DNA of 64,000 nt from Pseudomonas frederiksbergensis (GTDB lineage Bacteria > Pseudomonadota > Gammaproteobacteria > Pseudomonadales > Pseudomonadaceae), in the NCBI RefSeq assembly GCF_900105495.1, contig NZ_FNTF01000002.1, positions 4,704,501 through 4,768,500 of the forward strand. The letters run 5' to 3'. A program made the position numbers and the translations under genes. Positions 1 to 64,000 of this stretch are shown here, piece by piece; position 1 is the stretch's first letter; every line of letters starts with the position of its first letter. Below the pieces are notes generated by a model. It ran no database searches. It was not told where the DNA came from and saw nothing but the letters and a program-made list of their open reading frames with translations.

Positions 1-2
1 AC

Positions 3-299
3 CCGGATTCAATCAGTCAGGACGTCCTCACCGGTCCCGGCGCCGGCGGACAGTTCATGCTGTCCGCAAGAATGAAAACGCTCCCCAGCTCTGCTGCCCG
101 GATTCAAGTGCAGCCACTTCCCACAGGCGAGCCGGTTTACCTTGACCTCCATGGCAATCAAGACTGGACAGTATTATCCAAAAAATTCGAGGTCCAGATC
201 TCAACGATCAAGTTCAAAGTCACACTGGAAGCTAATGATGGTGATTCCGGCACTTTGGGCTCTTATTTCGGCGATGTGACGTTATCGAAGCTTCTCTAG
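3..299 (+). CDS. C-terminal end of an unknown protein (5' truncated by window)
   Basis: The reading frame is open from the left edge of the window to a TAG stop at 297-299, so this is the last 98 codons or so of a gene that starts outside. The internal ATG at 57 has no obvious ribosome binding site and is probably not the start. The visible tail is hydrophilic, with alternating polar and hydrophobic residues suggesting beta strands, and it ends GDVTLSKLL. I do not recognise the family. No membrane segment or catalytic motif is visible. Confidence 0.5.
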   Translation, partial: PDSISQDVLTGPGAGGQFMLSARMKTLPSSAARIQVQPLPTGEPVYLDLHGNQDWTVLSKKFEVQISTIKFKVTLEANDGDSGTLGSYFGDVTLSKLL

Positions 300-402
300 T
301 ACACCGCGGAGGCCTGACACGTGAGTTATCGCATGGCGAGGACTCGCGTTATGTTTCGCCTGAACACGCCGCCGATGTATCCCAAGAGGAAGGTGTTTTT
401 TA

Positions 403-833
403 ATGAACTCGACAGCCCCCCACTCAACGCTGGCCCCGGTCTATCGCAAGGCCTTGAAAACCTGGCGCCCAGTGATCCTGTACTTCGGCAGTGAACACTG
501 TCCCGCCTGCGAAATGGCCGGACCGGTGTTTCGCCAGATTGCCGAGCCGTATCGGCATCACGCGCAGATCTACATGCTGACCACCAGCGAGTCCCCCGGC
601 ACCCGGACGTCACCGGCACACCCACCGTGCTGTTTTACAAGGAGGGAAAGCTGCTGAAGAAGCTCAAGGGAATCGGCACCGAGCAAACCCTGCAAGAAGA
701 CTTCGCCAGGCACATTGGCAAGGTCAAACCCAGATACGTAGCTCGCAAACCGAGCCATGACCTGGCCTGGTTGCATCAAACTCTGCGGACTTTGTGCACC
801 GTACCTCGGGCACGTCTGGTGGGCAGGGCTTGA
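403..833 (+). pseudogene. Thioredoxin-like protein, frameshifted
   Basis: The first frame encodes a thioredoxin fold start with the redox motif CPAC at about residues 32-35. The second half, including the cis-proline segment GTPTVLFYKEGK, lies in another frame that ends at 833. The two join if one C is added to the five-C run at 593-597, giving a continuous protein of about 143 residues, longer than a minimal thioredoxin because of a basic C-terminal tail. Without the correction the first frame stops at 657 with a nonsense tail. The run does not resemble a two-tRNA slippery heptamer, so a real frameshift mutation or a homopolymer sequencing error is more likely than programmed frameshifting. 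The role would be disulfide exchange in the cytoplasm. Confidence 0.7.
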
Positions 834-842
834 GTTGTCTGT

Positions 843-896
843 CGCCGGATTGAGCGCTTTCGCGAGCAAGCCCGCGAAAGCCCCTCAAATCCGGCG
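843..896. terminator. Long hairpin between convergent genes (REP-like or terminator)
   Basis: A near-perfect palindrome pairs CGCCGGATTGAG with its complement, with one bulged base. An inner stem CTTTCGCG/CGCGAAAG sits around a loop of about 8 nt. It fills the space between the thioredoxin-like gene and the convergent TerC-type gene. There is no T tract, so it may be a REP element with terminator activity rather than a classical intrinsic terminator. Confidence 0.5.
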
Positions 897-900
897 AGAA

Positions 901-2460
901 TTACCCGTCGATACGCGCCAGCAACACACGTGTGACCCGCCGCTCTTCAATCGCCACCACGGTCATCCGCCAGCCTTCCCACTCATGGCTGTCACCGATC
1001 ATCGGCAGGCGATCCAGCAAGCTCACCACCAGCCCGGCCAGAGTCTGATAGTCGTCGGTGGGTTCTGCCGCAAATCCGGTCCGCTGTCGCACGCGCGCCA
1101 GGTTCAACGCGCCGCTGACCATGAATCCACCCTTCTGCTCGACCACATCCGGGCCCTCGATTTCGCTGGCGTCAGGTAACTCGCCGGCAATCGATTCGAG
1201 AATGTCGGTCATGGTCAACACACCGACGAAGTCACCGAATTCATTGACCACAAACGCAATGTGCGTCGAGGCTTTGCGCATCTGCTCCAGGGCATTGAGG
1301 ATCGAGTAACTGTCCAGCAAGTTGATGGTCTTGCGCGCTAACTGCTCAAGACCGGGCGAGTGGCCGGCCAGGTGCTCCTTGAGCAATTCCTTCTTGTGCA
1401 CGAAGCCCAGCGGCTCATCCACGGCGCCATCGCGAATCAGTGGCAGGCGTGAATAGGACGAATGCATCAGGCGCGTGCGAATGGCCTCGGCATTGTCGGA
1501 CAGGTCGATGTAGTCGACGTCAGCGCGCACGGTCATCAAGGTGCGGATCGGCCGCTCGGCGAGTTGCAGCACACCGCTGATCATCACTCGCTCACGACGA
1601 TCGAACAGTTCTGCGCTCGGCGCTTCACCGTTGTCCAGCATGTCGGCAATCTCCTCGCCGACCTCCTCCGCCGCCAGCTTGCGGCCACCGAGCAAACGCA
1701 GCACGGCGTGGGCCGTGCGCTCACGCATCGGTCGCAGGCCCTGCAAGGATTTCTTGCGGCGAGCCCGGGCGATCTGGTTGAAGACCTCGATCAGGATCGA
1801 GAAGCCGATGGCCGCGTACAGGTAACCCTTCGGTATATGGAACCCCAGGCCTTCAGCGGTCAGCGCAAAACCGATCATCATCAGGAAGCCCAGACACAGC
1901 ATGATCACCGTCGGGTGTTCGTTGACGAAACGGGTCAGCGGCTTGCTGGCGACGATCATCAGGCCGATGGAAATAATCACGGCGATCATCATCACCGCCA
2001 GCTCATCAACCATGCCCACAGCGGTAATCACCGCGTCCAGAGAGAACACCGCATCGAGCACCACGATCTGCGCCACGATCGGCCAGAACAGCGCATAACC
2101 GGCGTTGGACGAGCGTTGGCCGATATGGCCTTCGAGCCGCTCGTGCAATTCCATGGTGGCTTTGAACAACAGGAACACCCCACCGAACAGCATGATCAGG
2201 TCGCGGCCCGAGAAGCTCTTGTCGAACACCTCGAACAGCGGCTGAGTCAGCGTCACCAGCCAGGAAATACTCGCCAGCAGGCCCAGGCGCATCAGCAACG
2301 CCAGGGACAAACCGATGATCCGCGCACGGTCGCGCTGCTCGGGCGGCAGTTTGTCGGCGAGGATGGCGATAAACACCAGGTTGTCGATGCCCAGCACCAG
2401 CTCCAGCACAATCAACGTCAACAGGCCCAGCCACGCGGTGGGGTCAGCTATCCATTCCAT
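901..2460 (-). CDS. TerC family membrane protein with CBS pair and CorC/HlyC domain
   Basis: This is a 519-residue inner-membrane protein of the YoaE/YegH type. The N-terminal half (about residues 1-240) is a TerC domain with several membrane segments and the signature [15 protein letters not shown] second acidic membrane motif follows, [16 protein letters not shown]. Residues of about 290-425 form a tandem CBS pair, and the last 85 or so match the CorC/HlyC transporter-associated domain, ending in a DGFxV-like fold. TerC proteins are linked to metal ion export or homeostasis; the substrate of this subfamily is not settled. The ATG at 2460 gives the membrane-entering N terminus expected. The gene is convergent with the thioredoxin-like gene. 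Confidence 0.88.
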
Positions 2461-2711
2461 AAAAACGTCTCGATCTCTTCAGTGAATTCAGAATGCCGGG
2501 CACGGCAAGGCGCGGCGCGGAGGCCGTGGAACTGCAATGTCAAAGGTCTTCAGAAGTCGAAAGACTGGGTGTTTCGCGTGCATCAAGACCGCGCAGTCGC
2601 GCGAGGAGAAAGGATAACCGGGAGGCTCCAAGAGGGTGTTCATGCAGGTCCTGAAAGGAAAAAGGCCTTGGAGCGTACAGGCGAAAGCGACATTTCCTAC
2701 AGCTGGAAATC

Positions 2712-2728
2712 ATTACAAAATCTGTAAT
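2712..2728. promoter_or_regulatory. Small palindrome beside the LysR stop codon
   Basis: ATTACA and TGTAAT form an inverted repeat around 5 nt, touching the stop codon of the downstream LysR-type gene at 2728. It could be an operator or a weak stem. The 267-bp gap 2461-2727 holds nothing else that I can name; the reading frames crossing it have no support. Confidence 0.2.
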
Positions 2729-3594
2729 CAGCGATTTTTGACCTGTTCGATATACCTCGCCACTGCCGGTGATTTTTCGAACCGCCGATAAATCAACGAC
2801 AACCACGAGCTCGCCTCGCAACCCTTGATTGCCCGGTACAACACCCCGGGCAAACCCACATGCCCCACCACTGATTCGGGCACCACCGCAACGCCCTGCC
2901 CCAACGACACCAACGCAATCACCGCCACCAGCCCGCCCGGTTGCGCCCCCAGTTTCGGTGCAAATCCGCCCTCGGCGGCGACTTGCAAGGTGCCGCTGAT
3001 TTGCTCCGGCAGGATGAACGTCTCGTTCTGCAAATGTTCCGGGCCAATCTCTGGCAGTCGGCACAGCCAGGACTCGGCCGGCAGCGCCAGCACAAAGCCT
3101 TCTGCGTCCAGGCGAATGGCTTCCAGGCCCTCTGGCAAGGTCATGGGTGAGCGGACATAGCCAATATCGAAACGCCCCTCGAGCACCATCATCGGCAATG
3201 AAGCCATGGGACTTTCCCGCACGTTCAGGCTGACGTCAGGACACTCGCGGCCGAAAGCTTGCACCTGTTTCTGCAGCACGCCCGAATACACCGCCGACGC
3301 CACGTAACCCAGTTCGATATGGCCAATATCCCCGCGCCCGGCGCGCTGGGCGTTGTACTGAGCGTATTCGAATTGCCGCACCGTCGCCTCGGCCTCGATC
3401 AGCAGCGCGGCGCCGGCCTCGGTCAGGCTGACTTCACGTGTCTGGCGCACGAACAATCGCGTGCCGAGTTCGTTCTCCATGTCCTGGATCTGTCGAGTCA
3501 AAGTCGGCGGTGCGATACCGAGTTGTTCAGCGGCGCGGGTGAAGTTGCCTTGCCGGGCAACGGCCAGAAAATAGCGGAAATGCCGTATATCCAT
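2728..3594 (-). CDS. LysR family transcriptional regulator
   Basis: The 288-residue length is typical of the family. The N-terminal winged helix-turn-helix is clear (MDIRHFRYFLAVARQGNFTR through LFVRQTREVSLTEAG, residues 1-60). The remainder is the periplasmic-binding-like effector domain. The start lies 103 bp from the divergent DHA2 exporter at 3698, the usual layout for a LysR protein that controls its neighbour, so it probably regulates the exporter in response to an unknown ligand. GTTAG at 3602-3606 and CTAAC at 3635-3639 in the shared intergenic region could be part of its binding site. Confidence 0.9.
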   Translation of the reverse strand: MDIRHFRYFLAVARQGNFTRAAEQLGIAPPTLTRQIQDMENELGTRLFVRQTREVSLTEAGAALLIEAEATVRQFEYAQYNAQRAGRGDIGHIELGYVASAVYSGVLQKQVQAFGRECPDVSLNVRESPMASLPMMVLEGRFDIGYVRSPMTLPEGLEAIRLDAEGFVLALPAESWLCRLPEIGPEHLQNETFILPEQISGTLQVAAEGGFAPKLGAQPGGLVAVIALVSLGQGVAVVPESVVGHVGLPGVLYRAIKGCEASSWLSLIYRRFEKSPAVARYIEQVKNR

Positions 3595-3697
3595 CGGTGC
3601 GTTAGCTCAAAGGTAATGAAGTGACAAGGCACGCCTAACAAGGGGAACGCCAACAGACGATAAGCTGCACAGACTTCCACAGTAGAGAAACGCTGCC

Positions 3698-5269
3698 ATG
3701 CCCGTCAAACCCAAGGTGAGCCCGCGCCTGACATTACTCACAGCCTCAGGCGTTTGCTCGCTGATCGTTCTCGACACCAACATCGTCGCCGTCACCCTGC
3801 CTGCGATCGCCCGCGACCTGGGCGCAAACTTCGCCGACATCGAATGGGTGGTCAGCGCTTACATGCTGGCCTTCGCGGCCCTTTTGTTGCCGGCTGGCAG
3901 CATCGCCGACCGCTTTGGTCGGCAGAAAACCCTGCTCTGCGGGTTGGCCATCTTCATTCTCGCGTCCATTGGTTGCGGTGCCGCGCCCAACGCGCTGTTC
4001 CTCGACATCGCCCGGGCGATCAAGGGTGTCGGCGCGGCCTTGCTGCTGACCTCGGCCCTCGCCTCCATCGGCCACACCTTTCACGACGAAGTGGAACGGG
4101 CCAGGGCCTGGGCATTCTGGGGCGCATGCATGGGAGTGGCGATGACCGCTGCGCCGACAGTCGGCGGGCTGATCACCGAATACCTGGGCTGGCGCTGGAT
4201 TTTTTACCTTAACCTGCCCGTCGGATTGTTCCTGATGGTGATGGTCTGGCGCGCCGTGCCAGAGTCCCGCGACACTCAGTCCGCACGCCTCGATCCCTGG
4301 GGCAGCCTGGCGTTCAGTGCCAGTTTGCTGTGCCTGATCTGGGGGCTGATCGAGGCAAACCGGATTGGCTGGAGCAACCCGCTGACCTACGCTCGGCTGA
4401 TCGGCGGCGCCTTGTTGCTGGGGCTGTTCGTGGTGATTGAACGGATGCAGCGGCGGCCGATGGTCGACCTGCAACTGTTCAAGCATCCGCGTTTCATCGG
4501 CGCGCTATTGGGCATGTTTGCCTACGCCGGTTGCGCCCAGGTGATGATGACCCTGCTGCCGTTCTACCTGCAAAACGGCCTGGGCTTCTCGGCCATCGCT
4601 TCAGGGTTGGGGATGTTGCCGTTTGCCCTGACGATGTTGATTTGCCCGCGCATCGGTATACGTCTTGCGCGTCGATTTGCCCCCGCCACGTTGATGGCCA
4701 CCGGTTTGACCCTGGTCGGCAGCGGCAATCTGCTCAGTGCCTGGGCGGTCAGTAGTGGCGGCTACCTGCCCTTCGCCCTGGCGATTGCCGTGACGGGTGC
4801 CGGTGCAGGGCTGCTCAATGGCGATACGCAGAAGAACATCATGGCCTGCGTGCCACGGGAGCGTACCGGCATGGCGTCAGGCATGAGCACCACCATGCGT
4901 TTCAGCGCAATCGTGCTGGCCATTGGCGTGTTCGGCGCATTGCTGTCCAGTCACACCGAACTATTGCTGCGTACGAGCCTGACCGCACAAGGTGCGCAAT
5001 GGCTCGGCCAAACCCAGGACATCGCCTCGCGGGTGGTGGCCGGTGACATGACGGCGGCGATGGGCCTGTTGCCGGAAACCGCGCGCACGGTGGTCGAACC
5101 TTTGGCCCGGCAAGCCTTCGTCGGCGGCTTCAGTCTGTTGCTGTGGGTCGCGGGGTTGTTGGCATTGCTGGGTGCGCTGGTGGTGGGCACGCTGATGCGC
5201 AATCCCATTCCCACCCACTCAACTGCGCCAATTCACCAATCTTCATCCCGGTCTCATTTGCGCGCTTGA
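3698..5269 (+). CDS. DHA2-type major facilitator drug exporter (EmrB/QacA family)
   Basis: The protein has 523 residues, the length expected for 14-membrane-segment DHA2 exporters. Segment 1 carries the family motif LDTNIVAVTLPAIARDL. The loop 2-3 motif of the superfamily reads GSIADRFGRQKTLL, and a motif C-like stretch, APTVGGLITEYLGWRWIFYLN, follows segment 5. These proteins export hydrophobic drugs or metabolites using the proton gradient. No EmrA-type adaptor or outer membrane partner is adjacent. The divergent LysR gene is the likely regulator. The TGA stop at 5267-5269 lies inside the -35 box of the next promoter. Confidence 0.9.
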   Translation: MPVKPKVSPRLTLLTASGVCSLIVLDTNIVAVTLPAIARDLGANFADIEWVVSAYMLAFAALLLPAGSIADRFGRQKTLLCGLAIFILASIGCGAAPNALFLDIARAIKGVGAALLLTSALASIGHTFHDEVERARAWAFWGACMGVAMTAAPTVGGLITEYLGWRWIFYLNLPVGLFLMVMVWRAVPESRDTQSARLDPWGSLAFSASLLCLIWGLIEANRIGWSNPLTYARLIGGALLLGLFVVIERMQRRPMVDLQLFKHPRFIGALLGMFAYAGCAQVMMTLLPFYLQNGLGFSAIASGLGMLPFALTMLICPRIGIRLARRFAPATLMATGLTLVGSGNLLSAWAVSSGGYLPFALAIAVTGAGAGLLNGDTQKNIMACVPRERTGMASGMSTTMRFSAIVLAIGVFGALLSSHTELLLRTSLTAQGAQWLGQTQDIASRVVAGDMTAAMGLLPETARTVVEPLARQAFVGGFSLLLWVAGLLALLGALVVGTLMRNPIPTHSTAPIHQSSSRSHLRA

Positions 5270-5296
5270 CATTAAAGTTAACTTTAAGCTTAGCCT
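5266..5296 (+). promoter_or_regulatory. MerR-type promoter and operator before the Old Yellow Enzyme gene
   Basis: A consensus -35 box TTGACA (5266-5271) is followed by a 19-bp spacer and a -10-like TAGCCT (5291-5296). The spacer starts with the perfect 16-bp palindrome TTAAAGTTAACTTTAA (5272-5287). An over-long 19-bp spacer filled by a palindrome is the hallmark of promoters remodelled by MerR-family activators. No merR-like gene is present in the window. Confidence 0.65.
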
Positions 5297-5323
5297 CTGC
5301 TCATCACTGATGAGGAGTCAACT

Positions 5324-6550
5324 ATGTCGCCCTTCCAAACGTTGAATTTGCCCAACGGCCAGACCATCGGCAACCGCATCGCCAAAGCCGCGATGGAAGA
5401 GAACCTTGCCGACCGCGGGCAGGCACCGGCGGAGGCCTTGTTCCGGCTGTATCAGGCGTGGGCCGAAGGCGAAGCCGGCCTGTTGCTGACCGGCAACGTG
5501 ATGATCGACCGCCGCGCCATGACCGGCCCCGGTGGCGTGGTGCTCGAAGATGAGCGGCACCTGGAACGCTTTCGCCAATGGGCCACTATTGGTCGGGCCG
5601 GTGGCGCGCAGTTCTGGATGCAGCTCAATCATCCTGGCCGTCAGACCATGGCCAACCTCGGCCAGCAAGCGTGGGCGCCATCCGCAGTGGCACTGGATCT
5701 GGGTGGGTTCTCGAAGATGTTTGCCGAGCCCAAGCCCATGAGCGAGCACGACATCGAAGAGGTCATCCAACGCTTCGCCACCAGCGCTGCCCTGGCGGAA
5801 AAGGCCGGGTTCACCGGGGTGCAGGTTCATGCCGCACACGGTTATCTGATCAGCCAGTTCCTCTCGCCCTTGACCAACCGCCGAACCGATCGCTGGGGTG
5901 GTTCCCTGGAAAATCGCGCGCGTTTGTTGTTGGCGGTGGTCAGCGCCGTGCGCAAGTCTGTATCGCCGCAGTTTTGCGTGGCGGTGAAGCTCAATTCCGC
6001 GGATTTCCAGCGCGGCGGTTTCGACGCAGACGATGCCCGGCAGGTGATCCAGTGGCTCAACGATCAATCGATCGATCTGCTGGAACTTTCCGGCGGCAGC
6101 TACGAAGCACCGGCCATGCAAGGCGAGGCCCGGGATGGTCGGACCCTGGCGCGTGAGGCGTACTTTCTGGAGATGGCCGGGGAATTGGTCCGGGTGGCGA
6201 ATATGCCGGTGATGGTGACCGGCGGGATTCGACGCCTGGCGATCGTCGAACAGGTGCTCGACAGCGGCATCGCCATGGCCGGAATCGGCACAGCGCTGGC
6301 GATTGAACCGCAACTGGTCAAACGCTGGCGCGAAGGTCAGAACAGCCACCCGCAACTGCCGCCGATTCGCTGGAAGCGCAAACCCCTGGCAGCCCTGGCG
6401 AGCATGGCCGTCGTGAAATTCCAGCTCGATCGCCTGAGCCGTGGACGCAAGACCCGCCCTGATGTTTCGGCGCTATGGGCGTTGATTCTCGACCGCGTGT
6501 ACATCGCCCGGCGGACTCGCCAGTACCGGCAGGCGATGGAAATGAAGTAA
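5324..6550 (+). CDS. NADH:flavin oxidoreductase / Old Yellow Enzyme family protein
   Basis: This 408-residue protein is an FMN-dependent TIM barrel enzyme that reduces activated C=C bonds or related electrophiles. The family signature is clear: VQVHAAHGYLISQFLSP followed by TNRRTDRWGGSLENR at about residues 167-198. The substrate-side His is in that first motif, and the phosphate-binding GGIR and GIGTAL segments lie near the C-terminal third. A strong GAGGAG ribosome binding site precedes ATG 5324. The gene has its own MerR-type promoter, so it is probably induced by an electrophile, oxidant or metal signal rather than simply co-transcribed with the exporter upstream. The basic C-terminal extension (about 60 residues) is longer than in short family members. 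Confidence 0.9.
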   Translation: MSPFQTLNLPNGQTIGNRIAKAAMEENLADRGQAPAEALFRLYQAWAEGEAGLLLTGNVMIDRRAMTGPGGVVLEDERHLERFRQWATIGRAGGAQFWMQLNHPGRQTMANLGQQAWAPSAVALDLGGFSKMFAEPKPMSEHDIEEVIQRFATSAALAEKAGFTGVQVHAAHGYLISQFLSPLTNRRTDRWGGSLENRARLLLAVVSAVRKSVSPQFCVAVKLNSADFQRGGFDADDARQVIQWLNDQSIDLLELSGGSYEAPAMQGEARDGRTLAREAYFLEMAGELVRVANMPVMVTGGIRRLAIVEQVLDSGIAMAGIGTALAIEPQLVKRWREGQNSHPQLPPIRWKRKPLAALASMAVVKFQLDRLSRGRKTRPDVSALWALILDRVYIARRTRQYRQAMEMK

Positions 6551-6555
6551 TCCAA

Positions 6556-6646
6556 TGTAGGAGCGAGCCTGCTCGCGATAGCGCCCCATCAGTCAAAAAT
6601 TGATATCGCCTGACACACCGCTATCGCGAGCAGGCTCACTCCCACA
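6556..6646. repeat. REPIN, GCGAGCAGGCTCGCTCCCACA family
   Basis: Two inverted REP arms (TGTAGGAGCGAGCCTGCTCG and its complement ending CTCACTCCCACA) enclose about 45 bp. It lies between the convergent Old Yellow Enzyme and phospholipase D-like genes. The same family recurs at 11521-11609, 51716-51790 and 61157-61422. Confidence 0.85.
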
Positions 6647-6673
6647 AGGGCGGCGTTTGCGCTGCGAGTGTGT

Positions 6674-8320
6674 TTACCGTCCGGAAAAACGCAATCGGGA
6701 CAGCTGACGCAAGTCCCCGTCGAGGTAATAGTCATCGGTCCAGCTGTCATCCGCCGCCAACGGATGGACCTGCTTGAGCGCGAGTTTTCTGGCGAAGTAG
6801 CGAAAGCGGTAATGCTCGTAGAACCGCAGCAGTTCCAGGCCATAACGGTCTGCCAGGTCGGTATCACCGCGAATGATCAGGTAGTTCTCGTCATTGCCAT
6901 TGCTGGCCGCGGCACTGAGGTTATGGCTGCCGCTGATGATCGTCGGCGCATCGCTGGTGAAGTCCGTGACCACGGCTTTGGTGTGCACCAGCAGGTTGCC
7001 CTTCTGGCCTTTCATGTTCTCTCGAAGCCAGCCTTCCAGCCCGGTGTTGAGCAGCGCGGTGGCGGCGAATTCGGCGCTGCGGTCGGCGTGGAAACCGGTG
7101 ATGCGGCTGGCGGTGTTTTGCAGGCCGTAACGCAAAATGTCGTCGTGGGGCAAGCCGAGCAAAGCGTTCAGGATGTCGTCGGGCAAGGCGAACGCGGTGA
7201 CGAACAGCACGTCTTTTTTTGCAGCGTTGATGATCTCGACAAACGCTTGCAGGTCCCCTTTGCCCGAGCGGGGTGAGAAACCGGTGAACATCGGCTGCAG
7301 CGAATCCATCGGGTTGTTTTGCGTAAGCCAGTTTCGGGTGGCACCGACATCCGCAGGGTTAGCCCAGACCTGCTCGAAGGTGTGCAGATAGCGGGTGCTG
7401 ACGCGTGTGTCGTCCAGCACATGCACCACGTTGGCCTGGCGGTAAACGCCGTTGGGCGTGAAGTTGGTGCTGCCGCAAAGCACCGCTTCGGGCTGACGCT
7501 GTCCCGCAGCGTCGAGCCGGCTCAGTACCATGAACTTGTTGTGGAAGATGTTATGGGTGACCCGTCCGCGTTTGTTCTCTGCCGGGATTTTTTCCAGGCT
7601 GGCCTCGTTCATGGCGGTGTCTTCATCGCCCGGCTGGGCGTGATACAAGACTCGAACGTTCACCCCACGTTCAAACGCGGCATTGACCGCATCGACGATG
7701 GCCTGCAATTCATACTCGTAGATGGCAATGTCCAGCGCCCACTGGCCATCCACCGCACGCTCGATAAACCCCAGCAAACGCCCGAGCAAACCGTTTTCCA
7801 GCCATTGCCGCGGGGCATCCGGCCAGGCTTCGATGGGCAGGTTCTTGTTGGCGCTGATCAGCGCGTCGAGCTCGGGAAACTTGCGCTGGAACGCCTGGCT
7901 GGCCGCCACTGCGCGATTGAAGATGACACTTTGGTTGTTCGGTTGACCATTGTCGGAGGTGACCGTCACTTCCAGAAATTCACCCAGTTGCGGCGCATCA
8001 ACGCTGCCATAGGCCAGGTGGATTCGGTAATGGATCGTCATCCCCGGATTGACCGCGTAATCGGCCCAGCGAAATTTCTGTAATGGCGCGATATCGCTGG
8101 GGGTGGCGTGAAACTGGGGAAAGGTATGCGCCTTGCCGGGGAAGGTCAGGCTGTTGAACAGGAACAGCCAGGGTTTGGCGCCTTGCTGCTTTTCGATGGC
8201 GAACCCCAAGAGGCCTTTGCGCCGGTGTTCGGCCAGGTCCATGGCCAACAGCACGCCATTGGTGCCGGCGTAGGCTTTGACACGAAAATCGTCCTGAAGG
8301 TTGGCGGCTAGAACGCGCAT
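6674..8320 (-). CDS. Phospholipase D-like domain protein
   Basis: The 548-residue protein carries two HxK phospholipase D half-sites. The first is FHNKFMVLSRLD, followed by LCGSTNFTPNG, near residues 255-285. The second is VHTKAVVTDFT, followed by IISGSHNLSAAA, near residues 455-480. Both have the downstream Ser/Asn of the superfamily, so a complete bilobed active site is likely. The N-terminal 170 or so residues have no family I recognise. No signal peptide is apparent, which suggests an intracellular phosphodiesterase or nuclease-like enzyme. It starts 28 bp after the chlD frame with a strong AGGAG site, so it may be the last gene of the cobalt chelatase transcript. Confidence 0.85.
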   Translation of the reverse strand: MRVLAANLQDDFRVKAYAGTNGVLLAMDLAEHRRKGLLGFAIEKQQGAKPWLFLFNSLTFPGKAHTFPQFHATPSDIAPLQKFRWADYAVNPGMTIHYRIHLAYGSVDAPQLGEFLEVTVTSDNGQPNNQSVIFNRAVAASQAFQRKFPELDALISANKNLPIEAWPDAPRQWLENGLLGRLLGFIERAVDGQWALDIAIYEYELQAIVDAVNAAFERGVNVRVLYHAQPGDEDTAMNEASLEKIPAENKRGRVTHNIFHNKFMVLSRLDAAGQRQPEAVLCGSTNFTPNGVYRQANVVHVLDDTRVSTRYLHTFEQVWANPADVGATRNWLTQNNPMDSLQPMFTGFSPRSGKGDLQAFVEIINAAKKDVLFVTAFALPDDILNALLGLPHDDILRYGLQNTASRITGFHADRSAEFAATALLNTGLEGWLRENMKGQKGNLLVHTKAVVTDFTSDAPTIISGSHNLSAAASNGNDENYLIIRGDTDLADRYGLELLRFYEHYRFRYFARKLALKQVHPLAADDSWTDDYYLDGDLRQLSRLRFSGR

Positions 8321-8348
8321 GACTCACTCCTGTGAAGATCTTTTCGGA

Positions 8349-9014
8349 TCACTCCATATCATCGATATGTCGATATTCGGCCTGTAACTCGGCAGCCATC
8401 ACCTTAGCCCGCCCAAGCCGGATCGGCCCGCGTTCGATGTCGATCAGCAGCCCCTGACAATCAAGCGCCGGCAACATCGACCAGTCCTTCAACCGGCCAT
8501 CGGTCACCAGCAACAAGCGCTGCCGTTCCGCCGGAAAACGTTTCTGCCTGACCGCCAGCCAGCGCCCCGCCTCACCCAGCGCCGCCAGCAACGGCGTACC
8601 CCCGCCGGCTCCCAGCCCATCTAACCAATTGCGCAAACCCGCGGAAGCTTTCAACCCTTGCACTTGCCATTTCGGCACATGTCCACTGGCCGTGAGCAAC
8701 GCCAGACGTACACGCTGCCGATAGGCATCGTCGAACAATTGCGCGAGCAAGCCCTTGGCATCGCTCAACGCCTGATGGCGGCGAGTTGAAGCCGAGGCAT
8801 CAACGATCACCAGCCACAGTTCGTGGGGCGAGCGAGTGCGCAGGTGAAACAAGACATCGTCGCGTTGACGCGGACGACCGTTCAGCAAGGTGCCGGGCCA
8901 ATTGATCGAGCCGCTGCGCGCTGCGTGACGTTTACCCTGTTTGCCGTTGTCCAGCCGTCCGGCCCGGGGTCTGGCATTCGCCCCCGCGTCAGATCGAGGG
9001 CGAATGCCTAGGGC
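8349..9014 (-). CDS. chlD: ChlD-like VWA domain, probably made by -1 frameshift from chlI
   Basis: This frame encodes a von Willebrand A domain of the magnesium/cobalt chelatase D type, with the MIDAS motif as VDASAS (within LWLVIVDASASTRRHQAL) and later GGGTPLL and VTDGR. The open frame continues upstream past the chlI stop with a conserved basic linker (GKQGKRHAARSGSINWPGTLL) but has no ATG or GTG. The only ordinary initiator is a TTG at 8888 inside that region. A -1 slip at 9014-9020 would join it to ChlI, giving 331 + 221 = 552 residues, the usual size of a ChlD. It would act as the partner of the AAA+ ring and CobN in cobalt insertion. If frameshifting does not occur, the TTG start would give a 179-residue VWA protein. 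Confidence 0.8.
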   Translation of the reverse strand, partial: ALGIRPRSDAGANARPRAGRLDNGKQGKRHAARSGSINWPGTLLNGRPRQRDDVLFHLRTRSPHELWLVIVDASASTRRHQALSDAKGLLAQLFDDAYRQRVRLALLTASGHVPKWQVQGLKASAGLRNWLDGLGAGGGTPLLAALGEAGRWLAVRQKRFPAERQRLLLVTDGRLKDWSMLPALDCQGLLIDIERGPIRLGRAKVMAAELQAEYRHIDDME

Positions 9015-9020
9015 TTTTTT
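8973..9020 (-). other. Candidate -1 programmed ribosomal frameshift site (A_AAA_AAG plus stem-loop)
   Basis: On the minus strand the chlI frame reads cca aaa aag ccc tag. Positions 9020-9014 are the heptamer A_AAA_AAG, in register with chlI and identical to the dnaX slippery site. Five nucleotides later begins a perfect 11-bp stem, GGCATTCGCCC (9008-8998) with GGGCGAATGCC (8983-8973), around a 14-nt loop. The chlI TAG (9010-9008) lies at the stem base. Slipping back one base enters exactly the VWA frame. I see no Shine-Dalgarno-like booster just upstream. Confidence 0.75.
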
Positions 9021-10006
9021 GGCCAGCTCGGCACGTCACGTCGGGCACCCACCGGGAGCGCCTGAGCGGGCATTTCACCCCATTGGCCCTGGCCTTCGCT
9101 CGGGTTGGAATGTTGCGTAGAGGGCGGCTGATTTTGTTGCGGCGCCGGTGGCGATGACTCGCGACGGCGATGGCGCAAGGCAAACTCGGCAACGGCGTCG
9201 ATGTCTTCCTCGGCGATGGCACTCGCCCCGCGCCACGCGGCGTGGGCCCGTGCCGCGCGCAACCAGACCAGGTCGGCGCGCAAGCCGTCGACCCCGGCGG
9301 CAAAGCAGCGCTCGGTAATCTGCGCCAGCGCAAGATCGTCGAGCGGGATGCTGGCCAGCGTGCTGCGTGCTTTCTGGCAACGTTCGCGCAGCGACTGCTG
9401 TTGGCGTTCCCATTCGGCGCAGAAGCTGTGGGGATCGCTGTCGAAATCCAGCCGCCGCCGGATGATCTGGCCGCGCTCGACCGGTGCTGTGTGACCGCTG
9501 AGGGCGACGTTCAGGCCAAAACGATCGAGCAGTTGCGGACGCAGCTCACCCTCTTCCGGGTTCATGGTGCCGATCAGCACGAACTTCGCCGAATGCCGAT
9601 GGGAAATGCCGTCGCGCTCGATCAGGTTGGTGCCGCTGGCGGCCACGTCCAGCAGCAGGTCCACCAGGTGATCGGGCAATAAATTGACCTCATCAACATA
9701 GAGCACGCCGCCGTCGGCCTTGGCCAGTACACCGGGGGAAAACTGTGCACGACCCTCGCTCAGGGCGGCGTCCAGGTCGAGGGTGCCGACCAGTCGTTCT
9801 TCGGTGGCGCCAAGCGGCAAGGTGACGAATTGGCCGCTGGCGAGCAAGTCCGCCAGGCCACGGGCCAGCGTTGACTTGGCCATGCCGCGGGGGCCTTCGA
9901 TGAGCACGCCGCCGATTTTCGGGTCGATGGCGGTCAGGTAGAGGGCGAGTTTCAGATCGTCGGCGCCGACCACGGCGGAAAGCGGGAAATGGGGGGTGTC
10001 GGTCAT
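9008..10006 (-). CDS. chlI: ChlI-like AAA+ chelatase subunit
   Basis: This is a 332-residue MoxR/ChlI-class AAA+ ATPase. Walker A is GPRGMAKST (near residue 36), Walker B is GGVLYVDEVNLLPDHL, and sensor 1 falls in FVLIGTMNPEEGELRPQLLDRFG. The start at 10006 (MTDTPHFPLS) begins at the expected AAA+ edge; the longer frame to 10123 runs into a palindromic repeat. With CobN encoded upstream, it is most likely the small subunit of an aerobic cobaltochelatase working in place of CobS. The C-terminal 40 residues are a Pro/Gln-rich linker of the kind that joins the AAA+ and VWA domains in ChlD. That supports this product and the frameshifted one coming from one gene. Confidence 0.88.
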   Translation of the reverse strand: MTDTPHFPLSAVVGADDLKLALYLTAIDPKIGGVLIEGPRGMAKSTLARGLADLLASGQFVTLPLGATEERLVGTLDLDAALSEGRAQFSPGVLAKADGGVLYVDEVNLLPDHLVDLLLDVAASGTNLIERDGISHRHSAKFVLIGTMNPEEGELRPQLLDRFGLNVALSGHTAPVERGQIIRRRLDFDSDPHSFCAEWERQQQSLRERCQKARSTLASIPLDDLALAQITERCFAAGVDGLRADLVWLRAARAHAAWRGASAIAEEDIDAVAEFALRHRRRESSPPAPQQNQPPSTQHSNPSEGQGQWGEMPAQALPVGARRDVPSWPKKP

Positions 10007-10034
10007 GTCGGGTCTCGTTTGTGGTCGGTAATGT

Positions 10035-10142
10035 GATCGTTCCCACGCTCTGCGTGGGAATGCAGCCCGGGACGCTCTGCGTCCCAAGAGCCGAACGCGG
10101 AGCGTCCGTTGAGGCATTCCCACGCGGAGCGTGGGAACGATC
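10035..10142. repeat. Palindromic repeat, GATCGTTCCCACGC family
   Basis: It begins GATCGTTCCCACGCTCTGCG and ends with the inverse GTGGGAACGATC, with two inner copies of GGACGCTC-type arms. It fills the cobN-chlI gap and touches the cobN stop codon. Other copies are at 15461-15571, 44411-44523 and 55182-55285, with a half element at 25173-25203. Confidence 0.85.
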
Positions 10143-10145
10143 CGG

Positions 10146-13100
10146 CTAACTGTCTTCTTCGATGTCCAGCAACAAATTCTCCAGAGCCTCGCGATACTCG
10201 CCAGGCGCCTTCCACATCCCCCGCTGCTGCGCCTCCAGCATCCGCTCGGTCATGTCACGCAACGCATGCGGATTATGCTCACGAACAAAATCCCGGGTCG
10301 CGGGGTCCAGCAAATACGCATCCGCCAGCAACGCGTACTGGTGATCGTCGATCAGCTGCGTGGTAGCGTCGAAGGCAAACAGGTTATCGACCGTCGCCGC
10401 CAGTTCAAACGCGCCTTTATAGCCGTGGCGCTTCACGCCGTCTATCCACTTCGGATTGGCTGCCCGCGAGCGAATCACCCGGTTCAGCTCTTCCTTCAAC
10501 GTGCGAATCTTCGGCAGGTCCGGCTGACTGTGATCGCCATGGTAACTGGCCGCCGCTTCACCGCTGAGGCTTTCCACCGCCGCGAGCATGCCGCCCTGGA
10601 ACTGGTAGTAGTCGTTGGAATCGAGCAAGTCGTGTTCGCGGTTGTCCTGGTTTTGCAGCACAGCCTGAACCTGGCTCAAGCGCTGAGCGAACTGCGCTCG
10701 CGCCGCGGTGCCTTCGTCAGAACCGCCGTAAGCGTAGCCGCCCCAGTTCAGATATACCTCGGCCAGGTCGTCGCGGCTTTGCCACAGACGACCATCGATG
10801 GCGCCCTGCACGCCCGCGCCGTAAGCACCGGGTTTGGCACCAAAGATGCGCCAACCGGCCTGACGCTTGGCTGCCTCTTCATCCAGCCCCGATTGCATTA
10901 ACGCTTCGCGCTCGGCACGCACCTTGGCGGCCAAGGGGTTGAGGTCGTCCGGCTCATCGAGGGCGGCGACCGCTTGCACGGCGGCGTCGAACAGGCGGAT
11001 CAGGTTGGCAAAGGCATCGCGGAAGAATCCGGAGACGCGCAAGGTCACGTCCACGCGCGGACGGTCAAGCAGACTCAGCGGCAGAATCTCGAAGTCGTCG
11101 ACCCGTTGACTGCCGGTGGCCCAGACCGGCCGCACGCCCATCAGCGCCATGGCCTGGGCGATGTCGTCTCCTCCGGTGCGCATGGTCGCGGTGCCCCACA
11201 CCGACAGGCCGAGCTGGCGCAGGTGATCGCCGTGGTCTTGCAGGTGTCGCTCAAGAATCAGGTTGGCCGACTGGAAACCGATACGCCATGCGGTGGTGGT
11301 CGGCAGGTTACGCACGTCCACCGAATAGAAGTTGCGCCCGGTCGGCAGCACGTCGAGCCGTCCGCGACTCGGCGCACCGCTGGGGCCGGCCGGCACGAAG
11401 CGGCCGCTGAGGGCGTCGAGCAGACCGCGCATTTCCGCCGGACCGCAGGCGTCCAGCCGTGGCGCGACGACTTCGCGCAGGTTGTCGATGATCGCGCTCA
11501 CGTCAGACCAACCTACCTCCTGTGGGAGCGGGCCTGCTCGCGATAGCGGTGGGTCAGTCATATCAATGTTAGCTGTCACACCGATATCGCGAGCAGGCTC
11601 GCTCCCACAGGGGTCGGGTTTGGCTTGAGGTTGGTTCACCGTTTGGGAGATCAGATGAGCGGCGAACAGTTCCAGACGTTCGCGGGTATCACCGGCTGTG
11701 CGCCAGACTTCATCGGTGAGGGTTTGCAGTTCAGTCGGACGTGGCCCGGTCCAAGGTTCGGCGAGCGCGCAATCCAGCGGATCGAAGCCCAGCGTGAACG
11801 CTTTGGCCAGGGCTCGCAGCAGACTCGATTGTGCACCGCGCCCATCGCCTCGCGGAATGCGCAACAACGCCAGTAAGGTGTCGATGCGCAAGCGCCCGGT
11901 CGGGGACTCGCCAAACACATGCAGGCCGTCGCGAATCTGCGACTCTTTCAAGTCGCACAAATAGGTGTCCAGACGCGGCAACCAGATCGCCGCATCGGCC
12001 TCGCTGTCGAGTTTTTCGTCCAGTTGCAGTTCGCGGTCGATGTGCGTCTCGCGCACCAGTTGCAGGATGTCGCGCTGCAATTCCCGGGCACGGCGCGGAT
12101 CGAGCAATTGCGCTTCGTAATACTCGTCGGCGAGTAATTCGAGGTTGCGCAACGGGCCGTACGTTTCGGCGCGGGTTAGCGGCGGCATCAGGTGATCGAT
12201 GATCACCGCTTGCGTACGGCGCTTGGCCTGTGCGCCCTCGCCCGGGTCGTTGACGATAAATGGATAGATGTTCGGCAGCGGACCGAGCAGCGCATCCGGC
12301 CAGCAATGCTCCGACAGCCCGACGCCTTTGCCCGGCAACCATTCGAGGTTGCCGTGCTTGCCGACGTGGATCACCCCGTGGGCGCCGTAGGTGTTGCGCA
12401 ACCAGAAATAGAACGCGAGGTAACCGTGTGGCGGCACCAGGTCCGGGTCGTGATACACCGCGCTCGGATCGACCTGATACCCCCGCGCCGGTTGAATCCC
12501 GACGAAGGTCAGGCCAAAGCGCAGCCCAGCGATCATCATTCGCCCGCCACGGAACATCGGGTCGCTTTGCGGCGAGCCCCAACGTTCCAGCACGGCTTGG
12601 CGATTGGATTCGGGCAAGGCGTCGAACATCAGGTTGTAGTCGTCCAGCGCGAGGCTTTGCATACACGGGCGCTGGTCGAGGGTGTCGAGGTCATTGCTGA
12701 CGCCGCCGAGTAATTGCTGGATCAACGCGGTGCCGCTATCAGGCAACTCGGCCGGCAGCGGATAACCTTCTTCATGCAGCGCACGCAGGATGTTCAGCGC
12801 CGCGGCCGGAGTGTCGAGGCCGACACCATTGCCGATGCGCCCGTCGCGGGTCGGGTAGTTGGCGAGGATCAGGGCGATGCGTTTTTCAGCGTTGGGCACT
12901 CGCGCCAGATCAATCCAGCGTCGCGCCAGCTCAGCGACAAAATCCATGCGCTCAGGTTGCGGCCGGTAGCAGACCACATCTGACTGACTGCGCTCGCTGC
13001 GCCAGGCCAGGTCCTTGAAACTGATCGGCCGGCTGATGATCCGCCCGTCCAGCTCCGGCAGTGCGATGTGCATCGCCAAGTCGCGGGGACCGAGGCCTTG

Positions 13101-14012
13101 TTCGCTGGCGCGCCAACCGGGTTCATTGTCTTGGGCGCAGATCGCCTGGATCACCGGGATATTGCGGCGAAACGGTCGCAAATGCGGCGCTTCGGGGCTG
13201 GATTGGGCGAAACCGGTGGTGTTGAGAATGACGCCGGCCTCGACTTCATCCAGCCAGTCCTCGACCACCGTCAGGCAGCCGGGCTCTTTCAGACTGGCCA
13301 CGGCAATCGGCAACGGGTTCAACCCCGCCGCCTGCAAACGCTGGCAGAAAATATCGATGAAACCGGTGTTGGCCGCCTGCAAATGCGAGCGGTAGAACAG
13401 CACCGCCGCCACCGGTTGACCGGCCTGCCAGTCGGCTTGCCAATCCTTCAGTTCAGCGGGGCTTTTGTGCGGGTGGTAGATCGCCGTGCGCGGCAGGGTT
13501 TGCGGCTCGGCCCAAGCGTAGTCGCGTTCCAGCCAACGATTGGCAAGGCAGCGGAAAAAATCCAGGGCATTGCTCATGCCGCCCTGACGCAGAAACTGCC
13601 AGAGCCGGTCGCGGTCTTGCGCGTCCACCGTGCTCAGGTCGCTGAGTTCCGGGTCCGGGCGGTCATCGCCGGGCACCAGAATCAGCTGCACGCCGCGCTC
13701 CGACAGTTGCACCAGACGCTCGACGCCGTAACGCCAATAGGCGATGCCGCCGTGCAGCGAGATCAGAATCACCTTGGCGTGGCGCAGCACTTCGTCGACA
13801 TACAAGTCGACCGAGGCGTGATTCTGCACCTGCATCGGATTGGCCAGACGCACGCTGGGGTAATCGTCGGGCAACTGCTGCGCGGCTTCAGCGAGCAGCG
13901 CCAGGCTGGAGTCGCCGCTGCACAGGATCACCAGCTCGGCGGGGGTTTGTCCAAGGTCGGCAATGTTGTCATCCGACACGAAACCGCCGGGCTGGGTCCT
14001 GAGCAGGTGCAT
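10146..14012 (-). CDS. cobN: Cobaltochelatase large subunit CobN, with in-frame REPIN insertion
   Basis: The 1288-residue product matches the large subunit that inserts Co2+ into hydrogenobyrinate a,c-diamide, an ATP-dependent step in aerobic cobalamin synthesis. Recognisable family segments include HVGKHGNLEWLPGKG, TGRNFYSVDVRNLPT and WGGYAYGG. The start MHLLRTQPGG lies 3 bp after the cobW stop, so the two are co-transcribed behind the cobalamin riboswitch. Residues of about 801-831 are the translation of a complete REPIN (11521-11609), read as CGSEPARD through SRAGPLPQ. This adds about 30 residues to a linker just before a conserved block (VSAIIDNLREVVAPRLD). The frame stays open, so the protein is probably still made. 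Confidence 0.95.
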   Translation of the reverse strand: MHLLRTQPGGFVSDDNIADLGQTPAELVILCSGDSSLALLAEAAQQLPDDYPSVRLANPMQVQNHASVDLYVDEVLRHAKVILISLHGGIAYWRYGVERLVQLSERGVQLILVPGDDRPDPELSDLSTVDAQDRDRLWQFLRQGGMSNALDFFRCLANRWLERDYAWAEPQTLPRTAIYHPHKSPAELKDWQADWQAGQPVAAVLFYRSHLQAANTGFIDIFCQRLQAAGLNPLPIAVASLKEPGCLTVVEDWLDEVEAGVILNTTGFAQSSPEAPHLRPFRRNIPVIQAICAQDNEPGWRASEQGLGPRDLAMHIALPELDGRIISRPISFKDLAWRSERSQSDVVCYRPQPERMDFVAELARRWIDLARVPNAEKRIALILANYPTRDGRIGNGVGLDTPAAALNILRALHEEGYPLPAELPDSGTALIQQLLGGVSNDLDTLDQRPCMQSLALDDYNLMFDALPESNRQAVLERWGSPQSDPMFRGGRMMIAGLRFGLTFVGIQPARGYQVDPSAVYHDPDLVPPHGYLAFYFWLRNTYGAHGVIHVGKHGNLEWLPGKGVGLSEHCWPDALLGPLPNIYPFIVNDPGEGAQAKRRTQAVIIDHLMPPLTRAETYGPLRNLELLADEYYEAQLLDPRRARELQRDILQLVRETHIDRELQLDEKLDSEADAAIWLPRLDTYLCDLKESQIRDGLHVFGESPTGRLRIDTLLALLRIPRGDGRGAQSSLLRALAKAFTLGFDPLDCALAEPWTGPRPTELQTLTDEVWRTAGDTRERLELFAAHLISQTVNQPQAKPDPCGSEPARDIGVTANIDMTDPPLSRAGPLPQEVGWSDVSAIIDNLREVVAPRLDACGPAEMRGLLDALSGRFVPAGPSGAPSRGRLDVLPTGRNFYSVDVRNLPTTTAWRIGFQSANLILERHLQDHGDHLRQLGLSVWGTATMRTGGDDIAQAMALMGVRPVWATGSQRVDDFEILPLSLLDRPRVDVTLRVSGFFRDAFANLIRLFDAAVQAVAALDEPDDLNPLAAKVRAEREALMQSGLDEEAAKRQAGWRIFGAKPGAYGAGVQGAIDGRLWQSRDDLAEVYLNWGGYAYGGSDEGTAARAQFAQRLSQVQAVLQNQDNREHDLLDSNDYYQFQGGMLAAVESLSGEAAASYHGDHSQPDLPKIRTLKEELNRVIRSRAANPKWIDGVKRHGYKGAFELAATVDNLFAFDATTQLIDDHQYALLADAYLLDPATRDFVREHNPHALRDMTERMLEAQQRGMWKAPGEYREALENLLLDIEEDS
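11521..11609. repeat. REPIN inside the cobN coding sequence
   Basis: A complete 89-bp element (TGTGGGAGCGGGCCTGCTCG and its inverse CGAGCAGGCTCGCTCCCACA around a central spacer) lies wholly within cobN and leaves the frame open. All other copies of this family in the window are intergenic. Confidence 0.9.
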
Positions 14013-14015
14013 GGC

Positions 14016-15089
14016 TTAAACGCTGAGCGCAGCGCGCAATTGCGCTTCAAGCAAAGTGGCGTCCAGCTTCTGGCCGATCAATACCAGACGCGTGGTACGC
14101 GCTTCGTCGGCGCCCCACTGACGGTCGAAATGCTTGTCGAAACGCGTGCCCACGCCCTGGATCAGCAGGCGCATCGGCTTGTTCGGAATCGCCGCGAAAC
14201 CTTTGACGCGCAAAATGCCGTGCTGGACCACCAGTTGAGTCAGCGCGTCCAGCAGCAGGCTTTCGTCGGCTTGCGGCAGTTCGATGGAGATGGAGTCGAA
14301 TGCGTCGTGGTCATGCTCATCGTGATGGCCGTCTTCATCTTCATGGTGGTGATCGTGATGGCTGTGACGGCTGTCGATGTGTTCTTCGGAACCGGCGCCG
14401 AGGCCGATCAGCACGTCCAGTGGCACGCGACCGCTGCTGGCTTCGATGACTTTCACCGCTGGCGGCAGTTCTTCGGCGACTTCCAGGCGCACGCGGGCCA
14501 GGTCTGCGGCGCTGATCAGGTCGGCCTTGTTGAGGATCACCAGGTCGGCGCTGGCCAGTTGGTCGGCGAACAGTTCGTGCAGCGGCGATTCGTGATCCAG
14601 GTTCGGGTCGAGTTTGCGCTGGGCATCGACCTGGTCCGGGAACGCCGCGAAGGTGCCGGCGGCGACCGCAGGGCTGTCGACCACAGTGATGACCGCGTCA
14701 ACGGTGCAGGCGCTGCGGATTTCCGGCCACTGGAAGGCTTGCACCAGCGGTTTTGGCAGGGCCAGGCCCGAGGTTTCGATGAGGATGTGGTCGAGGTCGC
14801 CGCGACGGGCGACCAATTCGCGCATCACCGGGAAGAATTCTTCCTGAACGGTGCAGCACAGGCAGCCGTTGGCCAGTTCGTAGACGCGGCCGTTGGCTTC
14901 TTCTTCAGTGCAACCGATGGAGCACTGCTTGAGGATTTCGCCGTCGATACCCAGCTCGCCGAACTCGTTGACGATCACCGCAATGCGACGGCCCTGAGCG
15001 TTGTCGAGCATGTGCCGCAGCAGCGTGGTTTTGCCCGAGCCGAGGAAGCCGGTAACGATGGTGACGGGGAGTTTGGCCAGTGTTTTCAT
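14016..15089 (-). CDS. cobW: CobW-type metallochaperone GTPase
   Basis: This 357-residue G3E-family GTPase has Walker A GFLGSGKTT (residues 13-21) and the metal-binding motif NGCLCCTVQ. The guanine-specificity motif is NKAD in VILNKADLI. A His/Asp/Glu-rich loop at about residues 265-290 (SRHSHHDHHHEDEDGHHDEH) would bind metal. CobW proteins are thought to deliver Co2+ to the CobN chelatase. The ATG at 15089 (MKTLAKLPVTIVTG) starts right at the GTPase fold; the upstream extension to 15176 lies in the riboswitch leader and is rejected. It heads the operon with cobN and chlI/chlD. Confidence 0.93.
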   Translation of the reverse strand: MKTLAKLPVTIVTGFLGSGKTTLLRHMLDNAQGRRIAVIVNEFGELGIDGEILKQCSIGCTEEEANGRVYELANGCLCCTVQEEFFPVMRELVARRGDLDHILIETSGLALPKPLVQAFQWPEIRSACTVDAVITVVDSPAVAAGTFAAFPDQVDAQRKLDPNLDHESPLHELFADQLASADLVILNKADLISAADLARVRLEVAEELPPAVKVIEASSGRVPLDVLIGLGAGSEEHIDSRHSHHDHHHEDEDGHHDEHDHDAFDSISIELPQADESLLLDALTQLVVQHGILRVKGFAAIPNKPMRLLIQGVGTRFDKHFDRQWGADEARTTRLVLIGQKLDATLLEAQLRAALSV

Positions 15090-15204
15090 CGGATGCCCTT
15101 TGGCAAGGTGGCGGGCATACGGGACGACAATCGCAGCGGCGGATGCACGCGCGCAAGAGTTCCGCCACCGGATCACCCCGCCCGGTTGTAGTGAGAATCT
15201 GTGT

Positions 15205-15395
15205 CGAGGCAGGTCTCCTGGCTGACGGTGTGCTGGGCTTGTGGGCCTGGCATTCGCTGCGCCTTCCCGCGAACCCGTTGCACAGGGTTTGCAGTGGCGT
15301 GGCAGCGAACAGCACCGTTCACAGTTGCGGGGGCAGCCGCGGCATCGACCGCGTTCCCTTCTTAGCTTCGGCAGACACCGAAGAACCTCGAAAGC
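15205..15395 (-). promoter_or_regulatory. Cobalamin riboswitch upstream of cobW
   Basis: On the minus strand the B12 box AGCCAGGAGACCTGCC is an exact consensus match (plus coordinates 15208-15223). Upstream are the other conserved parts: GGTTC near 15385, AAGGGAAC, and GCCGCGGCTGCCCCCGCAAC. It lies about 118 nt before cobW. Adenosylcobalamin binding is expected to reduce expression of cobW-cobN-chlI/chlD. Confidence 0.9.
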
Positions 15396-15460
15396 GCAAG
15401 GCTACGCATCGTGTGGGGGCGGGTCAATGTTGACCTGAATTCTGTGGTGCCCCCTTTGAT

Positions 15461-15571
15461 GATCGTTCCCACGCTCTGCGTGGGAATGCCTCAACGGACG
15501 CTCCGCGTTCGGCTGTGAAAGGGACGCGGAGCGTCCCGGGCTGCATTCCCACGCAGAGCGTGGGAACGATC
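15461..15571. repeat. Palindromic repeat between the two cobalamin riboswitches
   Basis: This is a full copy of the GATCGTTCCCACGC family, symmetric at both ends, and it separates the divergent riboswitch leaders. The 884-bp gap 15090-15973 is filled by the two riboswitches, this repeat and short flanks that must hold the two divergent promoters, which I could not pinpoint. Confidence 0.85.
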
Positions 15572-15626
15572 AACTCAAACGAGAACCCTTGCCAATTGAC
15601 GCCCAACCCCCGCCCATGCTCTCCTA

Positions 15627-15850
15627 CACGCCTTGTTACGGGTGCCCTTCACAGGGTGAAACGGGAAACCGGTGAATCATGTGCTTTACTCTAAAGCCAT
15701 GTCAGTCCGGTGCTGCCCCCGCAACGGTAAGCGAGCGAAGCGTCAGATCCACTGTGCCAGCAGTTCGGCATGGGAAGGTGATGCTTGCAGGTCAAGGCGA
15801 AAGCCAGTGCCCCTCGTGAGCCCGGAGACCGGCCCGCAACACGAAGTGAC
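15627..15850 (+). promoter_or_regulatory. Cobalamin riboswitch upstream of cbtB
   Basis: Conserved parts in order are GGGTGCCC (15640), CAGGGTGAAACGGGAAACCGG, CCGGTGCTGCCCCCGCAACGG, and a B12 box variant AGCCCGGAGACCGGCC (15819-15834). It is the classical order for a cobalamin riboswitch. Downstream, CCCGC/GCGGG (about 15877-15892) and CCTCTGCG/CGCAGGGG (about 15900-15925) can form hairpins that may be the expression platform. It should control cobalt import and the genes behind it. Confidence 0.92.
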
Positions 15851-15973
15851 CATTACGATCACTGAATAACAAACCCGCGGTGGGCGGGCGCTGTTTGAAC
15901 CTCTGCGTGCCCGACTCGCAGGGGTCTTCCATGCGCTCTATATCACCCCGCTGACAGACCAGAGGGAAGCGCC

Positions 15974-16177
15974 ATGTCGATCATCAGCAGCACCGGCAGC
16001 AACACCGATAAGAGCACCGCCAGCACCACCCATACCCTGACCCAACGCCTGACCGCCGCCGTATGCGCGTCGATCCTGGGTGCCAGCCTTGTGTATTTCG
16101 CCGGTTTCTCGCACATCGAAGCGGTGCACAATGCCGCGCACGATACCCGCCACAGCTCTGCCTTCCCGTGCCATTGA
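15974..16177 (+). CDS. cbtB: CbtB, small cobalt transporter subunit
   Basis: This is a 67-residue protein with one membrane segment (AAVCASILGASLVYFAGF) and a histidine-rich C-terminal tail (HIEAVHNAAHDTRHSSAFPCH). The tail is the proposed metal-binding end of CbtB. CbtB and CbtA form a putative cobalt importer often found under cobalamin riboswitches, as here. GAGGGAAG is the ribosome binding site. It lies 11 bp from cbtA. Confidence 0.9.
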   Translation: MSIISSTGSNTDKSTASTTHTLTQRLTAAVCASILGASLVYFAGFSHIEAVHNAAHDTRHSSAFPCH

Positions 16178-16188
16178 GACCTGCTGAC

Positions 16189-16896
16189 ATGATCAAGCGT
16201 ATTGCGCAAACCGCAGGGTTCACCGGGCTGCTGGCCGCCCTGTTGCTGACCCTGCTGCAAAGCTTCTGGGTGGCGCCGTTGATTCTGCAGGCCGAGACTT
16301 ACGAAAAATCCGAGCCCGCCGTGGTTGAAGTTCACGAACACGCCGCAGGTGCTGTCGCCGCTCACACCCACGATGCCGAGGCCTGGGAACCGGCAGACGG
16401 CTGGCAGCGCGTGCTGTCCACCACCGGCGGCAACCTGGTGATAGCGGTCGGTTTCGCCCTGATGCTGGCCGGTCTCTACACCTTGCGCGCACCGACCAAA
16501 ACCTCCCAGGGCCTGCTTTGGGGCCTGGCCGGTTATGCGACGTTCGTACTGGCACCGACGCTCGGTCTGCCGCCCGAACTGCCGGGCACTGCCGCCGCTG
16601 ATTTGGCGCAACGACAGGTCTGGTGGATCGGCACGGCGGCCTCCACCGCAGTCGGCATCGCATTGATCGTGTTCAGCCGTCACTGGCTGATGAAAGTGCT
16701 CGGCGTGGCAATCCTGGCCGTGCCTCACGTGATCGGCGCACCACAACCGGAAGTCCACTCGATGCTGGCTCCAGATGCCCTGGAAGCTCAGTTCAAAATC
16801 GCTTCGCAGGTGACCAACGTGGCATTCTGGCTGGCCCTGGGCCTGATCAGTGCCTGGTTGTTCCGCCGCAAAAGCGATGGTCAGTACCACGCATGA
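16189..16896 (+). CDS. cbtA: CbtA, cobalt transporter membrane subunit
   Basis: The 235-residue membrane protein has about five membrane segments, starting MIKRIAQTAGFTGLLAALLL. A His/Glu-containing loop after segment 1 (EVHEHAAGAVAAHTHDAEAW) is a likely metal site, and a later GAPQPEVHS motif fits CbtA. Cobalt import would feed the CobN chelatase. The ATG at 16189 is chosen because it begins the first membrane helix 11 bp after cbtB; the frame upstream of it overlaps cbtB. Its TGA overlaps the ATG of cobE. Confidence 0.9.
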   Translation: MIKRIAQTAGFTGLLAALLLTLLQSFWVAPLILQAETYEKSEPAVVEVHEHAAGAVAAHTHDAEAWEPADGWQRVLSTTGGNLVIAVGFALMLAGLYTLRAPTKTSQGLLWGLAGYATFVLAPTLGLPPELPGTAAADLAQRQVWWIGTAASTAVGIALIVFSRHWLMKVLGVAILAVPHVIGAPQPEVHSMLAPDALEAQFKIASQVTNVAFWLALGLISAWLFRRKSDGQYHA

Positions 16897-17306
16897 GTAA
16901 GATCAGCACAGCGCCGACTTTAGTGGTCGGCCTGGGCTGCCAGCGCGGCTGCCCCGTCAGCACGCTGCGGGCGCTGCTCGATCAGGCATTGCAGGCTCAT
17001 AAGATCGAACTTCACCAGATCAAGGCCCTGGCCAGCATCGACCTGAAGCGCGAAGAACCTGGCTTGATCGAATTGGCCGAACAGCTTGCGTTGCCGTTGC
17101 AGTATTTCAGCTGCGAACAATTGGCTGTCTATCAACCGCAACTCAGCCACCGCTCCGACATCGCGTTCGAACGCACCGGCTGCTACGGCGTAGCGGAAAG
17201 TGCCGCCCTGGCCCTGGCTGAACACCTGGCCCAGGCACCGGCAAAACTGCTGATTTCGCGACAAAAATTTGCCCAGGCCACCTTGGCATTGGCCGGCGCT
17301 GCCTGA
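16893..17306 (+). CDS. cobE: CobE / CbiG C-terminal domain protein
   Basis: The 137-residue protein matches the CobE/CbiG C-terminal fold: VVGLGCQRGCPVSTLRALL at residues 10-28, IKALASIDLKREEPGLIELA, and late GCYGVAESAALAL. CobE is needed for aerobic cobalamin synthesis near the ring-contraction and C11 methylation stage, though its exact reaction is unclear. The ATG overlaps the cbtA stop (ATGA), so translation is coupled. Confidence 0.88.
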   Translation: MSKISTAPTLVVGLGCQRGCPVSTLRALLDQALQAHKIELHQIKALASIDLKREEPGLIELAEQLALPLQYFSCEQLAVYQPQLSHRSDIAFERTGCYGVAESAALALAEHLAQAPAKLLISRQKFAQATLALAGAA

Positions 17307-17387
17307 AATCTTCGATAATCCCCGTCTCGATCATGAGCAATCTTCATCTGAAGCCTTGCCCAGCCCCTTTTTTCACAGGAACCGACG

Positions 17388-18134
17388 ATGACCGTCTACT
17401 TCATTGGCGCAGGTCCCGGCGACCCGGAACTGATCACCGTCAAAGGCCAACGGCTGATTCGCAGCTGCCCGGTGATCATCTACGCCGGCTCCCTGGTGCC
17501 CGCCGCCGTGCTGGAAGGCCATTGCGCCGAACAGGTGGTCAACAGCGCCGAACTGCACCTGGAACAGATCATCGAGCTGATCAAATCCGCCCACGCCAAG
17601 GGCCAGGACGTGGCCAGGGTGCACTCCGGCGATCCGAGTCTTTATGGTGCAATTGGCGAGCAGATCCGCTACCTGCGCGAACTCGACATCCCGTTTGAAA
17701 TCATTCCCGGCGTCACGGCCACGGCGGCCTGCGCGGCACTGTTGGGTGCGGAACTGACGTTACCCGACGTATCGCAAAGCGTGATCCTGACCCGCTATGC
17801 CGACAAAACCGTGATGCCCGCTGGCGAAGAGCTTGGCAGCCTGGCGCAGCACGGGGCGACGATGGCGATTCATCTGGGGGTCAATCATCTGGAGAAGATC
17901 CTGGCCGAATTGCTGCCGCATTACGGCGCGGATTGCCCGATCGCGGTGATTCACCGGGCGACCTGGCCGGATCAGGATTGGGTGGTGGGGACGTTGGCGG
18001 ACATTGCCGCGAAGGTTGAAGCCAAGGGGTTTCGGCGCACGGCGTTGATTCTGGTGGGTCGGGTTTTGGGTAGCGATCACTTCAGTGAATCGTCGCTGTA
18101 TCGCGCGGGGCACGCGCATCTCTACAGACCCTGA
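17388..18134 (+). CDS. cobM: Precorrin-4 C11-methyltransferase CobM
   Basis: This 248-residue S-adenosylmethionine-dependent tetrapyrrole methylase begins MTVYFIGAGPGDPELITVKG, the family's first SAM-site motif. It later shows VARVHSGDPSLYGA and IIPGVTATAACAALLG. It methylates C11 of precorrin-4 to give precorrin-5 in the aerobic corrin pathway. AGGAACCG precedes the ATG. It follows cobE by 81 bp and is probably in the same riboswitch-controlled transcript. Confidence 0.95.
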   Translation: MTVYFIGAGPGDPELITVKGQRLIRSCPVIIYAGSLVPAAVLEGHCAEQVVNSAELHLEQIIELIKSAHAKGQDVARVHSGDPSLYGAIGEQIRYLRELDIPFEIIPGVTATAACAALLGAELTLPDVSQSVILTRYADKTVMPAGEELGSLAQHGATMAIHLGVNHLEKILAELLPHYGADCPIAVIHRATWPDQDWVVGTLADIAAKVEAKGFRRTALILVGRVLGSDHFSESSLYRAGHAHLYRP

Positions 18135-18139
18135 AGTAC

Positions 18140-18257
18140 TTGCTCCCGCTGGACCGCAGAGCGGTCCCAACATCAGCCAACGCATTCATCACGGGAAAAT
18201 GCATTAGCTGCTTTGCGATTGCTTCGCAATCGAGCGGGAGCAAGCTCCCTCGCCACA
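18140..18257. repeat. REPIN, GGGAGCAAGCTCCCTCGCCACA family
   Basis: The left arm TTGCTCCCGCTGGACCGC and the right arm CGAGCGGGAGCAAGCTCCC enclose a shorter inner stem. It fills the gap between the convergent cobM and nfuA genes. A second member lies at 36809-36941. Confidence 0.75.
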
Positions 18258-18292
18258 GCGCCGTTTTTTTATGTCTGCAGCGAACACCTTAC

Positions 18293-18934
<642 letters not shown>

Positions 18935-18975
18935 CTAGTATTTTTGTCGGGAAAGCACACTGCATCACAGACACC

Positions 18976-21282
18976 TCAGAGATTCTGATAGCGGTTCATG
19001 TCCAGCACGCCCTCTTCCACCGGATCGGTCTCGTGGACGTACCGGTTCAGGTCATGAAAGTAGAACCAGAATTGCGGATGGCTGCGGCGAATCCCCCAGC
19101 GCTCGACGATTTTCTCGAAGCGATTGGCGTCCTTGGCGTTTTCCATCTCGTCCACGAACTCAGGCACTTGCTCGGCCGGGATGTTGAATATGAAGTTCGG
19201 ATAGCTGCTGAGCACGCCCGGGTAAATAGTCGCGGTGTCGAGCCCAGGCTGATACCGCAGCGATTCACCGATCAGGAACGCAACGTTGCTGTGCGCGCGG
19301 TTGCGCAGCAGGCTGTAGACCTCACGCTTGCCGCTCGCGGTTTCGATGCGCAGCAGGGTCGCTTCCGGCAGTTGATCGATAACCTTCAGCCCGGCCGCCG
19401 GACGCGAAGTCAGGCGACTCAACGCCTGTTCGGCACTCTGCAAGACCGGGTCGATGTTCGGCCGTGAGCAATAAGCGCCAGTACAACGGTTGATCGGGTC
19501 CGGCCTGGCGTTGAGGTCGCCGTAGCGGGCCAGCAATTGCTGGGCGAAATCGCGTTTCGGGTCCTTTTCGTCCAGCACCAGCGCTGTCTTTTTGTCGTTA
19601 TCGATGGCCTCGTAATTCAGCCACATCTTGAATTTGCCGCCGCTCTGGTACCAGTCGTCGAGGTAGTCGTCGCGCGAATCGGCCGGCATCAGGCGCAGGA
19701 AGTTCTGCTCGGCGCCGTTGCGGATCAGGTCGAAATACAGGCGGGTCTGGGCTTGATGGGAGACGTTGCCGAACACGTCGAAGTTGACCGCCAACTGATA
19801 ATACGTGCGCTCCAGCAGCGGGAAGTCGAACAGCCACATCGTTTGCGGCACGTCACCGATCAGGCCTTTGTTCACCGAGGCACTGTCGAAATGCCGGAAG
19901 ATCGTCAGCAAGGCGTTATCGTTGCCAGCCCATAACGTCGACCAGCTCGGCGCTGGCGCATCGGCGTAACTGTCACGGCGCAGCACCTCGTACTCGTTAC
20001 GCTTGTCGCGGTAGTCATGCCACAGGCTCAGGATGCTGCCGACATCGTCGTTCTGCCCCGGCATCGCCAACAAAGGCGTGGCCTGGCCGCGGTAATTCGG
20101 ATCAATGATGTAGAGATCGTGCTCAGGCGCCTGGAACAGTGCCCAGAAGTTATCGCGAATCACGTCAGTGGCGATCTGGCCGCGGCACACCGGCCCGCGA
20201 ATAAACGTACGGACGAAGTATTCGGCGTTATCGAGCATGAATTGATAACGTGCCTGGGCCGGGATCGCCTCGAACGTGGTGAACGGATTGGCCCGACGTT
20301 CCGGCCCGTATCCCGGCAAGGCGTCGACTTGCCAGTTGCCGTTATAGAAGAGGCTTTTGATCCGCGCCATCTTCGCCGGGCTCAGCGGGTAAGTGATGTG
20401 GGTCTTCTGCACAATCACGCCTTGCACCGGCCATAAACGGTAATAGACCTGAGTGCCCGGATCGTCATTGGGACGACGGGTGTTGATCAAATCAATGGGC
20501 TGGCCGGTCGGCGTGCGCGAACGTACCCACTGAAAGAAATGCCCCGGCTCGCCGTCCTTGAAATAGAGATGAGCGAGAAACCAATGCTCGAACAACCACC
20601 GCCCCACCAGGCTTTGCCGTGCACCTGGGGCGTTGAGCAGGTTTTCCCACAGAACCACCTGCAACGCCTCCTTGGCGCTCGGTACCAGGCCTTGCTCGTC
20701 AATCGGCGCACCGGAGGCCAGCCAGCGCTGCAGTGTCTGGTACTGCTGATCGGTCAGGCCGGTGACCGCCAGTGGCATGCCTTCGTGGGGATGTGATTTG
20801 GCATAGCTATCGAACTCGGCCGGCAAGGCGCACATGTTTTCCCGGTTCAGGCCAAGGACGATGTCCTCCGGCAACTTGGCATTGGGTTGCAACGGGGTCT
20901 TGTGGCCCAACTCAAGCATCCGCGCCATCAACGCGGCCTGACTGCCTTGAGCGTCGAGCACCGAATAGAAGCCCTTTTGCTGCCAGGCGCGCTTATCGAA
21001 GGCGTCATAAAACAGCCGGGTCGGCGCAGCAGCCTGGCGGCGTTCGCCGTCGTAGACCAGGGTCTTGGTCGCACCGCGGGCCGCCCCTTCGCCACTGCCC
21101 AGATTGAGCTGACAGGCGGCGTCATAGCAGGCATGGCAGGCCACACACTTTTCGGTGAAGATCGGCTGTATGTCGCGGCTATAGGAAATAGCAGAGGAAA
21201 TGACAGAGGAAATGGCCGGATCCTGCGCGGCAGCGCCCCAGCTTAAAAACAGCAAAACCATGCTGATGACGCGATAAGACAT
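18976..21282 (-). CDS. cti: Fatty acid cis/trans isomerase (Cti)
   Basis: The 768-residue periplasmic enzyme converts cis to trans unsaturated fatty acids in membrane phospholipids in response to solvents or heat. A signal peptide (MSYRVISMVLLFLSWGAAAQ) and a cytochrome c-type heme motif CVACH (in FTEKCVACHACYDAACQ) are visible near the N terminus. ATG 21282 is preferred over 21300 and 21372 because an AGGG site precedes it and the signal peptide starts there. The body is otherwise typical of Cti from Pseudomonas. It is divergent from metH. Confidence 0.93.
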   Translation of the reverse strand: MSYRVISMVLLFLSWGAAAQDPAISSVISSAISYSRDIQPIFTEKCVACHACYDAACQLNLGSGEGAARGATKTLVYDGERRQAAAPTRLFYDAFDKRAWQQKGFYSVLDAQGSQAALMARMLELGHKTPLQPNAKLPEDIVLGLNRENMCALPAEFDSYAKSHPHEGMPLAVTGLTDQQYQTLQRWLASGAPIDEQGLVPSAKEALQVVLWENLLNAPGARQSLVGRWLFEHWFLAHLYFKDGEPGHFFQWVRSRTPTGQPIDLINTRRPNDDPGTQVYYRLWPVQGVIVQKTHITYPLSPAKMARIKSLFYNGNWQVDALPGYGPERRANPFTTFEAIPAQARYQFMLDNAEYFVRTFIRGPVCRGQIATDVIRDNFWALFQAPEHDLYIIDPNYRGQATPLLAMPGQNDDVGSILSLWHDYRDKRNEYEVLRRDSYADAPAPSWSTLWAGNDNALLTIFRHFDSASVNKGLIGDVPQTMWLFDFPLLERTYYQLAVNFDVFGNVSHQAQTRLYFDLIRNGAEQNFLRLMPADSRDDYLDDWYQSGGKFKMWLNYEAIDNDKKTALVLDEKDPKRDFAQQLLARYGDLNARPDPINRCTGAYCSRPNIDPVLQSAEQALSRLTSRPAAGLKVIDQLPEATLLRIETASGKREVYSLLRNRAHSNVAFLIGESLRYQPGLDTATIYPGVLSSYPNFIFNIPAEQVPEFVDEMENAKDANRFEKIVERWGIRRSHPQFWFYFHDLNRYVHETDPVEEGVLDMNRYQNL

Positions 21283-21437
21283 ATCCCTGGTCCCGATCAT
21301 GAAAAAACGCCGCGATTCTACCGGTCTGCACCCCGCCCCAACATGAGCGATATTCATGCAAAATCGGGACATGCTCTAAAACCGCACAGGTTTGCTATTA
21401 TTCCGCCCCTTCGTCATGGCCTTACCGAGTAGTCCAA

Positions 21438-25148
<3,711 letters not shown>

Positions 25149-25172
25149 TAGAGGCAACTCGGTCGAGTGCCC

Positions 25173-25203
25173 GATCGTTCCCACGCAGAGCGTGGGAACG
25201 ATC
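25173..25203. terminator. Perfect hairpin after metH (half element of the GATCGTTCCCACGC repeat)
   Basis: GATCGTTCCCACGC pairs perfectly with GCGTGGGAACGATC across a 3-nt loop. It sits 24 bp after the metH stop. It equals one outer arm pair of the longer repeats elsewhere, so it is a minimal copy that may also end transcription. There is no T tract. Confidence 0.6.
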
Positions 25204-25257
25204 AATCACTGCAACATTGTCTATGCTTACTTCTCACACATTGGTGACGAGGGGTTT

Positions 25258-25476
25258 ATGGACGATCCAGCCGACAACAAGCCGCCTACTTTCTGGCAAA
25301 TGCTGCACAGCGTCATGGCGGCGGCGTTCGGGGTGCAGAGCGGGAAGAACCGGGCCCGGGATTTCACTCACGGCAAGCCCAGTCATTTCGTGATTCTGGG
25401 GATTTTGTTCACCGCGGTGTTTGCGTTGACGCTGTACGGCATCGTGCAACTGGTGGTGCATCTGACCGGGGTTTAA
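25258..25476 (+). CDS. DUF2970 family small membrane protein
   Basis: This is a 72-residue protein. The N-terminal part is soluble (PPTFWQMLHSVMAAAFGVQS, then a basic segment), followed by one membrane helix (FVILGILFTAVFALTLYGIVQ). The layout and sequence match the DUF2970 family of short inner-membrane proteins. Function is unknown. A GAGGGG-type site precedes ATG 25258. Confidence 0.75.
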   Translation: MDDPADNKPPTFWQMLHSVMAAAFGVQSGKNRARDFTHGKPSHFVILGILFTAVFALTLYGIVQLVVHLTGV

Positions 25477-25666
25477 CGCAATTGCGCTCGTGCACCGGGC
25501 TCGTAAACCGCGCCGCACATCAGCAGGAACGAGTAGAAAACTTTCAACATTAATCGTTCGAGCCCCCGGCGATTCGCCGCGCATCATAGCCAGCGAAGCC
25601 CCGGGAAACGGCGCTTGCCCCGGTTATTGTCCGACAAACGTCGGAATGGGGCCCGGACGGGGTCGG

Positions 25667-25780
25667 TTATTGATGGCTGACCCAAAATACCGCTGTGCCC
25701 ACGACCAGGATGATCAGGAACAGAATGGCCCAAGCATCGACCGTGCTATCGGGTTTTGACGTTTTGGTAGGGTTGCTCAT
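25667..25780 (-). CDS. 37-residue single-pass membrane peptide
   Basis: The frame reads MSNPTKTSKPDSTVDAWAIL then a strongly hydrophobic helix (FLIILVVGTAVFWV) and ends SHQ before TAA. An AGAGG ribosome binding site lies 9 nt before the ATG. The amphipathic, charged N terminus followed by one helix is typical of small regulatory or stabilising membrane peptides. No function is known to me. It is divergent from cysI. Confidence 0.6.
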   Translation of the reverse strand: MSNPTKTSKPDSTVDAWAILFLIILVVGTAVFWVSHQ

Positions 25781-25908
25781 TGCATCGCCTCTTGTCGGTT
25801 TTATCGGTGATTGCATAAAGACTCGAGCACAGTTAAGACGATGATTGCCCGCACCACAAATGTGGGTTCTGGCTAATTGGTATTCATTAGTCGTTTTGGT
25901 TCTTTACA

Positions 25909-25914
25909 TATACT
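25909..25914 (+). promoter_or_regulatory. Possible -10 box of the cysI promoter
   Basis: TATACT is a good -10 match in an AT-rich stretch 159 bp before cysI, but the -35 region is weak, as expected of an activator-dependent promoter. The rest of the 292-bp gap 25781-26072 shows no other recognisable element. Confidence 0.25.
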
Positions 25915-26072
25915 CAAACATCACTTTTGCGCATAACTGCAAACTGGTATCTTGCCCCGGCTCCGTTGGGAGTGCGCGGCCGTGCGCGCAGAATTGCCGA
26001 GGCAGTATCGGAAACTTCTAGGCGAAAAACGCAACTGGATCCGACCGGCCCAAGCCTGAGAACAGGACTTAT

Positions 26073-27731
26073 ATGTACGTATATGACGAGTACGATCAGC
26101 GGATCATCGAGGACCGCGTCAAGCAGTTCCGTGATCAGACCCGACGCTATCTGGCAGGCGAGCTGAGCGAAGAAGAATTCCGCCCCCTGCGCCTGCAAAA
26201 TGGCCTTTACATCCAGCGCTTCGCGCCGATGTTGCGGGTGGCGGTGCCTTACGGCCAACTGACTTCGCGCCAGACGCGAATGATGGCCAAAATTGCCCGC
26301 GACTATGACAAGGGCTACGCCCACATCAGCACCCGGCAGAACGTGCAGTTCAACTGGCCGGCGCTGGAAGACATCCCGGACATCCTTGCCGAACTGGCGA
26401 CCGTGCAGATGCACGCAATCCAGACCAGCGGCAACTGCTTGCGCAACGTCACCACCGACCAGTTCGCCGGTGTCGCTGCCGACGAGCTGATCGATCCGCG
26501 CCCGTGGTGCGAGATCGTCCGCCAATGGACCACTTTCCACCCTGAATTCGCTTACTTGCCGCGCAAGTTCAAGATCGCCATCAACGGTTCGACTTCCGAC
26601 CGTGCGGCCATCGAAGTCCATGACATCGGCCTTGAGCCGGTGCACAACGCCGCTGGCGAGCTGGGTTTCCGTGTGCTGGTGGGTGGTGGTCTGGGCCGTA
26701 CCCCGGTGGTGGGCGCGTTCATCAATGAATTCCTGCCGTGGCAAGACCTGTTGAGCTACCTCGACGCCATCCTGCGGGTCTACAACCGCTATGGCCGTCG
26801 TGACAACAAGTACAAGGCGCGGATCAAGATTCTGGTCAAGGCCTTGACCCCTGAAGTCTTCGCGCAAAAAGTCGACGCGGAAATGGAGCACCTTCGCGGT
26901 GGCCAGACCACGTTGACCGAAGCCGAAGTGCATCGTGTAGCCAAACACTTCGTCGACCCCGAGTACAAGGCTCTGGACAACCAGACCCAGGCGTTGGCCG
27001 AACTCGATAAAGAGCACCCGGGCTTCGCGCGCTGGCGCACCCGCAATACCATGGCCCACAAGAAGCCGGGTTATGTGGCCGTGACCCTGTCCCTGAAGCC
27101 GACCGGTGTTGCACCGGGCGACATCACCGACAAGCAGCTCGATGCCGTTGCCGACCTGGCCGATCGTTACAGCTTCGGTCAGCTGCGCACCTCCCACGAG
27201 CAGAACATCATTCTGGCCGACGTTGAGCAGACCCAACTGTTCGCGATGTGGGGCGAGTTGCGTGAGCAGGGCTTCGCCACGCCAAACATCGGTTTGCTGA
27301 CCGACATCATCTGCTGCCCGGGTGGCGACTTCTGCTCCCTGGCCAACGCCAAATCGATTCCGATCGCCGAGTCGATTCAGCGTCGCTTCGAAGACCTGGA
27401 TTACCTGTTCGATATCGGCGAACTGGACCTGAACATCTCCGGCTGCATGAACGCCTGTGGTCACCACCACGTCGGCCACATCGGCATTCTCGGGGTGGAC
27501 AAGAAAGGCGAAGAGTTCTACCAGGTTTCCCTGGGTGGCAGCGGAAGTCGCGACGCCAGCCTGGGTAAAATTCTCGGCCCGTCCTTCGCCCAGGACGCCA
27601 TGCCTGACGTGATCGAAAAGCTGATCGACGTGTACATCGAACAACGTACCGAAGACGAGCGTTTCATCGACACCTATCAGCGTATTGGCATCGACCTCTT
27701 CAAGGAGCGCGTCTATGCAGCGAATAATTAA
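26073..27731 (+). CDS. cysI: Sulfite/nitrite reductase hemoprotein (CysI type)
   Basis: The 552-residue protein contains both ferredoxin-nitrite/sulfite reductase repeats. The siroheme/[4Fe-4S] ligand motifs are CCPGGDFCSLANAKS (near residue 412) and NISGCMNACGHHHVGHIG (near residue 452), giving the four cluster cysteines. Arg/Lys residues of the active site are also in place (HISTRQNVQFNW). It reduces sulfite to sulfide in cysteine biosynthesis. The ATG at 27715 of the DUF934 gene lies inside its last codons, so the two are translated together. Confidence 0.93.
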   Translation: MYVYDEYDQRIIEDRVKQFRDQTRRYLAGELSEEEFRPLRLQNGLYIQRFAPMLRVAVPYGQLTSRQTRMMAKIARDYDKGYAHISTRQNVQFNWPALEDIPDILAELATVQMHAIQTSGNCLRNVTTDQFAGVAADELIDPRPWCEIVRQWTTFHPEFAYLPRKFKIAINGSTSDRAAIEVHDIGLEPVHNAAGELGFRVLVGGGLGRTPVVGAFINEFLPWQDLLSYLDAILRVYNRYGRRDNKYKARIKILVKALTPEVFAQKVDAEMEHLRGGQTTLTEAEVHRVAKHFVDPEYKALDNQTQALAELDKEHPGFARWRTRNTMAHKKPGYVAVTLSLKPTGVAPGDITDKQLDAVADLADRYSFGQLRTSHEQNIILADVEQTQLFAMWGELREQGFATPNIGLLTDIICCPGGDFCSLANAKSIPIAESIQRRFEDLDYLFDIGELDLNISGCMNACGHHHVGHIGILGVDKKGEEFYQVSLGGSGSRDASLGKILGPSFAQDAMPDVIEKLIDVYIEQRTEDERFIDTYQRIGIDLFKERVYAANN

Positions 27732-28209
27732 GAACAACGAAGTCGTCGACGAGACCTGGCACTTGCTGCCCAAGGACTTCAACATCGACGAGATCAGCAA
27801 CTGCGACGACTACATCGTCCCGTTGCAGCTGTGGCGCGAACACAGCCGTATGCTCAAGGCCCGCGATGGCGGCCTGGGCGTGTGGCTGGATGCCGATGAA
27901 GAAGCGGAAGAAATCGGTGACGACGTGGAAAATTTCCAGGTGATCGCCCTGAATTTCCCTGCCTTCACTGATGGTCGCAACTACTCCAACGCCCGCCTGC
28001 TGCGTGACCGTTATGGTTTCAAAGGTGAACTGCGAGCGATTGGCGATGTGCTGCGCGACCAGCTGTTCTACCTGCACCGCTGCGGTTTCGACGCTTTTGC
28101 GATTCGCGCCGATAAAGACCCGTACGAAGCCCTGGAAGGTCTCAGGGACTTCTCGGTGACCTATCAGGCCGCCACCGACGAACCGCTGCCGCTGTTCCGT
28201 CGCCGCTGA
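27715..28209 (+). CDS. DUF934 family protein, sulfite reductase partner
   Basis: The 164-residue DUF934 protein (MQRIIKNNEVVDETWHLLPK and later FPAFTDGRNYSNARLLRDR) overlaps the end of cysI by 17 bp. Members are consistently encoded next to sulfite reductase genes, and a role in electron transfer or assembly has been suggested but is not established. No cofactor-binding cysteine pair is evident. A clear hairpin follows the stop. Confidence 0.85.
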   Translation: MQRIIKNNEVVDETWHLLPKDFNIDEISNCDDYIVPLQLWREHSRMLKARDGGLGVWLDADEEAEEIGDDVENFQVIALNFPAFTDGRNYSNARLLRDRYGFKGELRAIGDVLRDQLFYLHRCGFDAFAIRADKDPYEALEGLRDFSVTYQAATDEPLPLFRRR

Positions 28210-28217
28210 TCGTCAAA

Positions 28218-28244
28218 CCTTGAACCCCTTCGCGGGGTTCAAGG
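28218..28244. terminator. Hairpin terminator between convergent genes
   Basis: CCTTGAACCCC and GGGGTTCAAGG form a perfect 11-bp stem with a TTCGC loop directly after the DUF934 gene and before the end of the convergent LRR gene. A T tract is missing, so efficiency is uncertain. Confidence 0.75.
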
Positions 28245-28281
28245 CTCCCTCCTAGTACAGTCACGCCACGAACAAATCCGT

Positions 28282-31200
28282 TCAAAAACCTGCGCGCTGT
28301 TCCAATGCCCTGAACGCCACCCATGGGTTTTCAAGCCGGCCTAGCACTGCGCTCAATCGACTCAATACTTCGTCCGAAGCATCTGCCGCCTCCAAAAGTC
28401 GCCAGACTCGCGCCTGAAGCGACAGATAACTGACCTGAAAGTCGGCGGTCAGGCTCAGCCTGTCGATTGCGCTTAAGAACCGCGTACCGGAGGGTTTGTC
28501 TACCAGCCGCTGCCAAAGGGCTTTTCGGGACTGTTGCAGCGGTTCATCGCAGTCTCGTAGCCACACAATCGGCTGTCCATAGTCAGCACCTGGCGCGCTC
28601 AGCCATAAATTGATTCCCGTTTGTTCACGATGGCTGATCAGTCGGCGGAGCGTGTCCTCGTCTGTGAGTGGATTGCCCCAAAGCAGCACCCGATCCACCG
28701 AGACGGCCTGATTTATCACCGCGGGGGGAACGCGGGTGATCCGGTTATCACGCAAGTCCAGAGAGGTCATATAGGGCTCATCCCTGATGCCGATCGGGCA
28801 CCGGGTAATCCGGGTGTCGCTGAGATTCAGCCGACGCAAGTCATTCATCCCGAGCAACATGGGGGGTACGCCCAAGGGATTTTCACTCAGGTCCAGCGTT
28901 TGAAGCCTGGTCAACCCGCTCAGCTGTGACGCCGTCTCTTCGGTGAAGACCAGGCCGGTAGCCTTGAGATTCAGCGACGTGAGATGAGTCAGGCTGAACA
29001 TGGCCGTCGGCAGAACAGCCTGCACCTCACCCTCGGGGTCGAATTGGGTCAACTCGACACCCTCAAGATTCAAGGTCTGCAGATTCGGAAAACACTCCAG
29101 GAACCCATTCAAGGATTCACGCTCGGTCACGTGGAAGTGCGGCATCGACAACTCGACGACCTCGTTGAAGCGGATGTTCATCACCGGCAATCGATGATAG
29201 TCCTCGCCCGCCATGTCGAGCTTGAACCCGACAAGCTGTTCGCCTGAATAGACGCGCTGATCTTGCGATGCCCGCTTTCGCCAGAGGGTGATCAGCTCGT
29301 CAGCCAGCTCGATCCTGGTTTCACGCTCGTAGTCCATGGCGCTCTGAACCATGTTCTCGTTATGTACTTCAATCTGCTCTTCAGTTAGCCCCTGTGCCTC
29401 GTTGTCAGCTTCGTTCAGGAAGGGAATGTCCATTTCCACAATGTCTTGCGCCACCTGATCGATCCAGCCGCTCAGGTCGATGTTCAATTGTTGAAACGCC
29501 TGCTTCAGCGCGTCGATATGAGCCTGGGCCCTGCCACCGCTACGCAGTAGGACTTCATCGGCCTCAGCATCCGAGAAATCCGGATAAAGCTCCTTGAGCT
29601 GCAACCTCATCATCTCGTGCGTCAGCTCTTCGGCCTGAGGCGTACCGGGAAAACCGCCGCCACGCAGCCCTTGCGCCTCGAAGGACAGGCCGGAGTCCAT
29701 CCTGCCCAGACCGAGCATGAATTCGGAACGCTGCATTGCCTGATCCCCGAGTTTCAGCCGCAATTCGTGGGCTGGATCAAGCGATGAAAGTTGCAGCGCC
29801 TCGCGTTCGTCCACGGACAGAACGTCAAGGAGTGCCGCATAAAAGTCCGTTTGCACACCGCGACTCAGGTAACGGCTCCCCACCTTGATCAACCGTCGAA
29901 CATCGGGGGCGTCAAACGCACCGCTACGGTCCAGAACTCGGCTTGCGAGAGAACCGTCCTGGATTTCGATACGAAGGTTCTTTGGCCATCCGGGCAGATT
30001 TTTGAGGGAATGCAGGGCCAGCGTGTCGGACGCCGGGTTGACCACCGAGGGAAGGTACACCCCCTCATACGCACGATTGAGCCGTACATGCTGTTGGTAT
30101 TGCCGAGCCTTGCTGTCGAGACGGCTGAACATTTGCCGGAGCTGGACTGCGTCGGAAGGGCTCTGGATATCCACGCCATAACGGTCAAGCATTTGCTCAA
30201 TGGCGCTTTTGGGCAGGCCGGGGTATTGGCGCTGAAACAACCGGACCCACTCATGTTCCGAGTGCTGAAGCGCTTCGTAACGGCTGTTGAACTGTTCAAC
30301 TCGCTCGCCCTGGGCCACAGCGGCTTGCTCGAGTTCCTGATCGATCCTGAAACGGCTGATGGTATCGGCCAGCAAAGGCGTCGGCGGACGCCCGGCCTGC
30401 ATCAGTCGCAGCATGTCATCATCGACAGCACTGACCTTGGCGATCTGCGCCAGCATTTCATCGCTGAAAGACGCCACCGACGGGCCGAGTCCGCGCAGAA
30501 GCTCCAAGCGGGTCGACGGCACCCGGTTGGGTAATTCGGCAGCCGGAGCAACGGCCTGGTCCGGCGTCGGTCTGGCAACCTCCTCCCCCGGCGCTGCGCC
30601 AGGTTCACGAGCGCTCTCGGCAATGGCACCGGCCTCGGCCGCTTCACCCTTGAGCGCCGCACCTGCGCCGGCCAGCGGCAGCGCATTAAGCAAGCCAAAT
30701 ACCGTGCGCGTCACGCCCGCCGCTCTATCGCTCGATGTCGCACCGTTGACAACCTGATCAAGGCCATACCCGGCATCGATGATACCGGCCAGCACCAACA
30801 ACCCTTCTCCGCCGGGCACGAACAACGCCAAAGGACCGAAACGGTTGATCCATTGCACAACCGGTTCGGTGACGGCACTCAAGTTATCCCGGTTGACCTG
30901 CGCATCGTCACGAATGGTGTTGACCCCGGCCAGGGAGGCCTCCTTCATGGTCAGGACCAACTGGGCAAACGGATCGGTGCCTGATGGCGAGTCATCGAAG
31001 CCGATGTATCGGGCAGGCTCCCAAAAGCCGTCATCGTTGAAGAACCCCGCCTCTTTGGTCAGCCGGTGTTCCCTCGGGTAGACCGCCATGCCGTCCATCG
31101 CCGTCAACACTCCGGCATGGAAAGTGCCGTCCTTGCGATCATCCTCGGCGAAGTGAGCGGCCAAGGCCTGTTTCGTATCGTCACGCCGGCCCTGCTCTAC

Positions 31201-32133
31201 AACCCACTGGTGCAATTGCCCGGAGTCCTCAAACGCATGCAGGGGCGACGAGTTGCCGGGGATGTACAACACAATCCTGCCGCCAGGTTCACGGAAGCCC
31301 CAGATGTCTTTCGATGTGTAGCGATAAAGCTTCAAGCGTCCCGTAACAAGCATCGCAGGCACCCTGGTGGGGGCCTGTAATTGTTCGAATGTGAGTGTTG
31401 CCCATGCTTGATCCGACGGCAGCCCTGCCGCCTGCATGGCCAGTGCGAGCCCTTCCGGGTCCAGACTGTTCTCACCCCGCTGCAGTAAAGCGGCCATGAC
31501 GAAGGCGGCTTTGGCCGAGGTTTTCAGTGCATGGGGGGCAGGTGCGACGATCACTTCGTCCGATGGCCAGGCTTGATCAAGATAGGCCTGATACAGATCC
31601 TTGAGAGCCAGCTCCCAGACCCACTTTTTGAAGTCCGCCGGTCGCACGGCGATCTGGTTGGCTGGCCCGAAGATTTGCCCGACGTTTCGGCGATAGAGGC
31701 CTTCATAACTGTCGTGGTTGCCATCGCCACTATCGGCAAACTCGTCGACGTGCTCCACGATCTGTATGGATGGCCCGATGTCAGGCGGCGTATACAACCC
31801 AAACGCTGTTTCACCGAAGCGCCCGTCACCCACGGTTTGATAGTTGGAAATCAGCACCTGCACCAGCGACATGGCACTCGCCACCCGTCCCTGGTGGATG
31901 CCGTTCTGCGCGGGATGCCCTTTGTAGTCGTAATCGAGGGTCACCAGCTGTGCGGTGGCGGGATCAATATCATGACCCCACTTTTCTTTGATCAGGTGTT
32001 CGCCAAACTGGCTGGGAGTGAGTGGCAGCGCAGCATCCATGGCGGACTTCAACACTTGGCGCATGCCGGGAGAGGTCAGTACATCGTCGGCTTTTTGAGG
32101 GTGGTCGATCATGGTGCATTCCATTGCAAGCAT
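28282..32133 (-). CDS. Large LRR protein resembling NEL-type E3 ligase effectors, catalytic end missing
   Basis: The protein of about 1283 residues has the layout of Pseudomonas proteins with a DUF6543 (dermonecrotic-toxin-like) N-terminal half, leucine-rich repeats and a NEL domain. LRR segments run at about residues 1015-1150 (TLNLEGVELTQF, SLNLKATGLVF, TLDLSENPLGVPP, RLNLSDTRI, SLDLRDNRITRVPP). The start of a NEL domain follows (ALWQRLVDKPSGTRFLSAID, then ARVWRLLEAADASDEV). It then stops within 30 residues, before the Cys-x-Asp catalytic motif of NEL enzymes. The remaining 72 bp to the next gene cannot hold the rest. ATG 32112 (MIDHPQKADD) is an equally good start. Without its catalytic cysteine it would bind targets but not transfer ubiquitin. 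Confidence 0.75.
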   Translation of the reverse strand: MLAMECTMIDHPQKADDVLTSPGMRQVLKSAMDAALPLTPSQFGEHLIKEKWGHDIDPATAQLVTLDYDYKGHPAQNGIHQGRVASAMSLVQVLISNYQTVGDGRFGETAFGLYTPPDIGPSIQIVEHVDEFADSGDGNHDSYEGLYRRNVGQIFGPANQIAVRPADFKKWVWELALKDLYQAYLDQAWPSDEVIVAPAPHALKTSAKAAFVMAALLQRGENSLDPEGLALAMQAAGLPSDQAWATLTFEQLQAPTRVPAMLVTGRLKLYRYTSKDIWGFREPGGRIVLYIPGNSSPLHAFEDSGQLHQWVVEQGRRDDTKQALAAHFAEDDRKDGTFHAGVLTAMDGMAVYPREHRLTKEAGFFNDDGFWEPARYIGFDDSPSGTDPFAQLVLTMKEASLAGVNTIRDDAQVNRDNLSAVTEPVVQWINRFGPLALFVPGGEGLLVLAGIIDAGYGLDQVVNGATSSDRAAGVTRTVFGLLNALPLAGAGAALKGEAAEAGAIAESAREPGAAPGEEVARPTPDQAVAPAAELPNRVPSTRLELLRGLGPSVASFSDEMLAQIAKVSAVDDDMLRLMQAGRPPTPLLADTISRFRIDQELEQAAVAQGERVEQFNSRYEALQHSEHEWVRLFQRQYPGLPKSAIEQMLDRYGVDIQSPSDAVQLRQMFSRLDSKARQYQQHVRLNRAYEGVYLPSVVNPASDTLALHSLKNLPGWPKNLRIEIQDGSLASRVLDRSGAFDAPDVRRLIKVGSRYLSRGVQTDFYAALLDVLSVDEREALQLSSLDPAHELRLKLGDQAMQRSEFMLGLGRMDSGLSFEAQGLRGGGFPGTPQAEELTHEMMRLQLKELYPDFSDAEADEVLLRSGGRAQAHIDALKQAFQQLNIDLSGWIDQVAQDIVEMDIPFLNEADNEAQGLTEEQIEVHNENMVQSAMDYERETRIELADELITLWRKRASQDQRVYSGEQLVGFKLDMAGEDYHRLPVMNIRFNEVVELSMPHFHVTERESLNGFLECFPNLQTLNLEGVELTQFDPEGEVQAVLPTAMFSLTHLTSLNLKATGLVFTEETASQLSGLTRLQTLDLSENPLGVPPMLLGMNDLRRLNLSDTRITRCPIGIRDEPYMTSLDLRDNRITRVPPAVINQAVSVDRVLLWGNPLTDEDTLRRLISHREQTGINLWLSAPGADYGQPIVWLRDCDEPLQQSRKALWQRLVDKPSGTRFLSAIDRLSLTADFQVSYLSLQARVWRLLEAADASDEVLSRLSAVLGRLENPWVAFRALEQRAGF

Positions 32134-32250
32134 TTCAGGAACACCAGCCTAACCGACCACGGATCAACCGGAAGCGGGAGCGATCGACACATATCTCAGG
32201 AAAATTCGCAAACACCGTAAGGAAAATGGATGGACTTGAAACCCGCCCAA

Positions 32251-32290
32251 AAAAAATGAAACCGGGGAAGAATCCACGGTTTCATTTTTT
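32251..32290. terminator. Bidirectional intrinsic terminator after sohB
   Basis: AAAAAATGAAACCG (32251-32264) and CGGTTTCATTTTTT (32277-32290) form a perfect 14-bp stem around a 12-nt loop, with A and T tracts on the two sides. It lies just after the sohB stop and separates it from the LRR gene on the same strand. Confidence 0.9.
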
Positions 32291-32311
32291 AACGGTGATG
32301 CTTGTCGAGTA

Positions 32312-33334
32312 TTACCAGAAGCGTTGCTGGGTCAACCGGCTCCACCAGCTCAGCAGCACACGATCGACCGAGCCACTGGCCGCCATGCCGATGCGCTCCT
32401 GCAGGCTTTTGCGTTCGGCGTAGTGCAAGTGGTACAGCTCGGACTTCTTCGCTCGTTCGGCGAGGTATTCATCGCTGGTCTTGAGTTCGTCCACCAGTTG
32501 CTTGTCCAGCGCGGCGATACCGAGCCAGATTTCGCCGGTGGCCACTTCGTCGATGGCCAGTTGCGGGCGATAGCGCGAAACGAAGTTCTTGAACAACTGG
32601 TGAGTGATGTCCAGGTCTTCCTGGAACTTCTCGCGGCCCTTCTCGGTGTTTTCGCCAAACACCGTCAGCGTGCGCTTGTACTCGCCGGCGGTCAGCACTT
32701 CAAAGTCGATGTCGTGCTTTTTCAGCAGACGGTTGACGTTAGGCAACTGCGCCACAACACCAATCGAGCCGAGGATCGCGAACGGCGCGCTGATGATCTT
32801 CTCGCCGATGCACGCCATCATATAGCCGCCGCTGGCCGCGACCTTGTCAATGCACACGGTCAACGGCACGCCGGCATCCCGGATACGCGCCAGTTGCGAG
32901 GACGCCAGGCCATAGCTGTGAACCATGCCGCCGCCGCTTTCCAGGCGCAGCACCACTTCATCCTTGGGCGTGACGAGGGTCAGCAGTGCGGTGATTTCAT
33001 GGCGCAGGCTTTCAGTGGCCGAGGCCTTGATGTCGCCGTCGAAATCCAGCACAAACACCCGTGGCTTGGCTTCGGTTTTCTTCTTTTGCTTTTTCTCGGA
33101 TTTAGCTTCGACCTTGCGCAAGGCCTTGAGCTGGTCCTTGTCGAGCAAGGTTTGCTCCAGGCGTTCGCGCAGCCCTTTGTAGAAATCATTGAGTTTGCTG
33201 ACTTGCAACTGGCCGACCGACTTGCGTCGACCTTTGCTGCGCAACGCCGCGAAACTGGCCAGGACCACCAGAATGGCGATCACCAGTGTCACGGTCTTAG
33301 CCAGAAAAACTGCGTACTCGGCAAAAAACTCCAC
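32312..33334 (-). CDS. sohB: Inner-membrane peptidase SohB (S49 family)
   Basis: The 340-residue protein begins with a membrane anchor (AVFLAKTVTLVIAILVVLAS) and a Lys-rich linker. The S49 protease domain has the catalytic Ser in DKVAASGGYMMAC (near residue 182) and a downstream Lys in EYKRTLTVFGENTEKGR. The dyad fits SppA/SohB enzymes, which degrade signal peptides or membrane proteins at the inner membrane. It is the length expected for SohB, and a strong terminator follows. Confidence 0.93.
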   Translation of the reverse strand: MEFFAEYAVFLAKTVTLVIAILVVLASFAALRSKGRRKSVGQLQVSKLNDFYKGLRERLEQTLLDKDQLKALRKVEAKSEKKQKKKTEAKPRVFVLDFDGDIKASATESLRHEITALLTLVTPKDEVVLRLESGGGMVHSYGLASSQLARIRDAGVPLTVCIDKVAASGGYMMACIGEKIISAPFAILGSIGVVAQLPNVNRLLKKHDIDFEVLTAGEYKRTLTVFGENTEKGREKFQEDLDITHQLFKNFVSRYRPQLAIDEVATGEIWLGIAALDKQLVDELKTSDEYLAERAKKSELYHLHYAERKSLQERIGMAASGSVDRVLLSWWSRLTQQRFW

Positions 33335-33537
33335 AGGGACTCCTTTAATACGATGCGCTGCATGAACGCGCGCGGGATGCCTCCAGCATACCCATGCGCC
33401 GCCCTGGCGGCCAGCCGTGAAACCTCTGGCAACAGCCCTGTATCGGGCATTTCAAACAAGCGTATGTTTTTTCATTGACAGCTTACCGTCATCCTCATAA
33501 CCTCGCCGAACCTTCAACGTACCGGGATGACGCGGAC

Positions 33538-34248
33538 GTGGGCAGTATCTACTTGATTCGACATGGCCAGGCCTCCTTTGGTGCAGACGACTATGACGTC
33601 CTGTCGCCGACCGGTGTTCGCCAGGCAGAAGTCCTCGGCCAGCACCTCGCCGAGCTGGGCATCAGCTTCGATCGCTGCCTCTCGGGCGACCTGCGCCGCC
33701 AGCAGCACACGGCCAACAGCGCGCTGGAACAGTTCGCTGCGGCAGGCCTGCCGGTTCCCGTCCTGGAAATCGATTCCGCTTTTAATGAGTTTGACGCCGA
33801 CGCGGTAATCCGCGCGCTGCTGCCGGCCATGTTACCGGACGAACCCGAAGCGCTGCACATCCTGCGCAATGCCGCGCAAAACCGCGGCGAGTTCCAGCGC
33901 ATCTTCGCCCTGATCATCGAACGCTGGCTGGCTGGCACCTATGACACTCCGGGCCTGGAAAGCTGGCTGGGGTTTGTCGAACGGGTGCAAGCCGGTCTGC
34001 AGCGGATCCTCGAAAGCGCCGACAACACCCAGAAAATCGCCGTGTTCACCTCCGGCGGCACTATCACGGCCCTGCTCCATCTCATTACGCAAATGCCCGC
34101 CAAGCAGGCGTTTGAACTGAACTGGCAAATCGTCAACACCTCGCTCAACCTGCTGAAGTTTCGCGGTCGCGAAGTGGCGCTGTCTTCTTTCAACAGTCAT
34201 GCGCACCTGCAACTGTTGAAGGCCCCGGATCTCATCACGTTTCGCTGA
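33538..34248 (+). CDS. Histidine phosphatase family protein
   Basis: The product of about 236 residues begins with the phosphohistidine motif YLIRHGQAS (RHG at residues 8-10). The second His region is less standard (FTSGGTITALLHLI in place of SHG). It belongs to the broad phosphoglycerate mutase-like superfamily; substrate unknown. GTG 33538 is preferred because it starts the fold directly. A longer TTG frame begins at 33475, but that TTG is part of a TTGACA that could be a -35 box. Confidence 0.85.
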   Translation: MGSIYLIRHGQASFGADDYDVLSPTGVRQAEVLGQHLAELGISFDRCLSGDLRRQQHTANSALEQFAAAGLPVPVLEIDSAFNEFDADAVIRALLPAMLPDEPEALHILRNAAQNRGEFQRIFALIIERWLAGTYDTPGLESWLGFVERVQAGLQRILESADNTQKIAVFTSGGTITALLHLITQMPAKQAFELNWQIVNTSLNLLKFRGREVALSSFNSHAHLQLLKAPDLITFR

Positions 34249-34312
34249 GTCCGGACTATTGTGACCCTGGCTGTATTCACCCAGCTCTAATTACCCAAGA
34301 AAGGATCAAACC

Positions 34313-34627
34313 ATGACCTCCGTAGCTGACGCCGTACAAGCAATGAAAGCCAAGTTCAACCCAGCCGCTGCTGCCGGTCTGGACCTGGTATTCGGTTTCC
34401 GCATCGACGACACCAAGAATTTCTCGCTGATCGTCAAGGACAGCACCTGCGAGCTGCAGGAAGGCGAAAACCCGGACGCCCAGGTGACTCTGGTGATGGA
34501 CGGCGAAACCCTGGAAGGCATCGTCAGCGGCGAAACCGACGGCATGCAAGCCTTCATGGGCGGCAAGCTGCGCGCCGAAGGCGACATGATGCTGGCCATG
34601 AAACTGTCCGAGCTGTTCCCGGCCTAA
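34313..34627 (+). CDS. SCP2 sterol-binding domain protein
   Basis: This 104-residue protein is a single SCP2 lipid-carrier domain (MTSVADAVQAMKAKFNPAAA, then DAQVTLVMDGETLEGIVSGE and KLRAEGDMMLAMKL). Such stand-alone proteins are thought to bind acyl or sterol-like lipids in the cytoplasm. An AAAGGA site precedes the ATG. It follows the histidine phosphatase by 64 bp and ends at a strong terminator. Confidence 0.9.
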   Translation: MTSVADAVQAMKAKFNPAAAAGLDLVFGFRIDDTKNFSLIVKDSTCELQEGENPDAQVTLVMDGETLEGIVSGETDGMQAFMGGKLRAEGDMMLAMKLSELFPA

Positions 34628-34669
34628 GCGTGCCGCCCCCGACCTTCGGGGGCACGCCTGGCTGCAAAT

Positions 34670-34704
34670 GAATCCCGCCCCTCGTGGCGGGATTCGTCGT
34701 TTTT
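34670..34704 (+). terminator. Intrinsic terminator after the SCP2 gene
   Basis: GAATCCCGCC and GGCGGGATTC form a perfect 10-bp stem with a 6-nt loop, followed by GTCGTTTTT. A second GC-rich hairpin (GCGTG...CACGC around GCCCCCG/CGGGGGC) lies just upstream at 34627-34656. Confidence 0.9.
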
Positions 34705-34822
34705 CGCCATTGGAAAACGGCTACCTGTGGATTTGCCGTCTATATTCCTTCTGGCCGCATGCGTCAGACATCGGCTGCTTGCCTCGCTTTTTTATCAAGA
34801 ACCTTTGCGCGGAGCACTGCCC

Positions 34823-36781
34823 ATGAGCCCACCTGACGACCACGACGGATTTAACCGCCGACGTGTACTGCAAGGCCTTACGGCAGGCGCCGTCGGTGCC
34901 TGGATCAGCCCGCTAATCGCAGGGAGTAAAACCATGCCCGACGCCCCCGCCGACCTCATCCTGTACAACGGACGCCTGCACACCGTCGATCGCAAGAAAC
35001 CTCAGGCCAGTGCCGTCGCGATCAAGGACGGACGCTTTGTGGTGGTTGGCAGCGACGCCCAGGCCATGGCCCTGCAAGGCCCCGGCACACAAATTGTCGA
35101 CCTGCACGGTCGCACGGTGATTCCCGGCCTAAACGACTCGCACCTGCACCTGATCCGTGGTGGCCTCAACTACAACCTTGAACTGCGCTGGGAAGGCGTG
35201 CCATCCCTGGTCGACGCGCTGCGCATGCTCAAGGATCAGGCCGACCGCACGCCCACGCCGCAATGGGTGCGGGTGGTCGGTGGCTGGAACGAGTTCCAGT
35301 TCGCCGAAAAACGCCTGCCGACGATTGATGAACTGAACAAGGCCGCGCCGGATACCCCGGTGTTCGTCCTGCATCTCTACGACCGTGCCCTGCTCAACCG
35401 CGCCGCGTTGAAGGTGGTCGGCTATACCCGCGATACGCCAAATCCGCCGGGTGGCGAAATCCAGCGTGATGCCAATGGTGACCCGACGGGCATGCTGATC
35501 GCCCGCCCCAACGCGATGATTCTCTACTCGACCCTGGCCAAGGGACCGAAACTGCCGCTGGAATACCAGGTCAATTCGACCCGTCAGTTCATGCGTGAAC
35601 TCAACCGCCTGGGTGTCACCAGCGCCATCGATGCCGGCGGCGGTTATCAGAATTATCCGGACGACTATCAAGTCATCCAGCAACTGGCCAAAGACCAGCA
35701 ACTCACAGTGCGGATCGCCTACAACCTGTTCACCCAGAAGCCGAAAGAAGAACTGACCGATTTCAAGAACTGGACCAGCACCTCCCACTACGGTCAGGGC
35801 GATGATTTTCTACGGCACAACGGTGCCGGGGAAATGCTGGTGTTCTCGGCGGCCGACTTCGAGGACTTTCTCGAACCCCGCCCCGACCTGCCGCAAACCA
35901 TGGAACAGGAACTGGAACCGGTGGTCCGCCATCTGGTGGAGCAGCGCTGGCCGTTCCGTTTGCACGCCACGTACAACGAGTCCATCAGCCGCATGCTCGA
36001 CGTGTTCGAGAAGGTTAATCGCGACATTCCGTTCGACGGTTTGCCGTGGTTCTTCGACCACGCCGAAACCATCACCCCGCAGAACATCGAACGGGTCAAA
36101 GCCCTGGGTGGCGGCATCGCGATCCAGGATCGCATGGCCTTCCAGGGCGAATACTTCGTCGACCGTTACGGCGCCAAGGCTGCCGAAGCCACCCCGCCCA
36201 TCGCTCGTATGCTCGCCGAAGGCATTCCGGTCGGCGCTGGCACCGATGCCACACGCGTTTCCAGCTACAACCCCTGGACTTCGCTGTACTGGCTGATCAG
36301 CGGTCGCACCGTCGGTGGTCTGGCGCTGTACCCGCAAGGCTTGAGCCGCGATACCGCGCTGGAACTCTTCACCCACGGCAGCGCCTGGTTTTCCTCCGAG
36401 CAGGGTAAAAAAGGCCAGATCAAGGTCGGGCAACTCGCGGACCTGATTGCGCTGTCGGCGGACTATTTCCACATCGAGGATGAAGCGGTCAAATGGATCG
36501 AATCGGTCCTGACCATCGTTGACGGCAAGATTGTCTACGGCAGCGTCGAGTTTGAAAAACTCGGGCCGCCTCCCATCCCGGTGGTACCGGAGTGGTCGCC
36601 CGTTGCCAAAGTGCCGGGCCATTGGAAACCCCTGGCGCCGCTGACGGCGCAGGTTCATCAATGTGTCGGGGCTTGCGCGGTGCATGCCCATCGCCATGAA
36701 CGGGCGCGGCTGTCGTCGGCGCCCGTCAGCGATTTCGCCGGTTTCTGGGGCGCGTTTGGTTGTTCGTGTTTTGCGTTTTGA
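34823..36781 (+). CDS. Amidohydrolase family protein with twin-arginine signal
   Basis: The 652-residue YtcJ-type amidohydrolase has an N-terminal twin-arginine signal (NRRRVLQGLTAGAVGAWISP), so it is probably exported folded. The metal-site motif is VIPGLNDSHLHLIRGG (HxH near residue 109). Later parts are FRLHATYNE, PWFFDHAETI and a GAGTDATR aspartate near residue 472. The last 45 residues (HQCVGACAVHAHRHERARLS onward) are Cys/His-rich and not part of the usual fold. Substrate unknown. GGAG before ATG 34823 and the signal peptide fix this start over the in-frame 34727 start. Confidence 0.88.
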   Translation: MSPPDDHDGFNRRRVLQGLTAGAVGAWISPLIAGSKTMPDAPADLILYNGRLHTVDRKKPQASAVAIKDGRFVVVGSDAQAMALQGPGTQIVDLHGRTVIPGLNDSHLHLIRGGLNYNLELRWEGVPSLVDALRMLKDQADRTPTPQWVRVVGGWNEFQFAEKRLPTIDELNKAAPDTPVFVLHLYDRALLNRAALKVVGYTRDTPNPPGGEIQRDANGDPTGMLIARPNAMILYSTLAKGPKLPLEYQVNSTRQFMRELNRLGVTSAIDAGGGYQNYPDDYQVIQQLAKDQQLTVRIAYNLFTQKPKEELTDFKNWTSTSHYGQGDDFLRHNGAGEMLVFSAADFEDFLEPRPDLPQTMEQELEPVVRHLVEQRWPFRLHATYNESISRMLDVFEKVNRDIPFDGLPWFFDHAETITPQNIERVKALGGGIAIQDRMAFQGEYFVDRYGAKAAEATPPIARMLAEGIPVGAGTDATRVSSYNPWTSLYWLISGRTVGGLALYPQGLSRDTALELFTHGSAWFSSEQGKKGQIKVGQLADLIALSADYFHIEDEAVKWIESVLTIVDGKIVYGSVEFEKLGPPPIPVVPEWSPVAKVPGHWKPLAPLTAQVHQCVGACAVHAHRHERARLSSAPVSDFAGFWGAFGCSCFAF

Positions 36782-36808
36782 ACGAATAGCCAAGTGAAAG
36801 GGGAAACT

Positions 36809-36941
36809 GTGGCGAGGGAGCTTGCTCCCGTTCGGATGCGCAGCAGCCGTAAACCATCCGACCGGGAGCGTATCTGGAGAATCGTGGCAACAGGTTTTGG
36901 GGCCGCTTCGCGCCCCAGCGGGAGCAAGCTCCCTCGCCACA
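36809..36941. repeat. REPIN, GGGAGCAAGCTCCCTCGCCACA family
   Basis: TGTGGCGAGGGAGCTTGCTC and its inverse GAGCAAGCTCCCTCGCCACA bracket an imperfect inner palindrome. It lies between the amidohydrolase and LysR genes, which face the same way. Confidence 0.85.
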
Positions 36942-36988
36942 GCTGAGCGGTGCTCTTACAATGGCGCACCTCCCCCTCCGGCCGCCCC

Positions 36989-37852
36989 ATGGATATCGAT
37001 CTCGCCCGCACCTTTCTGGAAATCGTCCGCCACGGCAGCCTTGCCGCAGCCGCCGAAAAACTCCACGTCACCCAGACCGCGATCACCGCGCGCGTGCAAA
37101 AACTCGAAAGCCAACTTGGGAGCACCCTGTTCGTGCGCAACCGAGCCGGTGCGCGCCTGACGCCGAACGGTGAAGCCTTCGTGGTCTACGCCAATCAACT
37201 GGTCGAAACCTGGGAAGCGGCGCGCCGGGACTTGCCGTTACCCGAAGGTTATCGCGACGTGTTGCACATCGGTGGCGAGGTCAGCCTGTGCAATCCGCTG
37301 ATGCTCAGTTGGGCCGGAGCGCTGCGCGAGAAGATCCCCAGCCATGCCCTGCGCATGGAAATTCGTGACGGTGAAAATCTGCTGCGACAGCTGGAACTGG
37401 GGGTTCTGGATGCGGCGCTGGTTTACCAGCCCGAGTATTGGCCACGCTTGCAAGTCGAACAGGTACTGGAAGAAAAACTGGTCCTCATCCGCCTGGCCGC
37501 AAGACCTGATCCCTACGTGTACATCGACTGGGGCCCGGACTTCCGCCGTCAACACGATGCGGCCCTGCCGGAAAAAGCCAAGGCCGCGTTGAGCTTCAAC
37601 CTTGGCCCACTGGGCTTGCAGTACATCCTGGAAAACGGCGGCAGCGGCTACTTCCGCACCCGGGTGGTCCAGAGTTATCTGCAAAGCGGTGTGCTGGAGC
37701 AAGTGCCCAAAGCCCCCGAATTCAGCTACCCGACCTATCTGGTTTACTCCCGCGACCGCGACTCGGCGACCCTGCAACAAGCCTTCGACCTGCTTCGCGA
37801 AGTGATCAAATCCGACGATGACTGGTCGCAACGCTGGAACCCGCTGACCTGA
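36989..37852 (+). CDS. LysR family transcriptional regulator
   Basis: The 287-residue protein starts MDIDLARTFLEIVRHGSLAA, with the HTH through LFVRNRAGARLTPNG (residues 1-60) and a substrate-binding-like effector domain after it. No divergent partner exists; the nearest same-strand gene downstream is the desaturase fusion at 37950. The target is therefore unclear. ATG 36989 is used because it is the standard family N terminus and lies just outside the REPIN. Confidence 0.9.
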   Translation: MDIDLARTFLEIVRHGSLAAAAEKLHVTQTAITARVQKLESQLGSTLFVRNRAGARLTPNGEAFVVYANQLVETWEAARRDLPLPEGYRDVLHIGGEVSLCNPLMLSWAGALREKIPSHALRMEIRDGENLLRQLELGVLDAALVYQPEYWPRLQVEQVLEEKLVLIRLAARPDPYVYIDWGPDFRRQHDAALPEKAKAALSFNLGPLGLQYILENGGSGYFRTRVVQSYLQSGVLEQVPKAPEFSYPTYLVYSRDRDSATLQQAFDLLREVIKSDDDWSQRWNPLT

Positions 37853-37949
37853 ATCCGGTTTGCACCGAAGCATGGCGGTTAAGTCCTCAAGGTTGCGCCA
37901 GCCAAAACGCCGGGATCGGCTACTCTGCTGGAGATAACAATAACGACAG

Positions 37950-39104
37950 GTGATTGCAGTGAGGCAGACCACCGAAGCATTCCGCGCCCGCTACCGCGCT
38001 GCAATTCATCCACTCTACAACCCATGGCTGCACGGCACTTTTGTGCTGCTGTTCGGCTTGCTGGCCATCGGCGGATTCTGGAGCACGGTGCACCAGGTTC
38101 AGCCACTGCAATGGCTGGCTGTGCCGTTGACGTTGTTGTTTTTCAACTTCGGGGTGTACATGGTCCATCGGCACTTGGGGCATCACAAAAAGAACTTCGC
38201 GCGAATGTTCTACGCCCGCCATGCCGGCGACCATCACAGCTTTTTCGCCCCTGGCCATATGACCTACGAAACGGCGCGAGACTGGCGGGTGGTTCTGTTT
38301 CCAGCCTGGCTGATCGTGTTGCACACGCTCGTCATCGCCCTGCCCGTCTGGTGGCTGTTCAAGCAGTTCGATGCCAACGTCGCCGGGTTGATCGGCGGCT
38401 GCCTGGTCCTCGGCTACCTGGCCTACGAAGTGTTCCATGCCTGCGAGCACCTGCCGCCGGAAAATCTCCTCACACGGTTGCCGTGGATCTGCCAGATGCG
38501 CCGCCTGCACGAACTGCATCACCGTCGTGAGCTGATGCAGGAGCGCAATTTCAATATCGTTTTGCCGCTGATGGACTACCTGTTCGGCACCCTCTATTGG
38601 GAACCGGAGCCGACTGACCTGCACTCGACGAGAACGCCCATGACCTGCATGCAGCATCACATCGACATTGCTGGAGACCCGATTGACGTGCTCGCCTATG
38701 CCTGCACTGTGACCCGCTGGCCGGAGTGGCATCCCTCGTCTCTGAAGGTCAATGGCCAGGGCGGTCCGCTGCATGCCGGAGGGCGATTCGAGGAAGACAT
38801 CAAGGCCGGCGGGCGTGAGGGACACCTGCACTGGGAGGTTAACGAATACCTGCCAGGACGCCGCTGGAGTGCCTGGGCCCATGACGATCACGGGTTGTCT
38901 TTGGTAGTGACTTACGAATGCGAGGCCCGGGGCGATAGCACACGCTTTGTCCGCACCCTGGAGTATCAGTTCAGAAGCCTGGCGATGCGCATTGCCAATC
39001 GACTGCTGCTCAAGCGCCGCATCGATCGTGAATCGGCAGCGTCGATGCTGACATTGCGCGAGATGGCGCAAAAACAGCTAGCCCCGGCAGGAGTCAGCGC
39101 GTGA
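37950..39104 (+). CDS. Fatty acid hydroxylase/sterol desaturase fused to an SRPBCC domain
   Basis: The N-terminal 215 or so residues are a membrane-bound di-iron hydroxylase/desaturase with the histidine clusters HRHLGHH (near residue 71), HAGDHH and ELHHRR, plus four hydrophobic segments. From about residue 230 a lipid-binding SRPBCC (polyketide cyclase-like) domain follows (IDIAGDPIDVLAYACTVTRW PEWHPSS region). This combination suggests an oxidase that presents a bound hydrophobic substrate. GTG 37950 or GTG 37959 could be the start; the latter has the better-placed AGG. The stop overlaps the next gene (GTGA). Confidence 0.8.
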   Translation: MIAVRQTTEAFRARYRAAIHPLYNPWLHGTFVLLFGLLAIGGFWSTVHQVQPLQWLAVPLTLLFFNFGVYMVHRHLGHHKKNFARMFYARHAGDHHSFFAPGHMTYETARDWRVVLFPAWLIVLHTLVIALPVWWLFKQFDANVAGLIGGCLVLGYLAYEVFHACEHLPPENLLTRLPWICQMRRLHELHHRRELMQERNFNIVLPLMDYLFGTLYWEPEPTDLHSTRTPMTCMQHHIDIAGDPIDVLAYACTVTRWPEWHPSSLKVNGQGGPLHAGGRFEEDIKAGGREGHLHWEVNEYLPGRRWSAWAHDDHGLSLVVTYECEARGDSTRFVRTLEYQFRSLAMRIANRLLLKRRIDRESAASMLTLREMAQKQLAPAGVSA

Positions 39105-40192
39105 GTCGAACCGCCAGGTTTCGCCATGTGGTATTGCTGCTGATCATTGCCATCGGCGCCTTTTTGCTACTGATGCCGACCAAGGTACAACCGGTGGCCT
39201 GGACACCGTCACCGGCGCCCTCCCTCACCAGCGGCATCTATGCCGACAATCAGCGCCTCAAAGGTGTGGAGCGCGTTGGCGCCGCTGATATCGACGGCCC
39301 GGAAGCGTTGCTGCTGGAGGAAGACGCGCTCATCACGGGTTTGCATGACGGCCGATTGATCCATACCAGCCTCGACGGCAAGGTCACCAAGGTCCTGGCC
39401 GATACGGGCGGCAGACCCTTGGGGCTGGCCCGTCATCCCAACGGGATGCTGGTGATTGCCGACGGAGTCAAGGGCTTGCTGTCTCTGGATGTCCAGGGCC
39501 GCTTGATTCCATTGACCACCACGGCCAACGGCGTGCCCTTCGGTTTCACCGACGACGTGGTAATCGACAAGTCCGGGCACTACGCCTATTTCAGCGATGC
39601 CTCCAGCCGCTTTGGCTACGGCAGTGACGGCGACGCGATCATCGAGCACGGCGGCGATGGCCGCTTGCTGCGTTATGACTTCCAGACCGGCAAGACCGCG
39701 GTCCTGCTGGATAAGCTGGAATTCGCCAACGGTGTGACGTTGGGACCGGACGATGCCTTCGTGTTGGTCAACGAAACGGGCGCCTATCGCATCAGTCGCT
39801 ACTGGTTGAGCGGGCCAAAAGCCGGCACCCGGGACCTGTTCATCGACAACCTGCCAGGGTTGCCGGACAACCTCGCGTTCAATGGTCGAGACCGCTTCTG
39901 GGTGGCGCTCTATGCGCCGCGCAATGCCTTGCTCGATGCCACTGCGCCGCATCCATTCGTGCGCAAGATGATTGTGCGGGCCATGACTTTCCTGCCTAAG
40001 CCGGTGGAGAAACGCGCCTTCGCCCTGGGCCTGGATCTGGACGGCAAAGTGATCGCCAACTTGCAGGACGGTAGCCGCGACAACTATTCGCCGATCACCA
40101 CCGTTCGCGAGTATGGAGACTGGTTGTATTTCGGGTCGTTGAAGGCCAGACACATGGCGCGATTGCCACTCAGTACGGCGTTACAAAAGTAA
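39101..40192 (+). CDS. SMP-30/strictosidine synthase-like six-bladed propeller protein
   Basis: The 363-residue protein has an N-terminal membrane anchor (HVVLLLIIAIGAFLLLMPT) and a beta-propeller with family motifs RPLGLARHPNGMLVIAD, YFSDASSRFGYG and LPGLPDNLAFNGRDRFWVAL. It resembles the adipocyte plasma membrane-associated/strictosidine synthase-like group, many of which are lactonases or esterases. It would face the periplasm. The GTG start overlaps the stop of the desaturase fusion by 4 bp, so the two are translationally coupled and probably act on the same lipid-like compound. That joint role is inference. Confidence 0.85.
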   Translation: MSRTARFRHVVLLLIIAIGAFLLLMPTKVQPVAWTPSPAPSLTSGIYADNQRLKGVERVGAADIDGPEALLLEEDALITGLHDGRLIHTSLDGKVTKVLADTGGRPLGLARHPNGMLVIADGVKGLLSLDVQGRLIPLTTTANGVPFGFTDDVVIDKSGHYAYFSDASSRFGYGSDGDAIIEHGGDGRLLRYDFQTGKTAVLLDKLEFANGVTLGPDDAFVLVNETGAYRISRYWLSGPKAGTRDLFIDNLPGLPDNLAFNGRDRFWVALYAPRNALLDATAPHPFVRKMIVRAMTFLPKPVEKRAFALGLDLDGKVIANLQDGSRDNYSPITTVREYGDWLYFGSLKARHMARLPLSTALQK

Positions 40193-40231
40193 GCTCAATA
40201 ATGTAGCAGCTGGCGAATCCTGGATTCATGG

Positions 40232-40280
40232 GGCACCTCGCATGGAGCCGTAGATTCGGACCCTGAACATTCGAGGTGCC
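40232..40280. terminator. Stem with long loop between convergent genes
   Basis: GGCACCTCG (40232-40240) and CGAGGTGCC (40272-40280) are exact complements separated by 31 nt, between the propeller gene and the convergent YdcH-like gene. The long loop and absence of a T tract make terminator function uncertain. Confidence 0.4.
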
Positions 40281-40339
40281 GGTATTTATCGCCGTTCCAA
40301 TTTTTCATTCACCGATCGTCGGTGACCAGACAGGGCGCG

Positions 40340-40582
40340 TCAGGACGGCGTCTGGAGCCGATCAACGATCTTTTGCTTAACCTGCACGCGCTTCTCCTTG
40401 AGTTTCTTCAATGCGTCATCGCTGGGCGCATCCGATTTGGCGGTTTCGGCCTTTACGACCTCAGCATCCGCCTGTGAATACTTGTTGATCAGTGAATCCA
40501 GTAATGGATCCTTGGTGCGTTTTTGCTGGATATCTTCCTTTGAAAGATTGAGATCCTGATAAAGGTCGTGTGGCACCGGCAT
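40340..40582 (-). CDS. DUF465/YdcH family small protein
   Basis: This 80-residue charged alpha-helical protein (MPVPHDLYQDLNLSKEDIQQ, then LLDSLINKYSQADAEVVKAE and a Lys/Glu-rich end) fits the DUF465 (YdcH) family in length and composition. A GGAGGTG site 8 nt before ATG 40582 fixes this start; the longer frame to 40612 has none. Function unknown. Confidence 0.75.
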   Translation of the reverse strand: MPVPHDLYQDLNLSKEDIQQKRTKDPLLDSLINKYSQADAEVVKAETAKSDAPSDDALKKLKEKRVQVKQKIVDRLQTPS

Positions 40583-40799
40583 GGAACACCTCCGTTTGTT
40601 GATCGGAGGCAAACGCGATCAATGGCGTTCACCAACTATCAGAATGGCCTCGGTTAGCCCCTCCTGTCGACCGCCTATCAGACCAGCGGTGCCCGTTCGT
40701 CGCCCTGCCGTAAACGCAATAAAACCTTTGCCCGCTCGTCGGCATCCACAAGTTAACGATCAATCGATCGCCCATGAAAACCTGTGTGGAGAATAACCA

Positions 40800-41321
40800 A
40801 TGGACGGATTTACCCTGCGCTACCTCACGTTGGCCGTTGCCTTGAGCACCAGCATGGGCACGGCTTTCGCTGCCACTTCCAATGACTTCGTCGACAAGGC
40901 GGCCGCGGGTGGTATCGCGGAAGTCGAAACGAGCCGATTGGCCCTGGAAAAAAGCTCATCGGCGGACATCAAGGCATTCGCCAACATGATGATCACCGAC
41001 CATTCCAAGGCCAACGATGAACTGGCGGCGCTGGCGAAAAAGCACGACATCGAGGTACCGGACAGCACGACGATAGTCAAACAGGCGAAAGAGAAAATCC
41101 TCGACTTGCGCGATGAATCTTTCGACGCGGCCTACGCCAACAATCAGGTGAAAGCCCATGAAGACACCATTGAGCTGTTCAAGAAAGAAGCCAACACCGT
41201 AACGGACGACAAAACCAAAGGCGCCACTGATCTGAAAGGGTTCGCGCAGAAAATGCTGCCGGCGCTGGAGAAACATCTGCAAATGGCGAAAAAGCTCCAG
41301 GCTGCTCATCCAGACAAATAA
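40800..41321 (+). CDS. DUF4142 family periplasmic protein
   Basis: The 173-residue protein has a cleavable signal peptide (YLTLAVALSTSMGTAFA, cut near residue 25). The DUF4142 four-helix, ferritin-like fold follows (DFVDKAAAGGIAEVETSRLA, then FANMMITDHSKANDELAALA and LPALEKHLQMAKKL). Members are often linked to stress or biofilm phenotypes, without a defined activity. GGAGAAT precedes ATG 40800, and a strong terminator follows. Confidence 0.88.
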   Translation: MDGFTLRYLTLAVALSTSMGTAFAATSNDFVDKAAAGGIAEVETSRLALEKSSSADIKAFANMMITDHSKANDELAALAKKHDIEVPDSTTIVKQAKEKILDLRDESFDAAYANNQVKAHEDTIELFKKEANTVTDDKTKGATDLKGFAQKMLPALEKHLQMAKKLQAAHPDK

Positions 41322-41330
41322 CCCTCCCAC

Positions 41331-41362
41331 GAAAAGGCCGCATCGTTTGATGCGGCCTTTTC
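41331..41362. terminator. Bidirectional intrinsic terminator
   Basis: GAAAAGGCCGCATC (41331-41344) and GATGCGGCCTTTTC (41349-41362) form a perfect 14-bp stem with a GTTT loop. It serves the DUF4142 gene and the convergent small acidic gene. Confidence 0.92.
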
Positions 41363-41371
41363 AGTTCCTGA

Positions 41372-41560
41372 CTAACCACCATCAGTATCGATATCGGCAT
41401 CGGTGTCATCCCCGGGTTTGGGCCGGTCGGGATTCGGCTTGAAACCCGGGCTGAACTCGTTGTCGTTATCGGTGTGGCGTTGCTTCTGGTCGACCGCTTT
41501 GTCTGCGCTTTCCGGTTCGGGGGTTTTTGCGTTTTCCTCAAGATCACTGTCATCGTTCAT
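41372..41560 (-). CDS. Small acidic hydrophilic protein, unknown
   Basis: The 62-residue protein starts MNDDSDLEENAKTPEPESAD and ends DDTDADIDTDGG. It is very acidic, probably disordered, and has no hydrophobic core. A GAGGTAC ribosome binding site 8 nt before ATG 41560 and a terminator after the stop support it being a real gene. I do not recognise a family. Confidence 0.6.
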   Translation of the reverse strand: MNDDSDLEENAKTPEPESADKAVDQKQRHTDNDNEFSPGFKPNPDRPKPGDDTDADIDTDGG

Positions 41561-41734
41561 AAGTACCTCGTTCATCACTGCACATGCGCGGCTGAAACAG
41601 TCGGGCCTTGAAGATTCGAAGCCGCTGCGCAAACAACGTTCCATCGAATGAATCGCCTATGCTCGAGTGAACGGCTGGACAAAATCCGGCGCAAGCGGGA
41701 CGGTATGTGAACCGATCGTCCCGCGCGGGAACGA

Positions 41735-44362
41735 TCAAAGGATTCTGGCCAAAAAGGGCGCCGTCCGGCTCTTTTTACTCTTGGTGATCTTCTGGGGTGT
41801 GCCTGCCACAACAATCTTTCCGCCCTGATCCCCCGCACCGGGGCCGATGTCGATCACCCAGTCACTCTGCGCCACCACGCGCATTTCATGTTCGACGACG
41901 ATCACCGTATGCCCCGCCGTCACCAGCGTATTCAACTGTTCGAGCAAGCGATCGACATCCCGTGGGTGCAAACCGGTGGTGGGCTCGTCGAGCACATACA
42001 AGGTTGCCCCGCGCTGGTTGCGTTGCAGTTCGGTGGCCAGTTTGATCCGCTGGGCTTCACCGCCCGACAACTCGGTCGCCGGCTGACCGAGGCGCAGGTA
42101 ACCCAGGCCGATATCGCGCAGCACCTCCAGCGACCGGCGAATACCCGGTTGCTCGGCAAACACCGTGACCGCCTCGTCCACCGTCAGTTGCAACACCTGG
42201 GCGATGTTCAACCCTTGCCAGATGATTGCCAGCGTCTCGGGGTTGTAGCGCGCGCCGTGGCAGGTCGAACACGGGGCATAGACGCTGGGCATGAACAGCA
42301 ACTCGACGCTGACAAAGCCTTCACCTTCGCACGTGGGGCATCGCCCCTTGGCGACGTTAAAGGAAAACTGGCCCGCGTCGTAACCCTCGGCCTGGGCTTG
42401 AGGCGTGGCGGCGTACAGTTTGCGCACGTTGTCGAAGAGCCCGGTGTAGGTCGCCAGGTTCGAGCGCGGTGTGCGGCCGATGGGTTTCTGATCGACTTGC
42501 ACCAGGCGCTTGATCGATTCCAGCCCCGCCGTGACCTGTCCGCCGCTGACTTGCGGTGCGTCGTCCTCAAGGCTCAACTCTTGCGGCTCGCTGTCACTTG
42601 CCGCACGCCCAAGATGCGCGCCCACCAGTTCCAGCAACGCCTGACTGACCAGGCTCGATTTGCCGGAACCGGAGACACCGGTCACCGAGGTGAAACAGCC
42701 CAGTGGAAACTCGGCGCTGAGGTTGTTCAGGTTGTTGCGGGTGATGCCTTCGAGTCGCAACCAATCGGTCGCCTTTCGGCTGACACGTGATTGGGTGACT
42801 TGCTCGGCGAACAGGTAGGCGCGGGTCTGGGAGTTCGTTATCCCTGCCAACCCTGGCGGTGGCCCGCTGTACAGGACTTGGCCGCCATGCTCGCCGGCCG
42901 CCGGGCCGACATCGATCAACCAATCGGCGCGGCGCATGGTTTCCAGATCATGCTCGACCACAAACAAAGTGTTGCCGGCGGCTTTCAAGCGTTGCAAGGC
43001 TTCGAACAAGGCTTCGCCATCCGCCGGGTGCAATCCGGCTGACGGTTCATCCAGCACGTAGATCACGCCGAATAACTGCGAACCCAATTGAGTCGCCAGG
43101 CGCAGGCGCTGCAATTCACCGGACGACAGCGTCGGCGTGCTGCGGTCCAGCGCCAGGTAACCAAGCCCCAGATCGGTCAACGTGCTGACCCGTTCCAGCA
43201 AGTCCTGAGCGATCCGCTGCGCGGCCAGGCGTTTCTCCACCGACAAGTTCGGTGTGTGGCGTACATCCGGCGCATTGGCGTGACCACTGGCGCCGTGGGC
43301 CACTCGTTGCTCGCGGGCTTCGCGGGTCTGGTCGTGCGTCAGCACTTCGCCCACTGCCTCGGCCTGTTCGAGGTAGCTGTGAGCGGCGACTGGTTTCAAG
43401 ACTTCGGCCACTTGCAGCAATGGCATCTGCGACAGTTCGCCGATGTCGTAACCGGCAAAGGTCACCGACAGCGCCTCGCGCTTGAGCCGTTTGCCATCGC
43501 ACAACGGGCACGGGCTGCCGAGCATGAATTGCGCGACGCGCTTCTTCATCAACGCGCTTTGGGAATGGCTGAAGGTGTGCAGGATGTAGCGCCGGGCGCC
43601 GGTGAACGTGCCCTGGTAACTCGGTTCCATGTTGCGTTTGAGCGCGACTCTGGTTTCTTCGGGGGTGAGCCCGGCATACACCGGCACCGTGGGGGTTTCT
43701 TCAGTGAAGAGAATCCAGTCGCGCAGTTTTTTCGGCAGATCGCGCCAGGGTTTATCAACGTCGTAACCCATCGTCACCAGGATGTCGCGCAGGTTCTGTC
43801 CCTGCCAGGCCGTGGGCCAGGAGGCCACCGCGCGCTGGCGAATGGTCAGGCTCGGGTCCGGCACCATCAACGCTTCGGTGACTTCATACACCCGCCCCAA
43901 CCCATGACATTCGGGGCACGCGCCCTGTGGCGTGTTGGGCGAAAAATCTTCCGCATACAGCATCGGTTGCCCCGGCGGGTAACTGCCGGCCCGGGAGTAC
44001 AGCATGCGGATCAGGCTCGATAACGTCGTCACGCTGCCCACCGAAGAGCGCGTGCTCGGCGTACCCCGTTGTTGCTGCAGCGCCACCGCCGGCGGCAAGC
44101 CTTCAATGGAGTCGACGTCCGGCACGCCGACCTGATCGATCAGGCGCCGCGCATAAGGCGCCACGGATTCGAAATAGCGACGTTGCGCTTCGGCGTAGAG
44201 GGTCGAGAACGCCAACGACGATTTCCCCGAACCGGACACGCCAGTGAACACCACCAGGGCATCCCGGGGAATGTCGACATCGACGTTTTTCAGATTGTGT
44301 TCCCGGGCGCCACGCACCCTGACCATGCCGGAGGGGGGATTGGAAGTGCGCTTGGATGTCAT
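41735..44362 (-). CDS. Class II UvrA-like ABC ATPase lacking the UvrB-binding domain
   Basis: The 875-residue protein has two ABC ATPase modules: Walker [13 protein letters not shown] near residue 43 and [13 protein letters not shown] near residue 560. Signatures are [16 protein letters not shown] and [15 protein letters not shown]. UvrA zinc pairs are CPECHGLG and CPTCEGEG...CSTCHGARY. Compared with housekeeping UvrA (about 940 residues), the stretch after LYSRAG that normally holds the first zinc module and the UvrB-binding domain is missing, giving a direct jump to [13 protein letters not shown]. Class II UvrA proteins are linked to drug or DNA-damage tolerance. The true uvrA is not in this window. 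Confidence 0.88.
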
Positions 44363-44410
44363 GAGCGGCCTTGATTGGAAGGTTCAAAAAAATGCGGTTC
44401 ACCTGTACCT

Positions 44411-44523
44411 GATCATTCCCACGCTCCGCGTGGGAATGCAGCCCGGGACGCTCCGCGTCCCTTTCGAGAGCTGGAACGCGGAGCGTCCCTAGAGGCATTC
44501 CCACGCGGAGCGTGGGAACGATC
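44411..44523. repeat. Palindromic repeat, GATCGTTCCCACGC family
   Basis: This full-length copy starts GATCATTCCCACGCTCCGCG and ends GCGTGGGAACGATC. It lies between the uvrA-like gene and the hybrid kinase, both on the minus strand. Confidence 0.85.
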
Positions 44524-44530
44524 AATCGAG

Positions 44531-46747
44531 TTAGCCATTGAGGACGGTGCGCACCATTCGGGTCAGCGCCTGGGGACCATAGGGTTTGCTCAGCAAATGC
44601 GTATCAGGACTGAGCTGGTGATTGCGCGAAATAATGTCACGGGTGTGACCCGAGGTGAACAGCACGGCCACCGGCGGCGTCTGCACTTTGGCCCAGGCGG
44701 CCAGGTCCGCGCTTTTGATCAGGCCGGGCATGACCACGTCAGTGAAAATCAGGTCCACCACCGCGCCCTCCAGCAACATCTGCATCGCCACGTCGCCATT
44801 GGCCGCCGTCAGTACTCGATAACCTTCTTCACTCAGCAACTCCACCGCTGAGCTGCGCACCGCCTCGTTGTCCTCGACCACCAGAATGGTTTCGTGTCCG
44901 CCTCGCTGTCGTGGGTCATGCCGTACCGTTTCGTTGAGCATCGGGCGCAAGCTGCGAGGGAAATACAGCTGCACCCGCGTGCCGTGCCCGATCACGCTGG
45001 AAATCTCGATATGCCCGCCACTCTGCTTGACGAAACCGAACACCATGCTCAGGCCCAGCCCCGTGCCCTGGCCATCGGCCTTGGTGGTAAAAAACGGCTC
45101 GAAAGCCTGTGCGAGTACTTGCGGGGACATGCCGATACCTTTGTCAGCCACCGCCACGCAGACATAGTCGCCGGCGACGATGCCCTTGCCTGCACAAAAC
45201 TTGCGATCAAGGACAATGTTCTCGGCGCTCAGGTCAATGGTCCCCTCGCCCTTCATGGCGTCGCGGGCATTGATCGCCAGATTGAGGATGGCGTTTTCCA
45301 GTTGATTGCGGTCCACGTAGATGTGCCAAAGGGCTTCGGCCGCGCTGACGTTGATCTGGATGGTTTCCCCCAGCGCCCGCTGCAACAATTCCCCGAGCCC
45401 ATCGAAGACCTGGCGCAGATCACAGACCGCTGGTGACAAGGGCTGACGACGGGCGAATGCGAGCAATTGCGAAGACAGTTTGGCGCCACGTTCGACCGCG
45501 GCAATCGAAGCGCTGACCCGGCGCTGCACATTGGCATTGTCCGGTTCATGCCGCGCCAGCAAGTGCAGATTGCCGGCGATCACCTGCAACAGGTTGTTGA
45601 AGTCATGGGCCACGCCGCCGGTGAGGCCGCCGATGGCTTCGAGCTTCTGCGATTGACGCAGTTGTTCTTCAGCGGCCAGTCGCGCTTCGACTTCGTCGGC
45701 AACGCGTTGCTCCAGATTACGGGTGAACTTGAGCAGGGATTCTTCGGCGATCTTGCGTTCGTGGATATCGATCAACACCCCGGGAAAACGGAACGGTTCG
45801 CCCTGCTCGTTGAACTCGCAGCCTCCGCTCGCCAGTACCCACAGGTAACTGCCATCAGGGCGCAGGACCCGACACTCGGCATTGAAGGGGTCGCCGGTTT
45901 TCATTGCCTGATTGATCTGCTCCTGCATCCAGATGCGGTCATCGGGATGAATCCGTGCCTGCGCGATGTCCATTGGCAGGTCGGCCAGGTTCTGGTCGGG
46001 CGGGTAGGAAAAAGTACGGGCGAAACGCTCATCGCCGGAGAGCACATTGTCCTTGATGTCCCAAACGAACGAGCCGAGCAGAGCCCCGGCATTGAGCGCC
46101 AGGCGCACCCGCTCGTTGTCGGCGTGATAGGCGTCCTCGGCGGCCTGACGACGGCGCTCGGAAATCACATGTTCAGTGGTCTCGACCACCATCGCCATGA
46201 CCCCGGCCGGTTTCCCGTCGTCATCCGCCACCGGGCTGTAATAGAGATCCAGCCAGACGTCTTCGGGTATGCCGTCCCTCAAAAGCACAAGCTCTTTGTT
46301 GCGATAGGACAGCGTGCCGCCGGCCAGGCAAGTGTCGACCACATGCCGATTGAATTCGGCGACTTCCGGCCAGCCCAGTTCCACCGGGGAACCCAACAGG
46401 TAAGGATGGCGGCCACCGGCAAATTTCGAGTACGCATCGTTATAGATCATGTAACCCGGCCGGCCCCACAACATCACCATCGGCAGTGGCGACGCGAGCA
46501 TCAACTGCACCGCGCTGCACAAGCTTCTGGGCCAGGCGTGCATGGGCCCGAGCTCAGTCACGCTCCAGTCGAACGCGCGGATGCGCTCGGCCATTTCACC
46601 GTTCCAGCCTGCACACCCATGGCTATCGTCTAGAAACTGCATCGACTGACTCTGTATCCCTGTAGATGACCGGCTTAAGGGATCGCAACGGCATGAGGAC
46701 GGTGCGTGCCCGTTTGTTTCGAGCATCGTCGTCGCCAATGGTTTCAT
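44531..46747 (-). CDS. PAS-containing hybrid sensor histidine kinase
   Basis: The 738-residue cytoplasmic sensor has PAS-like domains at about residues 60-190 and 215-340. A phospho-acceptor H-box GGVAHDFNNLLQVIAGNL follows (His near residue 380). The HATPase domain has N and G boxes (NAILNLAINARDAM, VADKGIGMSP, GTGLGLSMVFGFVKQSGG). A C-terminal receiver has the acceptor Asp in LIFTDVVMPG (near residue 670) and the conserved Lys in LSKPYG. There is no membrane segment, so it senses an internal signal. No cognate response regulator gene is adjacent. The start may be one of several Met codons near the N terminus. Confidence 0.9.
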   Translation of the reverse strand: MKPLATTMLETNGHAPSSCRCDPLSRSSTGIQSQSMQFLDDSHGCAGWNGEMAERIRAFDWSVTELGPMHAWPRSLCSAVQLMLASPLPMVMLWGRPGYMIYNDAYSKFAGGRHPYLLGSPVELGWPEVAEFNRHVVDTCLAGGTLSYRNKELVLLRDGIPEDVWLDLYYSPVADDDGKPAGVMAMVVETTEHVISERRRQAAEDAYHADNERVRLALNAGALLGSFVWDIKDNVLSGDERFARTFSYPPDQNLADLPMDIAQARIHPDDRIWMQEQINQAMKTGDPFNAECRVLRPDGSYLWVLASGGCEFNEQGEPFRFPGVLIDIHERKIAEESLLKFTRNLEQRVADEVEARLAAEEQLRQSQKLEAIGGLTGGVAHDFNNLLQVIAGNLHLLARHEPDNANVQRRVSASIAAVERGAKLSSQLLAFARRQPLSPAVCDLRQVFDGLGELLQRALGETIQINVSAAEALWHIYVDRNQLENAILNLAINARDAMKGEGTIDLSAENIVLDRKFCAGKGIVAGDYVCVAVADKGIGMSPQVLAQAFEPFFTTKADGQGTGLGLSMVFGFVKQSGGHIEISSVIGHGTRVQLYFPRSLRPMLNETVRHDPRQRGGHETILVVEDNEAVRSSAVELLSEEGYRVLTAANGDVAMQMLLEGAVVDLIFTDVVMPGLIKSADLAAWAKVQTPPVAVLFTSGHTRDIISRNHQLSPDTHLLSKPYGPQALTRMVRTVLNG

Positions 46748-46802
46748 AGAGGTTAGCTGATTCTGGACTTGCAGATTTTTGTGGGTTTTCCCTGAGGACT
46801 TT

Positions 46803-46948
46803 GTAGCAGCTGTCGAGCCTGCGAGGCTGCGTTCGGCTGCGAAGCAGTCGTGAAAACAAACACCTCGGTGTGTCAGGACAATCTTGGATGCAGGGTTTAC
46901 GACTGCTGCGCAGCCGAACGCAGCCTCGCAGGCTCGACAGCTGCTACA
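46803..46948. repeat. Large inverted repeat, GTAGCAGCTGTCGAGCCTGC family
   Basis: The left arm TGTAGCAGCTGTCGAGCCTG continues through GCGAGGCTGCGTTCGGCTGC. The right arm is its near-perfect inverse ending CAGCTGCTACA. Each arm is about 45 bp, around a 55-bp centre. It lies between the hybrid kinase start and the end of the GntR gene. Confidence 0.88.
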
Positions 46949-46962
46949 CGGTTTCAGCGTGG

Positions 46963-47652
46963 TTAGACCTCGATCAGGTGCTTGAGCGGGTGGTAGTCGG
47001 TTTTCAACGTGGCGGCGACGTCGAGAATGGCCTTCTCGATGCCATTCAAATGCATGCAGGTCAGTTCGATCGCCGCGCTCTGGTTACCGGCTTCGATGTA
47101 CTCGATCAGCCGCAGGTGTTCGTCGTCGCGGCACGCTTCGTGACTGTCGTCATCCAGTGCCGCGGCGTACAGCGAGGCGCGGGAAATCAGCTTGCGGAAC
47201 CAGTCCAGCAACACCGGGTTGTTCAGGCTTTGCGCGAGTTTGATGTGGAACTCACCCAGCAAATGAATCAACCGTTCATGGTCGCCACTGCGGTGTGCTT
47301 CATCCTCCAGCAACAGGTGATCACGCAGGTCCTGGGTCACGGCAGTATCACGACGGCGGCAGAGCTCGGTGACGATGCCGATCTCGACCAGGCGCCTCGT
47401 TTCAAACAGCGAGCGAATTTCCTCATCACTGGGCAACGACACCGACGCCCCTTTGTTGGGCTCGGTGGTCACCAGGCCATCGGCTTCCAACTGCTTGAGC
47501 GCGGCACGAACCGACGTCCGGCTGACATTAAAAAGTTCGGCCAATGACGCTTCGCCCAGCTTCATCCCGGGACGCAATGAACGTTTGCTGATCGCCTCGT
47601 AAACCCCTTGGTAGACGCGGTCGACCGTGGTCTCGAGTTTTTTCTCGGTCAT
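46963..47652 (-). CDS. GntR family regulator, FCD subgroup
   Basis: The 229-residue protein has an N-terminal winged helix (LAELFNVSRTSVRAALKQLE, residues 38-57) and an FCD effector domain with metal-site histidines (EFHIKLAQ near residue 143 and late CMHLNGIE). FCD regulators usually sense organic acids or amino-acid-like ligands. It is divergent from the ABC importer at 47793, whose genes and the downstream hydrolases are the likely targets. Confidence 0.9.
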   Translation of the reverse strand: MTEKKLETTVDRVYQGVYEAISKRSLRPGMKLGEASLAELFNVSRTSVRAALKQLEADGLVTTEPNKGASVSLPSDEEIRSLFETRRLVEIGIVTELCRRRDTAVTQDLRDHLLLEDEAHRSGDHERLIHLLGEFHIKLAQSLNNPVLLDWFRKLISRASLYAAALDDDSHEACRDDEHLRLIEYIEAGNQSAAIELTCMHLNGIEKAILDVAATLKTDYHPLKHLIEV

Positions 47653-47741
47653 CTGAACACTCCTTTAGCGCTAAACAACCGGCCCCAGGCGATGAACAGC
47701 CTTTGAAAAAGGGGGTTGCACGAGCAGATTAATCCGGTTAT

Positions 47742-47772
47742 TTGTAGATTGCATCCAGATATTGCATACAAT
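47742..47772 (+). promoter_or_regulatory. Promoter/operator candidate before the ABC importer
   Basis: TTGTA (47742) and TACAA (47767) form an inverted repeat. ATTGCAT occurs twice (47748-47754 and 47761-47767), spaced 13 bp apart. TACAAT (47767-47772) can act as a -10 box. Repeats of this spacing in the GntR-ABC gap suggest the GntR binding site, by position only. Confidence 0.4.
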
Positions 47773-47792
47773 AATTAGAGGAATGCACCAAT

Positions 47793-48878
47793 ATGGGTCA
47801 TCCAACTGCGATTGAAGTGCGTAACGTCTCCAAGCGGTATTCCGACGATCCGGGGCTGGCTCCAGCCCTCGACAACGTTTCAGTCGACATTGCCGACAAT
47901 GAATTCTTCACCTTGCTCGGCCCTTCCGGCTGCGGCAAGACCACCCTGCTGCGCACCATCGCCGGCTTCGAACAGGTCAGCGAAGGCGAGATTCGTCTGG
48001 CGGGCGAACCGGTCAATGATTTGCCACCGTTCAAGCGCCGGGTCAACACCGTATTCCAGAGCTACGCGCTGTTTCCGCACATGAGCGTCGCGCAGAATAT
48101 CGCCTTCGGCCTTGAGATGCAGGGTCTTGATCGCAAGCTCATCCCGCAACGGGTCGATGAGATGCTCGCGCTGGTACAAATGCAACACCTGGCCCAGCGC
48201 AAACCGGCCGAATTGTCCGGCGGCCAGCAACAGCGCGTGGCGCTGGCCCGGGCTCTGGCGCCGAAACCCAAAGTGCTGTTGCTCGACGAACCGCTGTCGG
48301 CGCTGGACCTGAAGCTGCGCAAGGAAATGCAGGTCGAACTCAAGCGCGTGCAGAAGGAAGCCGGAATCACCTTCATTTTCGTCACCCACGATCAGGAAGA
48401 AGCCCTGACCCTGTCCGATCGAATCGCCGTGATGTCCGCCGGCAAGATCCTGCAAATCGGCACGCCGAACGATATCTACGAAAGACCCAAGCATCAGTTT
48501 GTCGCCCAGTTTATCGGCGACATCAACTTCCTCCCGGGCCACATCAAGCGCGGCCAGCAAAACGAAAAACTGTTCGTCCCGAACGGCATGCCGGTGGAAA
48601 TCCCCTGCCCGGCCCAAGGCTTCGACGGCGCCAGCGTGCAATTGGCCTTCCGCCCGGAACGTTCGCAACTGGTCGACCTGGCGCAACCGCATCACCTGCG
48701 CGGCGTGATCGAAGCGGTGTTGTATGTCGGCACTGCCACGCTCTATCAGTGCCGGTTGAACAACGACATCAAGGTCATGCTGCGCGAGAACAACGAAGGC
48801 CTGAACCGTGGCCGGGTGGTCGGTGATCGCGTCGCGGTCAACCTGCCGCCCCATGCCTGCCTGTTGATGGAGGCCTGA
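47793..48878 (+). CDS. ABC importer ATPase, polyamine (PotA/SpuF) type
   Basis: The 361-residue ATPase has Walker [10 protein letters not shown] (near residue 46), signature [15 protein letters not shown], Walker [13 protein letters not shown] and the switch His in [11 protein letters not shown]-terminal TOBE domain ([11 protein letters not shown]) is typical of the CUT1/PotA group. It powers import by the permeases encoded downstream. An AGAGGAA site precedes the ATG, and the next gene starts one base after its stop. Confidence 0.93.
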
Positions 48879-48879
48879 G

Positions 48880-49797
48880 ATGAGCGTCAGCAGCACTTCT
48901 CCCGCCCTCAGCCGTGCGCTGTTGCTCAGCCCGGTGGTTCTGACTTTGCTGGCGTTGATCGCCATTCCGCTCGGCATCATGGGCTACATCAGCTTGCTGC
49001 CGCGCAATGTGTACGGCGGCGTCGACTGGCAGGCCGACTGGCAATTGCAAAGCTACGTGCAGCTGTTTTTCCAGGAAGGTTTCGACGGTGAACTGGAGCT
49101 GAACTGGGTCTACGCCCAGGCGCTGTTGCGCTCGGTGTTCCAGGCCGGCGGCACCACGTTGCTGTGTTTCCTGTTCGGCTTCCCGGTGGCCTTGTGGATG
49201 TCGAGCCTGACACCGCAGCGGCGCAACCTCATGGTGTTGCTGATCACCATTCCGTTCTGGACCAACCTGCTGATCCGCAACTACGCCTGGCTGATCATCC
49301 TGCGTGAGCACGGCTGGGTCGCCCAGAGCCTCAACGCGCTGTTCCCCCAGGCGGGTGGCATCACCCTGCTCTACAACGACTTCGCCGTCAGCGTCGGGCT
49401 GGTCTACAGCTTCCTGCCGTTCATGATTTTGCCGATCTACTCGACCCTGGAAAAACTCGACTGGCGTCTGGTGGAAGCCGCGTACGACCTCGGCGCCAAT
49501 CGCTGGCACGCGCTGAAGCGGATCATTCTGCCGCTGTCGATGCCCGGCGTGATTGCCGGCGCGTTGCTGGTGTTTGTGCCGAGTCTCGGTGCGTTCATTA
49601 CCCCGGCGATTCTCGGCGGCGGCAAGACACTGATGATCGGCAACCTGATCCAGCAACAGTTCGGCACCGCGCGCAACTGGCCGCTGGGCAGTTCGCTGTC
49701 ATTCCTGTTGCTGGGGATTCTGCTGCTGTCCCTGGTGCTTTACGCCCTCTACAGCCGCAGCGCCGCCAAAACTCTACGTCGGGGAGCCACCGCATGA
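48880..49797 (+). CDS. ABC importer permease, PotB type
   Basis: The 305-residue inner-membrane permease has about six helices. The coupling-helix EAA motif is EAAYDLGANRWHALKRIILPL, followed by GAFITPAILGGGKTLMIGN, a stretch characteristic of PotB/PotH proteins. It pairs with the PotC-type permease, whose ATG overlaps its stop by 4 bp. Confidence 0.92.
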   Translation: MSVSSTSPALSRALLLSPVVLTLLALIAIPLGIMGYISLLPRNVYGGVDWQADWQLQSYVQLFFQEGFDGELELNWVYAQALLRSVFQAGGTTLLCFLFGFPVALWMSSLTPQRRNLMVLLITIPFWTNLLIRNYAWLIILREHGWVAQSLNALFPQAGGITLLYNDFAVSVGLVYSFLPFMILPIYSTLEKLDWRLVEAAYDLGANRWHALKRIILPLSMPGVIAGALLVFVPSLGAFITPAILGGGKTLMIGNLIQQQFGTARNWPLGSSLSFLLLGILLLSLVLYALYSRSAAKTLRRGATA

Positions 49798-50582
49798 TCG
49801 CCCTGCACTTGAAAAAACTGCCCCTGACCCGCGAAGTCAGCCTGTTGATCCTGGCCTATCTGTACGTGCCGATCTTCGTGCTGATCGCCTACAGCTTCAA
49901 CGCCAACCGTTCGGCCACGGTATGGACCGAGTTCTCGTTCGCCTGGTACGGCAGGATTCTGGCCAACCCGTCGATCCAGACGGCAGCGCTGAACTCGATC
50001 ATCGTCGCCGGCATCGCTACGGTCTGTGCCACGGCCATTGCGTTGCTCGCGGCGTTGGCGACGTACCGGCCGTTCTATGGACAGAAGATGGTCGAGGGCG
50101 GGATCAACCTGCCGCTGATCCTGCCGGAGATCGTCACCGCCGTCGCCACGCTGCTGCTGTTCATGGCGCTGGGGATCAAGCTCGGTTTGCTGACGGTGAT
50201 CGTCGCGCACATTGGCTTCTGCATTCCTTTCGCCTACCTGCCGATCCGTGCGCGGCTCAATGATCTGGACAAGAGCTTGCTGGAGGCGGCGAACGATTTG
50301 TACGCCAACCCGTGGCAGGTGTTTCGTCGAGTGACGCTACCGCTGCTGTGGCCCGCAGTGTTGTCCGGGTCGGTGCTGGCGTTCGTGGTCAGCCTCGACG
50401 ATTTCATCATGACCTTCTTCGTGGCCGGCCCCGGTTCGACGACGTTGCCGGTGTACATCTTCTCGGCGATCAAGTCCGGCGTGACGCCGGAGATCAACGC
50501 GATCTCGACCCTGATGCTGGTGATTTCCATCGTGCTGGTGGTGCTGGCCTTCTGGCTGGGACAGCGCGGCAAAAACCAATGA
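49794..50582 (+). CDS. ABC importer permease, PotC type
   Basis: The 262-residue permease has about six helices. The EAA loop is EAANDLYANPWQVFRRVTLP, followed by the PotC/PotI-like segment FVVSLDDFIMTFFVAGPGST. It forms the channel with the PotB-type subunit. Translation is coupled through the ATGA overlap. Confidence 0.92.
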   Translation: MIALHLKKLPLTREVSLLILAYLYVPIFVLIAYSFNANRSATVWTEFSFAWYGRILANPSIQTAALNSIIVAGIATVCATAIALLAALATYRPFYGQKMVEGGINLPLILPEIVTAVATLLLFMALGIKLGLLTVIVAHIGFCIPFAYLPIRARLNDLDKSLLEAANDLYANPWQVFRRVTLPLLWPAVLSGSVLAFVVSLDDFIMTFFVAGPGSTTLPVYIFSAIKSGVTPEINAISTLMLVISIVLVVLAFWLGQRGKNQ

Positions 50583-50618
50583 GCCCTTTCCTTCGCGGTA
50601 CTTTCGGAGCGTAAAACC

Positions 50619-51686
50619 ATGATGTTGAAAAACACGATCTTCAAAAGCATGCGTTACGGCGTCGCCGGTCTGGCCCTCGGTTGCTTCAGCGTTTTCACCG
50701 CGCAGGCCGCCGAACCCAAGGAATTGTTCTTCTATAACTGGACCGACTACTACCCGGTGGAACTGCTGGCCAAGTTCGAAAAGGAAACCGGGATCAAGGT
50801 CACCATGGACGGCTACGACAGCAACGAAACCCTGCTGGCCAAGTTGCAGGCCGGTGGCGCGGCGTATGACGTAATCGTGCCGTCGCAGTCGATCATGCGC
50901 ACGTTGATCAACCAGAACCTGCTGCTGCAAATCGACGCGTCGAACCTGCCCAACTTCCAGTACGTCAAACCGGCGTTCCGCGACCCGAGTTTCGACCCGG
51001 GCCGCAAGTTCTCCGCTCCGTACCTGTGGGGCACCACCGGGTTTTCCTATGACAGCGCGCGGGTGCCCGGCGGCAAGCTCGATGACTCTTGGAAAGAGTT
51101 CTTCGAACCACGCAAGGAACTCGAAGGCCAACTCGCCGCCCTCGATACGTCCAGCAGTGTGATCAACGCGGCCAGCCATTACCTGAACGTGGACGAATGC
51201 AGCGAAAACCCGCAGGACGCCAAGCGCATTCTGGAGCTGCTGCAAAAACAGAAACCGCACTTGAAGATGTACAGCTCGGACAACACCGTCGACCGCATGG
51301 CCTCCGGTGAAGTGATCATGATGCAAAACTGGAACGGCTCCACTGCCCGGGCCACATTGCAAAAAAGCACCATCAAGTACGTGTACCCGCGCGAAGGCCT
51401 GGCGATGTTCCAGGACAACTTCGCCGTACCGAAAAGCGCCCCGCACCCTGGCAACGCGAAGCTCTTCATCGACTGGATGATGAAACCGGAAAACGCCGCC
51501 GCCGTGTCCAACGCCATCGCCTACGCCAACGGTATCCAGAGCGACAAACTGATCGACGCCAAATGGCGGGTGATGGACGCGATCAACATGCCCGACGAGT
51601 TCGCCTCGCGCCTGCGCCCGGAAAAAGAGTGCAGCAACAAGGCGCGTGAGCTGCAGGACCGGATCTGGTCGAAGCTCAAGGGTTGA
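50619..51686 (+). CDS. Periplasmic binding protein, PotD/SpuD type
   Basis: The 355-residue protein has a signal peptide (GVAGLALGCFSVFTAQAA). The mature start LFFYNWTDYYPVELLAKFEK and the GYDSNETLLAKL and DVIVPS segments place it in the PotD/PotF polyamine-binding group. The ligand cannot be fixed from sequence here; the downstream deaminase-like genes point away from simple polyamines towards a nitrogen-containing ring or amidine compound. That is inference from context. Confidence 0.9.
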   Translation: MMLKNTIFKSMRYGVAGLALGCFSVFTAQAAEPKELFFYNWTDYYPVELLAKFEKETGIKVTMDGYDSNETLLAKLQAGGAAYDVIVPSQSIMRTLINQNLLLQIDASNLPNFQYVKPAFRDPSFDPGRKFSAPYLWGTTGFSYDSARVPGGKLDDSWKEFFEPRKELEGQLAALDTSSSVINAASHYLNVDECSENPQDAKRILELLQKQKPHLKMYSSDNTVDRMASGEVIMMQNWNGSTARATLQKSTIKYVYPREGLAMFQDNFAVPKSAPHPGNAKLFIDWMMKPENAAAVSNAIAYANGIQSDKLIDAKWRVMDAINMPDEFASRLRPEKECSNKARELQDRIWSKLKG

Positions 51687-51715
51687 TTGGCTGGGTTTGA
51701 GACCGAGTCGCGGCC

Positions 51716-51790
51716 ATCGCGAGCAGGCTCGCTCCCACAGGGATTTTGTAAACACCACTAATCCAATGTGGGAGCGAGCCTGCTCGCGAT
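51716..51790. repeat. REPIN, GCGAGCAGGCTCGCTCCCACA family
   Basis: Both arms are present (ATCGCGAGCAGGCTCGCTCC and its inverse ending GCCTGCTCGCGAT) around a 30-bp centre. It lies inside the presumed ABC-hydrolase operon, between the binding protein and the first hydrolase gene. Confidence 0.88.
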
Positions 51791-51827
51791 GAGGCCCGCC
51801 CAAACACCACAAAATTCGAGGTATGCA

Positions 51828-53024
51828 ATGACCCAACCCCGCTGGCTACGCAACGTGCGCCCCTACGGCTCCTCCGCCGAAGACCTGCTTCTGGAAAACG
51901 GCCTGTTCAAGGCTCGACGCCCCGCGTCCAACGCGCCGCCGGCCCCCACCGACATCGACGGCCAAAACCAGCTCCTCACCCCGGCCCTGGTCGAAAGCCA
52001 CGTCCACCTCGACAAAACCCTCTGGGGTCAACCCTGGCGCCCGAACAGCGCCGGCCCGACGCTCAAGGACTACATCGCCAACGAGCGCCGTGTGCTGCGT
52101 GACGTCCAGGCACCGATTGTCCAGCGTGCCGGCGCCCTGCTGGAAAACTGCATCGCCCGTGGCTCGCTGACGATGCGTTGTCACGTCGACATCGACCCGG
52201 AATTCGGCCTGCGCCACGTCGAGGCCATGCAACAGCTGCGCGAAGCCTACCGCGACCTGATCGACCTGCAACTGGTGGTGTTCCCGCAAACCGGCCTGAT
52301 CAGCCGCCCCGGCACCGCCGAACTGATGCGCGAAGCCATGGCCCTGGGCGTGGAAAACGTTGGCGGACTCGACCCCTGCGGCATCGACAATGACCCCATC
52401 GCCCAGCTCGACTTCGTGTTTAAGCTGGCCAGCGAATTCGAGCGTGGCGTCGACATTCATCTGCACGACAAGGGCGAACTGGGCCTGTGGCAGATCGCAC
52501 TGATCGCCGACTACACCGAACGCTTCGGGCGTCAGGGTCGGGTGATGATCAGCCACGCGTACTGCCTTGGGATGTTGCCGTGGAGTCAGGTCAAACCGGT
52601 GGCCGAGCGTTTGGCGGCCCTGGGCATTTCCCTGATGAGTTCGGCGCCGGCCGATTGCGCGGTGCCGCCGTTTCTCGCATTGCGCGAGACCGGGGTGAAC
52701 GTGTGCCTGGGTTCGGACGGCATTCGTGATGCCTGGTCGCCCATGGGCAACGGCGACATGCTCGAACGGGCGATGCTGCTGGCGTTTCGTTTCGATTTGA
52801 ACAAAGACGATGAACTGATGGCGGCGTTTGAAGCCGCCACAGTGAATGGCGCTCGGGCGTTGGGCTGTGAGGGTTATGGTCTGGAGATCGGTCAGCCGGC
52901 GGATTTTTTGCTGATGCCGGTGCAGACGCTGGGTGAAGCGGTGGTGTCGCGGCCGATGCGCCAGGTTTATCGCGGCGGTGAGTTGATCGCCTCGGGTGGC
53001 CAACTGCTGGAAAGCCGTCTGTGA
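51828..53024 (+). CDS. Cytosine deaminase-like amidohydrolase
   Basis: The 398-residue protein of the CodA-like branch has the metal motif TPALVESHVHLDKT (HxH near residue 59), then RCHVDIDPEFG, VDIHLHDKGELG, ISHAYCLGM and GSDGIRDAW with the catalytic Asp. All expected ligands are present, so it is probably an active deaminase or cyclic amide hydrolase on a heterocycle. A GAGGT site precedes ATG 51828; the in-frame start at 51768 lies in the REPIN and is rejected. Its stop overlaps the next GTG. Confidence 0.88.
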   Translation: MTQPRWLRNVRPYGSSAEDLLLENGLFKARRPASNAPPAPTDIDGQNQLLTPALVESHVHLDKTLWGQPWRPNSAGPTLKDYIANERRVLRDVQAPIVQRAGALLENCIARGSLTMRCHVDIDPEFGLRHVEAMQQLREAYRDLIDLQLVVFPQTGLISRPGTAELMREAMALGVENVGGLDPCGIDNDPIAQLDFVFKLASEFERGVDIHLHDKGELGLWQIALIADYTERFGRQGRVMISHAYCLGMLPWSQVKPVAERLAALGISLMSSAPADCAVPPFLALRETGVNVCLGSDGIRDAWSPMGNGDMLERAMLLAFRFDLNKDDELMAAFEAATVNGARALGCEGYGLEIGQPADFLLMPVQTLGEAVVSRPMRQVYRGGELIASGGQLLESRL

Positions 53025-54508
53025 AAAGGATTGGATTGAAAGCCAGTTGCGTGGTCGGGTTCGACGGCACCCGGCATGTGCTGTGGCGCGACGGCGAAGT
53101 GGTGTTCGAAGGTTCGCGCATTGTGTTTGTCGGGCGTGGCTATCCAGGGCCGGTGGACCAGTGGGTCGATTACGGCAACGCATTGATCGGACCCGGTTTC
53201 ATCGACCTGGATGCACTCGGCGATCTTGATTCGACGGTGCTGACGCTGGACAACGGCGATGAACGCGACATGGGCCGGATGTGGTCCGAGGATTACCTGG
53301 CGAGCGGTCCGCGGGAGAGTTACAGCCCCGATGAAGAAGTCTTCAAATACCGCTACGCCTTCACCCAGCTGATCCGCAACGGCATCACCACCGCCATGCC
53401 GATCACTTCGATGTATTACCGCGAATGGGCCGAGACCTACGACGAGTTTTCTGCGGTGGTCGGAGTCGCTGCCGAGTTGGGGCTGCGCACTTACCTTGGT
53501 CCCTGCTACATGAGCGGCATGAGTTACTGGCGCGCCGATGGAAGCCTCGGGCATCACTGGGATGAAACGCGGGGCATGGCGGGGCTCGACGCGGCTGCGC
53601 GGTTTTTCCGTGATTTCGACGGTGCGCACGAGGGTTTGATTCGTGGCGCGCTGCTGCCGGACCGGATCCAGACCTGCACACCGGCCCTGCTGCAACGCAC
53701 TGCCGCGCTGAGTCGGGAACTGAACGCGCCGATGCGTTTGCATTGCTGCCAGGGGCTCGGTGAGGTGGCGATGGTCGAACAACTGCGCGGTACTTCGCCG
53801 CTGGGTTGGTTGCAGCAATTGAAACTGCTGACCCCGCGCAGCCTGCTGCCCCACGGCATCTACACCTGCGGCGATGACGATCTGCAACGCGTGGTGGATG
53901 GCGGCGCGAGTCTGGTGCATTGCCCGGTGGTGTTTGCCCGTGACGGTGAGGCGCTGAACTCCTTCGGTCGCTATCGGGCCAAGGGCATCAACTTCGCCTT
54001 GGGCACCGACACCTGGCCAGCGGATGTGCTGGAAAACATGCGCCAGGGTCTGAACATTGCGCGATTGATGGAGGGCGGAAACTCGCTCACCAGCACCCTG
54101 GATTTGTACAACGCCGCCACCCTCGGCGGCGCCAAGGCCTTGGGTCGCGATGATCTGGGCCGCCTGGCACCGGGCGCCAAGGCCGACATCACGGTGTTCA
54201 GCCTTCGCGGCCTGCATTTGGGGCCGTTGTTCGATCCACTGAAAAACCTGGTGCTGGCCGGGCGCGGTGACGACTGCATCGCCAGCTACATCGACGGCCG
54301 CTGTGTGATGCAGGACGGTCAGGTTCAAGGCGTCGACTACCCCGCCCTGCAACGCCAGGCGCAACAACAATTCGAAAAACTGATGCGCAGCCACAGCGAC
54401 CGGGCCTTCGGCCAACCGGACTGGAAAGGCCTGTTCAAACCGGCCATTCCGTTCGCTGACGACTACAGCGCAGACGCGCCACTGAGCGCGATTGATCCCC
54501 TTCTTTAG
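53021..54508 (+). CDS. Amidohydrolase (chlorohydrolase-like) without the usual HxH motif
   Basis: The 495-residue protein resembles the AtzA/TrzN-type amidohydrolases: MRLHCCQGLGE (first later His), LLPHGIYTCGDDD, SLVHCPVVFARDGE and FALGTDTWP (catalytic Asp) are in order. At the position where the family has PGFID-x-HxH it reads GPGFIDLDALGDLD, so two metal ligands are replaced. It may bind metal differently, or have lost hydrolysis. The GTG start overlaps the CodA-like gene by 4 bp, and the flavin reductase gene follows 12 bp after the stop. Confidence 0.82.
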   Translation: MKRIGLKASCVVGFDGTRHVLWRDGEVVFEGSRIVFVGRGYPGPVDQWVDYGNALIGPGFIDLDALGDLDSTVLTLDNGDERDMGRMWSEDYLASGPRESYSPDEEVFKYRYAFTQLIRNGITTAMPITSMYYREWAETYDEFSAVVGVAAELGLRTYLGPCYMSGMSYWRADGSLGHHWDETRGMAGLDAAARFFRDFDGAHEGLIRGALLPDRIQTCTPALLQRTAALSRELNAPMRLHCCQGLGEVAMVEQLRGTSPLGWLQQLKLLTPRSLLPHGIYTCGDDDLQRVVDGGASLVHCPVVFARDGEALNSFGRYRAKGINFALGTDTWPADVLENMRQGLNIARLMEGGNSLTSTLDLYNAATLGGAKALGRDDLGRLAPGAKADITVFSLRGLHLGPLFDPLKNLVLAGRGDDCIASYIDGRCVMQDGQVQGVDYPALQRQAQQQFEKLMRSHSDRAFGQPDWKGLFKPAIPFADDYSADAPLSAIDPLL

Positions 54509-54520
54509 AGAATTCTGCCC

Positions 54521-55183
54521 ATGCAAAGCTTTGACTTCAGCCAATTGAGCCCGCGAGACAAGTACAAGATTCTGATCGGCAGCGTGGTGCCCCGGCCGAT
54601 TGCCCTGGTCACCACCATCGACGGCGAAGGCCGAATCAACGCCGCGCCCTTCAGCTTCTTCAACGCCCTCTCGGCCGACCCGCCGATCCTCGCGTTGGGC
54701 GTGGAAAACTACGGCGACCAAAGCCCCAAGGACACCACGCGCAATATCCAGCTCAACCAGGAATTCACCGTGAACATCGTCAGCGATGCCCTGGTGGAAG
54801 CCATGAACGTCTGCGCCGTGCCGTTCGCCCCCGGTTTCGACGAACTGACGGCCGCCGGCCTCACCGCCATTCCCGGCACCACGGTCAAATGCCCACGAAT
54901 CGGCGAAGCCCCGGTGGCGTTGGAGTGTCGACGGATGATGGCGCTGTCCATCGGGCAGTCACGGGAGATTATCTTTGGCGAAGTGTTGATGGCGCATGTG
55001 CGGGATGAATTGATCGACCCGAAAACCTTGTACATCGATCAACTCGGGCTCGATGCGATTGGCCGGATGGGTGGGCATGGGTATGCGCGCACGCGGGATT
55101 ATTTCGATTTGCCGACACGCTCGTTGCAGGCGTGGACGGATGCGCCGGGGGGCGGCGAAAGGTTTTGGCCGTCAGGTAAATGA
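54521..55183 (+). CDS. Flavin reductase-like FMN-binding split-barrel protein
   Basis: The 220-residue protein has the flavin reductase-like split barrel motifs: SVVPRPIALVTTIDGEGRIN, APFSFFNALSADPPILALGV and KDTTRNIQLNQEFTVNIVS. It may supply reduced flavin, or act directly on the pathway compound. No flavin-dependent monooxygenase gene is nearby, which leaves its partner open. It is the last gene of the ABC-hydrolase cluster, and a palindromic repeat follows. Confidence 0.9.
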   Translation: MQSFDFSQLSPRDKYKILIGSVVPRPIALVTTIDGEGRINAAPFSFFNALSADPPILALGVENYGDQSPKDTTRNIQLNQEFTVNIVSDALVEAMNVCAVPFAPGFDELTAAGLTAIPGTTVKCPRIGEAPVALECRRMMALSIGQSREIIFGEVLMAHVRDELIDPKTLYIDQLGLDAIGRMGGHGYARTRDYFDLPTRSLQAWTDAPGGGERFWPSGK

Positions 55184-55285
55184 TCGTTCCCACGCTCTGC
55201 GTGGGAACGCAGCCAGGGACGCTCTGCGTCCGCTGTGACACAGAGCGTCACGGGAGGCGTTACCACGCAGAGCGTGGGAACGATC
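55182..55285. repeat. Palindromic repeat, GATCGTTCCCACGC family
   Basis: This is a full copy with outer arms GATCGTTCCCACGCTCTGCG and GCAGAGCGTGGGAACGATC. It fills the gap between the convergent flavin reductase and dnaE2 genes and begins on the stop codon of the former. Confidence 0.88.
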
Positions 55286-55294
55286 AGGTTGGGT

Positions 55295-58200
55295 TCAGCG
55301 GAAATCCCGGCTGCGTACGCTGATGCCGTCGAGCAATGGGCTCAGGTCGCTCAACCGTCCGGCAATCAAATGCCGCACCTCGCCTTCCTTTTCCCAACGC
55401 CCGTCGACCTTGAGCAATTGCGAGCCGACCAACACCTGGCGCTGCCGGTCGGCCAGGTCGCGCCAGACGATGACGTTGACGTTGCCGAACTCATCTTCAA
55501 GGGTGACAAAGGTCACGCCACTGGCGGTGCCCGGGCGTTGTCGGCCGGTCACCAACCCGGCGACACTGACCGGTCGTCCATGCTCGACCTCCAGCAGTTC
55601 CTTCGAACTGCGGCAGCGCCGGGCTTTCAATTCACCCCGCAATAGAGCCAGCGGATGCGGGCCGAGCGTGGTGCCGACACTGTTGTAATCGGCCAGCAGG
55701 TCCTCGCCGACAGTGGGTTTGGGCAACGACACCGCGCCCTCCTCCTGACTCGGCAGACCGGCGAACAAGCCAAGCTGTTTCTGCACACCCGCCACTTCCC
55801 AGCGCGCCCGATGACGGTCACCCGCCAGGCCACGCAGCGCACCCGCATCGGCCAGTTGTTCCTGGGCGCGGGCGTCGAGTCGCGCCCGTTCGCCGAGGTC
55901 GGCAATGTCGATAAACGCCCCCTTCGACCGTGCGGCTTCGATGCGCCGGGCATCGTCCTCGCGAAAGCCCTTGATCATCCGCAATCCCATGCGAATCGCC
56001 GGTTGAGCCCCAGTGATCGGCTCAAGGCTGCAATCCCAATCGCTGGCGCGCACGTCCACCGGGCGAATCTGCAAATGATGCCGGCGCGCGTCCTGCAGAA
56101 TCTGGTCCGGGCTGTAGAAACCCATGGGCCAGCTGTTGATCAGCGCACAGGCGAAGGCCGCCGGCTCGTGGCATTTCAACCAGCAACTGGCGTAGGTCAG
56201 CAAGGCGAAACTGGCGGCGTGGGACTCAGGGAAACCATAACTGCCGAAGCCTTTGATCTGCTCGAAGATCTGCGCGGCAAACTCGGCCGTGTAGCCGTTT
56301 TTCTTCATCCCGGCGGCCAGGCGATCCTTGTGCGGTTCCAGCCCGCCGTGGCGTTTCCAGGCCGCCATGGAGCGGCGCAGCTGATCGGCCTCGCCGGGGC
56401 TGTAGTCGGCGGCGACGATCGCAATCTGCATCACCTGTTCCTGGAACAGCGGCACGCCCAGCGTGCGCTTGAGCACCACTTCCAGTGCCGGGGACGGATA
56501 GACCTCGGGTTCTTCCTTGTTTCGGCGGCGCAGGTACGGATGCACCATCCCGCCCTGAATCGGCCCCGGACGGACAATTGCCACCTCGATCACCAGGTCA
56601 TAGAAGGTCCGTGGCTTGAGCCTCGGCAGCATCGACATCTGCGCCCGGGACTCGATCTGGAATACGCCAATGGTGTCGGCACGGCCGATCATGTCGTAGG
56701 TCGGCGAGTCTTCGGCCGGGATCGTCGCCAGGCTGAGGTCCCGATGACGATGACGGCGCAACAGATCGAAACAGCGGCGGATCGCACTGAGCATGCCCAG
56801 CGCCAGGATATCCACCTTGAGCAGCCCGACGGCATCGAGGTCGTCCTTGTCCCACTGGATGATGGTGCGCTCGGCCATGGCGGCGTTTTCCACCGGGACC
56901 AGGCTGTCCAGAGGCTGCTCGGAAATCACGAAACCGCCGGGGTGCTGGGACAGGTGTCGGGGGAACCCGATCAACTGCCCCGTCAGGCTCAGCACCCGGC
57001 GCAGCACCGGACTCTCGGGATCGAACCCGCCTTCAAGCAGGCGCTCCACGGGCGGTGTTTCATCACTCCAGTGGCCACAGCAATCGGCCAGGGCGTTGAT
57101 CTGATCCGGCGGCAAACCCAGGGCCTTGGCCACATCACGCACCGCGCCGGCCGCGTGATACGTGCTGACCACCGCCGTCAGCGCCGCACGGCTGCGGCCA
57201 TAACGCTGGAACACGTACTGCAAGACTTCTTCGCGGCGTTCGTGTTCGAAATCGACGTCGATGTCCGGCGGTTCGTTGCGCTCTTTGGAGAGAAAGCGCT
57301 CGAACAACAGCGTGGTGCGATCCGGATCGATTTCCGTGATGCCCAAGGCAAAGCACACCGCCGAGTTGGCCGCCGAACCACGGCCCTGACACAGGATTTT
57401 TTGCTCACGGGCGAATCGCACAATGTCGTGAACCGTCAGGAAATAGCTTTCGTAGCCCAGTTCGGCGATCAGCTCCAGCTCCTTGTCGATCTGCGTCAGC
57501 ACCTTGGCCTGCGGTCCTTTTGGCCAGCGCCACGCGATGCCCTCTTCGGTCAGATGCCGCAGCCAGGAGGTGGCTGTCTGGCCTTCAGGGACCAATTCCC
57601 GGGGATATTGATAACGCAACTGACCGAGATCGAAAGTGCAGCGCCGGGCGATGTTCAGCGTTTCGTCGAGCAGGGTTTGCGGGTAGATCGATTGCAGAGC
57701 CTCAAGACTGCGCACATGCCGCTCGCCATTGGGATGAAGACGCAACCCGGCCTCCGCCACCGGCACGTGATGACGGATCGCAGTCATGGTGTCCTGCAAG
57801 GCGCGCCGTCCACGAGCGTGCATGTGCACATCACCGCTGGCCACTGCCGGGATTCGCAGCTCCCTTGCCAGCATCAACAGCTCGTTCAGCCGTCGGGTAT
57901 CGTTCTGGCCGCGATGCAGCTGGACGACCAGCCACAGGCAATTGGCGAAGGTCTGTTTCAGCCAGCGGCCCTGTTCGAAGTCATCGACCGCGTCCGGCAC
58001 CCACAATGCCAACAGGCCCGGCAAGGGTTCGCTGAAGTCCTCGCGCAGCACTTGATACTGGCCTTTCTGCGTGCGGCGTCGGGCTCGGGTAATCAATCGG
58101 CACAGCGCTTGATAACCCTCGAGGTTTTCCACCAGCAACACCAGTTTCGGACCGTTCTCGATGCGCACTTCGCTGCCGATGATCAGCGGCAGCTCCACGG

Positions 58201-58372
58201 CTTTGGCCGCTTGCCAGGCGCGGACGATACCGGCCAGGGTGCATTCATCGGTGATCGCCAAGGCCTGATAGCCGTGCTTTTTCGCCCGCTGAAAGAGTTC
58301 GAGGGCACTGGAAGCACCGCGCTGGAAACTGAAGTTCGACAGGCAGTGCAGCTCGGCATAGTCGATGCTCAT
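55295..58372 (-). CDS. dnaE2: Error-prone DNA polymerase DnaE2
   Basis: The 1025-residue C-family polymerase starts with a PHP domain ([21 protein letters not shown]). The palm motifs are [20 protein letters not shown] and [22 protein letters not shown]-terminal OB domain follows ([20 protein letters not shown]). The length and the neighbouring imuAB genes mark it as DnaE2, the translesion polymerase induced by DNA damage. Its ATG at 58372 overlaps the imuB stop. Confidence 0.95.
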
Positions 58373-59784
58373 GCGAACCAGCCTTGCAGCCACAACGGAC
58401 CGTCCTCACCGACCGCACGGTAGGCCCAGCCCTGCTGGCCGGAACGGGTTTCGATCAGGAAGTAATCACGGCGCACATCGGCGCCGTCCCACCAACCGGA
58501 CTCGATGCGCTCCGGCCCCATCAGGATGCGCGCCGAACCTTCGTGCACCGCCAGTGGTTCGGTCAGCAGCCAACCCGGACGTTGCACGCCGGGCAGCCCT
58601 GCACAGCGCTGACTGTCGACACTGGCCTGCCACGCGCATTCCGGCCGGTGATCGGCCTGGAACCGCAAGCCCTGCACCGCGTCATCCCCCAACCGCGCGC
58701 GCAAGCGTTCGCGCAGTTGCTCCCAGGGCAAGGACTGCTGCGGGCGGTCGTCGAACAGCTCCTGATACTGGGGAACGAAGGCCGGCAAGTCTTCGGCGCG
58801 CAGGCGAAAACCGCGCACCGGGGCCTCGACCTGGACGTGCTCCAACCGGCCCCGGGCCAGTTCAAAGAGCATCGCCGGATCACGTTCGGCGCTGAGCAGG
58901 CCGACCTTGATGACGGTGTCCGGCAGCCCGGCGTGCTCCAGGTGCAGGTCAAAACGCTGCACGCCGCTGTCCCGACCGCAAAGAAACGCCGACAGGTCGC
59001 CGGTCAGCCGGCGTAACGGAAACAGCAGCGCCTGATGGGACTGCACGTCGAAGTTGAGCTCGATGCGCACATCGAACCGGTCCGGCGGCAGGTAGAACGC
59101 CAGCGCCAGCCGCCGTAACCCGAGCAAGGCGTCCAGATGCTTGAGCACCCGGGCCTCGAAACGCCGGGCCAGACTATGGCGAGGCAACGCCTGAACCTGG
59201 CTCAAGGTGCGCAGCCCCATGCGCGACAACGCGGTGGCCACGCTGGTTTCCAGCCCGATCCGGTCGATAGGCAACTGCCCTAGATGATGCTGCAAGGCTT
59301 GATCGTCGGGCACCACCAGACCGTCATAAGCGTTGGCCAGTACCCGTGCCGCCACCGGGTTGGGCGCGGCAACAATCCGATGGCGAAACCCCAACTCGCC
59401 GAGTTCGGCGCGTAACCGCGCCTCGAATTGCGGCCAGGCGCCGAACAATCCCAGGCTGGACTCGATTTCAAACACCACCGCACGCGGGTAATGCACGCTG
59501 ACTTGTGAACTGAATCGATAAGCCCAGGCGGCCAGAAACTGCTGCCAGTGCTCGATCTCGGCAGCGTCGTATTCAGCCGTGACAAAGCCTTTGCTCAAGG
59601 CCTGGGCGGCGGTCATCGACTGGCCCGGACGCAAGCCCAGCGCCCGGGCCGAAGCGTTGACCGCTTGCAACACCCGACGTTGGGCCGGGCCGGTCAGCAG
59701 CGCCAGCGGTTCATCGGGATCGGAACGCTGACGCAGTACCGCGTCCAGCGCCAATTGCGGGAAGAGAATGCACACCCAGCGCAT
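58369..59784 (-). CDS. imuB: ImuB, catalytically inactive Y-family polymerase-like protein
   Basis: The 471-residue Y-family homologue begins [20 protein letters not shown]. It keeps the family fold ([26 protein letters not shown]) but the acidic active-site residues expected for Y polymerases are absent, as is usual in ImuB. ImuB links DnaE2 to the sliding clamp. ATG 59784 is taken as the start because it gives the standard N terminus. The upstream frame to 60234 overlaps imuA. Confidence 0.93.
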
Positions 59785-59791
59785 GGCAACC

Positions 59792-60412
59792 TCAATGTCC
59801 CACGGGGAAGGCAATCGGCGCCGAACGCGCCAACCCGCCCCGACACTTGAGCACGCGCAATTGTGCAGGCCTGGCATCGATGGCGATGCGCAGTGCCGCG
59901 GGCGAAGGGTTGATCGCCTCATTGATCGAGCGGTAGGCAAACGCCAGGGTCGAGCCGGTTTCCGCCGCCACCTGCAAGCGCCGCAACGCCCGGTCATCGG
60001 CCTTGTGCGGCCAGCACAGCACTGCGCCACAACTGCCTGAACGCAGGCATTGTTCCGCTGCCCACAAGGCATCGCGCTCGCAAGCCTGGATGATCGACAA
60101 CTGACGCAGATCGACCCCGGCGTTCTGCCAGGCCTGGGGATATGGCACGTAAGGCGGCGCCACCAGCACGATGCGCTCGCCCGCGGCGGACAACCGCGCC
60201 AGCGCCGGCCACACCAGTTGCAACTCGCCAACACCCTGCCCGGCCAAAAGGATTTCGGTCACCGCCGCTTCCGGCCAGCCACCGGTGGGCAACGCCGCAT
60301 CCAGCGCAGCATGCCCGGTGGGTTGCGGGCTGACGGCCGGTGGCGCAGGCCGGCCCTTCCAGACCTGGCCGCCATTGAACAGAGTATCCAGCGCAACGAC
60401 GGCGCCCATCAC
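59792..60412 (-). CDS. imuA: ImuA, translesion synthesis accessory protein
   Basis: The 206-residue RecA/SulA-like protein (LDAALPTGGWPEAAVTEILL, then ERIVLVAPPYVPYPQAW and LRVLKCRGGLARSAP) matches ImuA. It works with ImuB and DnaE2 in damage-induced mutagenesis. Its ATG overlaps the lexA stop by 4 bp and it ends 7 bp before imuB. Confidence 0.93.
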   Translation of the reverse strand: MMGAVVALDTLFNGGQVWKGRPAPPAVSPQPTGHAALDAALPTGGWPEAAVTEILLAGQGVGELQLVWPALARLSAAGERIVLVAPPYVPYPQAWQNAGVDLRQLSIIQACERDALWAAEQCLRSGSCGAVLCWPHKADDRALRRLQVAAETGSTLAFAYRSINEAINPSPAALRIAIDARPAQLRVLKCRGGLARSAPIAFPVGH

Positions 60413-61017
60413 CCTTGCCTCACCAGGCCGCAGAACACCCCTTCGATGGCCAGGTCCTGACTGGCTTCGACGATGATCGGCTTGTAGGCCGGATTGCGTG
60501 GCAGCAATCGGACAACCTCGCCGACCCGCTCGAAACGTTTGATGGTGACTTCGCCGTCGAGTCGCGCGACGACGATCTGGCCGTTGACCGCCTCGGGATT
60601 GCGGTGCACGCCCACCAGGTCACCGTCGAGAATGCCGTCCTCGATCATCGAGTCACCCTGGACCCGCAGCATGTAATCCGGCACCCGCGAGAAGATCGAC
60701 GGGTCGAGCAGCAAGCGGCTGTGAACCTCGGCATCGGCACCGATCGGCGCACCCGCCGCCACTCGGCCGAGTACCGGAATGTCCAGCAACTCGGGCCGCG
60801 CCGGTTGTCCGAGCAAACGAATGCCCCGGGCCTGATGCGCATTGACCTCGATAAAACCGGCCTCGGTCAGCGCCAGCACATGCTTGCGCGCCACGCTACG
60901 GGAGGCGAAACCGAACGCCTCGCTGATTTCAGCGAGGCTCGGGGACTGGCCCTGCTCGGCGATTCGATCGCGGATAAAGGTCAGGATGGCGGTACGGCGG
61001 GGAGTTAAAGTCGTCAT
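60409..61017 (-). CDS. lexA2: LexA repressor, second copy heading the imuAB-dnaE2 operon
   Basis: The 202-residue repressor has the N-terminal winged helix (SPSLAEISEAFGFASRSVAR), the Ala-Gly self-cleavage site in VAAGAPIGAD, the catalytic Ser in VQGDSMIEDG and Lys in GEVTIKRF. Its place at the head of imuA-imuB-dnaE2 marks it as the LexA2 type. ATG 61017 (MTTLTPRR) is chosen because the alternative ATG at 61026 lies inside the operator palindrome. No Shine-Dalgarno is visible for either. Confidence 0.93.
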   Translation of the reverse strand: MTTLTPRRTAILTFIRDRIAEQGQSPSLAEISEAFGFASRSVARKHVLALTEAGFIEVNAHQARGIRLLGQPARPELLDIPVLGRVAAGAPIGADAEVHSRLLLDPSIFSRVPDYMLRVQGDSMIEDGILDGDLVGVHRNPEAVNGQIVVARLDGEVTIKRFERVGEVVRLLPRNPAYKPIIVEASQDLAIEGVFCGLVRQG

Positions 61018-61018
61018 G

Positions 61019-61034
61019 GAGTACATTTGTACTC
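61019..61034. promoter_or_regulatory. LexA2-type operator palindrome
   Basis: GAGTACATTTGTACTC is a perfect 16-bp palindrome of the GTAC-N4-GTAC form, close to the LexA2 box described in Pseudomonas putida (GTAC-N4-GTGC). It abuts the lexA2 start codon, as expected for autoregulation of the whole operon. Confidence 0.8.
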
Positions 61035-61055
61035 TTTTGGTTTTTTCCTGGCAAG

Positions 61056-61077
61056 GACCGCCAGTCAGCTGGCGGTC
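61056..61077. other. Hairpin upstream of lexA2
   Basis: GACCGCCAG and CTGGCGGTC form a perfect 9-bp stem with a TCAG loop, 22 bp beyond the LexA2 operator. No T tract follows on either strand. It may affect the 5' end of the lexA2 transcript or be a REP remnant. In the 531-bp gap 61018-61548 there are only this hairpin, the operator and the tandem REPINs. Confidence 0.35.
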
Positions 61078-61156
61078 GATCACACAACCTGAGGTAAACA
61101 CAAATTACGGTGTCGGCGGAGGCCGACAGGGTGAATGAGGCTCCGTACTACTCAGG

Positions 61157-61422
61157 GCCGGCCTCATCGCGAGCAGGCTCACTCCCACAATGGATCGAAG
61201 CCAGCCGCAAATCCTGCCTACACCACGAAACCTGTGGGAGCGAGCCTGCTCGCGATGGCGACCGTTCAGTCAATGCAGATGCAAGCTATGCCGGCCTCAT
61301 CGCGAGCAGGCTCACTCCCACAATGGATCGAAGCCAGCCGCAAATCCTGCCTACGCCACGAAACCTGTGGGAGCGAGCCTGCTCGCGATGGCGACCGTTC
61401 AGTCAATGCAGATGCAAGCTAT
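61157..61422. repeat. Tandem duplication of a REPIN-containing 133-bp unit
   Basis: Two head-to-tail units (61157-61289 and 61290-61422) each hold a full REPIN (TCGCGAGCAGGCTCACTCCC and inverse) plus about 40 bp of unique flank. The only difference I see is ACACCACG versus ACGCCACG. A partial third unit, GCCGGCCTC, follows at 61423. Confidence 0.9.
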
Positions 61423-61548
61423 GCCGGCCTCTTCGCTCTCCATTTGGATTGAGTTTCAACGGAGCAAGGGATTTCGACTTTCAGATGCGCCGAACCGCAG
61501 CCTCACGCTGCTCGGCAACTGCTACATCGGTGAGGCATTCAGTGAGCG

Positions 61549-62517
61549 TTATCCGCGCTTGAGGATCTGGTCCATCACCCAATCGGTTTTCAGTGCTTGT
61601 TCGGCCAGCGCCGGATGCCGCGCTTCTCCCCGAAGATGCGCGTTCATGCCCAGCACGTGATGCCACTGAATGTGCTCATGGTTCTCGATGTGCAGGCTGA
61701 GGCTTTCATCGGCTTCAAGCTGAACCGGATGCTCATCGAATACGGAAAAGCTGATCCGGCCTGTGCTGCCAATCAGCTCGACCCGATCTTCGCGGCGGTC
61801 TGCGACGAAATTCCAGCAGCCCATACCCAGAGCGCCGGAAGCAAATCGCCAACTGGCGCTGACGGCATCCTCGGCGGTATACAAACCGGCCTGGTGCGCG
61901 GTAAACCCGGCGACTTCGACGATGTCGCCAAGCAGGTACTGGAACAGATCGAAGCCATGACTGGCCAGGTCGGCGAAATAACCACCACCCGCAATAGCCG
62001 GGTCGGTGCGCCAGTTATCGGTACCGCCAAGATCGGTCGGGGATGGCGCTTTGGTCAGGGTCCAGGTCAAATGCCGGACCTCGCCGATCCGCCCTTCCTC
62101 CAGCCATTGCCGCACTTGCTGGAAGCGGGGAAGTGAACGCCGATAGTAGGAAACAAACAGGTGCAGCCCGGCATCGGCAAAGGCCTTTTGCATCTCGCGG
62201 CTTTGCCCGGCATTCAACGACATGGGTTTCTCGACGCAGCAATGTTTGCCGGCGGCGGCCACTCTCAAGGCGTAAGCGTGATGGCTGTCAGGTGGCGTTG
62301 CGATGTACACCGCGTCGACTTCGGGATCATTGATCAGCGCGTCGACATCGGTGTAGACCCGAGCGATGCCGTGACGCGCGGCGTAATCCGACACCGCGTC
62401 CAGACGCCGGCCCATCACCGCCACCAGCGCCGAGCCGGGCGCCTTGTAGAAGGCCGGTCCGCTCTTGCGTTCAGCGACGCTGCCACACCCGATCATGCCC
62501 CAGCGCACCACGTTCAT
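61549..62517 (-). CDS. Gfo/Idh/MocA family NAD(P)-dependent oxidoreductase
   Basis: The 322-residue protein has the Rossmann start RWGMIGCGSVAERKSGPAFY, the family motif EKPMSLNAGQ near residue 98 and a second domain with DLASHGFDLFQYLLGD. Members oxidise or reduce sugar-like and cyclitol substrates; the specific one is unknown. A GGGAG site 8 nt before ATG 62517 is preferred to GTG 62523. The gene lies 16 bp after the Dyp peroxidase and shares its strand. Confidence 0.9.
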   Translation of the reverse strand: MNVVRWGMIGCGSVAERKSGPAFYKAPGSALVAVMGRRLDAVSDYAARHGIARVYTDVDALINDPEVDAVYIATPPDSHHAYALRVAAAGKHCCVEKPMSLNAGQSREMQKAFADAGLHLFVSYYRRSLPRFQQVRQWLEEGRIGEVRHLTWTLTKAPSPTDLGGTDNWRTDPAIAGGGYFADLASHGFDLFQYLLGDIVEVAGFTAHQAGLYTAEDAVSASWRFASGALGMGCWNFVADRREDRVELIGSTGRISFSVFDEHPVQLEADESLSLHIENHEHIQWHHVLGMNAHLRGEARHPALAEQALKTDWVMDQILKRG

Positions 62518-62533
62518 ACTCACTCCCAGATGT

Positions 62534-63421
62534 TTAGCCGACGCGCAGTGCGCGCAGGTCCAGATGCCCGTCCTTGAGCGGCGGGCACCAGTAGTAGCCG
62601 CCGGTGATCGGCCGGCTGATGCGATACAAACCGTCGGTGATGCCGTCTTCCAGACCGCTCATGCGGCGCAGTTGGGCTTCGAAGGCGTCGAGGGAGAAAC
62701 CGAAGGCCAGGAACATCAGGCCGGCGCGATCGCCTTCGATCCACGGCATGGAACGGCGCACCACGAAGGCCTCGGGGGCGAAGCTTTCCTGGGCGGTACG
62801 TTTGACGTGAGCGGAGATCGGCGCGTCGTCGATTTCTTCGTTGTCGCTCAAACGACGGCCCATGATGTTGTCCTTCTCATCGGACGGCATCGCGTGGAAA
62901 CCCTTCAGGTCGTGCTGCCATTGCTGGATCGCGGCGAAACTGCCGCCGACCGTTCCGTCAGCGCCGTTACTCACCAGCGCGGCGGCGACGGCGGCTTCGT
63001 CGTGAGGGTTTTCGGTGCCGTCTTCGTAACCGGTCAGATCATGGCCAGTAAGGTGGCGGAAGGTTTCGTTCATCTGCACCAGGCGCAGGGCCGGGGCCAG
63101 CGCGGCTTCGATGGCGTTGCTACGGTTGAGCAATTCGCCACGGTCGACACCGTGCAACCAGCACCAGAGCGCGTGCTGGGTGGACGGGTTGTCGAGGCCG
63201 ACACCGGTCAACGCTGGAAAAGCGCGCAGGCCTTCGATTTGGCCCTTGAGGGCCTTGACCAGGGACTCACCGAACCCGACCACGGCCGACTTCCCGTCCA
63301 CCAGGCCCTTGAGATTCTCCAGCGCGGCCGGCAAGGCAGCGGCGGATTCGAGTGCGAAGAACATATGACGAGCTTGAGGCGGAACTGGGGTGGCGAGAAT
63401 GCCCGGCTGGTAGTAACTCAT
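62534..63421 (-). CDS. Dyp-type heme peroxidase
   Basis: The 295-residue protein has the GxxDG motif as LTGYEDGTENPHD (near residue 152), which holds the distal Asp. The likely proximal His is in PISAHVKRTAQ, and FLAFGFSLDAFEAQLRRMSG lies near the end. No twin-arginine or other signal is present, so it is cytoplasmic, like YfeX-type enzymes. It uses peroxide to oxidise dyes or porphyrin-like compounds. Confidence 0.92.
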   Translation of the reverse strand: MSYYQPGILATPVPPQARHMFFALESAAALPAALENLKGLVDGKSAVVGFGESLVKALKGQIEGLRAFPALTGVGLDNPSTQHALWCWLHGVDRGELLNRSNAIEAALAPALRLVQMNETFRHLTGHDLTGYEDGTENPHDEAAVAAALVSNGADGTVGGSFAAIQQWQHDLKGFHAMPSDEKDNIMGRRLSDNEEIDDAPISAHVKRTAQESFAPEAFVVRRSMPWIEGDRAGLMFLAFGFSLDAFEAQLRRMSGLEDGITDGLYRISRPITGGYYWCPPLKDGHLDLRALRVG

Positions 63422-63633
63422 ATGAACTCCTTCAGAAAGAGCGCGAAGTTTAACCGCAGGATCGTTACTTGTGTGTTTTCAGGGCAAAAGGTCGCAGCCC
63501 CGTAACCCTGTAGCCGCTACGACGATCCGCAACGTCGAGCTAAAAGAATCCTAAGATGAGTCATGACAAGCGAGTCCGAGGTCTGCTAAAACGATTCATC
63601 AATTGCATCACCCAATCCAGACGGGGTAGCGAC

Positions 63634-64000
63634 ATGACCACAGCACACATCCTTGGCAACCTGTTTCCCGACGCCAGCGACATCCCGGAAAAATACCGCC
63701 TCGACGGCCAGACCGAGCAGCGTGAATACCTGGTCGACGGTGAGCTGAAAACCTGGTCCGGGCCCCTCGCCCAAGTCCGCAGCCCGGTGTACCTGACCGG
63801 CGAAAATGGCGACGAACAAGTAATCCTCGGCAGCACGCCACTGCTCGATGCCGACACCGCATTGACCGCGCTCGACGCCGCCGTCCGCGCCTATGACCGG
63901 GGCCAGGGTCTGTGGCCGACGATGCGCGTAGCCGAACGCATCCAGCACGTCGAAGCCTTCCTCGCACGCATGCGTGAACAGCGCGAAGCCGTGGTCAAGT
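63634..64000 (+). CDS. Aldehyde dehydrogenase family protein (3' truncated by window)
   Basis: Only the first 122 residues are visible (MTTAHILGNLFPDASDIPEK, then SPVYLTGENGDEQVILGSTP and ALDAAVRAYDRGQGLWPTMR). The pattern fits the N-terminal region of NAD(P)-dependent aldehyde dehydrogenases, possibly of the GapN-like glyceraldehyde-3-phosphate group. The nucleotide-binding motif and catalytic Cys lie outside the window. A GGGG-containing ribosome binding site precedes ATG 63634. Confidence 0.75.
   Translation, partial: MTTAHILGNLFPDASDIPEKYRLDGQTEQREYLVDGELKTWSGPLAQVRSPVYLTGENGDEQVILGSTPLLDADTALTALDAAVRAYDRGQGLWPTMRVAERIQHVEAFLARMREQREAVVK

Follow-up and report, generated by a model that had tools for sequence, protein, structure and literature searches.

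The closest described systems are the frameshifted chlD genes (fs-chlD) of the magnesium-chelatase cluster, in which 23 genes with a −1 arrangement were reported, Pseudomonas included (Antonov 2013, PMC3711429). For three genes of this cluster, reporter cassettes with runs of 11, 9 and 7 A, none of them A6G, showed 63, 40 and 10% frameshifting in E. coli (PMC3711429). A later account places A_AAA_AAR in Pseudomonas and others, describes A_AAA_AAG as highly shift-prone in E. coli and prints a stem for P. protegens (Atkins 2016, PMC5009743). The published genes are annotated as two adjacent genes (PMC3711429; PMC5009743), and fs-chlD has been proposed to supply both CobN partners, with P. aeruginosa among the species listed (Kuznetsov 2022, PMC9227772). 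The passages of this literature that deal with fs-chlD held no measurement of frameshifting in a Pseudomonas. Given what these three papers report, a frameshift in Pseudomonas chlD is already known in substance.

The stretch of Pseudomonas frederiksbergensis DNA analysed here (64,000 nucleotides, “the window”) carries a cobW-cobN-chlI/D cluster on the minus strand, with the ChlI and VWA halves of the last gene in different frames. The features of the cluster are listed in the order in which it is read.

15191..15405, minus strand: cobalamin riboswitch ahead of cobW-cobN-chlI/D (RF00174, 102.4 bits)
14016..15092, minus strand: CobW (TIGR02475, 530.9 bits)
10146..14012, minus strand: CobN, large cobaltochelatase subunit, 1288 aa (TIGR02257, 1741 bits; PF02514)
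9008..10006, minus strand: 0-frame ChlI-like AAA+ ATPase, 332 aa, from ATG at 10006 to TAG at 9010-9008; predicted small-subunit product
9014..9020, minus strand: slippery heptamer A_AAA_AAG, in phase, read in the sequence; in 138 of 141 same-genus genomes
8349..9014, minus strand: −1 frame with linker and VWA domain, 221 aa, stop at 8349
9008..9010, minus strand: TAG stop of the 0 frame, one codon past the heptamer; at equal distance in 135 of 138
8998..9008, minus strand: 5′ arm of the putative stimulatory stem, GGCATTCGCCC, 5 nt past the heptamer
8973..8983, minus strand: 3′ arm of the putative stimulatory stem, GGGCGAATGCC, pairing with 9008-8998; coordinated change at pair 5
8886..8888, minus strand: TTG, first candidate independent start of the VWA frame, codon 43 of the −1 frame; TTG in 84 of 138

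The ChlI frame ends TGG CCA AAA AAG CCC TAG, and the A6G at 9020-9014 is the only one within 8349-10006. The −1 frame is open throughout (ORF reading, minus strand), and the predicted ChlI-linker-VWA fusion comprises 552 residues. The original prediction had described this geometry: A_AAA_AAG in the correct register at the end of a 332-residue ChlI frame, a VWA domain reached by a −1 shift, a fusion of 552 residues, a perfect 11-bp stem 5 nt beyond the heptamer, and CobN encoded upstream behind a cobalamin riboswitch. All of these elements were recovered at the coordinates listed. The ChlI frame matches TIGR02442 (positions 88-337), TIGR02030, PF17863 and PF07728, and the VWA frame matches PF13519 at residues 68-173 and TIGR02442 at positions 458-641. 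The two halves are collinear on the 641 positions of TIGR02442, and either half alone falls below the cut-off of this model. TIGR02442 describes an in-frame ChlI-VWA fusion, whereas here the halves lie in different frames and the linker is shorter. A scan for promoters and terminators gave no signal above shuffles.

As far as the relevant passages describe the fs-chlD cluster (PMC3711429; PMC5009743; PMC9227772), the locus agrees with it in gene family, in the −1 direction of the shift, in the A_AAA_AAR heptamer, in the downstream stem and in the genus Pseudomonas. The stem printed for P. protegens shares the form GGCATYCGCCC...GGGCGRATGCC with that of the window (PMC5009743). The run here is A6G, in contrast to the tested cassettes of 11, 9 and 7 A (PMC3711429), and nothing was different in kind. 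The locus combines overlapping −1 halves, an arrangement common to 138 of 141 genomes with the window included, with an in-phase A-rich heptamer, a downstream structure, and cobN without cobS or cobT. On these sequence grounds, the gene is very probably an fs-chlD that makes a 332-aa I-type and a 552-aa D-type subunit by −1 slippage. The original prediction had also stressed that slippery site and stimulator are both explicit here; they are both present, but they were already explicit in print, in the P. protegens stem (PMC5009743).

We searched 149 genomes, taken as Pseudomonas because of their named relatives (the nearest shows 98% identity across the VWA half), a sample that may not cover every group called Pseudomonas. 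The VWA half was present in 142 of these genomes and the junction was read in 141, G076 being left out because its VWA hit starts at a contig edge. Alignment of the junction in other pseudomonads had been suggested as a check, and A_AAA_AAG proved to be conserved: the −1 arrangement with the heptamer in phase occurs in 138 of the 141 genomes. The run comprises 6 A in 136 of these and 7 A in the other two, and the ChlI-VWA regions of the 138 contain no further A6G. In another collection, of 80 named Pseudomonas loci, 79 carry the heptamer, and the remaining one (L095) has 5 A.

The surroundings of the heptamer are conserved as well. The codon before it is CCA in 99 junctions, GCA in 31, ACA in 4, CAA in 2, and TCA and CTA in one each; these encode six different amino acids, yet the third base is A in all 138. 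Yet within the ChlI parts, CCA accounts for only 11.6% and GCA for only 8.4% of the codons for their respective amino acids. The codon after the heptamer starts with CC in 131 of 138. Exactly one sense codon separates the heptamer from the 0-frame stop in 135 of 138 (9008-9013 in the window), and the same distance is found in three loci of three other families of the class; this one-codon spacing may itself matter. The three exceptions among the 141 have in-frame or altered junctions. Two of them, L113 and L219, have 5 A each, and because cobN is also in several pieces in their genomes (G034 and G052) we consider both to be probable sequence errors. The third, L220, is from a genome that is 86% complete, and its ChlI hit is split.

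Downstream of the heptamer, a 5-nt spacer, CCCTA (9013-9009), leads into the arms GGCATTCGCCC and GGGCGAATGCC, which form 11 perfect pairs (9008-8998 with 8983-8973). The fold of the junction region beats 200 of 200 dinucleotide shuffles (z −2.95). When ten pairs were scored across 138 sequences, with the 3′ arm positioned by best complementarity (a rule that favours pairing, and by which 123 of the 138 arms land at the same offset), 1316 of 1380 cells were standard-paired, against a maximum of 1267 in 500 partner shuffles. The complete ten-pair stem is present in 92 of 138, and the same arm-placing rule leaves three loci, L196, L222 and L223, with weak stems.

Coordinated change is clearest at pair 5, which is C-G in 77 sequences, U-A in 44, U-G in 16 and G-C in one, and is C-A in none of the 138. 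On a tree computed by FastTree with the element left out, a model of dependent change at this pair fits better (LR 34.8, p ~5e-7; our own implementation, with some rates at their bounds). Against this, parsimony assigns 18 changes to pair 5, most of which (13) are one-sided between C-G and U-G, whereas four are between C-G and U-A, and one is to G-C. The original prediction had named compensatory changes in the stem as a sign of function, and the pair counts and the tree test at pair 5 both point to coordinated change. In PMC5009743, by comparison, the passage on this structure describes its sequence as not strongly conserved, whereas the stem here changes in a coordinated way within the genus.

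By free energy alone the stem of the window is not exceptional, as 473 of 5000 synonymous recodings of the same peptide fold as well. Because this null, based on minimum free energy, was not significant, we relied instead on the length of the contiguous anchored stem and on the covariation. The contiguous anchored stem averages 11.5 pairs, compared with 5.6 under synonymous recoding of the −1-frame peptide, and the test gives P < 0.05 in 97 of 138 loci rather than in all of them.

The P. frederiksbergensis genome has two tRNA-Lys(UUU) genes. No tRNA-Lys(CUU) gene was found in it by a pattern allowing up to 2 mismatches, a pattern that an unusual sequence would escape. Across the genus, the tRNA-Lys(UUU) motif occurs in 149 of 149 genomes and the CUU motif in one of 149, where ARAGORN finds no tRNA at the site. 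The only lysine-tRNA motif supported is UUU, the dnaX-type situation of a sole tRNA-Lys(UUU). The likeness to E. coli dnaX extends to the heptamer A_AAA_AAG, the downstream hairpin, the single tRNA-Lys, and the use of one gene for two products of different length, as described in parts of PMC3711429 and PMC5009743. The long product of dnaX comes from the 0 frame and the short one from the shift, whereas the predicted roles at chlI/D are reversed. Moreover, dnaX has an upstream Shine-Dalgarno stimulator, whereas at chlI/D such an element is not conserved: 48 of 138 loci have an SD-like word within the preceding 20 nt, and the sequence of the window there reads TGACGTG.

These elements suggest how the two products could arise. 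A ribosome translating the ChlI frame would come to stand on A_AAA_AAG with a strong hairpin 5-6 nt downstream, at the mRNA entry. A fraction of the ribosomes would then slip one base back, both lysine tRNAs re-pairing from AAA-AAG to AAA-AAA, and the slip would be aided by the UUU-anticodon tRNA-Lys being the sole kind. Shifted ribosomes would produce the 552-aa ChlI-linker-VWA protein, the putative medium (D-type) subunit, and unshifted ones would read one codon more, stop at the TAG and release the 332-aa AAA+ protein, the putative small (I-type) subunit. In cobalt insertion, both products would work together with CobN from the upstream gene. We infer that slippage takes place in the cell with some efficiency and that both products assemble jointly with CobN. 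The comparison supports the view that nearly all of the sampled genus retains this single cellular programmed −1 frameshift, together with an explicit stimulator whose pairs covary and with a suitable tRNA set. Given the conserved signal, the covarying stimulator and the fitting tRNA set, laboratory pseudomonads should be good hosts for measuring this frameshift.

We examined the co-occurrence of the gene with cobaltochelatase components in the same 149 genomes. CobN is present in all 142 genomes with a VWA half, this genome included. Among the seven genomes without a VWA half, five are also without CobN, and G060 and G082 have only partial CobN-family matches. The original prediction had noted that no cobS or cobT was seen, and this extends to the whole genome, where we found no CobT-family match and where the only match to the CobS model is weak (26.7 bits versus a cut-off of 558.55). 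CobT-family matches occur in 8 of the 149 genomes (7 over the cut-off). They accompany the frameshifted gene in five genomes (G015, G038, G055, G063 and G105), and in G041 and G042 a CobT-family match is present with neither CobN nor a VWA half. Thus, CobT-family matches do not mirror the frameshifted gene in the genus.

The neighbourhood of the gene and its co-occurrence with CobN fit a role as CobN partner. Where the original prediction had both CobN partners made from one gene, the comparisons support the programmed frameshift; that both products serve CobN is what we infer from the gene neighbourhood, the co-occurrence and the lack of CobS and CobT here. This role is qualified by the five genomes with a CobT-family match beside the frameshifted gene and by in-frame fused relatives (below) that seem to manage with no separate small subunit. 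As a separate observation, G060, which is without fs-chlD, encodes a divergent CobN-like protein of 1447 aa (L224, 6429-10772, minus strand), and none of the five neighbouring genes that were scanned is a chelatase partner. At G060:C2:159431-161130, a CobT-family match adjoins a CobS-model match, the latter below the cut-off.

An arrangement of this kind could also be read as two separate genes, in which translation of the VWA protein begins at TTG 8888 or through re-initiation coupled to the ChlI stop, heptamer and hairpin being incidental. The VWA match, which begins at residue 68, indeed lies downstream of TTG 8888, and TTG occupies codon 43 in 84 of 138 relatives, but the remaining 54 have another codon there. 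Ahead of the VWA match, the window has two TTG codons, at 8888 and 8852, and no ATG or GTG. Within the −1 frame, GTG and ATG first appear from 8810 on, inside the VWA part; the earlier statement that the VWA frame lacks ATG or GTG is therefore correct for the part ahead of the domain, but not for the whole frame. In a translationally coupled pair the second start is close to the first stop, whereas only one of the 138 loci has an ATG, GTG or TTG of the VWA frame as close as ~10 nt to the ChlI stop. Moreover, all three codons are missing from the whole interval between junction and VWA domain in 12 of 138, and from the part up to the W39 motif in 91 of 138. The −1-frame residues upstream of codon 43 are conserved, W39 in 138 of 138 and G19, G27 and G35 at 95-99%. 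The linker shows only a mild third-position excess (0.43, versus 0.595 in the VWA domain), and for this reason our argument rests on the conserved residues. Because these residues are conserved upstream of the candidate starts and the starts are not, separate initiation is a poor explanation. We rejected an independent start at TTG 8888 as well as translational coupling, and consider a pair of separate genes improbable.

A fusion could arise instead by transcriptional slippage, with RNA polymerase adding an A in the run and some mRNAs encoding the fusion in frame. One extra A would yield the same fusion, and L226, from another family of the class, has a run of 10 A. However, transcriptional slippage sites are often homopolymers of at least 8 or combinations of two shorter ones, according to a passage in PMC3711429, whereas the run here measures 6 A in 136 loci and 7 A in the other two. 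We judged this route very unlikely on run length, and the conserved phase, the 3′ CC context, the covarying stem and the UUU tRNA-Lys would likewise favour ribosomal over transcriptional slippage. That the break between the frames is a sequencing error or the mark of a decaying pseudogene is hardly credible. Three of the 141 relatives (L113, L219 and L220) have in-frame or altered junctions and one of the 80 named loci has 5 A, but 138 of 141 assemblies, which come from different species, share the arrangement and conserve both halves, and the broken cobN in G034 and G052 suggests that it is the exceptions L113 and L219 that contain errors.

Relatives elsewhere in the class were compared as well. 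A search of 274 genomes of the class returned 19 that matched, the window's own among them. From the 18 other loci or genomes, three −1 arrangements and six in-frame fusions were kept and nine were left out: L229 was unclassified (no VWA hit by script), in G204 (L240, L244) the VWA half is spread over two frames, and seven (L236-L239 and L241-L243) have a weak ChlI match or none. The three −1 arrangements, L226 (10 A), L230 (7 A) and L234 (6 A), belong to three families, and in each the stop lies one codon past an in-phase heptamer. In the six others, L227, L228, L231, L232, L233 and L235, ChlI and VWA are fused in frame. CobN is encoded in each of these six genomes alongside a single ChlI-like gene (E up to 1e-15), and a CobS match above the cut-off occurs in G199 (L231) only. 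Internal slippage of the dnaX kind was considered for these fusions and set aside: the scanned linkers of five contain no in-phase slippery heptamer, and the gene of the sixth, L233, is 22% GC with many A runs, too A-rich to judge. L233 comes from G166, a genome of just 0.4 Mb in the same class, which keeps this A-run-rich in-frame fusion plus CobN.

The in-frame fused relatives offer a direct comparison for the purpose of the short product. As five of the six have no other ChlI and no CobS above the cut-off, a free small subunit may not be essential, and a separate one may not be strictly required everywhere, although the sample is small. With the same caveat of a small sample, the in-frame fusions bear against taking the published proposal, in which fs-chlD supplies both partners, in its strict sense. 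Neither these fused relatives without a small subunit nor the genus-wide covariation appears in the passages on fs-chlD in the three papers, and we do not claim them as unpublished.

It is possible, though rather doubtful, that the frameshift is real but mainly serves the ratio or the co-translational assembly of the fusion, instead of supplying a missing essential small subunit, since some CobN-bearing relatives have an in-frame fusion only. The genomes of L227, L228, L232 and L235 speak for this: they have CobN but neither a second ChlI (E up to 1e-15) nor a CobS above the cut-off, and the scanned linkers of the four fusions contain no in-phase slippery heptamer. However, these are few cases, and in two of the four genomes (G341 and G174) there are weak matches to the CobS model. 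The small subunit could come there from a divergent AAA+ protein, from proteolysis or from other recoding, and the in-frame fusion genes may not act as cobaltochelatase subunits at all. Tentatively, the frameshift at chlI/D might set the ratio of free AAA+ to VWA-bearing subunit in a mixed ring, with compensatory stem changes maintaining it under selection.

When examining the surroundings of the cluster, we noted a second cobalamin riboswitch at 15623-15851 of the window (plus strand), divergent from the first. It precedes a gene for the cobalt transporter CbtA (PF09490, 16063-16896) and one for a tetrapyrrole methylase (17388-18134). Inverted repeats (cgttcccacgctctgcgtggg...), which resemble REP elements, occur between the two riboswitches (15460-15580) and in the gap between chlI/D and cobN (10030-10150). 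Those at 10030-10150 could alter the amount of transcript that reaches chlI/D.
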